From contig JAJYDE010000008.1 in the NCBI GenBank assembly GCA_021777755.1, forward strand, positions 78,984 to 119,288: a stretch of 40,305 bases of DNA, written 5' to 3'. The stretch is from Deltaproteobacteria bacterium. GTDB taxonomy: Bacteria > Desulfobacterota > Syntrophobacteria > Syntrophobacterales > Syntrophobacteraceae. Positions 1-40,305 of this stretch are shown in pieces. A program made the position numbers and the translations under genes. The stretch's first letter is position 1. The number at the start of each line of letters is the position of its first letter. Under the pieces are notes generated by a model. The model did no database searches. It was not told where the DNA came from and saw only the letters and a list, made by a program, of their open reading frames with translations.

Positions 1-201
1 AAAAACCACACTGGCAGGCACACGCTGCGAAGCCTCGCCCTCTCTTTTCGCCTGCCCCGGCATATCCCCGTTCCTCTTGTGGATTAAATCGTATGTCCCC
101 GATGTCCCGGATAGAATAACCCGGGTGAAGTTAGAATCTTTCCGATGGGTGGTCAAGAGGAAAAACCGGATAGAATCCGGCCTCATTTCCCGAGTTTTCC
201 A
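1..201. other. Upstream region with paired short palindromes
   Basis: No gene was found here. The 11-base string CCGGATAGAAT occurs twice (107-117 and 166-176). Each copy is closed by an inverted CCGG/CCGGG arm (106-125 and 166-180), giving two small palindromes about 60 bases apart, just upstream of the promoter at 202. They could be operator-like sites or simple hairpins. Nothing in the sequence decides between these. Confidence 0.35.
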
Positions 202-231
202 TTGACATCCCTTTGCTTTTTTCTCTAGGAT
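202..231 (+). promoter_or_regulatory. Sigma-70-like promoter of the cobalamin-riboswitch operon
   Basis: A perfect TTGACA -35 box lies at 202-207 and a TAGGAT -10 box at 226-231, with an 18-base spacer. The predicted start near 238 falls exactly at the beginning of the riboswitch, which supports the call. Confidence 0.6.
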
Positions 232-238
232 CACATCT

Positions 239-440
239 TGTTCAGGCGCTTCATCGGAAGCTTAATAGGGAACCCCGTTAAATTCGGGGACGGGCCCGCC
301 GCTGTAATCGGGGACGAAAGCCGCACCAGGTCACTGTCTGCTTTTGAGGATGGGAAGACGCGGCTGGCAGGTTGAACCGAGAGTCAGAAGACCTGCCTGA
401 ACATATCAGGGCAACGGTTGCGTGGACGGCTCCGTGCCTA
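239..440 (+). promoter_or_regulatory. Cobalamin (AdoCbl) riboswitch
   Basis: The conserved core of the cobalamin aptamer is clear: GCTTAATAGGGAA at 260-272, the GGGCCCGCCGCTGTAA block around 292-305, GGGGACGAAAGCC just after it, a GTCACTG segment, and the B12-box region GAGTCAGAAGACCTGCC at 381-397. The family binds adenosylcobalamin and lowers expression of cobalamin biosynthesis or uptake genes. Here it precedes a cobaltochelatase and a BtuF-like binding protein, which fits. The outer boundaries are approximate. Confidence 0.94.
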
Positions 441-470
441 ATGTTTTCATCTGCGGATAAAAAAGGGACA

Positions 471-505
471 TCCCGGATCGGTATCAATCGGTCCGGGATT
501 TTTTT
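471..505 (+). terminator. Rho-independent terminator, riboswitch expression platform
   Basis: A 10-bp stem (TCCCGGATCG pairing with CGGTCCGGGA, one G-U pair) closes an 8-base loop and is followed by seven Ts. It lies between the aptamer and the first gene, so it is the likely output of the riboswitch: ligand-bound RNA would terminate here. Confidence 0.8.
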
Positions 506-541
506 GTCCGGACCCTGGAACACGAGCTTAGGAGGAAAAAA

Positions 542-1537
542 ATGAACAGATCGACTATGAGGATACCGGGTATTCTCGCAATGCTGCCCGTCCTGGTCTT
601 TTTGTTTTCCAGGGCTGTTTTCGGGATGGGGATGGAAGGAATCGCGAACAAAAAGGCGATCGTCCTGGCAGGATTTGGCACCACCTATCCGTCGGCCCTG
701 GTGGCTTACACCGATCTTTTGCAAACGGTGCGGCAGGCTTTTCCCGGTACGACGGTGCGCCTTGCCTTCACCTCCAACATCATAAGAGAGATCTGGCACA
801 GGCGGCAGAATGATCCGCGCTGGCTCAAGGATAACAAGGAGAGCCCCCGCGACATCCTCTATGTCAAAGGTCCCCTGGCCGCCATCGCCGACCTTCAGGA
901 TGAAGGATACAGGACGATCGTCGTTCAGCCGTGCGACATATACGCCGGCGAGGAATTCCACGATCTTCAAAACTATGTCGGGGGGCTGGGTTCCATTACC
1001 ACCCTGAGGGCCCAATACAAGCCTTTTGTCAAACTGGTGCTCGGTCGGCCCGTATTGGGGCAACCCGGAATTGACTACGACTACCACAAGGACTTGGAGG
1101 CCGCGGCAAAAGTGCTTGCACCCGATGTGGCCCTTGCCGCCCGAAAGGGCGAAGCTCTCGTATACATGGGCCATGGCGATCACTTTTTAAGCTCGGGCAT
1201 CTACGCCGAATTCGAGCAGGTGATGCAAAAAACCTATCCCGATGTTCCGATTTTCATCGGTACGGTGGAGGGCTATCCTTCGCTTGCCGATACGGTCAAA
1301 AATGTCACCCGCCGGAAGATCGGCAAAATCATGCTGAAACCCTTGATGTTTGTCGCAGGCGACCATGCCAACAATGATATGGCCGGAAACGGCGACGATT
1401 CCTGGAAAAACAGCTTCAAGCGAGCCGGTGTGCGCACCGATTGCGTAATCCGCGGACTGGGCGAAAACATCGCCTGGGATGGGATTTATGTGCAACATAT
1501 AAGGGATGCGGCGAAAGCGGCGAACATTCAATTCTAG
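542..1537 (+). CDS. cbiK: Periplasmic sirohydrochlorin cobaltochelatase (CbiK type)
   Basis: It inserts Co2+ into sirohydrochlorin early in the anaerobic cobalamin pathway. The 331-residue protein has an N-terminal signal peptide (about residues 1-28), so it matches the periplasmic CbiK form known from Desulfovibrio rather than the cytoplasmic form. The metal-handling positions of the family are visible: His211 in MGHGDH, Glu243 in VEGYP and His275 in DHANND, with about 32-residue spacing. The ATG at 542 has an AGGAGG six bases upstream. It is the first gene behind the cobalamin riboswitch, and the binding-protein gene follows after a short gap. A periplasmic chelatase may alternatively serve heme or metal handling; the riboswitch favours cobalt. 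Confidence 0.9.
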   Translation: MNRSTMRIPGILAMLPVLVFLFSRAVFGMGMEGIANKKAIVLAGFGTTYPSALVAYTDLLQTVRQAFPGTTVRLAFTSNIIREIWHRRQNDPRWLKDNKESPRDILYVKGPLAAIADLQDEGYRTIVVQPCDIYAGEEFHDLQNYVGGLGSITTLRAQYKPFVKLVLGRPVLGQPGIDYDYHKDLEAAAKVLAPDVALAARKGEALVYMGHGDHFLSSGIYAEFEQVMQKTYPDVPIFIGTVEGYPSLADTVKNVTRRKIGKIMLKPLMFVAGDHANNDMAGNGDDSWKNSFKRAGVRTDCVIRGLGENIAWDGIYVQHIRDAAKAANIQF

Positions 1538-1564
1538 CCGTTGCCGTGCCGGAAAGAACAGAAG

Positions 1565-2986
1565 ATGCAAAAAGCCTGTAAAATAATACTGTTAACGATG
1601 GTCGCGATTTTGGTCTTCGCCGGGCGGAGCAGGGCGGCCACAAATGTGATCATCGATCAAACGGGCGCCCGGATCGTGGTCGAAAAGCCCTTCAAGAGGA
1701 TCATATCTCTTTATGCGGCCCATACCGAAAACCTTTTCTCCCTTGGCCTGGATAAGGAAATAATCGGTGTTTCCCCCGATGAGGCCTTTCCGCCCGAGAC
1801 ATTGCAAAAGCCCGTATTCAGCTGCCATGACGACGTGGAAAAATTTCTGGCCGCCAAACCCGACCTCGTGCTGGTGCGCCCGATGATCACGATGGGGTAT
1901 CCCAATTTTGTCGCGGCACTCAAAAATGCTGGAATCACGGTAGTCTCCCTCCAACCCAACACGATAGGCGAGGTTTATGCCTACTGGAGAAACCTTGGCA
2001 TCTTGACGGGCCGCGAGGCCCGGGCAGAAGAGATGGTCAAAAAATTCGGGGCCGGCTTGGACAAAATCAACGCCACTGTCGCTACCATTGCTCAATCAAA
2101 GAGGAAAAGGGTCTATTTCGAGTCCAATCACAGCAGATTCATGACCTTTGCTCCATCCTCCATCAGCATATTCGCCCTTAAGACCGCGGGCGGAATCGAC
2201 GTGGCCGAAGACGCCCTAAGCGTAAAAGGCTCAAACGTTGCCGACTACGGAAAAGAGCGCATTCTCTCTCATGCCGATGATATTGATGTCTACCTTGTGC
2301 AAAATGGGGCGATGAACCACGCCTCCGTCTCCGTTATAAAGGAGGAAGCCGGGTTTAGCATCATCAAGGCGGTCCGGCATGGACAAATCCATGTTGTTGA
2401 CGAAAAGATCGTTTCCCGGCCCACCCTGAGGTTGCTCGACGGTATCTATGAGATAGCAAGGTTTCTCTATCCGGATAAATTCAACGATGTCACGCCACTA
2501 AGGCACGCAGCAAAGCTATCGAGAGCGCAATTTGCCGAAATGTTTTGCAAAATGGCCAACATACCGCTAAAGACCCCCGACTACCGGCATGACATTCTGC
2601 ACAGAAGCACCGCTGAGCACAAGTATGGCGATTTCAAAGATGTCGACTACACGGGTGAAGCCTATAAGTTTATTGAGACCGTCGTCTACAGGGGTATTTT
2701 CCCGAAACTCCGGAAATCCGAATTTTTCCCCGATCGCCCCATAACGAGAAGGGACTTTGCCTATGCCCTTTTTGTCCATTTCGATCTGCCCGAGGTCAAG
2801 AAGGCCGTATCCTTGGAGGATGTGAAACCTACCGACCAGTTTTTCGAGCAGATAAGGACCGCTGTGGGGCTCGGACTCATCGAGGCGCCGGGGGGGCTTT
2901 TCAAGCCCGACGCGTCGGTTTCGGGCGAGGAGGCATTCCAGATCATCTCGCGGGCAAAAAATGCGGCCCATCAAAAGGGTGGTTGA
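1565..2986 (+). CDS. BtuF-like ABC substrate-binding protein with two SLH-like repeats
   Basis: The 473-residue protein starts with a signal peptide (MQKACKIILLTMVAILVFAG...). Residues about 25-290 form a helical-backbone metal/cobalamin-binding domain of the BtuF/FepB type (PF01497), recognisable from RIISLYAAHTENLFSLGL and KPDLVLV. Two SLH-like units follow near residues 355-405 (FKDVD...EFFPDRPITRRDFAYAL) and 415-465 (LEDVKP...LFKPDASVSGEEAFQII). SLH units normally anchor proteins to the cell wall or outer surface, so the fusion is unusual in a Gram-negative periplasmic binding protein. I chose ATG 1565 because it gives a clean signal peptide and has GGAAAG upstream; an in-frame TTG lies 24 bases earlier. 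It shares the cobalamin-riboswitch operon with cbiK. No permease or ATPase gene follows, so its partner must be encoded elsewhere. Cobalamin or cobalt as ligand is inferred from the riboswitch. Confidence 0.8.
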   Translation: MQKACKIILLTMVAILVFAGRSRAATNVIIDQTGARIVVEKPFKRIISLYAAHTENLFSLGLDKEIIGVSPDEAFPPETLQKPVFSCHDDVEKFLAAKPDLVLVRPMITMGYPNFVAALKNAGITVVSLQPNTIGEVYAYWRNLGILTGREARAEEMVKKFGAGLDKINATVATIAQSKRKRVYFESNHSRFMTFAPSSISIFALKTAGGIDVAEDALSVKGSNVADYGKERILSHADDIDVYLVQNGAMNHASVSVIKEEAGFSIIKAVRHGQIHVVDEKIVSRPTLRLLDGIYEIARFLYPDKFNDVTPLRHAAKLSRAQFAEMFCKMANIPLKTPDYRHDILHRSTAEHKYGDFKDVDYTGEAYKFIETVVYRGIFPKLRKSEFFPDRPITRRDFAYALFVHFDLPEVKKAVSLEDVKPTDQFFEQIRTAVGLGLIEAPGGLFKPDASVSGEEAFQIISRAKNAAHQKGG

Positions 2987-3143
2987 TCGGTCGGAGCTTA
3001 CTCCGTAAGGATCGCACCGCCGGATGCCATGGCCTGAAGTGGTATTCCTTGAAGCAAGTTGAATACTCGGCCAGTTTCTATTGGCCTGCGGCGGTTCACC
3101 GAGTCTGGAGCACTCTTGCACATCTGAGCAAGGCAAGGCAAAC

Positions 3144-3338
3144 ATGATCGAACAGGATTTCGACATGGCTTTTGTGGCTGAATTGGTTCTGAGAGAAAAG
3201 CGGATACAACAAAACCACCGGCGGATAATCGCCGATCACAAGTGGTTTGCCCGAAGGCCGGGAACCCTCTTCCGGGGACTGCCGCTATCGGAATTCGCCC
3301 CCGCGCCCTTGAGAGATTCCTTTTACAGGATAGCATGA
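3144..3338 (+). pseudogene. Remnant of a DUF1156-type DNA methylase (N-terminus only)
   Basis: A short open stretch of 64 codons reads MIEQDFDMAFVAELVLREK, then RIQQNHRRII, then HKWFARRPGTLFRGLPLSEF. This matches the conserved start of large DUF1156 adenine-specific DNA methylases as I know them (QQNYRP..., VHKWFARRPG...LFR). Family members are many hundreds of residues long and carry the SAM-binding DPF-type motif later; here the frame stops at 3338 and no continuation is visible in the next 200 bases. It is therefore a truncated relic, probably left by deletion of a restriction or methylation gene. The remaining flanks (2987-3143 and 3339-3547) hold nothing I can name. Confidence 0.6.
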
Positions 3339-3547
3339 CCGTGAACGAGGCATTGGCCTCATGCCCGGCAACCGGGGCAATCGCATGAACTTGATGCCGA
3401 CAAAAGCCTGTTTCCAATCCGCCACCCGCGTCAAAGATTCATCGGGCCTTGCGGTAAGCCTTCGAATGTGGGAAAAAGGTTGGCCCCGGGGCCGAAGGGG
3501 CTTGAGAGCGACCGAAAACCGAGAGCAATGGAGTAGCGACAAAAGCA

Positions 3548-4288
3548 ATGAAGATAATTCCACTTTTTCTCCTGGCCTTGTGGCTGTGTTTCCTGCCGGT
3601 GCGAAGAGTCCTCGCGGCCGCACAGCCCGATTTGTCCTGGACGCTGCGCACGGTTTCCGAGGATGAACTGGTGCGCCTCGGGATGTCCAAGCGGGCACCG
3701 GGGCTCAATGATTGCCTCAATATCCTGAGCAGGCTGAACACCGAGGAGCCGTTCTACATCCTTAGAGAAATGCGCCGGGGAAAGAAACTCAAGGTCCCCG
3801 ATGATTTCAACGCCTACAGACACTGGACCCCGCTGCCCGTGCGCCTTCCTGAAAGGTTCGACTCGCCAAAGCTTATCATGGTGGTGAAGCACCTCGGCTT
3901 TATCGGCTGGTATGATCACGGGGCGCTTGTCGGCGACAGCCAGGCGTGCGTAGGCCGTGAGGGGCAAAATACCATCCCCGGGCTCTACCGGGTCGATGAA
4001 AAGGATTCGAAACACACCTCCAGTTCCTACCGCAACGATTACGGCGAGCAAGCCTGGATGCCCTATTCACTCCATGTGTACGGCGCGGTTTGGATTCACG
4101 CGGGCAACGTCTTCGGCCTGCACTGCTCCCACGGTTGTATAACCTTGCCCTATGGAAACGCGGAAAAACTCTACAATTGGGCCGACAAGGGAATCCCGGT
4201 CCTTGTGGCCGACGATTTGAAGGACGTTTGCGGCGGAGATCAAAGAAGCGGGCTGAAAATTTTCAAATCTGGCGCTTCGAAGCGGTGA
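3548..4288 (+). CDS. L,D-transpeptidase (YkuD family), secreted
   Basis: The 246-residue protein has a signal peptide (MKIIPLFLLALWLCFLPVRRVLA) and a YkuD catalytic core. The active-site motif is complete, with His in the GAVWIHAGN segment and S194-H195-G196-C197 in CSHGCITLP. The family makes 3-3 peptidoglycan cross-links or attaches proteins to diaminopimelate via the catalytic cysteine. The preceding region carries HLGFIGWYDHGALV, the usual entry into the YkuD fold. A GGAG lies upstream of ATG 3548. The next gene starts 61 bases downstream and carries a lysozyme-like domain, so the two may form a small wall-remodelling pair beside the flagellar genes. The specific substrate is not shown. 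Confidence 0.85.
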   Translation: MKIIPLFLLALWLCFLPVRRVLAAAQPDLSWTLRTVSEDELVRLGMSKRAPGLNDCLNILSRLNTEEPFYILREMRRGKKLKVPDDFNAYRHWTPLPVRLPERFDSPKLIMVVKHLGFIGWYDHGALVGDSQACVGREGQNTIPGLYRVDEKDSKHTSSSYRNDYGEQAWMPYSLHVYGAVWIHAGNVFGLHCSHGCITLPYGNAEKLYNWADKGIPVLVADDLKDVCGGDQRSGLKIFKSGASKR

Positions 4289-4349
4289 AGCAACGGGGCA
4301 TGGCTTTTGCATTCTGATCCTTCCGTATAACCAGCCGGAGGGATGCACC

Positions 4350-5432
4350 ATGTCAGTTACATTAAATGAATTCGCAAAAGCAGGGTTCGCGGAAAGCCGG
4401 GCACAGGAAGCCGCGCGGCCTAACGGCCTGCCGGGCAAACAACCCGGGAACCCCAATGTTTTTCAGACCCTGCTGAATTTGTTCAAGCCCGATGAAGGCG
4501 CGGCGCCCGCCGGCGGGTTGCGAAACAAGCCTCCATCCTCCCGGGTGATCGGAGCGCTGCCGACCGAGGGGGAGGGGCTTAACTCCGTTGGCAGCCAGGC
4601 ATCGAGCACTAACAGTGTCAATACCATGGCGGCCTCGGCCCTGATCGCCCTGCACGCCATTTCTTCGGCCCGCGGATGCCTGGAGCGGTTTTGCAGGCAT
4701 TCGATCCAACCCTCTGGCGGATTGTCCCCACCGGGTTCGAGCGCCGCCGGGGTTGAACAAACCAACGGCGGTGCCGCCGGCGCTCAACCGGGCACGGAAC
4801 TTGGTTATCTGGCGGGCCTTTTCGAGTCCGGTGAAGGCGGGCCAGGGACCATAGGCTACGATCCGAGAGGCGGCACCTCCTACGGGACCTTCCAGATTTC
4901 ATCCAAGGCCGGAACAATGAAGCTCTTTATCGATTATCTCTCGCAAAATGCGCCGGATCTTGCGCGCAAGCTCGAAGCGGCCGGTCCCGCCAATACCGGC
5001 TGCCGCGCGGGCGCAATGCCCAGGGTGTGGAAAGAACTGGCCGCGAACCAACCCGTTCGCTTCGAAAAGCTTCAGTCCGATTTTATCGCCCAAAACCTCT
5101 ATCAGCCAACCGTTAAGGAAATTTCCGATAGAACGGGGCTCGACGTTTCAAAAGCCCCCAAGGCCCTCCAGGAGGTCCTTTGGAGTACTGCCGTCCAGCA
5201 TGGCTCAAAGGGCGCGGCCAATATTTTCATCAAGGCGATCGGGACCCTCAAGGGTCAAAGCGACCAAGGCGGGATGGCCAGACTGATCGATACCGTCTAC
5301 AACATGAGGGCCGGCCGGTTCACATCCTCGGGGCCGGGAATCCGGGCTGCCGCCGTAAACCGCTTTAAGATGGAAGGCCGAATGGCCCTTGCCATGCTTT
5401 CCAGCGAAACCTCGACCGGTAACATCGGGTAA
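4350..5432 (+). CDS. Protein with C-terminal lysozyme-like domain, candidate flagellar wall hydrolase
   Basis: The 360-residue protein has a low-complexity N-terminal half (residues 1-145, rich in Gly, Ala, Ser, Pro) without a signal peptide. The globular C-terminal half begins LAGLFESGEGGPG (Glu159 and Glu162), continues GYDPRGGTSYGTFQIS, and includes EVLWSTAVQHG. This pattern resembles lysozyme- or chitosanase-like domains found in secreted and VgrG-linked proteins; the acidic residues at 159/162 could be catalytic. GGAGG precedes ATG 4350. With no signal peptide and fliK as the next gene, export through the flagellar apparatus is plausible. The flagellar FlgJ of this window has no muramidase domain, so this protein could supply that activity. 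That role is inferred from context. Confidence 0.55.
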   Translation: MSVTLNEFAKAGFAESRAQEAARPNGLPGKQPGNPNVFQTLLNLFKPDEGAAPAGGLRNKPPSSRVIGALPTEGEGLNSVGSQASSTNSVNTMAASALIALHAISSARGCLERFCRHSIQPSGGLSPPGSSAAGVEQTNGGAAGAQPGTELGYLAGLFESGEGGPGTIGYDPRGGTSYGTFQISSKAGTMKLFIDYLSQNAPDLARKLEAAGPANTGCRAGAMPRVWKELAANQPVRFEKLQSDFIAQNLYQPTVKEISDRTGLDVSKAPKALQEVLWSTAVQHGSKGAANIFIKAIGTLKGQSDQGGMARLIDTVYNMRAGRFTSSGPGIRAAAVNRFKMEGRMALAMLSSETSTGNIG

Positions 5433-5693
5433 TCTCGCGATATTGTCCAACGGGAATTGAAAATCCGCCCGAGGTTCCCTTCCCCGTGAAGCTCTTCTTG
5501 CCGCTATGACGCGGCAAGAACGCGCTTTCATCCTTTGTTCCCAGCAGCGGCAAACACTCTATGTTTTCGGATTGCCCGCGCAGTCGGAAAAAATTGCGCA
5601 ACCATGGGGGAAAAAAATTCCCCGGCCGTTTCGCCACTCAAAAAAACCATTTCCATCTACCTGATTATAAAGAGTTTTATTCTGACACCACCC
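5433..5693. other. Intergenic region before the fliK promoter
   Basis: No gene is supported. The stretch holds the strong hairpin at 5495-5520 and a shorter GGGGAA/TTCCCC hairpin around 5607-5623. The sigma-54 element follows at 5695. Confidence 0.5.
5495..5520 (+). terminator. Strong hairpin, probable terminator of the lysozyme-like gene
   Basis: A perfect 10-bp stem (TTCTTGCCGC with GCGGCAAGAA) closes a 6-base loop 62 bases after the stop codon. The following sequence is T-rich but has no continuous T run, so termination efficiency is uncertain. Confidence 0.5.
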
Positions 5694-5694
5694 T

Positions 5695-5710
5695 TGGCTC
5701 GATGTTTGCT
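5695..5710 (+). promoter_or_regulatory. Sigma-54 (-24/-12) promoter of fliK
   Basis: TGGCTCG-ATGT-TTGCT matches the RpoN consensus TGGCACG-N4-TTGC with one change and correct GG/GC spacing (5696-5697 and 5708-5709). The start near 5721 leaves a leader of about 62 bases before fliK. Confidence 0.75.
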
Positions 5711-5782
5711 CTCCTTCAGGAGTCGTGAAGGGAACATCGATCAATCGTGAAACGGTTTTGTCCCTCTGAATAGGATAATGCG

Positions 5783-8563
5783 ATGCAATCCGGACAGGTA
5801 AACGCGTCACAACTGCTGGCGTCCTTTTTGGGAAGCGTGAAAGCAAAGCTCGGCCGTTCGATTACCAATAACGATTTTTCCGGAGAATTGGCCAGGCATC
5901 TGCCAAAGGAGACGCAGGCCGCCCAACTGGATCCCATCGATACGGCCGGGTTGGTCTCACCCGACGGGCCGACTACCGAGACCAAGGCTTGCGCCACGGC
6001 AGCATCGGCTCAAGCCGAGTCCAAGAGCGGCACCCCTTTGTCTCTTCGTGAAAAATCCCTTCCAAATGCGAACGCAAAGATGACCGGGAAAAGTCTCAGG
6101 GAGGTTGCGGCAAAAAATCTTGTTGTTTCAAATCCGGCCATCGTACAGACGGTATTGGCCAAACTTAATTATTCAGCGGAGAAAAGGGACGAATGTGAAA
6201 AACTGCTTAACAAGCAGGGCCACATATCCATCCAGGATTTGAGTTCCATTTTGAATAGCGGGCGGGATGCCGGGGGGCAATCGGCCGGGCAAGTTCCGGT
6301 TGCGGCAGTGCGCACTTTGGTGGAATCTATCGTCGGCTCTTCCGACGGCGAGCGGCAAAATGGCGGCGCAGCCGTTAAGGGCAAGGAACCGGCCGTGGCG
6401 TTGAAGCCGGATGGTTCTTATACTCGCGAGGAACTGAGCGGGCTTCTTAAAAAAGTCGTTAAGGCATCTCTTAAGGACAACCCGCCGGCAAAGCTTGCAA
6501 AATTTTCATCGCAAAGCTCTTCCACTGTTGTTCCGGAAACGTCGGAAGCGCTTAAAACCGGGCAAACCAGGGAACTCGTTTCCTCTGTTCTTCCCTCGTT
6601 CATCTTCTCGGGGGATAAAGTCCCCAATGTCAAGGACTTCGGGGAGGGACGGGGCGGCAAAGTGGTGCAGGCGCCCGATTCCGGCCAGAATAGGATTCGA
6701 GGGGAGGAAGATGCGGTGAACGTAGCCTCCGGTGGATCGGACCCGATTGGCGGGGAAACGGTGGAACAGCCGGACTCATCCTCCGGGAGAGTCGCGGGTG
6801 CCGCGTCCGGCCATGGAACCCTTCCGGACGGGGGTGAAAATGCAACCCGCGGGGTTTCCGTGACGATTGCGGCCACCGAGGTTTCGGACCGGGTGAGCAC
6901 GGATTCCGAGGGGCTGACTGTTGAGGCCGCCTTGGCTGATGGGATTAAGGCCGGTATGGCCGTGCGGCGGGATGAATCCCTTGCGGCCGAGGCAATGAGC
7001 GCCGCCGGGTCTCTAAAGGATGTGCAAAATCGTGCGCAACTTGGCGGTCAGGATACGCCAATGCTTGCCAAACATATCGAGAAGTCCGTCGGTGGGAGGG
7101 AACAGTCTTCGGAGGGTGTGGTTTTGAAGAGGGCGGAGGCCAATCCGGGCGAACAGCTGATAACCATGCCTCAAATGGAAAATTCCAGTCCGGAGGGCTT
7201 TGTTTTTTACGACCGCAACCAGTCGGCGGAATTTATCAAAAATGGACGGGACACCACGCCGAGTGAGGCGGTCTCCTCCGGGCAAACCGATAACATTGTG
7301 ACTATTCTAAACTCCTACATCTCCTCCGAGGATGGGGCCGTTTCGACCGCGGATGGAAACAATCTTACAAGCGGTTCCGGTGCAAGCTCGGCAGAACATA
7401 TTTCGAACAGCTCCAAATCAGGGGAACAGGCGGCGGCGGACATGGCGGCCCGGTCCGAAATCGATGACGCCGCGGGGAAAAAGAGCATCGGCCAGGGGAG
7501 CGACCGGGGCGGCGATGTTACGCAGAGTGCTTCTGAAATGAACGTCGCCGGGCGGTTGCGCGCCGTTGAGCAGTTCATGTCGAAAGGGCAGGGGGGTGTT
7601 GCATCCGCAAAGCAGAACCACCTGACGATCGAAAATAAGGCGGCAAACGATTCCGCTCAAAACTCGGCTCAAGATGTTTCGAACAGCACCAAAGCCGGGG
7701 GGCGGGCTGATTCGGACGAAGCGGCCAGGGCCAAAGGCAACGAGATCGCATCCGCGGAGAGCATCGGGAGCGGAACAAATACCGCGGCATCCCAGTCCTC
7801 CTCGGCTTCCACCTGGTCCCTTGCCGGTCAGGAATCGATAAGCATGGCTGCCGATCTTTCAGGGCAGAGCCCCTTGTCCGGTGATGGGCAAACAATCGAT
7901 TCGTATTCAGGAAAAAAACCTTCGGAAAACCCGTCCAATACCTCCGGTGTGACGACCATCGCCCAGGTGATGTCGGCAGGCCTGGGGGGCGCGGTGGCTG
8001 CGAAACGCGCCGCGGAGGCCAACGTTGACAAAGAGCCGGTCTCCGGTCCAGGGCTCTTACAGGTCTCAGCGCCTCAGCCCCAGGCAATCAATATGCCACT
8101 TGCGGACAACTCGGCCCAAAACGGTTTTGCCTCCTATGACCCATACCGTGCCGTAGAAATGGCCAATGAGGCCCGCGAGCAGGCGGTGGGCGGCGCGGCA
8201 CGGGGGTTGGTGCTCCAGATGGATTCCGAGGCCCTTGGAAAGATCAATCTGAAAGTCCAGGCCAAGAAGGGTGAAATCTCGGTGGAAGCGTTGACGCAAA
8301 ACGAACCTGCCAGACAGGCCCTTATGAGCCACACGGTTCAACTTCGCGAGGATCTGAGAACCCAGGGGCTTGTGCTGGAAAAATTCATGGTCGACGTTGG
8401 CGGTGGTAATCCGGGAGGGAAAAACGGGGACGAAACCCACCAGCCCGGAAATAAGCGCGGGGGCGTATCGAAGACCGCGGAAGTGCGCGCGGCCAAAACA
8501 TCCGAAGCTCCCGTTCAGGCCGCCGCACCGGCGGGCGGAGCGCGTCTGAGTATCTTTGCCTGA
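5783..8563 (+). CDS. fliK: Flagellar hook-length control protein FliK, unusually long
   Basis: FliK is exported during hook growth, measures hook length and switches FlhB specificity to late substrates. The conserved C-terminal Flg_hook domain lies at about residues 815-880 (LVLQMDSEALGKINLKVQA, then LREDLRTQGLVLEKFMVDV). At 926 residues it is roughly twice the enterobacterial size; the middle is Ser/Gly/Ala-rich and disordered-looking. That middle contains diverged internal repeats: HISNSSKSGEQ near residue 539 matches DVSNSTKAGGR near 631, and TMPQMENSSPEGF near 461 matches NMPLADNSAQNGF near 770. ATG 5783 has AGGA eight to eleven bases upstream. A sigma-54 promoter precedes it. It is monocistronic in appearance, since the next genes run on the other strand. 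Confidence 0.92.
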   Translation: MQSGQVNASQLLASFLGSVKAKLGRSITNNDFSGELARHLPKETQAAQLDPIDTAGLVSPDGPTTETKACATAASAQAESKSGTPLSLREKSLPNANAKMTGKSLREVAAKNLVVSNPAIVQTVLAKLNYSAEKRDECEKLLNKQGHISIQDLSSILNSGRDAGGQSAGQVPVAAVRTLVESIVGSSDGERQNGGAAVKGKEPAVALKPDGSYTREELSGLLKKVVKASLKDNPPAKLAKFSSQSSSTVVPETSEALKTGQTRELVSSVLPSFIFSGDKVPNVKDFGEGRGGKVVQAPDSGQNRIRGEEDAVNVASGGSDPIGGETVEQPDSSSGRVAGAASGHGTLPDGGENATRGVSVTIAATEVSDRVSTDSEGLTVEAALADGIKAGMAVRRDESLAAEAMSAAGSLKDVQNRAQLGGQDTPMLAKHIEKSVGGREQSSEGVVLKRAEANPGEQLITMPQMENSSPEGFVFYDRNQSAEFIKNGRDTTPSEAVSSGQTDNIVTILNSYISSEDGAVSTADGNNLTSGSGASSAEHISNSSKSGEQAAADMAARSEIDDAAGKKSIGQGSDRGGDVTQSASEMNVAGRLRAVEQFMSKGQGGVASAKQNHLTIENKAANDSAQNSAQDVSNSTKAGGRADSDEAARAKGNEIASAESIGSGTNTAASQSSSASTWSLAGQESISMAADLSGQSPLSGDGQTIDSYSGKKPSENPSNTSGVTTIAQVMSAGLGGAVAAKRAAEANVDKEPVSGPGLLQVSAPQPQAINMPLADNSAQNGFASYDPYRAVEMANEAREQAVGGAARGLVLQMDSEALGKINLKVQAKKGEISVEALTQNEPARQALMSHTVQLREDLRTQGLVLEKFMVDVGGGNPGGKNGDETHQPGNKRGGVSKTAEVRAAKTSEAPVQAAAPAGGARLSIFA

Positions 8564-8619
8564 CCCGCAAATCAGTCGTGAATGTGTGATAGTGCCTGTG
8601 ATCCCAAGTTCGAGCACCT

Positions 8620-8638
8620 CCGAGACCCGCGGTCTTGG
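8620..8638 (+). terminator. Possible fliK terminator hairpin
   Basis: CCGAGACC and GGTCTTGG form an 8-bp stem (one G-U pair) around a 3-base loop, 57 bases after the fliK stop. It is followed by TTGCTGTTCTTTC, a weak T-rich tail. Confidence 0.45.
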
Positions 8639-8876
8639 TTGCTGTTCTTTCATCCCCGTGTGAAGGTGGCGGAAAGCCGCTTCATCCCGGAGGGTGTAAG
8701 AAATGTGCGGGTTGTCGGAGTTTCGAAAGACAAATCCTACCCGCCTGCGAAACTAGTGTGAGATCCCGTAAATTGGCTGATACAAAACGATAGCACTTTT
8801 CATGCTCCAGGCAGGTCCAGACAGTCTGGCAGACTATCACGGAACGTAGGGGACGTCACACTGGTAGTGGAAACGC
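8639..8876. other. Intergenic sequence without a recognisable gene
   Basis: Nothing codes convincingly on either strand. It includes a small AGTCT-GGC-AGACT palindrome near 8833-8845. It may be decayed downstream sequence of the cbiM remnant, but I could not read any further CbiM residues in it. Confidence 0.4.
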
Positions 8877-9200
8877 CGTAAAGCTCCAATGGCCTCAGTC
8901 TCCGAACAGCAATGGCCGGAGGGGGAGAGCAATCGTAATACAAATCATTTTCGCCAACGGGCCCGGCACCACAGCGAGCAGCCCCCCCCCGACCGCATGA
9001 GCGGAAGTCCCGCCGGGAATCGGCACGTTGTACAACACTTTGGTGAAGGAAAAAGCCGCCCCGATGGCCATCAGGGGAACATGCCGGGATTTGACCCGGT
9101 ACTTGACTTTTTTAGCCCCGGCAGTCCATGGTGGAAACCATCACGGCCCCCGGGCCCCAAGCATGTGGAAGGGCTCGAACAGCTGTCGGGCAATATGTGT
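8877..9200 (-). pseudogene. Degraded cbiM (cobalt ECF transporter S component)
   Basis: Read on the minus strand from 9119, one frame gives AKKVKYRVKSRHVPLMAIG, then AAFSFTKVLYNVPIPGG, then TSAHAVGGGLLAVVPGPLA, ending PLLFGD followed by TGA and GHWSF. This follows the CbiM/NikM membrane protein (VPLMG.. AAF..., IPGGTS.H..GG.L.A...GP, LLFGDGG). The N-terminus is legible only in a shifted frame upstream (9197 onward: HIA, one extra C, DSCSSPS, compare MHMADALLSP), and the initiator ATG reads ACA. The TGA stands where a Gly codon of GDGG is expected, and the downstream half of the gene is missing. So there is a lost start, at least one frameshift, an in-frame stop and a 3' truncation. It sits directly after the flgDE terminator. 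Confidence 0.65.
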
Positions 9201-9222
9201 CGCCAAGCCTTCGCGTAAGCAC

Positions 9223-9283
9223 AAAAAAAGACCACGAAATTCCTCTGCTCCACCAGGGTGGAAGACAAAAGATCTTCGTGGTC
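9223..9283 (-). terminator. Terminator of the flgD-flgE operon
   Basis: On the minus strand GACCACGAA (9283-9275) pairs with TTCGTGGTC (9238-9230), enclosing an inner perfect hairpin TCCACC-CT-GGTGGA (9262-9249). Seven Ts follow (9229-9223). It lies about 180 bases beyond the flgE stop, in the right orientation. Confidence 0.7.
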
Positions 9284-9466
9284 TCGGGATTACGCATCAA
9301 GCCGGGCGGCGCCTGCGAGAGCCTGCGGCCTTCCTGGCCGAAATAATTTCATGGTTCGCTTCGCAAACGCCTCCCGTTTGATAGCCTGCCAGATGGCACT
9401 CGGGGACGGCGCGGTCAATGCCGAGATAGTCTGGTCCATTCGGATGAAGACGCCGCAAGTGCCTCC

Positions 9467-10258
9467 TTATCCGGCGATCAGACCTACCACGGTCTGGAGC
9501 AGTGTGTCGCCCGTGACAATGGATTTGGAGTTTGCCTGGTAATCGGCCTGATAATTGATCATGTTCACCATCTGTGTGGTGAGGTCGACATTCGAGCCTT
9601 CCAGCGCCCCTGAAATCACCGTGCCCGCCTGCCCGGCGCCCGCGGCCTGCACCGTGGCCGTTCCAGAGTTGGGGCCTGTGGTTACCAGGTTGTTTCCAAC
9701 CGAGACCAAACCGCTGGGGTCGGAAAATGTGGTGATTCCGATCTGGTCTATCGATACCTGCGTTCCGTTGGTTTCCACTCCGTAGACACTGCCGTACTGG
9801 TCGACGGAATAGCTACTGTAGGTCTTTCCCGTTGGCGGGTTGAGATTGATGGCACTCCCCGCGGTGTCGAGCACCTCGTTGTTATCCATATCCGTGAGAT
9901 ATCCGGCCGAGTTTACCTGGAACGCCCCGTCCCTGGTATAGTAATCGGCGGCCGTGGTGGTGTTTTGGAGTTTGAAGTAGCCGCCCCCCTGGATCATCAA
10001 ATTCGACCACACGTTGGTCTGCATTTCAGCCCCCGTGCTTTGGTCCGAGGTCTTGTCGAGTATCGTCGCCCCCACGCCTTCGGCCGTATTGTCGCTGTAG
10101 ACCGTGGGCATATAGCCGCTCACCAGGTCGCCGAAATCGAGAGTCTGCGATTTGAAGGCCGTGGTATTGGCGTTGGCGATGTTGTCGCTTACAACCGACA
10201 GGGCGTCATTGAAGGTGTTGAGGCCTGAAATTGCCGTGTACATCATGTTGGCAGCCAT
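9467..10258 (-). CDS. flgE: Flagellar hook protein FlgE-like, short form
   Basis: The 263-residue protein has the flagellar rod/hook N-terminal motif (MYTAISGLNTFNDALSVVSDNIANANTTAFK), the central hook segment with YTRDGAFQVNSAGYLTD, and the matching C-terminal coiled region (LTTQMVNMINYQADYQANS). The position immediately after flgD points to FlgE, but most FlgE proteins are 400 residues or more; this one is FlgG-sized and would lack the outer D2-type domain. It might therefore be a second rod- or hook-like protein, with the main hook gene elsewhere. GGAGAA lies upstream of ATG 10258 (minus strand). It ends about 180 bases before a strong terminator. Confidence 0.8.
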   Translation of the reverse strand: MAANMMYTAISGLNTFNDALSVVSDNIANANTTAFKSQTLDFGDLVSGYMPTVYSDNTAEGVGATILDKTSDQSTGAEMQTNVWSNLMIQGGGYFKLQNTTTAADYYTRDGAFQVNSAGYLTDMDNNEVLDTAGSAINLNPPTGKTYSSYSVDQYGSVYGVETNGTQVSIDQIGITTFSDPSGLVSVGNNLVTTGPNSGTATVQAAGAGQAGTVISGALEGSNVDLTTQMVNMINYQADYQANSKSIVTGDTLLQTVVGLIAG

Positions 10259-10347
10259 CTGGTTCTCCTTTTTTTTGAATATGCCGATCAGATATTATCG
10301 AATGCGATTCCTTGTTCTTCCGTCGCGGTCCGGCCGAAAAGCACCCC

Positions 10348-11070
10348 CTAGTTGGAGTTGACCCCCAATACGTTCGACACCGGAATCTGCGCTCCGTTCA
10401 CACCCGAGAGCGTATAGGTCGGAGGACTCGCGCTCAGGTTGCACGATGACACCTGCCCCTGGACGGTGGTCTGGACCGCCGCGGCCGCCGAAGACCCGTC
10501 CGACGGGGTGGCCGTGACGGTTACCGTGTAGGAACCGTCGGCCACCGTGCTTCCGCTCGAATCCGTTCCCGTCCATGGCACGCTGTAGGAGCCGGCGTTC
10601 TGTGCCCCGATGTTTCCCGAATAGATCGTATTGCCGTTGGAATCCGCAACCGTGTAAGTGACGGTCGAAGGTTTTGAAAGCGCGTAATTGAGGCTGTTTG
10701 CGAGCGTGCCTGAACTGAGGCTCATCGAGTTGTCCTGGGCCGTAATGGTTTTGCCCACCAGCGACAGGATCTGGCTGTTGTTTATTCCGCCCGAATACTG
10801 CTCGATGCCGTTCAGTTGCGAGGTGGCCTGCGTCAACTGTTCCACCGTGGTGAATTGGGCAAGCTGGGAGGCCAGTTGGTAGGATTGCATCGGATTGGTC
10901 GGATCCTGATTTTGCAACTGGGCCGTGAAAAGCGTCAGAAAATCCTGTTCGTTCAACGTATTGGCCGGTGTCGTGCCGGAGCTGCCGCTCCCGATTCCCA
11001 GATAATTCGAGCCGATACCCGGCATCACTTGCGTGGTGCTTGTAGAACCGCTGGTGGTTGAAGTAGACAT
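10348..11070 (-). CDS. flgD: Flagellar hook assembly (scaffold) protein FlgD
   Basis: FlgD caps the growing hook and allows FlgE subunits to polymerise. The 240-residue protein has the typical N-terminal region NEQDFLTLFTAQLQNQDP followed by a Q-rich helix (LASQLAQFTTVEQL). It also has an FlgD Ig-like/FnIII domain (TVTYTVADSNGNTIYSG ... WTGTDSSGSTVADGSYTV). The start ATG at 11070 has GAGGAG six bases upstream; the frame is open further up, but that would place the start upstream of the predicted transcription start near 11145. The Ser/Thr/Gly-rich N-terminal linker is typical of export substrates. It is transcribed with flgE, opposite to all other flagellar genes in the window. Confidence 0.92.
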   Translation of the reverse strand: MSTSTTSGSTSTTQVMPGIGSNYLGIGSGSSGTTPANTLNEQDFLTLFTAQLQNQDPTNPMQSYQLASQLAQFTTVEQLTQATSQLNGIEQYSGGINNSQILSLVGKTITAQDNSMSLSSGTLANSLNYALSKPSTVTYTVADSNGNTIYSGNIGAQNAGSYSVPWTGTDSSGSTVADGSYTVTVTATPSDGSSAAAAVQTTVQGQVSSCNLSASPPTYTLSGVNGAQIPVSNVLGVNSN

Positions 11071-11155
11071 CACTATCTCCTCGCTGGCCTTTCGGTGAGT
11101 TTCGCAGCCTGAGCTGCCGCAAAGCCCGTAGTTCGATGTGTTACCCGTCGGAAGA

Positions 11156-11170
11156 GCAATAGGCGGGCCA
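11156..11170 (-). promoter_or_regulatory. Sigma-54 promoter of flgD-flgE
   Basis: On the minus strand TGGCCCG-CCTA-TTGC matches the RpoN consensus with one change and exact spacing. The predicted start near 11145 gives a leader of about 75 bases before flgD. Confidence 0.72.
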
Positions 11171-11493
11171 GAAGGGCGCATTTAAAAAAAACCGAATGAA
11201 TATGCATTGTTACCTTTTTATGCCGCAGGCCGCCGTTTCCCCGTGGAGGGAAATTTTTCCTACCGGCCTGCACATTTTTCCAGTTTTGGTCTCAAAATCA
11301 TGGGAGGTCTTTCGGTGTCCTAAAAAAATGGTTCGAAGAAGGTCAAAAAACCTTTGCTCCAAGGAATGGGGAAGTTTTGCGTCAAAAGCTTGACCTGAAA
11401 ATCGGGTTAAGCGGCATCTTTTTATGGCGTGCGCCGCCCGGGCTTGGCGGTGATTGCATCCAAAGGGCTTTGGTGCTTGGCATTGAAGCTCCG
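11171..11493. other. Divergent intergenic region between the flgD and fliL promoters
   Basis: No gene is supported on either strand. The two -24/-12 promoters fire outward from this region, so any sigma-54 activator binding sites serving both operons would be expected here, but I could not identify a clear activator motif. Confidence 0.4.
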
Positions 11494-11509
11494 TGGCATG
11501 TTCATTGCT
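11494..11509 (+). promoter_or_regulatory. Sigma-54 promoter of the fliL-fliA operon
   Basis: TGGCATG-TTCA-TTGCTT matches the RpoN consensus with one change and correct spacing (GG 11495-11496, GC 11507-11508). The start near 11520 leaves a leader of about 85 bases before fliL. Confidence 0.78.
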
Positions 11510-11603
11510 TTTCTGATGGCTCGAAAGATGAAAAGTGGCGTTCAAGGGGATTTGCCGCGTCAAAAAGATCGGGCTCCGCCCTTTAGAGGAAGGTTGAAGG
11601 AAA

Positions 11604-12065
11604 ATGGCCGCAGACCAGGATGCAAAAGAAGTGAAGAAAGGCTCGGGCAAGCTCCTTATCATAATACTGGCTGTGGTTGTGCTGCTTGGGGCCGGGGGAG
11701 CCGTCTACTATTTGAAGTTTATGAGAGCCGCGTCGTCAGGTGCCGCGGTCGCCAAGAAGGAGAAGCCGGTTGCCTACGCCTTGCCGACATTTCTGGTCAA
11801 CCTGGCCGACCCCGGGGGCAAGCGATTTCTCAAGGTCACGATGAATTTGGAACTTAGCACCAAAGAGGCTACCGATGAGTGCAAGTCGAAGGACGCCCAG
11901 TTAAGGGACCTCATTTTGACAGTGCTTAGCAGCCAGGAGTCGGGCGATATCGTTTCTCCGGGTGATAAGGTTCGCCTTAAAAATCAGTTGGTCAAGGCCT
12001 TGAATCGGATACTTGCCACGGGCAAGGTTGAGGAAATCTATTTTACCGATTTTCTAATCCAGTAG
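11604..12065 (+). CDS. fliL: Flagellar basal-body-associated protein FliL
   Basis: FliL is a single-span inner-membrane protein that surrounds the stator units and supports torque. The 153-residue protein has a short cytoplasmic N-terminus, a transmembrane helix at about residues 17-37 (LLIIILAVVVLLGAGGAVYY) and a periplasmic domain with FLVNLADPGGKRFLKVTMNLEL and a final IYFTDFLIQ, both diagnostic. AAGGA lies upstream of ATG 11604. It is the first gene of the export/switch operon, followed by fliM after 55 bases. A second FliL-like protein is encoded at 21890 at the other end of the same operon. Confidence 0.93.
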   Translation: MAADQDAKEVKKGSGKLLIIILAVVVLLGAGGAVYYLKFMRAASSGAAVAKKEKPVAYALPTFLVNLADPGGKRFLKVTMNLELSTKEATDECKSKDAQLRDLILTVLSSQESGDIVSPGDKVRLKNQLVKALNRILATGKVEEIYFTDFLIQ

Positions 12066-12120
12066 TGAACACGGCGGCCGGCTCTGATTCCACCGGTCGG
12101 AAGAGAAAGTTTGCGCCCTC

Positions 12121-13101
12121 ATGGAAAAAATACTTTCCCAGGATGAAGTCGATGCCCTGTTGAGGGGACTTTCCGACGGCGAAATCGAGGGAAGCAAAGA
12201 AGCCGCCAAGGAACCCGATAACGTTCGTTCGTTTGATCTGGCAAACCAGGACCGGATCGTGCGCGGGCGAATGCCGACCCTGGACATCATAAATGACAGG
12301 TTCGCCAAGCTCCATCGCATTTCTCTTTCCGGCGCCCTGCGCAGAATGCTCGATATTAGCGCATGCCAGGCCGAAATGATAAAATTCGGAGAGTTCACCC
12401 GGACTCTTCCTGTTCCTACCAGCCTGCACATTCTCAAGATGGAGCCGCTAAGAGGCCACGCTTTGTTCATGATAGAAAGCCGCCTGATTTTCAACCTTGT
12501 CGATTGCTTTTTCGGAGGCACCGGGAAGGGCAGCTACAAAATAGAGGGGCGCGACTTCACCTCCATTGAATACCGCGTCATAAACAAAGTGGTAAGGCAG
12601 GTCCTGCTGGATCTCGATCAGGCTTGGCAGCCCATCATTCCGCTTTCTTTCGTCTTCGTCAGATCCGAAATCAATCCGCAATTTGCAACCATCATTCCTC
12701 CAACCGACGTTGTCATAGTGGTCCGGTTCGAGTTGGAGATGGACCGCTTGATGGGGCGGATGGCCATCGTGCTTCCATACTCCACAATTGAACCGATCCG
12801 ATCGAAGCTCTATGCCAGCTTCCAAAGCGACCAGCTCGAAATTGACGAGCAGTGGATATTGCGCCTTAAAAAACTCATTCGCGAAGTGCCGGTGAACCTG
12901 ACCGCCGAGCTTGGCAGTGCTGTGCTCAAAGGCGAAGATCTGATGAATATGGACATCGGCGACGTCATTGTGCTCGACAACGATGCGGACCGTCCGATTA
13001 TCGTCAAGGTGGAAGGGGTTCCCAAGCTGACTGCAACGGCCGGGATCTGCCGAGGGAAAATCGCGTTCCAGGTCGAGGGCGAAATGGGAAGCGGATTATG
13101 A
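12121..13101 (+). CDS. fliM: Flagellar motor switch protein FliM
   Basis: FliM forms the C-ring and binds phosphorylated CheY. The 326-residue protein begins MEKILSQDEVDALLRGL, the conserved CheY-P-binding peptide (LSQ.E.DALL). It has the middle FliM domain (about 50-230, including FDLANQDRIVRGRMPTLDII) and a C-terminal SPOA domain (about 250-320). The N-terminal motif fixes the start at ATG 12121 even though only a weak GGAAG sits upstream at a long spacing. The intact CheY-binding peptide implies that a chemotaxis pathway acts on this motor, although no che genes are in the window. Confidence 0.95.
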   Translation: MEKILSQDEVDALLRGLSDGEIEGSKEAAKEPDNVRSFDLANQDRIVRGRMPTLDIINDRFAKLHRISLSGALRRMLDISACQAEMIKFGEFTRTLPVPTSLHILKMEPLRGHALFMIESRLIFNLVDCFFGGTGKGSYKIEGRDFTSIEYRVINKVVRQVLLDLDQAWQPIIPLSFVFVRSEINPQFATIIPPTDVVIVVRFELEMDRLMGRMAIVLPYSTIEPIRSKLYASFQSDQLEIDEQWILRLKKLIREVPVNLTAELGSAVLKGEDLMNMDIGDVIVLDNDADRPIIVKVEGVPKLTATAGICRGKIAFQVEGEMGSGL

Positions 13102-13182
13102 GTCGGGGAAGGTCGTGAGACGGCGGAAACGGCAACGCCTCTTCTTTTGTGTATCCAAAATGTCTTATGAGGTGAAATGACA

Positions 13183-13500
13183 ATGGACAACGAGCAGGCT
13201 CAATTCCCCAGTCTTGAAAAAGGGCAAGGACAAAAGAGCGCGAAGGACCTCGATTTCCTGTTGGACATCCCGCTTGAAATCTCGGTCGAACTTGGACGGA
13301 CCAAGATTTTGGTCAACGAGTTGCTCCAACTCGGGCAAGGCTCTGTTGTCGAGCTTAGCAAACTGGCCGGCGAACCCCTTGAGATTTTTATAAACCAGAA
13401 GCTCATAGCCAGGGGGGAGGCGGTGGTGGTCAATGAAAAATTCGGGGTCAGAATAACTGATATAGTAAGCCCCACCGAACGTGTGAAACAACTGGGTTGA
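13183..13500 (+). CDS. fliN: Flagellar motor switch protein FliN
   Basis: FliN forms the bottom of the C-ring. The 105-residue protein has a short variable N-terminus and a complete SPOA domain (LDIPLEISVELGRTKILVNEL, then GSVVELSKLAGEPLEIFINQ). Two in-frame ATGs exist at 13177 and 13183. The AGGTGA at 13170-13175 is seven bases from the second and only one from the first, so I chose 13183. It lies between fliM and fliO in the operon. Confidence 0.94.
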   Translation: MDNEQAQFPSLEKGQGQKSAKDLDFLLDIPLEISVELGRTKILVNELLQLGQGSVVELSKLAGEPLEIFINQKLIARGEAVVVNEKFGVRITDIVSPTERVKQLG

Positions 13501-13531
13501 AGCGCGCCTCACCAATGGAGGTGTGGAACAA

Positions 13532-13834
13532 ATGACATCAGCATTGCTGCTTTTGAAAACCATGGGTGCTCTGGTACTGGTTCTGGGTCTTTTTGTCGCC
13601 CTCGTCTACGCCTTGAAGCGATGGGGGAAAATGCCCGGAAGCCCCGTTGTGAAGACAATGGAAGTCCTGGGCCGTCAATCGTTCGGACCCCGCCATCACC
13701 TGATCATTGTCAAAATCTCCGGGGAGCGCAATGTCCTGGTAGGTATTTCGCCTCAGAACATGAGCCTTCTTTGCTTGAGCGAACCGGCGGCGCGGGCGGG
13801 AAATCATCCCCCGCACGCGGACGAATGCTTATGA
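13532..13834 (+). CDS. fliO: Flagellar biosynthesis protein FliO
   Basis: FliO helps assemble the FliP ring of the export gate. The 100-residue protein has one N-terminal transmembrane helix (about residues 10-30, LVLVLGLFVALVYALKRW) and a small cytoplasmic domain with VLGRQSFGPRHHLIIVKISG and RNVLVGISP, the usual FliO signature. GGAGGTG at 13517-13523 is eight bases from ATG 13532. An in-frame GTG at 13523 overlaps that ribosome-binding site and is less likely. Its stop overlaps the fliP start (ATGA at 13831-13834), indicating translational coupling. Confidence 0.88.
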   Translation: MTSALLLLKTMGALVLVLGLFVALVYALKRWGKMPGSPVVKTMEVLGRQSFGPRHHLIIVKISGERNVLVGISPQNMSLLCLSEPAARAGNHPPHADECL

Positions 13835-14622
13835 AAACTTTTCATCAATACCGAATATGCCGACTTCCCCTGCTCTTGGCGCTCCTGTGCCTTGTTTCGC
13901 TCCTTTTCCTGTGGTCCCATCCACGGTGCGCATTCGCCGAGGGCATCGACGTTCCGGGAGTGCATCTGAATCTCGACGGTCCCAAAGGGCCCGAGCAGGT
14001 CTCCGGAGCCCTCCAGATCGTGTTCCTCCTGACAGTGCTTTCCCTTGCTCCGGCGCTCTTGATCCTCACGACCAGTTTTACCCGTTTCGCGGTTGTATTT
14101 TCATTCCTGCGAACCGCCCTCGGAACTCAGCAGGCGCCTCCCACACAGGTCATAGTCGGCCTGTCGTTGTTTTTGACTTTTTTCGTCATGAAGCCGGTGT
14201 GGCAAAAAATTCAACATCAGGCGCTGACTCCTTATGAGCAGCACACCATTTCCACCGAAGAGTTCATCAATCGAGCAACGGCTCCTCTTAAGGATTTCAT
14301 GCTCAAACAAACCAACGAAAAGGACCTTGCACTGTTTGTCTCCATGTCGCGCAATACGAGACCGCAAAACGCCGGGGTACTGTCCATCTGGACTGTGATT
14401 CCCGCCTTCGTGATCAGTGAATTGAAAAAGGCTTTCCAGATCGGATTCATGCTCTACGTTCCCTTCATTATAGTGGATATGGTCGTGGCCAGTATCCTGC
14501 TTTCAATGGGCATGATGATGCTGCCTCCCGTCATGGTTTCGCTTCCGTTCAAGCTCATGCTGTTCATAATGGTTGACGGCTGGTCGCTACTGATCGGGTC
14601 CCTTGTAAAGAGCTTTCACTGA
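13831..14622 (+). CDS. fliP: Flagellar export gate protein FliP
   Basis: FliP makes the pentameric core of the export gate. The 263-residue protein starts with a cleavable signal peptide (residues about 1-36), as FliP proteins do, followed by the diagnostic VFLLTVLSLAPALLILTTSF, TRFAVVFSFLRTALGTQQ and MGMMMLPPVMVSLPFKLMLF segments, with four transmembrane helices. It starts at ATG 13831, overlapping the fliO stop by four bases; another in-frame ATG two codons upstream (13825) cannot be excluded. No good ribosome-binding site is present, in line with coupling to fliO. Confidence 0.95.
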   Translation: MKTFHQYRICRLPLLLALLCLVSLLFLWSHPRCAFAEGIDVPGVHLNLDGPKGPEQVSGALQIVFLLTVLSLAPALLILTTSFTRFAVVFSFLRTALGTQQAPPTQVIVGLSLFLTFFVMKPVWQKIQHQALTPYEQHTISTEEFINRATAPLKDFMLKQTNEKDLALFVSMSRNTRPQNAGVLSIWTVIPAFVISELKKAFQIGFMLYVPFIIVDMVVASILLSMGMMMLPPVMVSLPFKLMLFIMVDGWSLLIGSLVKSFH

Positions 14623-14653
14623 ACCCGGGGGACAGGGAAAGGAGCAAGACATT

Positions 14654-14923
14654 ATGACCTATGAGTTTGTAATCACATTCGGAAAACAGGCAATCGAGAC
14701 GATGCTGTTGGTCAGTTTGCCCGTGCTCGGCTTCAGCATGGCGGTCGGGGTTATCATAAGCGTGTTCCAATCGGTGACTCAAATCCAGGAAAGTACCTTG
14801 ACCTTTGTTCCAAAGATCGTCGCCACCTTTCTGGCCATGCTTATCTTCGGTTCCTGGATGCTTTCCAAGCTCACCTACTTCTTGCACCATGTCATCGTGA
14901 GCATCCCCAATATTTCAGGCTGA
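14654..14923 (+). CDS. fliQ: Flagellar export gate protein FliQ
   Basis: FliQ is the small two-helix subunit that winds around the FliP-FliR core. The 89-residue protein has two hydrophobic helices with the conserved SVFQSVTQIQESTLTFVPK loop between them. AAGGAG lies ten bases upstream of ATG 14654. The fliR start follows the stop by five bases. Confidence 0.95.
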   Translation: MTYEFVITFGKQAIETMLLVSLPVLGFSMAVGVIISVFQSVTQIQESTLTFVPKIVATFLAMLIFGSWMLSKLTYFLHHVIVSIPNISG

Positions 14924-14928
14924 GCGGT

Positions 14929-15699
14929 GTGGTAACCTTTGACGTCCATATAACCGAGCTGGCCATACTTTTGGCGATCATAGTCCGTGTGGGGATCGTC
15001 CTTTTCATGCTCCCGATTTTCAATTCGACCGCCGTGCCCCCCGTAATCAAAGCCATGATCGTGATTTCCTTATCAATAATGCTTTTCCCACTCGTTCGCC
15101 ACTTTGTTCGGCCCATTGCCTTCGACCCTGCGTCCCTGGCCCCGATTGTCATCGACGAATTGATTTTCGGAGTTCTGTTCTCTCTTTCCATGCTTCTTGT
15201 CATCAGCGCATTTCAGTTCGCAGGCGACCTGATCAGTTTCATGATGGGGTTTGGCTTTGCCCAGACCGCCTCCCCCCAGGGAGGAGCTACCGACTCGGTG
15301 CTCGCCTCATTTTCCCAACTGCTTGCAATCATGATCTTTCTGTCCATTGACGGGCATCTTATAGTTATCCGCGTGTTGGTCCACAGCTTCCAGACCATTC
15401 CGGTCGGCTCCTTCACTCTGAGCTCGAACCTTTTCAAAAGAATACTCATGCTCTCCGCCATGCTGTTCGTCATGGCCGTAAAGCTCGCCGCCCCGGCCCT
15501 GGCCGTTTTGATCCTCACACAATTGGGTCTGGGGCTCATGGCCAAATTCGCCCCTCAGATGAACATCATCGCCCTCAGTTTTCCTTTGACCATCGCCATC
15601 GGAATGATTTTTTTCGGAATAACCCTGGTTTCCTGGGGGGGGCTGAGCCGGCTCTACTTCGCCCGGCTTTTCGAATTTCTAAACTATTTGTCCCGATAG
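14929..15699 (+). CDS. fliR: Flagellar export gate protein FliR
   Basis: FliR completes the FliPQR export gate. The 256-residue protein has about six transmembrane segments, with the conserved GDLISFMMGFGFAQTASPQGG region and a C-terminal membrane helix region. It starts at GTG 14929; no earlier in-frame ATG exists and the next internal Met would remove the first helix. The start sits five bases after the fliQ stop. The following 179 bases before flhB (15700-15878) hold no gene and only weak promoter-like strings. Confidence 0.93.
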   Translation: MVTFDVHITELAILLAIIVRVGIVLFMLPIFNSTAVPPVIKAMIVISLSIMLFPLVRHFVRPIAFDPASLAPIVIDELIFGVLFSLSMLLVISAFQFAGDLISFMMGFGFAQTASPQGGATDSVLASFSQLLAIMIFLSIDGHLIVIRVLVHSFQTIPVGSFTLSSNLFKRILMLSAMLFVMAVKLAAPALAVLILTQLGLGLMAKFAPQMNIIALSFPLTIAIGMIFFGITLVSWGGLSRLYFARLFEFLNYLSR

Positions 15700-15878
15700 C
15701 CCCGCTACAAAGAACTCCATTGATCGCCAAAACCCTTCTTGCGCGCTTCGCGGTAAGTACGAGAGTGAATTGGAACGGTTTGAGCATTGACAAACCCGTA
15801 ATGGGCCGGCTCGATCGGGGGCGGCCAATATATTGACACGGGACGTTTTCATCCTTTTGCAAATGAAAGAGCGGACAA

Positions 15879-16946
15879 TTGGCGCAGGGCAGTCAGGACA
15901 AGACAGAGTCCCCTTCAGCGAAAAAGTTCCAGGATGCGCGCAAAAAGGGCCAGATCGCCAAGAGCCGGGATCTGACATCCGTCATCGTCCTGGTAAGCGG
16001 CGGGGTGGTCATCTACCTTTGCAGTAACAACATGCTCGCCAGCTTTCGTTCGATGGTCCTCAACTTGTGGTCCGAGGGCTCCTTCAGCCGTCCCGAGATT
16101 TTTGCCTCCGGCTTATTCATGAACCTCATGCTCTCCTTTGTGACCATGACCGGGCCGGTTGCTCTTGCAATTCTCGTCATGTCGATCCTTGTCAATTTCG
16201 TCCAGATGAAAGGTTTCATTCTGTCTTTGGACAAACTCAAGTTCGACCTGGGACGCCTGAATCCTTTGGCCGGCTTCAAGCGGATGTTTACGCTGAGATC
16301 CCTTGTCGAACTGGTCAAATCGATCCTCAAGATGGCCATAGTCGGCTATGCGGTCTACTCGGTCCTGTGGCCCGGGCGGGCTGCCATGTCGGAGCTTACC
16401 TGGAAGGACACGCGCCAATTTTTGAGCTTTACGGCAACCATGGCCCTCAAACTCCTCTTTAAAACGGCCGGCTACATGCTGATCGTCTGCATTCTGGATT
16501 CCTATTACCAGAAGTGGCAGATGAAAAAAGATCTCATGATGACAAAGCAGGAGGTCAAGGAAGAGTTCAAACAAAGCGAAGGCAACCCGCAGATAAAGGG
16601 AAAGATCCGTTCCTTGCAGAGAATGCTGGCAAGAAAGCGCATGCTCAAAAAGGTGCCCAAGGCCACCGTCATTATCACAAACCCCACCCATTTCGCTGTG
16701 GCCCTGAGTTATGAGCGAGGCATGGAGGCCCCGGTGGTTGTGGCAAAGGGCCTTGACTTTCTGGCCCTCAAAATCATCGATACGGGAAGGAAACATGGTG
16801 TTTCGATAGTGCGCAACCCTCCTTTGGCACGTGCCTTGTATAAACAGGTGAAACTCGATGAGGCCATCCCCACCGAGCTTTACAAGGCTGTGGCGAAAAT
16901 ACTGGCGTATATCTTTCAGCAAAGACAGCGGAAGCAGAATGGCTAA
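15879..16946 (+). CDS. flhB: Flagellar export switch protein FlhB
   Basis: FlhB selects rod/hook versus filament substrates and cleaves itself. The 355-residue protein begins MAQGSQDKTESPSAKKFQDA, continuing with RKKGQIAKSRD, the standard FlhB start. It has four membrane spans and the autocleavage motif N268-P269-T270-H271. The start codon is TTG (15879) with a weak upstream AAAGAG; no in-frame ATG fits. It overlaps flhA by eight bases. FliK, its partner in the substrate switch, is encoded at 5783. Confidence 0.95.
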   Translation: MAQGSQDKTESPSAKKFQDARKKGQIAKSRDLTSVIVLVSGGVVIYLCSNNMLASFRSMVLNLWSEGSFSRPEIFASGLFMNLMLSFVTMTGPVALAILVMSILVNFVQMKGFILSLDKLKFDLGRLNPLAGFKRMFTLRSLVELVKSILKMAIVGYAVYSVLWPGRAAMSELTWKDTRQFLSFTATMALKLLFKTAGYMLIVCILDSYYQKWQMKKDLMMTKQEVKEEFKQSEGNPQIKGKIRSLQRMLARKRMLKKVPKATVIITNPTHFAVALSYERGMEAPVVVAKGLDFLALKIIDTGRKHGVSIVRNPPLARALYKQVKLDEAIPTELYKAVAKILAYIFQQRQRKQNG

Positions 16947-19044
16947 CAATACAAACACCGCACAGAGCCTTCTCAAAGACCGGCTGAAGATGATCTCCGA
17001 CGGGGACGCGCTCCTCGGAATCGGAATGGTCGCCATCCTCTCCGTCATGCTTTTGCCTCTGCCCAGCACGTTTATTGACGTGCTGCTGATCGTCAATATC
17101 TCGGCGGCTTTCGTGATCCTTCTGACCGCCGTATACAGTGCAAAGCCTCTGGACTTCGCGATTTTCCCCTCGCTTCTTCTGGTGACGACCCTTTTTCGAA
17201 TCTCCCTGGCGGTGGCCGCCACGCGGCTGGTTCTGCTAAACGGCGATCAGGGTTCGACGGCCGCGGGACTCGTCATCCACGCATTCGGCAACTTCGTTGT
17301 CGGCGGCAATTACGTGGTTGGCTCCGTCATATTCATAATCCTTCTGATCGTAAATTTCATGGTGATCACCAAAGGCACCGAGCGCATCTCCGAGGTGGCC
17401 GCCCGTTTTACCCTCGACGCCATGCCCGGAAAACAGATGAGCATCGACGCCGACCTCAACACCGGCCTTATCGACGAGCGTACCGCTCGTATGCGGCGTA
17501 ATACCATCAGGCAGGAGGCCGATTTCTACGGCACGATGGACGGCGCGAGCAAGTTCGTGCGTGGAGATGCGGTGGCCGGTGTTCTCATCGCCATTATAAA
17601 TGTCCTCGGCGGACTGGCCATCGGGGTCCTCCAAAAAGGTATGCCGCTGTCCGAAGCCCTCCATGTCTATACGCTTCTGGCGGTTGGCGACGGACTGGTC
17701 GAGCAGATCCCGGCCCTGGTGATTTCTTCTTCGGCCGGTATCCTGGTCACCCGGGCCGCAACCGAAATGGGAATGGGCAAAGCCTTTGGAAAACAGTTCA
17801 GCATGAATTCCAGACCGCTTTCCATTACCGGCGCCATGCTGTTCTTTCTGGCCATCATCCCGGGCTTTCCGGCCGTGCCGCTGGTTTTGGTGGGAACCAT
17901 CCTGCTGATGTTATCTCGCCGGGTGGCCAAAAAACATCGCGAGGAGCTTGAAAAGGCCGAAGCCCTCAAAGAAGCGGCTCAAAAGAAACCCGCCACAGCT
18001 TCGGATATGCCCCCCCTGCTCGACCTTTTGGAACTCGAACTTGGCTACGGCCTCATTCCACTGGTGGATGAATCCCACAGCGGAGACCTGCTGCAGCGGA
18101 TCAAAGCCATACGCCAGCAACTGGGCGTTGAATACGGGATACTCGTTCCCTCCCTGCACGTAAGGGACAATCTGCAGTTGAAACCCTCCGAGTACAAGTT
18201 ACTTTTGAAAGGCAACCCGGTTGGCAAAGGCGAAATCATGGTCGGACACTTCCTGGCCCTTAACACCGGTGAGAACTCGGTGGAAATAAAGGGGATTGCC
18301 ACCAGGGACCCGGCCTTCGACCTGCCTGCGGTGTGGATTCCCGAAAATCGGCGTGAAGAGGCTTCGATGGCCGGCTATACCGTCATCGATCCCTCCACCG
18401 TGGTTGCCACCCATCTGACCGAGCTTTTCAAAAAATACGCCGACCAGATGCTCACCCGCCAGACTGTCCAGCAGCTGCTCGACAACCTCGCGCTCCATCA
18501 GCCCAAGCTGGTCGATGAACTGGTGCCAAACCTGCTCTCGCCCGGGATAATCCAAAAGGTGCTACAGAACCTCATCCGTGAAGGCGTTACCGTGCGCGAT
18601 CTGCAGACTATCTGCGAAACTCTGGCCGACTACGGTTCCATGACCAAGGACCCCGACGTTCTGGCCGAATATGTGCGTCAAGCCCTGGCCAGAACCATTA
18701 CCAGACCCTATGAGACCGACGACCAGAAGTTTCCGGTACTTTCGCTGCAGCAGTCGCTTGAAGAAAGGCTTACCCGGGGGATTCAGAAGTCCGAACAGGG
18801 GAGTTTCCTCAGTCTGGATCCGGGGTTCCTGCAGAATTTTCTCCAGGTGACCAGCGATGAGGTCAAACGCGCGGTAAGCCTGGGATATCGGCCGGTTTTG
18901 CTCTGCTCCCCGGTGATCAGGCGCCACCTGAGAAAGCTCCTGGAGAGGTTTTTGCCTGATGTGGCCGTTATTAGTCACAACGAACTGAGCAATTCACTCG
19001 AGATCCGTTCAATCGGCATAATCAGGATGGACCATGCAGGTTAA
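16939..19044 (+). CDS. flhA: Flagellar export protein FlhA
   Basis: FlhA is the large export-gate component whose cytoplasmic ring docks chaperone-substrate complexes. The 701-residue protein has eight predicted transmembrane segments in residues about 20-330, the FHIPEP-family signature (ITKGTERISEVAARFTLDAM, then PGKQMSIDADLN), and a full-length cytoplasmic domain ending EIRSIGIIRMD. I start it at ATG 16939, inside the end of flhB; GGAAG lies upstream. The frame is open 27 codons further up, but that part only reads through flhB. It overlaps flhF by 11 bases. Confidence 0.95.
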   Translation: MANNTNTAQSLLKDRLKMISDGDALLGIGMVAILSVMLLPLPSTFIDVLLIVNISAAFVILLTAVYSAKPLDFAIFPSLLLVTTLFRISLAVAATRLVLLNGDQGSTAAGLVIHAFGNFVVGGNYVVGSVIFIILLIVNFMVITKGTERISEVAARFTLDAMPGKQMSIDADLNTGLIDERTARMRRNTIRQEADFYGTMDGASKFVRGDAVAGVLIAIINVLGGLAIGVLQKGMPLSEALHVYTLLAVGDGLVEQIPALVISSSAGILVTRAATEMGMGKAFGKQFSMNSRPLSITGAMLFFLAIIPGFPAVPLVLVGTILLMLSRRVAKKHREELEKAEALKEAAQKKPATASDMPPLLDLLELELGYGLIPLVDESHSGDLLQRIKAIRQQLGVEYGILVPSLHVRDNLQLKPSEYKLLLKGNPVGKGEIMVGHFLALNTGENSVEIKGIATRDPAFDLPAVWIPENRREEASMAGYTVIDPSTVVATHLTELFKKYADQMLTRQTVQQLLDNLALHQPKLVDELVPNLLSPGIIQKVLQNLIREGVTVRDLQTICETLADYGSMTKDPDVLAEYVRQALARTITRPYETDDQKFPVLSLQQSLEERLTRGIQKSEQGSFLSLDPGFLQNFLQVTSDEVKRAVSLGYRPVLLCSPVIRRHLRKLLERFLPDVAVISHNELSNSLEIRSIGIIRMDHAG

Positions 19045-20119
19045 GACCTTTACGGCCCCGACGATGGAGAAGGCATTGGCCCTGGTGAAAAAGGAGCTGG
19101 GGCCCGAGGCCATTATCCTTAGCACCAGGAAGGTCCCCTCGGATTCGGGGGAGTCGTGGACCGAAGTAAGTGCCGCTCGGGAGCAGCGGATTTCCGCCCC
19201 CGAAACCGGACCGGGTAACGATTTTCCGGCCGCGGAAATGATCCGGGACGTTCAGGAAATCAAAAGCTTTCTTTCCCTTCTCATCTCGTCGCGGGACCAC
19301 CTGACCCAACTGCGGGCCAACCGGCCCCTTGCCGAACTCTATCACTCCCTGCTCGTTCACGGCCTGGACGAAAAACAGGTCTTCATCCTCTTGAGCAAAG
19401 CACTCTCGGAGCTTGACGGAGAACCCGCCGAGCGGCCCGCGATATTTAACGCCTTCTGTAAACAGCTGGTCGGCAAGATTAATTGCGCCAGACCCTTCAG
19501 GGTCGTTTCCAGCTCCGGGGGCCCCGCGGTCTACAGCTTCTTGGGACCCACGGGCGTGGGCAAGACCACCACCCTGGCAAAACTTGCGGCCTATCTGAAG
19601 ATAAAGCGCAGGTTTGAACTTGGCATCGTTTCGCTCGATACCTACCGCATCGGCGCCGTGGAGCAACTCAAGACTTACGCCGAAATCCTGGAAATCCCCT
19701 TCAGTGTGGCTCAAAACAAATCCGACCTGCGCAACGCCCTCCATGACTTGAGCCACTGCGATGCCATCATGGTGGACACGACCGGCAAAAATTATCTCAA
19801 CCAGGAGCATGTGCGCCACTTGCATTCACTTTTTGAAAACGTACCGAGGTTTTCTCATTTTCTCGTTCTCAGCGCTACGGCAAAAGATGAAGATCTGCGG
19901 CAGACCATAGTTCATTTCAGAGGAATCGATATCAACAGCCTCATTTTCACAAAACTCGACGAGACGGTTCACCACGGCTGCATTGTCAACCAGTTGGTGC
20001 GGTTCAACTACCCTGTTTCCTACCTCGGGACCGGGCAAAGAGTGCCGGAAGATATTGAAGCGGCCACTCAAAAAAGACTGCTTGCCTTCCTGCTCCCGGC
20101 CGGAAACGGGGCAGTCTAA
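19034..20119 (+). CDS. flhF: SRP-type GTPase FlhF (flagellar placement)
   Basis: FlhF recruits early flagellar proteins to the assembly site. The 361-residue protein has the FlhF N-terminus (MQVKTFTAPTMEKALALVKK, then ELGP). Its NG domain carries the P-loop G171-PTGVGKTTT and SLDTYRIGAVEQLKTYAEI. The G3 motif reads D248-T-T-G rather than the usual DTAG. The start overlaps flhA by 11 bases. It is followed by flhG, its usual partner, after 12 bases. FlhF together with FlhG suggests polar or number-controlled flagellation. Confidence 0.95.
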   Translation: MQVKTFTAPTMEKALALVKKELGPEAIILSTRKVPSDSGESWTEVSAAREQRISAPETGPGNDFPAAEMIRDVQEIKSFLSLLISSRDHLTQLRANRPLAELYHSLLVHGLDEKQVFILLSKALSELDGEPAERPAIFNAFCKQLVGKINCARPFRVVSSSGGPAVYSFLGPTGVGKTTTLAKLAAYLKIKRRFELGIVSLDTYRIGAVEQLKTYAEILEIPFSVAQNKSDLRNALHDLSHCDAIMVDTTGKNYLNQEHVRHLHSLFENVPRFSHFLVLSATAKDEDLRQTIVHFRGIDINSLIFTKLDETVHHGCIVNQLVRFNYPVSYLGTGQRVPEDIEAATQKRLLAFLLPAGNGAV

Positions 20120-20131
20120 AGGGGAGAAAAG

Positions 20132-21019
20132 ATGGATCAGGCGGGGAGTCTAAGAAAAAAGGAAAACTTCGGGATGCAGGTTGGCAGCGACATTGCCGAA
20201 GCTGTCCCGGCCTTGCAAAAGCCGGTAAGAGTCATGACGGTCAGCAGCGGCAAGGGAGGCGTGGGGAAAAGTAACATCGTGATCAATCTGTCGATCGCCA
20301 TGTGCCGTCTGGGGTATCGGGCGCTCATTTTGGACGCCGATCTGGGGCTTGCCAATATCGATGTGCTTCTCGGCCTGACTCCCAAGTTCAACATGAGCCA
20401 CGTATTGAACGGGCAAAAAAAGCTCGAAGACGTGCTGATCGACGGTCCGGGCGGCGTCAGGATAATGCCGGCCAGTTCGGGCGTTCAGGAACTCACAAGG
20501 CTCACCGATGATCAGAAGATCATGTTTCTCGAACTGCTCGACGGACTGGAAGCCGACATAGATATGTTGATCATCGATACGGGAGCGGGTATCTCCGATA
20601 CGGTGCTCTATTTCAACCTGGCGGCAAATGAAAGAATCATCGTCGTCACCCCCGAGCCCACTTCGCTTACCGATGCCTATGCCCTGATCAAGGTGCTCTA
20701 CTCGAGGCACAGCGAGCGCAATTTTCGCATTCTGATCAACTCGGCCTCCGGAGAGGCCATGGGCAAATCCATTTTTGCCAAGCTCAGCAAGGTCGCCGAC
20801 CATTTTTTGGATGGAATTTCGCTCGACTACCTGGGTACCATTCCGCACGATACGGCCGTCACCCGGTCGGTGCTGCAGCAAAAACCGCTGCTGGAGGTTT
20901 TTCCCAATGCTCCGGCCTCGAAAGCCTTCCTGCAGGTGGCCGAGACTATTTGCAGGAGTCGTCCCAATGTCAATCAAGGCACGATTCAGTTTTTCTGGAA
21001 ACGTCTGCTCAACGTATAG
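20132..21019 (+). CDS. flhG: MinD-like ATPase FlhG (FleN/YlxH), flagellar number control
   Basis: FlhG limits flagellar number by antagonising FlhF. The 295-residue protein has a deviant Walker A motif, G40-KGGVGKS, with a conserved DADLGLANIDVLLGL and IIDTGAG, as in the MinD/ParA family. The roughly 30-residue extension before the P-loop may hold the FlhF-activating helix found in FlhG proteins. In gamma-proteobacteria the homologue FleN also binds the sigma-54 activator FleQ; since this cluster uses sigma-54 promoters, a similar link is possible but not shown. GGGGAG precedes ATG 20132. Confidence 0.94.
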   Translation: MDQAGSLRKKENFGMQVGSDIAEAVPALQKPVRVMTVSSGKGGVGKSNIVINLSIAMCRLGYRALILDADLGLANIDVLLGLTPKFNMSHVLNGQKKLEDVLIDGPGGVRIMPASSGVQELTRLTDDQKIMFLELLDGLEADIDMLIIDTGAGISDTVLYFNLAANERIIVVTPEPTSLTDAYALIKVLYSRHSERNFRILINSASGEAMGKSIFAKLSKVADHFLDGISLDYLGTIPHDTAVTRSVLQQKPLLEVFPNAPASKAFLQVAETICRSRPNVNQGTIQFFWKRLLNV

Positions 21020-21034
21020 AAAGGGGCGGTCTCC

Positions 21035-21868
21035 ATGCAACAGAGTTCCTCTACGCTCAGAAAGAACCCTTACGGCGCCCGGCCTTCCGATTCCTGCTCG
21101 GCACAGGCCGAAAGAGACAAGATCGTCATGGAGCACAGAGATCTGGTGAAGTTTATCGCTTTCAGACTCATCTCGCGCCTGCCGGACCATATCGCCGTTG
21201 AGGACCTCATTGGCGCCGGAGTGCTGGGTTTGATCGATGCGATCGAAAAATACGATTCAAACCAGGGCATTCCGTTCGAACATTATGCCAAGATCCGCAT
21301 CAAGGGGGCAATGCTCGACGAGATCCGCTCCATGGACTGGATCCCCCGGTCGCTGCGCCAGAAGAGCAATCTTATGGAAAAGGCCTGCGTTAGCCTCGAA
21401 CAAAGGTTGGGGCGAGATCCCTCCAAGGAGGAAATTGCCCTGGAGTTGAACATTGAAATGGGTGAATTCCATAAATTGATGGACGAAATCAAAGGCATCT
21501 CCTTTTTGCCGGAAAACATCCATGACATCATCCACGAAAACAGAGAATCCAACATGCTCACCTCGGATTCCGAGGAACTCTTCAATTCCGCCTACAGGGA
21601 AGAGATACGCCGTCATCTGGCCGAGGCCATTGTCGGCCTTGCCGAAAAGGAGCAACTCGTTCTGTCTCTTTACTACTACGAAGAGATGACAATGAAGGAA
21701 ATCGGCGCCACTTTGGGATATACGGAGTCGCGAATTTCCCAGCTCCACACCAAGGCCATGCTCAAGCTCAGGACAAAGCTGACCAAAAAGCTCAAAGTCG
21801 AAGACATGCCTGAATTCATTCAAAACGAATTTCGAGCCGCTCAGAGCGGAAACACTCGCCTGGGATAG
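21035..21868 (+). CDS. fliA: Flagellar sigma factor FliA (sigma-28)
   Basis: FliA directs RNA polymerase to late flagellar and chemotaxis promoters. The 277-residue protein has sigma-70 region 2 (DLIGAGVLGLIDAIEKYD, IRIKGAMLDEIRSMDWIPRS), region 3 (SLEQRLGRDPSKEEIA) and region 4 with a helix-turn-helix (MTMKEIGATLGYTESRISQL). AAAGGGG lies upstream of ATG 21035. The gene follows flhG directly. No flgM gene is visible in the window. The order flhF-flhG-fliA-(SwrB-like) resembles the Bacillus fla/che operon end without the che genes. Confidence 0.95.
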   Translation: MQQSSSTLRKNPYGARPSDSCSAQAERDKIVMEHRDLVKFIAFRLISRLPDHIAVEDLIGAGVLGLIDAIEKYDSNQGIPFEHYAKIRIKGAMLDEIRSMDWIPRSLRQKSNLMEKACVSLEQRLGRDPSKEEIALELNIEMGEFHKLMDEIKGISFLPENIHDIIHENRESNMLTSDSEELFNSAYREEIRRHLAEAIVGLAEKEQLVLSLYYYEEMTMKEIGATLGYTESRISQLHTKAMLKLRTKLTKKLKVEDMPEFIQNEFRAAQSGNTRLG

Positions 21869-21889
21869 TCCGCGCGGTAGGAAGCCGTA

Positions 21890-22441
21890 ATGATGGAAAA
21901 AAACGAAAGCTTGGAAGCCGAACAAGAAATGGAATCGCGGCAGGCGTCCGATGAAGACGGCCTGGATAAAAAATCCGGCCTCTCGTTACGCCTTTGGATG
22001 ATTTTGGGCGGCTCGCTCCTGATCTGCCTTCTGGCGGCCGCGGCCGGCTTCTATCTGATGAAGTCGAAAAAGGCCGCGCCTCCTTCGCCCAAAACCGCCC
22101 TTGTCAACTCTATCACCAGCTTAACCCGCCCCATTCCTTCTCCCGACAAACGGGAAGTGCTCGATTTTCTCATCGCCTACCAGGTGGAGGGCCGTGAGAC
22201 GGTGACCGCATTGAGGATGGAAGCCCGGTTCCAAAATCTCGAAAGATATGCCCGATTCAAAAAAAACACGGTCGTCTTCAGACAAACCGTCTACAATTTT
22301 CTGCTCGGCCAGAACGCGGCCTACAATACGGTGAAGTCCTGGGATTCGGTTTTCGCAAAGAACCTGCTCGACTACCTGAGGGCCAATCTGCCCGGGAGTT
22401 GTCCGGACAAAATCCGTCTGACCCAGGTTGAAAACCTCTAG
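21890..22441 (+). CDS. FliL-like single-span membrane protein
   Basis: I do not recognise a named family with certainty. The 183-residue protein has an acidic N-terminus, one transmembrane helix (about residues 37-57, LWMILGGSLLICLLAAAAGFY) and a periplasmic domain of about 110 residues. That domain (FLIAYQVEGRETVTALRMEA, then VVFRQTVYNFLLGQ, ending RLTQVENL) has the layout of FliL: a hydrophobic strand, a long helix, then a closing strand. I infer a FliL-related protein that may act at the stator or basal body. It lies between fliA and the SwrB-like gene, and AGGAAG precedes ATG 21890 (ATG 21893 is also possible). Confidence 0.55.
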   Translation: MMEKNESLEAEQEMESRQASDEDGLDKKSGLSLRLWMILGGSLLICLLAAAAGFYLMKSKKAAPPSPKTALVNSITSLTRPIPSPDKREVLDFLIAYQVEGRETVTALRMEARFQNLERYARFKKNTVVFRQTVYNFLLGQNAAYNTVKSWDSVFAKNLLDYLRANLPGSCPDKIRLTQVENL

Positions 22442-22452
22442 GAGGCCGCGCC

Positions 22453-22947
22453 ATGGTGTCTTTTTTAAAGCTTTTGGAAACACACACTTCCCTGAACGCC
22501 TTCCTGCAGATCGGACTCGATGTGGTAATCCTGGGGTTGCTTGCCGCGGTCCTGCGCGCCAAAAGGCCCAAGGTGTCCAGGCAAGATGAGACCCTGCTGC
22601 GGTCTCTGGATAAGATAATGGCCGAGACCGCCGAGATATCCCGAAAATTCGAGACCAACCTTGAACAAAGACAGGAGCTGCTCCAACAGGTAACGGCAAA
22701 ACTCGACGGGCGCATTCAGGAAGGGCTCAAAGTCTGCGCCCGGCTGGAGGAGCTTTCCAATGCCCGAACCGAAAGAATTGCTCCCGGCAATCCCCCGAAG
22801 GCCGAAACCAACGCCCACCCCTCCGACCAGCAGAAGGTGCTGGCTCTCGCGCGCCAGGGACTTGATGCCGACCAGATCGCCGTACGGCTCAAAAGGCCGG
22901 TGGGAGAAGTCGAGCTAATTCTGAATTTGCGTAAAATCGCTTCTTGA
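22453..22947 (+). CDS. SwrB-like / DUF6115 protein, flagellar accessory
   Basis: The 164-residue protein has an N-terminal membrane helix (about residues 18-36), a coiled-coil middle (LLRSLDKIMAETAEISRKFE...) and a C-terminal module QQKVLALARQGLDADQIAVR continuing LKRPVGEVELILNL. That module matches the DUF6115 helix-turn-helix-like tail seen in Bacillus SwrB, as I know the family. SwrB promotes maturation of the flagellar basal body and lies directly after sigD in Bacillus. Here the gene also follows the sigma-28 gene, with the FliL-like gene in between. AGGAGG is seven bases from ATG 22453. It is the last gene of the operon. Confidence 0.65.
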   Translation: MVSFLKLLETHTSLNAFLQIGLDVVILGLLAAVLRAKRPKVSRQDETLLRSLDKIMAETAEISRKFETNLEQRQELLQQVTAKLDGRIQEGLKVCARLEELSNARTERIAPGNPPKAETNAHPSDQQKVLALARQGLDADQIAVRLKRPVGEVELILNLRKIAS

Positions 22948-22959
22948 AATGAGAGGATG

Positions 22960-22979
22960 CGATCCCTTTCCAGGGATCG
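22960..22979. terminator. Hairpin after the fliL-fliA operon
   Basis: CGATCCCT and AGGGATCG form a perfect 8-bp stem around a 4-base loop, 12 bases after the last stop codon. No T tract follows, so it may be an RNA-stabilising hairpin or part of a compound terminator with the next inverted repeat. Confidence 0.4.
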
Positions 22980-22998
22980 GGCGGGTAGCTCGCTCAAG

Positions 22999-23054
22999 GA
23001 CAGGATTTAGCAGGATCGGGCCCGGTATCGAGCCTTAATCCTGTAAATCCTGTC
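22999..23054. repeat. GACAGGAT-type inverted repeat between convergent genes
   Basis: GACAGGATTTAGCAGGAT (22999-23016) faces ATCCTGTAAATCCTGTC (23038-23054), nearly perfect inverted arms with a 21-base loop. Strings of the GACAGGATTTACAGGAT type are a dispersed intergenic repeat in many Deltaproteobacteria, as I know them. The position between two convergent genes fits a REP-like element acting as a bidirectional terminator. Confidence 0.6.
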
Positions 23055-23093
23055 AATCTTCCATTTGTGTATGGCCGAGCACGGCTTGCGAGT

Positions 23094-23507
23094 CTAGTAA
23101 GAGCGCCCCCGGCCGCCGCCGCCGCCGCCATGGTGCCCGCCTCCCGGACCTCCACGCCGATCCCGGCCGCCGCCGCCAAAACCACCGCCGCCCGATCGTC
23201 CGCCACCCCCGGGGCCACCGCCGGGCCGTCCACCGCCGCCGCCAGGTCTTCCGCCACGGTTTTCACGCGGTTTGGCTTCGTTGACCGTAAGGGCCGAACC
23301 GTCCAAATCCTTTCCGTTCAGTCCTTCGATTGCGGCTTGTGACTGCTCCTGGTTTGGCATTACGACAAAACCGAAGCCCCTTGATTTTCCAGTAAAATTG
23401 TCTTTGATGATCTTTGCGGAATCGACTTCGCCGAAGGCTTCGAAAGCTTGGCGCAACTCCTGCTCGCTGGTTCTGGCAGACAAATTGCCAACATAGATGT
23501 TCATCAT
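23094..23507 (-). CDS. Glycine-rich RRM RNA-binding protein
   Basis: The 137-residue protein has one RNA recognition motif (residues 1-80) with RNP2 (IYVGNL) and RNP1 (KSRGFGFVVM), followed by a Gly/Arg-rich disordered tail (about residues 82-137) with RGG-like units and a final GRGRSY. Such small RRM proteins are widespread in Cyanobacteria and Deltaproteobacteria and are often cold-induced; they are thought to bind RNA and act as chaperones. Two ATGs (23507 and 23504, minus strand) lie next to GAGGA and GGAGA; either could be used. A sigma-70-like promoter lies about 75 bases upstream. It has no evident link to the flagellar genes that flank it. Confidence 0.9.
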   Translation of the reverse strand: MMNIYVGNLSARTSEQELRQAFEAFGEVDSAKIIKDNFTGKSRGFGFVVMPNQEQSQAAIEGLNGKDLDGSALTVNEAKPRENRGGRPGGGGGRPGGGPGGGGRSGGGGFGGGGRDRRGGPGGGHHGGGGGGRGRSY

Positions 23508-23586
23508 TCCTCGTTTCTCCCTTGGAGGGATAATGCAGGGCCGAATCGAAAATCCCCGTTCAATGATCCTTCAACTCCAACCACGC

Positions 23587-23615
23587 ATAGTAAAATAGTC
23601 ATTCCCCGAAAACAA
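23587..23615 (-). promoter_or_regulatory. Possible sigma-70 promoter of the RRM gene
   Basis: On the minus strand TTGTTT (-35) and TACTAT (-10) are separated by 17 bases. A start near 23580 gives a leader of about 73 bases. The match is moderate. Confidence 0.35.
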
Positions 23616-23825
23616 GGGAAGACACTCGCTCTGCCGGGGGCGGGAATAAAATTGCGGAGCGACGGCCGCACGATCGACCGCCTTCTCCGCGACAGATTTC
23701 CCGCCGAACCCTCTGTCAGAAAACATGCATGAAAATCCGTCCCGGGCGGCAAAATTTTCCTGGACCCACCGAATTGATCGTCTGGAAGATGGTTTGAAAC
23801 CCGCATTCCAAGAAGATTGTTCCGC
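23616..23825. other. Intergenic region between the RRM gene and flgF
   Basis: No gene is supported on either strand. The frame of flgF is open through part of it, but the sigma-54 promoter and ribosome-binding site place the flgF start at 23869. Confidence 0.4.
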
Positions 23826-23841
23826 TGGCATCTTCGTTGCA
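23826..23841 (+). promoter_or_regulatory. Sigma-54 promoter of the flgF-flgL operon
   Basis: TGGCATC-TTCG-TTGCA keeps GGC and TTGC at exact RpoN spacing (GG 23827-23828, GC 23839-23840). The start near 23852 would leave a short leader of about 17 bases that just includes the ribosome-binding site of flgF. Confidence 0.7.
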
Positions 23842-23868
23842 ATGTGTAGCGAGCAAGAGGAGCATCCC

Positions 23869-24546
23869 ATGAAGCTTGACAGCTATTTTGCAGCAGCAGG
23901 GTCCCAGGCAGAGCAGACACGGTTGGACATTATAGCGAACAACGTCGCAAATTCCAATACTCCTGGCTACAAAAAGGACCTCCTCAGCTTCAACGATCTT
24001 CTGGGGGAACTCGAACATACGGACATGTCGCAGGGAGCGATCCGCCCTACGGGAAACAAACTCGACGTGGCCCTTAGCGGAAGCGGTTTCCTCTGCGTTC
24101 AGGCCAATCAGGGGGTCCTCTACACCAGGGCCGGAGATTTGGCCGTCGACAGTTCCAACCAGCTCGTCACCCGTGACGGCTGGCCGGTGCTGGGGAAAAA
24201 TGGCGCTCCAATCAAGGTCGACAATGCCGAAGGCCTCAATATTACCGATACTGGTCAGGTTTTTGACAACAATAACGCTGTGGGCCAACTCCAACTGGCG
24301 GACTTTCCGGCAAACAGCCTCAAGAAGGTGCAGGGGCAGTACTTTGAACCCGCCAATCCCAATACGCAATCCGTGCCCGCGACAAACTGCACGGTTCGGC
24401 AGGGGGCTCTTGAGGAAGCAAACTTCAATACGGTTCAGGAAATGACCAAAATGATCGAGGTCACAAGAGAGTTTGAATCCTATCAGAGGACAATGAAAAA
24501 CGGCGCCAATCTCGACTCCGAATTGATTTCCAAAACGAGCGGTTAG
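23869..24546 (+). CDS. flgF: Flagellar proximal rod protein FlgF
   Basis: FlgF is part of the proximal rod. The 225-residue protein has the rod/hook N-terminal motif (LDIIANNVANSNTPGYKKD), a central LDVALSGSGFLCVQ and YTRAGDLAVDSSNQLV, and the C-terminal helix EMTKMIEVTREFESYQRTM. AAGAGGAG lies upstream of ATG 23869. It is the first gene of the rod/ring operon and is followed by flgG, its normal neighbour. Confidence 0.92.
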   Translation: MKLDSYFAAAGSQAEQTRLDIIANNVANSNTPGYKKDLLSFNDLLGELEHTDMSQGAIRPTGNKLDVALSGSGFLCVQANQGVLYTRAGDLAVDSSNQLVTRDGWPVLGKNGAPIKVDNAEGLNITDTGQVFDNNNAVGQLQLADFPANSLKKVQGQYFEPANPNTQSVPATNCTVRQGALEEANFNTVQEMTKMIEVTREFESYQRTMKNGANLDSELISKTSG

Positions 24547-24588
24547 TGCCGGCAAATCCATGGGTGAATGGGGCAGGAGGAACTTGTC

Positions 24589-25374
24589 ATGATGAGAAGT
24601 CTTTGGACCGCGGCCACGGGGATGGAAGCGCAGCAGACCAATATGGACACGATCGCCAACAACCTGGCGAACGCCAACACTACGGGGTACAAGGAAAGCC
24701 GCGCCAATTTCGCCGACCTGATGTATCAGACCATCGTGGCCCCCGGGGCCAGCAACTCGAACAACAATCAGGTGCCGGCGGGCATCCAGGTGGGGATGGG
24801 CGTGGGGACCGCCTCGGTGGGCAAGATCTTTACCCAGGGCAACTTCACACAAACCGGCAACAATCTGGATCTGGCCATACAGGGTAACGGCTTTTTCCAG
24901 GTCATGCGCGGAAACCAGCAGAGCTATACCCGCGACGGCAGCTTTTCGGTCAATCAGAACGGAAACATAGTCGATGCCGACGGTTACCAGTTGCAGCCGC
25001 AAATCACTTTGCCCCCGACCGCGGTGACGGTCACAATTGATCCTTCCGGCGTGCTCACGGCCACCAATTCGCAGGGAAACGTGGTAGCCACCGCCAATCT
25101 GCAGGTCAGCATGTTCCCCAATCCCGCCGGGCTGCAGGCCATAGGTCAAAATTATTACATCCAGACACTTGCTTCGGGAAACGTCATAACGGCCCAGCCC
25201 GGAGGGCCTCAGGGTGCCGGCACCGTTCTCCAGGGCTACCTCGAGGCATCCAATACCAATGTGGTCGATGACATGGTCAACATGATTCTCAGTCAAAGGG
25301 CCTATGAAGCAAACTCGAAAGTCATCAAATCAGCGGACAGTATGCTTCAGATGGCCAATAACGTGGTGGCGTGA
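24589..25374 (+). CDS. flgG: Flagellar distal rod protein FlgG
   Basis: FlgG forms the distal rod that spans the periplasm through the P and L rings. At 261 residues it has the standard length, with MMRSLWTAATGMEAQQTNMD, NNLANANTTGYKESRANFAD, LAIQGNGFFQV and the closing VNMILSQRAYEANSKVIK. AGGAGG (24575-24580) is eight bases from ATG 24589; an upstream in-frame GTG at 24568 would precede that site. Its stop touches the upstream reading of flgA. Confidence 0.95.
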   Translation: MMRSLWTAATGMEAQQTNMDTIANNLANANTTGYKESRANFADLMYQTIVAPGASNSNNNQVPAGIQVGMGVGTASVGKIFTQGNFTQTGNNLDLAIQGNGFFQVMRGNQQSYTRDGSFSVNQNGNIVDADGYQLQPQITLPPTAVTVTIDPSGVLTATNSQGNVVATANLQVSMFPNPAGLQAIGQNYYIQTLASGNVITAQPGGPQGAGTVLQGYLEASNTNVVDDMVNMILSQRAYEANSKVIKSADSMLQMANNVVA

Positions 25375-25409
25375 TGAAGGTGGCAAGTAAAAGCCCGAGG
25401 AGCGATGGC

Positions 25410-26423
25410 ATGCGTACGGTGATTGCGCTGCTTACAACTGTTTTTTCCCTGGTTTCTTTTTTGCCGGCCACGGCTCAAAGCGTCGCAAAATCCCCGAAGG
25501 CCGCTGGCGCCCTTAAGGAGATCCGCATCCGGAGCGCTATTATGGTCCGCGATGGCAACGTCTGCCTCCTGGAAATTTGCGACCCCTCGACGCTGCCCGA
25601 TAACTGGAAATCGATCATGAGTGCACAGAACATCGGGGATGCTCCGCCGGTGGGGGCCGAGAAGTTCGTAGACCCGACCCGGCTTCGCTCCTTTTTGGTC
25701 GCGCTGCTAAATTCACACGGCTTGGACGCCGCGGGTGTAAAACTCGATATCCCTTCAAAAATTGTCGTGACCCGCGAATCGACCCGTGTTTCGCAGCAAT
25801 GGATCGAAGAGGTGTTCAAAAAGTATGTCATGGAAAACTCGCAGTGGAAGCAAAGCGACATTGCCTTTGAAAACCTGCGCCTCTCCGGTATTCCGGTCAT
25901 TCCCACGGGTACGCTCACTTACACGGTGCGCCCCGTTACCTCGGGGACTCGTCTCATCGGCAACGTGAGCTTGAGCGTCGATCTTTATGTCGATGGCCGC
26001 ATGGTGCGAACTCTTGACATTCTGGGACGGGTCGAGGTCTTTCAAAACGTCTACTTCGCCTCTCGTCCGCTTAAACGAAATGACGTTATTTCCAACTCGG
26101 ACCTGGAAGTGCACAGAATGGACATTACAGATGCCGTCGATCGCTACGCCACTCAGGCCGACCAGGTGCTCAATCGGCGCATGCTCTATGAAATCGGCGT
26201 GCATCAGCCATTGGTGCTCGCCCAGCTGGACAAACCTCTGGTGATAAAAAACGGCGATCCGGTGAGAATAATCTACCAGATCCCGGGGCTTCTGGTGAGC
26301 GCCAAAGGCCGTGCCAACGGCGATGCCGCCATTGGCGACACCCTTGCGGTCACCAATACCTCTTCCACCAAGACGATTTATTGCAAAGTTGTGGACAGCC
26401 AGACCGTGATGGCAGTTCAGTAG
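25410..26423 (+). CDS. flgA: P-ring assembly chaperone FlgA
   Basis: FlgA is a periplasmic chaperone for FlgI polymerisation. The 337-residue protein has a signal peptide (MRTVIALLTTVFSLVSFLPA) and a C-terminal SAF domain (about residues 200-337) with FASRPLKRNDVISNSDLE and VKIKNGDPVRI-like sequence (VIKNGDPVRII). The start at ATG 25410 is set by GAGGAG seven bases upstream and by the signal peptide; a frame from 25374 would add 12 residues ahead of it. The additional N-terminal region (about 110 residues before the SAF part) makes it longer than enterobacterial FlgA. Confidence 0.9.
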   Translation: MRTVIALLTTVFSLVSFLPATAQSVAKSPKAAGALKEIRIRSAIMVRDGNVCLLEICDPSTLPDNWKSIMSAQNIGDAPPVGAEKFVDPTRLRSFLVALLNSHGLDAAGVKLDIPSKIVVTRESTRVSQQWIEEVFKKYVMENSQWKQSDIAFENLRLSGIPVIPTGTLTYTVRPVTSGTRLIGNVSLSVDLYVDGRMVRTLDILGRVEVFQNVYFASRPLKRNDVISNSDLEVHRMDITDAVDRYATQADQVLNRRMLYEIGVHQPLVLAQLDKPLVIKNGDPVRIIYQIPGLLVSAKGRANGDAAIGDTLAVTNTSSTKTIYCKVVDSQTVMAVQ

Positions 26424-26446
26424 CCGCGGTCGATGCGGGGGTTGCC

Positions 26447-27223
26447 ATGAAGGACAAACAAGTTGAAAACGGAAAAGATTACCGGGGGATGCCGGTGAAC
26501 GATCTTGAAAAAGCCCTCGGTTTTGCCGTCTGCGCCCTGGTGCTGCTGCTCCTTTCGGGTTGCGCCTCGATGCAGGCTCCGAAGGCGCCCGAAGCGGTTC
26601 TGCCTCCAACCCTCATGTCCAGCCCCAAATCGGTTCCACCGGCGGGGGCCCCGCCCAGGTCCCTCGACCCCACGGGCTCTATTTGGGCCCGCGGCGACGA
26701 TTCGCTTTATTCCGATATCAAAGCTCACAAGGTGGGCGACCTGGTGACCATAACCGTAAGCGAAAGCTCAACCGGTTCCAATACCGCTTCGACCTCGACC
26801 AGCAAGGCCTCGGCAAACCAGGGCAGCATCGCCTTTTCAGGCGTCGGGATAGGCAGTGCCACGCCCTCCAAGGCCGCCTTCAGCCTCGGGCCCTACAAGA
26901 CCTCCTTTACCGGGACCTTCGCCGGGAGCGGTTCAACCAGCCGCACAGATACGGTCTCCGCCTACATGACCGCCACCGTGGTGGCTGTTTTGCCCAATGG
27001 CAACCTGGTCATTCGAGGCTCCCGCTGGACCAAGGTCAATGACGAACTCCAACAGATAGTCCTTGAAGGGGTGGTGCGCCCCGTGGATATCAGCGACACC
27101 AATACCATTCTTTCACAGGATGTGGCTGAGGCAAAAATTTTCATGCTCGGCAAGGGGCCGGTTTCCCACAACCAGAAACCGGGATGGCTCCAGCAGGTTT
27201 GGGACACCATTTCACCTTTCTGA
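26447..27223 (+). CDS. flgH: Flagellar L-ring lipoprotein FlgH
   Basis: FlgH forms the outer-membrane L ring. The 258-residue protein has a lipobox LLLSG-C39 and the FlgH core: SIWARGDDSLYSDIKAHKVG, DLVTITVSESS, VVAVLPNGNLVIRGSRW and VRPVDISDTNTILSQDVAEA. From ATG 26447 the n-region before the hydrophobic segment is long (about 24 residues); an internal ATG at 26489 (MPVNDLEKALGF) would give a more usual lipoprotein signal but has a badly spaced ribosome-binding site. It sits between flgA and flgI as usual. Confidence 0.94.
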   Translation: MKDKQVENGKDYRGMPVNDLEKALGFAVCALVLLLLSGCASMQAPKAPEAVLPPTLMSSPKSVPPAGAPPRSLDPTGSIWARGDDSLYSDIKAHKVGDLVTITVSESSTGSNTASTSTSKASANQGSIAFSGVGIGSATPSKAAFSLGPYKTSFTGTFAGSGSTSRTDTVSAYMTATVVAVLPNGNLVIRGSRWTKVNDELQQIVLEGVVRPVDISDTNTILSQDVAEAKIFMLGKGPVSHNQKPGWLQQVWDTISPF

Positions 27224-27238
27224 GCGAAGTGAGGAACC

Positions 27239-28354
27239 ATGGCAAACAGGGGACGTATCGCGGCGGTCATCACGTGGCTGATTTTGGCGCCGCTCTTTTC
27301 CTCCGGCGCGGCGCGGTCGGCGAGGGTAAAAGACATCGCCTACTTTCTGGGCGACCGCTCAAATGACCTCATCGGCTATGGTCTTGTAGTCGGTCTAAAG
27401 AATACGGGCGATGACACCAATACGCCCTTTACGGTTTATACCCTGCAGAACCTGCTGAACAATATGGGGGTTCAGATGAATCCCGGTGTTACGATGCTCA
27501 GAAATGTCGCGGCCGTCATGGTAACGGGCAGGCTGCCCGCTTTTACCAGGGTTGGAAGCCGGATAGACGTTCAGGCATCCTCTATCGGGGATGCCACGAG
27601 TCTGGGCGGCGGCACCCTTGTCATGACGCCTCTAAAGGGTCCCGACGGCAAAGTCTACGCCGTTGCCCAGGGGCCGCTATCCATCGGGGGCTTTTCGGCG
27701 CAGGGCGCAAGCGGAAGCAGCGTGCAGCAAAATCATCCAAACGTTGGGCTCATAAGCGGCGGGGCCACCGTCGAAAAGGAAGTCCCGGTACGATACGCCG
27801 GATTGCATTCAGTGGACCTGGTCCTCATGAACCCCGATTTTACAACCGCCCAAAGAACCGCGGACGCGATTTCCAGGGCCATTCCCGCCGCCGCCGCCCG
27901 CCCCGTGGATGCCGGGACCATCAGAATCCAGATCCCGGCCGAGGATCAGCATGATACTGTAAGCCTCATCGCCAAGGTGGAAAGCCTGGAGGTAAGTCCC
28001 GATGTGGTTGCCAAAGTGATCATAGATGAGAGAACCGGCACCATCGTCATGGGTGAAAACGTCCGCATAGCCCCCTGCGCGGTGGCTCACGGGAGTCTTT
28101 CGATTCAGATTACCGAAAAACCGACCGTTTCCCAGCCGTTGCCCTTCAGCAATGGAACGACCCAGGTCGTGCCGCGCTCGGGCGTCAAGGTGCAGCAAAA
28201 GAAAGCTCATCTGGCTGTAATCGGCGGCGGTGTGACAATAGGGCAGGTGGTGGCTGGGCTTAACGCCATCGGCGCAACACCCCTTGATCTCATCAATATC
28301 ATCGAGGCTATCAAGGCATCCGGGGCGATGAGCGCGAAATTGCAGATAATTTAG
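27239..28354 (+). CDS. flgI: Flagellar P-ring protein FlgI
   Basis: FlgI forms the periplasmic P ring. The 371-residue protein has a signal peptide (about residues 1-27), the conserved RVKDIAYFLGDRSNDLIGYG, VVGLKNTGDD, NPGVTMLRNVAAVMVTGRLP and a C-terminal LVxxLNAxGxxPxDLI-type end (VVAGLNAIGATPLDLINIIE). The length is standard. GTGAGGA precedes ATG 27239. With FlgH it shows that the cell has an outer membrane. Confidence 0.95.
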   Translation: MANRGRIAAVITWLILAPLFSSGAARSARVKDIAYFLGDRSNDLIGYGLVVGLKNTGDDTNTPFTVYTLQNLLNNMGVQMNPGVTMLRNVAAVMVTGRLPAFTRVGSRIDVQASSIGDATSLGGGTLVMTPLKGPDGKVYAVAQGPLSIGGFSAQGASGSSVQQNHPNVGLISGGATVEKEVPVRYAGLHSVDLVLMNPDFTTAQRTADAISRAIPAAAARPVDAGTIRIQIPAEDQHDTVSLIAKVESLEVSPDVVAKVIIDERTGTIVMGENVRIAPCAVAHGSLSIQITEKPTVSQPLPFSNGTTQVVPRSGVKVQQKKAHLAVIGGGVTIGQVVAGLNAIGATPLDLINIIEAIKASGAMSAKLQII

Positions 28355-28374
28355 GCCTTTGGAAAGGATTTGTC

Positions 28375-28722
28375 ATGCAATCCGTGGTTGGTGCGGCTTC
28401 AAAGGCCGATGCTTCCGTAAAAGCCGAAGTTCATGAAAAGCAATTGCGGAAAGCGTGCCAGGAATTCGGATCGATATTGGTTTCCTTCATGTTGAAATCA
28501 ATGCGCGCGGGTTCGAACGACGATGACAAAAGTCTTGCCGGCGGGGTCTACCAGGATATGTTTTACGACGAGGTGGCCAAGGTGGCCGGCAGGTCGAATG
28601 CCCTGGGGCTTGGAGACAAGCTCTTCACGCAGTTGCGACAACTGGAAAAATCGAAGGCTTCCGGCAAATCGACTGCTTCGGTGATGGAAGCGTTAAAGAA
28701 AGCGGCGGGTTCTGCCGAATAG
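28375..28722 (+). CDS. flgJ: Rod-binding protein, FlgJ N-terminal domain only
   Basis: FlgJ caps the growing rod; in enterobacteria it also carries a C-terminal muramidase. This 115-residue protein has only the rod-binding domain (LRKACQEFGSILVSFMLKSM, then GGVYQDMFYDEVAKVAG and LGLGDKLFTQL). The lack of the muramidase domain is common outside gamma-proteobacteria and implies a separate peptidoglycan hydrolase; the lysozyme-like protein at 4350 is a candidate. AAAGGA lies upstream of ATG 28375. Confidence 0.9.
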   Translation: MQSVVGAASKADASVKAEVHEKQLRKACQEFGSILVSFMLKSMRAGSNDDDKSLAGGVYQDMFYDEVAKVAGRSNALGLGDKLFTQLRQLEKSKASGKSTASVMEALKKAAGSAE

Positions 28723-28791
28723 TATTTGCAGAGAAACGTGGAGTCCATGCCCCCCCGGGGGGGGTGTGGTCCAAGCCAGGAGTTGAACATT

Positions 28792-29235
28792 ATGGAACCG
28801 GCAGCCAAATCATTCGAGACTTTTTCACGCTCGGGCGCATCGGCTTGCGACATAAACGAGCCCTGCGATCCGGAACTGCTCGGCGCCGCCCTCGAACTCC
28901 TTGAGACTCTCAAGGCCGAAGAACAAATTCTGCGCAGGTTTTCCGCCGCCGAACTGCTGAGTCTGCTTCCCAGAAAAGAGTACCTGGTAAACGAACTGGG
29001 ATGGAAACTGCGAGCGGCCATGGGGGATGGGCAATCGATTTCGAACTCCTTTCAGCCTCTGCTCGCCGAAATTAACAGGCGCAACACGGCCAACGGAGTT
29101 TTCATAAAACAGACTCTATCCTACTGGCGAGATCTTCAAGCCATCCTCATGCCCGCCGGCTACGGCCGCAGCGGCAGGTTGGGGCCCCCATCCCGCCAAC
29201 CCCCAAACGGAATTACCTTCCAAAGGGAGATTTGA
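28792..29235 (+). CDS. FlgN-like export chaperone for hook-junction proteins
   Basis: The 147-residue protein is mostly helical and sits directly upstream of flgK-flgL, the position of flgN. It has the FlgN-type layout: LLETLKAEEQILRRFSAAEL, LLPRKEYLVNELGWKL and an amphipathic C-terminal helix (TANGVFIKQTLSYWRDLQAI). FlgN binds FlgK and FlgL and keeps them export-competent. AGGAG (28778-28782) is nine bases from ATG 28792. An open frame from 28726 would read through the C7G8 palindrome and is unlikely. The assignment rests on position and helical pattern rather than on a strong motif. Confidence 0.7.
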   Translation: MEPAAKSFETFSRSGASACDINEPCDPELLGAALELLETLKAEEQILRRFSAAELLSLLPRKEYLVNELGWKLRAAMGDGQSISNSFQPLLAEINRRNTANGVFIKQTLSYWRDLQAILMPAGYGRSGRLGPPSRQPPNGITFQREI

Positions 29236-29238
29236 GCC

Positions 29239-30519
29239 ATGGCCAGCCTTGCCCTCACTCTCAACACCGCCGAACAGACCCTGATAAATACCCAGACGGA
29301 GCTGGCGACCTCTTCCAATAATATTTCCAACGCCAACACCCCGGGCTATGCGCGCCAGACCGCCGTTCAGGTGGAAAACCCCGAGATCCCTACAACCTAC
29401 GGCTGGGCGGGGGCCGGAGCATCGATCCAAACCATCTCCCAGACCCGGGACGACTTCCTCGAACAGCAACTGATGAGCGCAACGACAAGCGATTCCCAGT
29501 ACGCGAGCCTTTCCACCCAACAGACCACCATCCAGGCCGCGGCTTCGGATTCGGGCAGCAACGGGATCTCGCAGGCCCTCGGGAATTTTTTCGATTCCTG
29601 GAGCACCCTTGCTCAAAACCCGACGGGAACCTCCCAGCAGACAACCGTATACGAATCGGCTCAAAATCTGGCCAACGCCGTTCAATCCACCTATTCCCAG
29701 CTCAATCAGATCAGCACCCAGCTCCCGGGCCAGATCACCGATACGGTCAACCAGGCCAATACGCTCATCAACCAGATATCCCAGTTAAATACCGATATCC
29801 TCACTTCCAGCTCCCTGGGCAAGCCCAATAACCTGATAGACCAAAGATACCAGGACATGGACAACCTTTCGAAGCTCATTCCCGTCAGCTTTTCCACCAA
29901 CGCCGACGGCTCGGTCAATGTGTCCACGACTGAAAGCGGCAGTACGGTGAGCCTGGTCTCCGGCACGGCCACTCCCGTTAACATCGCGAGCTCTTCGGGA
30001 ATCACCGGCGGCCAACTCGGCGGTCTGCTGCAGGCACAAACCAATCTCAACGGTTATATGACCAAGTTCGATAACTTTGCCCAAACCCTCGCGACCCAGG
30101 TCAATTCCGCGTTCGGATCAACGATTTTTTCCGGCTCAACCGCCTCTTCGATCACCGCCGGTTCCGGCTATTTGAGCGGGCTGTCAGCCGATGCGCTGGG
30201 CGTAATCTCGCAGAATATGGCCGACCTTCAGGACAGCGCCTCGATAACCTTCCCCGACGGCTCGACCTCGTCCCTTCAGGGATATCTGGGCAATATTCAG
30301 CAAGCCATAGGTTCGGACACCCAGTCGGCCGCAAACAACCAGTCCTACTACGACGCTCTCAAGTCCAACTTGAGTTCCCAGCAGCAGTCGGTCTCCGGCA
30401 TTTCCATAGACGAGGAAATGGTCAATGTCATAAATTTCCAACAGATTTACCAGGCGGCGGCCAAGGTGGTCCAGACCACCGATACTTTGATGAACACCAC
30501 CATCAATATGGTTCAGTAG
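29239..30519 (+). CDS. flgK: Hook-associated protein FlgK (HAP1)
   Basis: FlgK forms the first hook-filament junction zone. The 426-residue protein has the N-terminal LNTAEQTLINTQTELATSSN, NISNANTPGYARQTA motif, a Ser/Thr-rich middle and the C-terminal ISIDEEMVNVINFQQIYQAA helix. The stretch PNNLIDQRYQDMDNLSKLI is typical of FlgK. It is somewhat shorter than the enterobacterial protein. It starts four bases after the upstream stop. Confidence 0.95.
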   Translation: MASLALTLNTAEQTLINTQTELATSSNNISNANTPGYARQTAVQVENPEIPTTYGWAGAGASIQTISQTRDDFLEQQLMSATTSDSQYASLSTQQTTIQAAASDSGSNGISQALGNFFDSWSTLAQNPTGTSQQTTVYESAQNLANAVQSTYSQLNQISTQLPGQITDTVNQANTLINQISQLNTDILTSSSLGKPNNLIDQRYQDMDNLSKLIPVSFSTNADGSVNVSTTESGSTVSLVSGTATPVNIASSSGITGGQLGGLLQAQTNLNGYMTKFDNFAQTLATQVNSAFGSTIFSGSTASSITAGSGYLSGLSADALGVISQNMADLQDSASITFPDGSTSSLQGYLGNIQQAIGSDTQSAANNQSYYDALKSNLSSQQQSVSGISIDEEMVNVINFQQIYQAAAKVVQTTDTLMNTTINMVQ

Positions 30520-30532
30520 GCGGGGGAAGACC

Positions 30533-31480
30533 ATGCGAATCACATTGGGTATGAGCACCGACCAGACCCTGTTGAATCTTAACGATCAGCAGGTGCAAAT
30601 CGATTCCCTCTCACAGGAAATATCCTCCGGGAAAAAGCTTGCCTCACCCTCGGACGACCCCTTGTCGTGGTCTCAGACGATGAACACCAGTCAGACCCTG
30701 CGCGAATACAACTCCTTTGTCGGCAACATAAACTTCGCCACCGAGTGGGGCAATTCCACCCAGTCGGCGCTCAACCAGTTCGCAGACCTTCTCACCCAGG
30801 CGAAGTCGATCGCCGAGCAGGGCGTGAGCGCGGTCGGGATGGGTCAAAGCGGGCCCCTGATCTCCGAGATCGGCGTGGTTGTGCAGCAGGCGCTAAGCAA
30901 TGCCAACACCCAATTCAACGGCCAGTACATATTTGCCGGAACGGCCACCGGTGCTCCGCCTTACTCCCTTGATTCCAGCACCGGCGCGGTCACCTACAGC
31001 GGAAATTCGGATTATATAAAGGTTAAGACCGGCATGGGCCTAAGCTCGGCCATCACGCCCAGTTCGAGCAGCGTTTCGGGTGGGGGCATGACGAGCGTCA
31101 ACGTGACCGGCCCGGATGTTTTGGGAGGTAGCACGTCCGGGGGCGGCAGCAATATGCTCAATGATATCTGGAACCTTCAGAATGCTTTGAAAACTGGCGA
31201 TGTCAGCGGCATCTCCAATTCGATCACCACCCTTGGCAATGATTACAACCAGATCAACAACCAACTGACTACCGTCGGAACCACGCTCTCAGGCCTCACC
31301 GGCCAGCAGAGCGCTCTTCAAACCATGGTGACCAACGAAACGGGAGTCCAGTCCAACTACCAGGACGCCGATGTTGCCTCCGCCACCGTAAAGCTCTCAA
31401 CGGCTCAGACGGCTTTCGAGGCGGCCCTGCAGGTCACCTCGACTCTGGATAATTTGAACCTGGCCACGATACTGCACTAA
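30533..31480 (+). CDS. flgL: Hook-associated protein FlgL (HAP3)
   Basis: FlgL forms the second junction zone and is flagellin-like. The 315-residue protein has MRITLGMSTDQTLLNLNDQQ, then SSGKKLASPSDDPLSW, the central FNGQYIFAGTATGAPPY and a C-terminal flagellin-like helix (YQDADVASATVKLSTAQTAF). It closes the operon. The genes csrA and fliW, which often follow flgL in this phylum, are absent; instead a convergent cstA relic ends 12 bases away. Confidence 0.95.
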   Translation: MRITLGMSTDQTLLNLNDQQVQIDSLSQEISSGKKLASPSDDPLSWSQTMNTSQTLREYNSFVGNINFATEWGNSTQSALNQFADLLTQAKSIAEQGVSAVGMGQSGPLISEIGVVVQQALSNANTQFNGQYIFAGTATGAPPYSLDSSTGAVTYSGNSDYIKVKTGMGLSSAITPSSSSVSGGGMTSVNVTGPDVLGGSTSGGGSNMLNDIWNLQNALKTGDVSGISNSITTLGNDYNQINNQLTTVGTTLSGLTGQQSALQTMVTNETGVQSNYQDADVASATVKLSTAQTAFEAALQVTSTLDNLNLATILH

Positions 31481-31492
31481 GGCCGATATCTC

Positions 31493-33258
<1,766 letters not shown>

Positions 33259-33451
33259 AATCCTTATCCTTTCTTGCTGGAAAAGTTCATATGAGAATCG
33301 CTCCCACCGGCATGGTCCAGTACGGGCTTATCGGCCCGGGCATCGCATCCGGCAGCGAACAGATGACTCCCCGGGCGGCAAGGCTGCCAAGCGAGGGGCC
33401 ATACTTGCTGGAAGCATCGGTCTGTTGTTGCAACTGCTCGTGCTGATCGGC

Positions 33452-34288
33452 TCAAAGCCCCGAGGGCCGCAAAAGGCTGACGGTCGGCTTTGCCTGAGTG
33501 ATCTTATAGATGGTGAAGAAAAACATCGGTATGACCAGGGTGGCCGAAAGCATCACGTCCACCAGGCCCAAAAGCATTTCCCCGATGCGGAAGGTGATCG
33601 CAATGTTGAAAGCGAGGACCGAAAAGTAGAGCACGGGGCCAAGGAGCCGCAACCAGGACGATGGATTTTCGGGAAGATGGTCTTCGGCTTCCTTGGCGCC
33701 GATTCGGTCGAGTATCTGCAAGGCGGCGGTTAAAACCAGCCCCACCAGGAGCCAGCCCGCGAAATTGCTCATGGGAATGCCGAAGTAGAAGCCTCTTTTG
33801 CGGTATCCGTAAATCAGGCCGAGAAACCACTTGTGGCCCTGAAGGGCGACCGGGTCTATCACCACGTCGAGCAGGACGAAAAGAAAGGCCCCGAGCACGA
33901 GTGTGGATTTGGAGCGCCTGGTTTGCGAGGTTTCAACGCAGACAAGATTGGCCGATTTTACCGCAACCGGGCTCATCAAAAAAACGGCCAGCGAATAGCT
34001 GCAATAGGAAAGGAAAACGTAGGAAAGAGAATCCATGAAGGGGACCCCCAAAACCCACAATTCCTTTCCCACCGTTTTGTGGATGTAGAAATAGTCGCCG
34101 TAGGGAAAACCCCAGTGAATCGAGGCGTATTCGGAAAACCACGCCAGCGCGTAGCCCACGGGAATATGGACGAGGGTTTTCTTCCAGCCCAGGTGGCTCC
34201 AGCCCGCCACAAGATATACGGCGAGGAAAGCAAAGACATAGGGGCGCAAAGCGATGGTTGCCCGAAGGAGCCTCAAAAAATCATACAT
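33452..34288 (-). CDS. CruF-like carotenoid biosynthesis family membrane protein
   Basis: The 278-residue protein has about seven transmembrane segments and matches the carotenoid biosynthesis protein family (PF04240, which includes the CruF 1',2'-hydratase): YASIHWGFPYGDYFYI, LWVLGVPFMDSLSYVFLSY, LLDVVIDPVA and GFYFGIPMSNFAGWLLVG are typical. Its ATG overlaps the end of hpnH by eight bases, so it is translated with the hopanoid gene. No other carotenoid gene is in the window. A role in modifying hopanoid or another isoprenoid is inferred from the operon. The 193 bases between its stop and cstA (33259-33451) hold no gene. Confidence 0.75.
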   Translation of the reverse strand: MYDFLRLLRATIALRPYVFAFLAVYLVAGWSHLGWKKTLVHIPVGYALAWFSEYASIHWGFPYGDYFYIHKTVGKELWVLGVPFMDSLSYVFLSYCSYSLAVFLMSPVAVKSANLVCVETSQTRRSKSTLVLGAFLFVLLDVVIDPVALQGHKWFLGLIYGYRKRGFYFGIPMSNFAGWLLVGLVLTAALQILDRIGAKEAEDHLPENPSSWLRLLGPVLYFSVLAFNIAITFRIGEMLLGLVDVMLSATLVIPMFFFTIYKITQAKPTVSLLRPSGL

Positions 34289-35276
34289 TGATGTTCCACT
34301 TGAGCATGCGCAAAGTATCGACGAGTCCCATCCGCCGCACTATGGTCGGCTCGTATCCGCAATGAACCATGCACTGGGCGCACCTGGGGTCCGCCCCCGA
34401 AACGTAGTGGTCCCAGTCGGTTTTTTCCATCAGTTCGGCAAAAGTGCGGTAATGAGTATCGGTAATGAGATAGCAGGGTGATTTCCAGCCCATCGGGTTG
34501 CGGGTGGGACTGCCCCACGGGGTGCATTTAAGAGATCTTTTTCCGGCCACGAATTCCAGGTAGAGCGGATTGCTTATGATCGGGAATTTTTGTCCCCAGC
34601 TGCTGATTTCCTGAAATTTTTTAACTATCTCCTGTTTATCCAGGAAAACATCGCGGGAAACCTCTTCATAGCTGAAACCGGGCGCCACGAGGATGCCGTC
34701 CACCCCGGCCTCTTTTAGCTGCGTAAAGAGGCCGTGGAGGTCTTCGACCGAGGATTCCCTGAAGACCGTGGTGTTGGTGCTGACCCGAAAACCAGCCTTC
34801 TTGGCCGCTTTTACGCCCGCCATGGCCTTTTTGAAGCCCCCCGGCCTTCCGATGATAGCTTCATGAACCGGCTCGGTCCCGTCGAAGTGGACGTTCCAGG
34901 TAAAATGGGGGTCGGGGCTGAAAAGGGACAAAGACTCCTCCAGTAGCATCCCGTTTGTGCAAAAATATATGTGCTTTCCGCGCGCCAGCGCTTCCCGCAC
35001 CAGTTCCGGCACCTTCGAGTAGAGCAGGGGCTCTCCGCCCGTAATGGTCACAACGGGGGTTTTGGCCTCCTCGATGGCGGTGATGCATTCTTCGAGGCTC
35101 ATTTCTTTGGAAAGCGTGTCGTGATATTCCCGGATTCTTCCGCAGCCCGCACAGGTAAGATTGCACCTGTGGGTGGGTTCGAGCATCAAGACGAGCGGAA
35201 AGCGCTCGTTGCCACGCAGTTTGTTGCCTGCGAGATATCCCACCATCGAAATGTAGAGACTGATTGGAAAACGCAT
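34281..35276 (-). CDS. hpnH: Adenosyl-hopene transferase HpnH (radical SAM)
   Basis: HpnH adds an adenosyl group to diploptene, the first step of side-chain extension of C35 hopanoids. The 331-residue protein has the radical SAM cluster motif C38-x3-C42-x2-C45 (THRCNLTCAGCGRI), TITGGEPLL, and a Cys-rich C-terminus (KCTPWGSPTRNPMGWKSPCY, CAQCMVHCGYEPT) typical of the family. GTCGAGG precedes ATG 35276. It overlaps the next gene by eight bases and follows hpnA after 15 bases. The squalene-hopene cyclase gene is not in the window. Confidence 0.93.
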   Translation of the reverse strand: MRFPISLYISMVGYLAGNKLRGNERFPLVLMLEPTHRCNLTCAGCGRIREYHDTLSKEMSLEECITAIEEAKTPVVTITGGEPLLYSKVPELVREALARGKHIYFCTNGMLLEESLSLFSPDPHFTWNVHFDGTEPVHEAIIGRPGGFKKAMAGVKAAKKAGFRVSTNTTVFRESSVEDLHGLFTQLKEAGVDGILVAPGFSYEEVSRDVFLDKQEIVKKFQEISSWGQKFPIISNPLYLEFVAGKRSLKCTPWGSPTRNPMGWKSPCYLITDTHYRTFAELMEKTDWDHYVSGADPRCAQCMVHCGYEPTIVRRMGLVDTLRMLKWNINV

Positions 35277-35291
35277 TTTAACCTCGACTTT

Positions 35292-36284
35292 CTAGCGTCG
35301 CTTCACATAACCGTTTTGTTCAAACCATGCCACGGCATCGGACAAGGCCCTCTCGACCGGTGTCTGAGGTAGTCCCAATTGCCTTACGGCCTTCGAACTG
35401 TCGAAAAACATATGCTTTGCCGCCATCCTCACCCCCTCGTAGGGGATCAGGGGCTGAGTGCGGGTCACAAGCGAGACGAGAAGGAAAAAGCGGGCCAGCC
35501 ACAAGATGGGAGTATAGGGCAGCTTCACCTTTGGCGCCGGGACCCCGGAGATCTTTTCCAGCATGGAAAAGATCTGCGCAAGGGTAAGGTTGCGGTTGCC
35601 AAGGATGTATTTTTCCCCCACCCCGCCTTTTTCATAAGCCAGCCTGTGGCCTTCGGCGACGTCCCTTACATCGACGAGATTAAGACCGGTTTCAAGAAAC
35701 GCGGGCATTTTCCTGTTGAGAAAATCGACGATGATCTTGCCTGTGGGCGTTGGTTTGTGATCGCCCGGTCCAACGGGGGTGCTGGGATGGACGAACACGA
35801 CCCGTAGGCCTTCGCGCAGGAATTTTTCCGCCTCGCGTTCGGCGAGAAATTTCGACCTTTTGTAATGTCCCACCATATCGGTGAGACCAACAGGGGTATT
35901 TTCACCGGCCGGGGTGCCGTCCTCTCTGAGCCCCAGGGCCCCCACGCTGCTGGTATAGACAACCTTTTCGACCCCGGCGCGAAGAGCGGCCCGCATGACG
36001 TTGCTCGTTCCGGTGACGTTGCTTTCGTAAATTTCTCGCCGGTCTTTGGCCCACAACCTGTAGTCGGCCGCCACGTGGAAGACCGCCTGCGCTCCGGCCA
36101 TCGGTCCGGTGAGCTGCTCGGGATTGCGAAGGTCTCCGACAAACCACTCCAGGCCGGGCAAATCGACGCACTGCTGCGAACGAGAGCGGCAAAGGGCCCT
36201 CAGAGTCCATCCATGGTCGAGCAGGGTGGTTGCGACATGGCGTCCAACGAACCCGGTTGCCCCGGTAATAAATGCAACGGGCAT
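35292..36284 (-). CDS. hpnA: Hopanoid-associated NAD-dependent epimerase/dehydratase HpnA
   Basis: HpnA-type proteins are extended SDR sugar-nucleotide enzymes linked to hopanoid clusters. The 330-residue protein has the nucleotide-binding TGATGFVG at residues 7-14, FHVAADYRLWAKD (an HpnA hallmark) and the catalytic Y141-x3-K145 (GHYKRSK). The start at ATG 36284 has GAAGGGG upstream; an open frame extends further but without homology. The gene leads the hpnA-hpnH-CruF-like operon. Its exact substrate is not established. Confidence 0.92.
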   Translation of the reverse strand: MPVAFITGATGFVGRHVATTLLDHGWTLRALCRSRSQQCVDLPGLEWFVGDLRNPEQLTGPMAGAQAVFHVAADYRLWAKDRREIYESNVTGTSNVMRAALRAGVEKVVYTSSVGALGLREDGTPAGENTPVGLTDMVGHYKRSKFLAEREAEKFLREGLRVVFVHPSTPVGPGDHKPTPTGKIIVDFLNRKMPAFLETGLNLVDVRDVAEGHRLAYEKGGVGEKYILGNRNLTLAQIFSMLEKISGVPAPKVKLPYTPILWLARFFLLVSLVTRTQPLIPYEGVRMAAKHMFFDSSKAVRQLGLPQTPVERALSDAVAWFEQNGYVKRR

Positions 36285-36352
36285 CTTTTCCCCTTCTTTG
36301 TGCGTCCTTTTAGCAGAACCAAGGCCAAATTGGAAATCGTTCCAATACGCGG

Positions 36353-38341
36353 TCAAAACCGCAAACGGCGGCTGGTGAGAACCTCGTTGCGCAATGCTTT
36401 CTCGTCCGCGGCCTCGATGCGATTCATTATGCCTTCCCATTTGTCGCGGATCCCCCCCTGTCCCGAGGGGCTCTCATCGAACAAGGAACGCACCGTTGAA
36501 GAAGGACTCAGAACAATTTGCCTCACCTCGTTGATCTTATTGCAGAGCGCTTCGGCAAATGCGGCAACCGACCTTTCGACCACTTCGAGACTCATACCGC
36601 TGTCCACCGACTTTTCGAGATGAATTCTGAAACGATCGAGGCATTGCGGCAGCAGGTCGGCTACGGGCGTCGTGCAGTCGGTAAAAGACCCCGTGGTTTC
36701 GATGATTACCAGCCGGGAGGGGATGGAATTGGAATCGAGTTGGATCAGTTCGTCTCCATCATCGTAGAAGACTTTACCCGTTCGAAAACTGACCCTGCCA
36801 AGCACAAGGGAAAAAGCCGCGGCAAGACCCAGCAGGCAGGAGAGGTTTTCTATAAAATCCGGGTTCTTGTAGCAGGAAAGGGGGATTTTGTCGGATACAA
36901 CGCCCGTCACATATTGGCGCTCGAAAAAGAAGGCCGGGACGACTCCGAGCCCGGGGATCGTAATCTCCAGCCTGATTTCGCTGTAGGTGAGGATGGGAAA
37001 GCCGAGCAGTGCGGCCGCATGGAGCCTGTCAAAAATGTAGTCCCGATACTTGATGGTGTCCTCGATGGCCTGGGCCAGGGGGATTCCGGTCTTTATCCGG
37101 TGGATGACGTCCCATTTCATCAGCCGCAGGATTCTCAAAAAATCCTTTCCATCCCTTGTGGTCATGGCGACCAGGTAGACTTCTCTTTCCTCCCCGGAAA
37201 TGTCCCGCGAACTTTGGGACTCCTGTATGCGTCCTATATTGATCGAAAGGAGCCTGCGGGAATTTTCCCAATAGTGCAATATAAGCCCCTGGACCCTGGG
37301 GTCCACACCCTGGTCGAAGCAGATTTCCTCGCCTACAATGAACGCTCCGGGCAGCCATTGAACATTGAGATGGAACTCGGGGCTCAGTTCGAGCGTAAGC
37401 TCTTCCATTTCGCCTTCATCGATGCCCAGAAGACGGCAGAACATGGTCCTTCGCCACTCGGGGTCGGTGTAATCGTCCCTTTGCAGCCCCGGACCGGCCG
37501 CTTCGGCAAAAAAGGAGGCGAACCGGTCGAATGCCTCAACCGCCTCGGCGGCCTCCGTTCGGTCGGGAAAAGCTTCCAGCAGGCAGACGGTCCTCTCAAG
37601 TTCGCCCAGTTCCAACTCCTTGCCCGCCGGCAGCAGAAAACTCAATTCCGGGATTCCCCAAATATTGGTGCGGTGCAGAAGGTTTAGAATTTCGCGCAGC
37701 CGCGCCAGGGCTTCCGAGCGGTCCTGTTCGATAAGGGGCCGGATGCGCATGAATTCATCGCATGTAAGAAACCTGTCGCCGGTAAGCTCATTGTGATAAA
37801 CGCAGAGTCCCGTGGCGACCTGTACCTTGCTTGCTCGCAGGTAGCGGCAGATCTCGACCACCGATCTCGGAGTCGGAGACATTCGCCAGCATTCGCCTCT
37901 GCGGCGCAACTGCATTCTGATTTCGGGAATGTTCAAGCCTGTGAACTGAATGCGTTCCTTGGGGAAAAAGGATTGCAAAATCCTGTCGGCGGCAAAAACA
38001 TTTTCCATCCCGGTCGGATCGGATCGGATGATTATCATCTCGCCGCGAAAAGCCAGCGGTACGGCGTCCAGGCAGATCAGCCGTTCGAGTTCGTCGGCTT
38101 CGGGCAGTTGTCCTTCCGGGGTTGTCTGCCTCAAAAATTCGGTCATAATCGAAATATGATAGGCGTGGATGCCCCGAACGGTGATGATCGTGCGATACTC
38201 GGGGAAAATGGTGCCGATGTGGCTAAGAGGCTCGCCTTTTTCATCGACTTCGAAAAAATCGGGGCCAATGAAGGAAAAACCGGTCTTTTGGCGCGGCTTA
38301 AGGGGCCCATCGAGCGAGATTTTATCGGAGAATAGATTCAT
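36353..38341 (-). CDS. Large uncharacterised cytoplasmic protein
   Basis: I do not recognise this 662-residue protein. It has no signal peptide or clear membrane helix. Segments that could identify relatives are GTIFPEYRTIITVRGIHAYH, EMIIIRSDPTGMENVFAADR, VYHNELTGDRFLTCDEFMRI, DRSEALARLREILNLLHRTN and a C-terminal acidic/helical region with DCTTPVADLLPQCLDRFRIH. The central part has DYTDPEWRRTMFCRLLGID. The amino-acid composition is that of a folded protein, and the opposite strand's long frame is less convincing. ATG 38341 has GGTGG just upstream; a GTG two codons earlier is possible. It lies 68 bases from hpnA on the same strand but looks like a separate function. Confidence 0.7.
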   Translation of the reverse strand: MNLFSDKISLDGPLKPRQKTGFSFIGPDFFEVDEKGEPLSHIGTIFPEYRTIITVRGIHAYHISIMTEFLRQTTPEGQLPEADELERLICLDAVPLAFRGEMIIIRSDPTGMENVFAADRILQSFFPKERIQFTGLNIPEIRMQLRRRGECWRMSPTPRSVVEICRYLRASKVQVATGLCVYHNELTGDRFLTCDEFMRIRPLIEQDRSEALARLREILNLLHRTNIWGIPELSFLLPAGKELELGELERTVCLLEAFPDRTEAAEAVEAFDRFASFFAEAAGPGLQRDDYTDPEWRRTMFCRLLGIDEGEMEELTLELSPEFHLNVQWLPGAFIVGEEICFDQGVDPRVQGLILHYWENSRRLLSINIGRIQESQSSRDISGEEREVYLVAMTTRDGKDFLRILRLMKWDVIHRIKTGIPLAQAIEDTIKYRDYIFDRLHAAALLGFPILTYSEIRLEITIPGLGVVPAFFFERQYVTGVVSDKIPLSCYKNPDFIENLSCLLGLAAAFSLVLGRVSFRTGKVFYDDGDELIQLDSNSIPSRLVIIETTGSFTDCTTPVADLLPQCLDRFRIHLEKSVDSGMSLEVVERSVAAFAEALCNKINEVRQIVLSPSSTVRSLFDESPSGQGGIRDKWEGIMNRIEAADEKALRNEVLTSRRLRF

Positions 38342-38493
38342 GTCCACCAGCTGATAGAAAATAGGGCCACTTGCGGGCTCTTTCGGGAGTGCAAAGTATC
38401 ATGAAATCCATATATTTTGTATAGCACAAACTATTGAAACGGGGTATTTGTCTGGAATGAAAAAAGGGCGAGTCGCCGAGAGGTTTTCCGACA

Positions 38494-39033
38494 ATGACGC
38501 GGGTTAAGGAATTGATGAGCGGACTTTCGCAAATCCCGGTTGTGGATGATGGCGCCACACTGTTTGATGCCGTGCTTCAAGTGGGTGTTGCCAGGGCTGG
38601 CGGCCAGGGCGGTTCCCGCTCGCCGGCTGTTCTTGTGGTCGATGAAGAAAAGAAAATCACAGGTTTTTTGGAGTTTGCAAAATTGGTTCTTGCGCTGGCC
38701 CCTGATGGGGGCGAGTTGGCCGAATCGGCAAAGCGAAGTGGACTGTCCCCCGATGAGATCCGATTGGAACTGAAAAAATTCGGACTCTTGGAAGACGCCC
38801 TGGAAAATCCGTGTAAAAAAGCGGGGGAAACTCCCATCAAGTCAATCATGAGCATACCGGGGCCGGACCGGATTACCGGAAGTGAGGTTTCAATAAGTGA
38901 AGCCGCTTTCCGGATGGCCTTGTCGGGTCATGACTTCCTCTTCGTCCTGGATGGGGAGCTGCTCCGGGGCATAATAAGCCTGGACGATGTCATGGGCCAC
39001 ATTTGCGACACTGTGAGGGCGTGCCGGTTGTAG
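38494..39033 (+). CDS. CBS-domain pair protein
   Basis: The 179-residue protein consists of a CBS domain pair with nothing else attached. The first unit has VKELMSGLSQIPVVDDGATL, FDAVLQ and VLVVDEEKKITGFLEFAKL; the second has IKSIMSIPGPDRITGSEVSI, SEAAFRMALSG and FLFVLDGELLRGIISLDDVM. CBS pairs bind adenosyl nucleotides and report energy state; stand-alone copies regulate partner enzymes. GAGAGG lies upstream of ATG 38494. It is divergent from the unknown gene; the AT-rich gap 38342-38493 should hold both promoters, though no strong boxes were clear. The 60 bases downstream contain a CGAAAGC/GCTTTCG hairpin (39052-39071). Confidence 0.88.
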   Translation: MTRVKELMSGLSQIPVVDDGATLFDAVLQVGVARAGGQGGSRSPAVLVVDEEKKITGFLEFAKLVLALAPDGGELAESAKRSGLSPDEIRLELKKFGLLEDALENPCKKAGETPIKSIMSIPGPDRITGSEVSISEAAFRMALSGHDFLFVLDGELLRGIISLDDVMGHICDTVRACRL

Positions 39034-39093
39034 AGAGTCTATAACCTTGTGCGAAAGCCATGGCGCTTTCGAATCGAAGACGGAAGGGGTGAG

Positions 39094-39819
39094 ATGAAAA
39101 AGAAACTGTTCAGCCTGGTGCTTGCCATTGTTATGATACCCGGTGCGTTGCTGGCCCAAAGCGTTCTGCGGAAGGTGAAGAGCCTGCCGGTGGTAAAGGG
39201 GGTGATTTCTGCGGATGTGCAAATTGTCAGCGCAAAGGACATGGGTGACATCTACGAACTGGTGGTGCAACGGCAACAGGGTTTGAAGCATGTCGTCTAT
39301 GCGACCAAGGACGGAGCCTACCTGCTTTTGGGCGGAAACATCGTCAATAAGGACAAAGTCAATCTAACCCAGGCGCAAGAATCGGAGGTAAACCGGGTTG
39401 ATGTTTCCACGCTGCCCCTGAAGGACGCTTTTACCATCAAGAAAGGAAACGGGGCCAAAAAGCTGATCATGTTCGACGACGTCGATTGTCCGTTTTGCAG
39501 AAGAGCCTACTCCTGGCTTAAGACCAAGGACAATTACACCCTCTACGTCTTTTTTGATCCCTTGAATATTCATCCGCAGTCCTACGCACACACGGTCTCC
39601 ATTCTGTGTTCTAAAAATCCGGTGTCCGCATTTGATCAGGTGATGTCCGGCCAGAATATCGCCGAGACAAAATGCGACGCCGCCACCCGGGTGCTTGCCG
39701 GGGATAAAGCGGTTGTCGACCGGGTGGGAGTTGACGGAACACCTCTTTTCATAACCGATTCCGGAGCAAGGATCGTGGGGTTTCAAACCCAGCAGTTGGA
39801 AAGTTATCTGGGTAAATAG
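39094..39819 (+). CDS. DsbC/DsbG-like periplasmic thiol-disulfide protein
   Basis: The 241-residue protein has a signal peptide (MKKKLFSLVLAIVMIPGALL), a dimerisation-type N-terminal region and a thioredoxin-fold domain with the active site C132-P-F-C135 (FDDVDCPFCRRAYSWL) and the cis-proline loop VDGTPLFITDSG. Proteins of this type isomerise or reduce disulfides in the periplasm. GGAAGGGGTGAG precedes ATG 39094. It is near, but not clearly co-transcribed with, the CBS gene. The electron donor (DsbD-type) is not in the window. Confidence 0.88.
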   Translation: MKKKLFSLVLAIVMIPGALLAQSVLRKVKSLPVVKGVISADVQIVSAKDMGDIYELVVQRQQGLKHVVYATKDGAYLLLGGNIVNKDKVNLTQAQESEVNRVDVSTLPLKDAFTIKKGNGAKKLIMFDDVDCPFCRRAYSWLKTKDNYTLYVFFDPLNIHPQSYAHTVSILCSKNPVSAFDQVMSGQNIAETKCDAATRVLAGDKAVVDRVGVDGTPLFITDSGARIVGFQTQQLESYLGK

Positions 39820-39854
39820 TCCTTCGCCGGGTAGCGCGGATAAAGGAGCGGGCT

Positions 39855-40305
39855 TTGAACTCTTCGCTACAGGCGATAAAAGACCTCATGGAGCGGGAAT
39901 ATCCGGACTGCTCGGCTCTTCGCTTCATCGTCTCCTCCGAGCGGGGGCGAGGGTTTGTACAAAATTTCGCCCATCGATTCGTCGGGGGGATTCTGCCCTC
40001 GATCAAGAGCTACGACGACTACAAGGCGCGGGTGCTGGCGGATAAATTCTCTCTAAGGCCCCTGGAGCGCTCGGAGGAGTTGGTTTGCCTCGCCCTGTTT
40101 CTCTTGGACCAAAGTCCGCAACAAGCTGAAAACGCGGGTTTCATGGCTTCCGAGATGCTGCCGGCCATGAGATATGCCCGCATGTTTTGCCTGGAAAGGG
40201 GAGAGCTCAAAAACCTCAAGGGGATCAGGGCCGAGCAGGAAAAAAAGATAGACGAACTCTTCGATACGATGATCGGGTTCGACCGGTTCCTGGAAAAATC
40301 GGGGT
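39855..40305 (+). CDS. N-terminal part of an unidentified protein, cut by the window edge
   Basis: An open frame of 150 codons runs from TTG 39855 to the end of the window without a stop. AAGGAG (39843-39848) is six bases upstream, a good site, so I accept the TTG start. The protein begins NSSLQAIKDLMEREYPDCSA and continues LRFIVSSERGRGFVQNFAHR and LPSIKSYDDYKARVL. The early strand followed by a Gly-rich turn and a helix could be the N-terminal part of an AddB/RecB-like helicase-nuclease, but this is a weak guess. No conserved catalytic motif is present in the visible part. Confidence 0.55.
   Translation, partial: MNSSLQAIKDLMEREYPDCSALRFIVSSERGRGFVQNFAHRFVGGILPSIKSYDDYKARVLADKFSLRPLERSEELVCLALFLLDQSPQQAENAGFMASEMLPAMRYARMFCLERGELKNLKGIRAEQEKKIDELFDTMIGFDRFLEKSG

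Follow-up and report, generated by a model that had tools for sequence, protein, structure and literature searches.

The window, a 40,305-nucleotide stretch of contig JAJYDE010000008.1 from a deltaproteobacterium of the Syntrophobacteraceae, carries near its left end a gene for an exported cobaltochelatase-like protein and, 27 bp behind it, a gene for a BtuF-type binding protein with a C-terminal SLH domain. A cobalamin riboswitch precedes the pair, and a permease gene diverges from it across the left edge. These features are as follows.

1..63, minus strand, ATG at 63-61: first 21 codons of a BtuC-type FecCD permease gene (355-aa translation), the rest of which lies left of the window
202..231, plus strand: candidate sigma-70 promoter, TTGACA-18-TAGGAT, from a consensus scan (10/12 matches); weak, such sites being no commoner than in shuffled sequence
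227..414, plus strand: cobalamin riboswitch aptamer (RF00174, full length 1-189, E 1.2e-26, 109.2 bits against a gathering score of 31.5)
470..505, plus strand: intrinsic terminator downstream of the riboswitch, a putative transcriptional expression platform (13-pair stem with 7 GC pairs, then TTTTTT)
542..1537, plus strand: cbiK, exported sirohydrochlorin-cobaltochelatase-like protein of the CbiK(P) type, 331 aa (PF06180, E 2.5e-72)
1565..2986, plus strand, ATG start: btuF-SLH, periplasmic binding protein with a C-terminal SLH domain, 473 aa (PF01497, PF00395)
1640..2470, plus strand: BtuF-type binding-protein domain, about residues 26-302 (PF01497 at 46-280, E 1.3e-16; docking-type Glu92 and Glu231)
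2468..2983, plus strand: SLH domain with three lobes, residues 302-473 (PF00395; Sap Z 16.1, SpaA Z 14.9; TRAE-type Arg320 and Arg395; Gly454 in lobe 3)

A cobalamin-controlled cbiK-btuF locus

The full-length RF00174 match places the aptamer in the cobalamin riboswitch family and supports the riboswitch control that the initial annotation of this DNA had proposed. The strong terminator behind it suggests that the switch most likely acts on transcription. A second cobalamin riboswitch lies left of the window, together with cobI/cbiL and beyond the gene for a BtuD-type ATPase, and riboswitches are found in eight of the nine relatives scanned whose BtuF carries the same tail (hereafter, tailed relatives). 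A small protein of some 86 residues (MKxGxIxYV...PxRLxG) is encoded directly behind cobalamin riboswitches both in the window's genome and in three tailed relatives; in the relatives its gene separates the riboswitch from cbiK. Copies lie at L013:8691-8957 and L048:9649-10017 on the minus strand and at L049:2001-2261 and L050:4928-5188 on the plus strand; the protein has no Pfam match and no credible NCBIfam match.

CbiK scores 243.8 bits against PF06180 (cut-off 26.2), which places it in the CbiK / CbiK(P) family, and lies outside NF047852, a narrower NCBIfam equivalog (score 155, cut-off 400). Its N-terminus, read by eye, resembles a Sec signal without a lipobox. The initial annotation had described CbiK as exported and as the neighbour of a BtuF-type protein; the profile match, the Sec-like N-terminus and the position of btuF-SLH 27 bp downstream all agree with this. 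The best solved relative is 2xvx, at remote similarity (E 3.2e-33, 118.6 bits over about 290 residues). His211, Glu243 and His275 of CbiK align with His154, Glu184 and His216 of that structure, which we take to be the metal ligands of Desulfovibrio vulgaris CbiK(P), and they are almost invariant, being kept in 45-48 of 48 aligned relatives. His140 occupies the position of D. vulgaris His96, presumably a heme ligand in that protein; a heme histidine was rejected as a general feature of CbiK here because His140 occurs in just 10 of the 48 relatives. CbiK also matches the heme-binding protein FetB (9b86, E 9.8e-28), on whose function a literature search found no informative paper.

Relative to D. 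vulgaris CbiK(P) (2xvx, 2xvy, 2xvz), CbiK of the window shares the fold family, the export signal, the His-Glu-His ligands and a histidine at the heme-ligand position, but its sequence is remote, the heme histidine is not conserved among its close relatives, and its heme binding and chelatase activity are putative. The window's genome has a separate, riboswitch-linked small CbiX, which could serve as the cytoplasmic chelatase and so leave the exported CbiK with a periplasmic role, as in D. vulgaris. A chelatase outside the cytoplasm is already known in the form of D. vulgaris CbiK(P), of the 2xvx family (Lobo 2017).

The pair had also been read as a system without a permease in its operon. This holds only in the narrow sense that the permease gene is divergent, and it is partly an effect of the window edge, since that gene starts at window position 63. 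The permease gene (PF01032 match at G000:C29:78009-78956(-), 295.7 bits) is the sole strong FecCD permease gene of the window's genome. A gene for a BtuD-type ABC ATPase follows it, left of the window and divergent from cbiK-btuF. With BtuC and BtuD encoded next door, the locus holds a complete ABC importer of the BtuCDF type; in most relatives both genes lie in the same operon as the tailed btuF, which leaves a permease-free system without support. With BtuCD adjacent or co-operonic, the arrangement resembles a normal ABC import system to which a tail has been added. The tail as a marker of permease-less systems was likewise rejected because BtuC/BtuD adjoin most tailed loci; adjacent BtuCD is missing at two tailed pairs (L106, L107). 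In a close Syntrophobacteraceae relative, one contig (L129, 75-82% identity) has the order cobI > < BtuD < BtuC, and a second contig (L092) carries cbiK-btuF-SLH at its end. On the other side, about 560 bp past btuF-SLH, lies a gene for a YkuD-type L,D-transpeptidase (window 3548-4288, plus strand; PF03734, E 3.5e-12), which is probably unrelated.

In Desulfovibrio, cbiK-cbiL and btuCDF are under the control of a single B12 element (Rodionov et al. 2004, PMC545781). The locus described here likewise brings together a cobalamin riboswitch, cbiK, btuC, btuD, btuF and cbiL/cobI, whereas its btuCD genes are divergent from cbiK-btuF, its cobI is under a riboswitch of its own and its BtuF carries an SLH domain. 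It is a locus of a known type for B12-controlled uptake in sulfate-reducer-type bacteria, with an exported metal-inserting enzyme and a B12-type transporter. What is new is the SLH tail on BtuF; the rest is the known Desulfovibrio-type cbiK-btuCDF-cbiL set.

A BtuF-type protein fused to an SLH domain

The N-terminal domain of btuF-SLH belongs to the Peripla_BP_2 group both by profile (the PF01497 match at E 1.3e-16) and by fold (Foldseek E down to 4e-13), with Foldseek matches to BtuF, ShuT and iron-binding SBPs. Among solved chains the best match is an uncharacterised iron-type SBP (4m7o), and the heme-type 2r7a scores about equal to BtuF; binders of iron, of B12 and of heme are all represented among the solved relatives. 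Against the BtuF equivalog NF002894 the protein reaches 35.5 bits (cut-off 234), and the name BtuF-type is used here because of neighbourhood and regulation, not because of that model. Judged from the riboswitch and the neighbours only, the cargo would be a corrinoid or metallo-tetrapyrrole, with cobalamin, another corrinoid, a cobalt tetrapyrrole and heme as candidates.

Glu92 and Glu231 are invariant in the nine homologues aligned. By motif, they match the BtuC-docking glutamates of E. coli BtuF. Since both are kept, the tail appears to be an addition to a working importer component. In comparison with BtuF of E. coli (1n2z) and V. cholerae (5ysc), the protein has the same Peripla_BP_2 fold and the two docking glutamates, but it is only about 20% identical, it has a C-terminal SLH domain and its B12 pocket is putative.

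The tail matches PF00395 over two stretches (E 1.3e-9, 38.3 bits against a cut-off of 20.8), and all nine homologues match both PF01497 and PF00395. The SLH identity proposed in the initial annotation, for which it had named this profile as the check, is thereby upheld, whereas its count of two SLH-like repeats is not. A model of residues 302-473, built from nine relatives (mean pLDDT 82), superposes on the SLH domain of Bacillus anthracis Sap (6bt4, VIA superposition) with a Z score of 16.1 and an rmsd of 3.0 Å over 149 residues, and on that of SpaA with a Z of about 14.9, against 2.7 or less for non-SLH chains. Because it matches these SLH domains as wholes, the modelled tail has all three lobes of the fold, the first of them formed by a degenerate repeat.

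Lobe 1 has diverged too far for Pfam to recognise, but keeps SRAQ. The TRAE-type arginine is present in lobe 1 of eight of the nine tails and in lobe 2 of all nine, and is replaced by glycine in lobe 3. Tryptophan is absent from eight of the nine tails, so the sugar-stacking tryptophan of SLH grooves is gone from these. In known SLH grooves, Trp and Gly contact the sugar and the TRAE arginine contacts pyruvate (PMC10628300); with tryptophan lost, and with no CsaB above its cut-off and no other SLH protein detected in the hosts (see below), the chemistry by which SLH domains are known to bind walls is only partly retained. Set beside the SLH domains of Sap (6bt4, 3pyw) and SpaA (6cwc, 7sv3), the tails share the whole three-lobed fold and the TRAE-type arginine in two lobes. 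They differ in the loss of tryptophan (8/9) and the Arg-to-Gly change in lobe 3, in their C-terminal position on a substrate-binding protein, and in that their hosts have no detected CsaB or other SLH proteins.

Distribution of the tail and the envelope of its hosts

In a sample of 395 genomes of the phylum, the whole 473-aa architecture occurs in eight other genomes, and tail-less orthologues ending near residue 308 occur in many more. When the tail alignment was used as query against a genome collection of 84,980 species, the scan returned one unrelated SLH protein and 20 further tailed loci, nearly all from deltaproteobacterial MAGs; eight of the 20 lie on contigs already found in the 395-genome sample. 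The fusion beside cbiK for which the initial annotation had suggested a search thus recurs, with cbiK adjoining the tailed btuF in 15 of the 20 loci and contig ends cutting off the other five. BtuC and/or BtuD genes also adjoin it in 15 of the 20. In every locus with a complete contig this SLH subtype is part of a BtuF protein, and it was seen on no other protein. The colinear order cbiK-btuC-btuD-btuF-cobI is found in most tailed and untailed relatives. One tailed locus filed under Spirochaetes (L103) is nearly identical to a locus of this phylum (L046) and probably comes from a mis-binned or mislabelled MAG contig.

Within the window's order the distribution is patchy, the tailed protein being found in 2 of 39 genomes, both of one genus. 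In a tree of the BtuF domain, a quick tree with many open forks, the tailed proteins cluster (4 changes, where shuffling gives a mean of 16.1), which suggests that the tail was probably gained once and then lost about three times. In one genome (G070) a further copy of the tailed btuF, apparently degraded, lies between btuD and cobI (L130:1180-1994(-)), and an intact tailed copy adjoins cbiK at another site. The architecture is real, conserved and unusual, and sits on a known type of locus. A literature search for an SLH-tailed B12 binding protein, or for SLH domains in Desulfobacterota, found nothing relevant in openly accessible papers, and such a protein may have been described elsewhere.

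SLH anchors are rare in this bacterial group. LptD is present in the window's genome and in the six tailed genomes tested, which indicates that the hosts are diderm. No other SLH protein was detected by a whole-genome scan of the window's genome or of eight tailed genomes, a scan of limited sensitivity that missed the known tail in two of those eight. CsaB (TIGR03609) has no match at E 0.001 in the window's genome, a draft at 95.8% completeness, and is above the cut-off in none of the eight tailed genomes, one of which (G086) has a cut-off fragment at 135 bits. In diderm hosts with no other detected SLH protein and no CsaB above the cut-off, binding to a pyruvylated wall polymer or S-layer is unsupported.

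SLH domains bind the cell wall, in diderms too, where they do so through OmpM, a protein reported absent from Gracilicutes (PMC10628300). An OmpM identity was rejected here, as no outer-membrane barrel follows the SLH domain, which is the last part of the protein. The two resemble each other in placing an SLH domain in a diderm periplasm, peptidoglycan binding being shown for OmpM and presumed here; they differ in that OmpM, the tether of diderm Terrabacteria (PMC10628300), is an outer-membrane porin, whereas the domain here sits on an ABC binding protein.

TonB-dependent receptor barrels (PF00593) were not found in the window's genome at E 0.001, and 26 of 28 relatives have some. A link between the tail and missing TonB receptors was rejected, as nearly all other tailed genomes have them. 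Outer-membrane porins are encoded between riboswitch and cbiK in tailed relatives, namely an LbtU siderophore-porin family member (L045:11900-13069(-)), an OprB family member (L049:2275-3708(+)) and a similar protein (L048:8203-9630(-)). They are possible TonB-free outer-membrane entry routes for the cargo.

A proposed wall tether for a nutrient-binding protein

We consider it reasonably likely that this is a B12-riboswitch-repressed locus for periplasmic uptake of a corrinoid or tetrapyrrole, of the Desulfovibrio cbiK-btuCDF-cbiL type, whose binding protein has acquired a wall-tethering SLH domain and still docks to BtuCD. At low cobalamin, the aptamer and terminator would permit transcription of cbiK and btuF-SLH, and both products would be exported to the periplasm. 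There, the ligand of BtuF-SLH may be a corrinoid or a metallo-tetrapyrrole that CbiK either handles or supplies with its metal. Through its diverged groove, the SLH domain would attach BtuF non-covalently to a polymer of the envelope, most likely peptidoglycan, and so keep captured cargo close to the wall until it is handed to BtuCD. A tether of this kind is plausible. A more specific proposal, which we regard as tentative, is that in this group of diderm Desulfobacterota a lone, diverged SLH domain, whose ligand is not a pyruvylated wall polymer, fixes a binder of corrinoids or cobalt tetrapyrroles on peptidoglycan beside a periplasmic cobaltochelatase, as a trap for cofactors.

The same domain could instead be a protein-interaction module that binds CbiK(P), BtuCD or itself and channels a tetrapyrrole from chelatase to transporter. 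It is the sole SLH protein detected in these genomes, CsaB is not found above its cut-off, the groove tryptophan is lost, and the subtype occurs only on BtuF, with cbiK adjoining every tailed locus whose contig reaches far enough. We nevertheless judge a role as interaction module unlikely: SLH domains are known wall binders, the whole fold and the TRAE arginines are conserved, and tail-less orthologues adjoin the same CbiK and BtuCD partners, which therefore do not need the tail. Attachment to the outer cell surface, with S-layer-like capture outside the outer membrane, would fit the SLH domains typical of Gram-positive surface layers, but it is highly improbable in genomes that carry LptD. 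A Sec signal takes a protein no further than the periplasm, BtuCD is an inner-membrane complex, BtuF retains its two docking glutamates, and the scan of the window's genome detected no SLH protein of an S-layer.

The cargo bears on another alternative, the scavenging of heme or an iron tetrapyrrole: heme would be bound or stripped by the CbiK-like protein, and the BtuF-like protein would supply the ABC importer with heme or iron; the Iht/FetB set of Porphyromonas gingivalis is the comparison here. The match of CbiK to FetB, the histidine at the His96 position and the similarity of the binding protein to heme SBPs are in its favour. Two cobalamin riboswitches flank the gene set, however, cobI/cbiL is a regular neighbour, and His140 is sparsely distributed among relatives that hold the metal ligands almost invariant, which makes heme scavenging quite doubtful.

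On the more specific, tentative proposal of a lone SLH domain with another ligand, the protein would be, to our knowledge, the first SLH-tethered ABC binding protein of Gracilicutes. In diderms, ABC binding proteins are usually regarded as freely diffusing periplasmic proteins. If the tether is real, an SLH domain would have found a new ligand, in genomes without another detected SLH protein or a recognised CsaB. The family would also offer a simple test case for the effect of a wall tether on nutrient uptake, with tailed and tail-less orthologues of the same transporter that can be swapped, and it is relevant to the unsettled function of CbiK(P) and other periplasmic cobaltochelatases.
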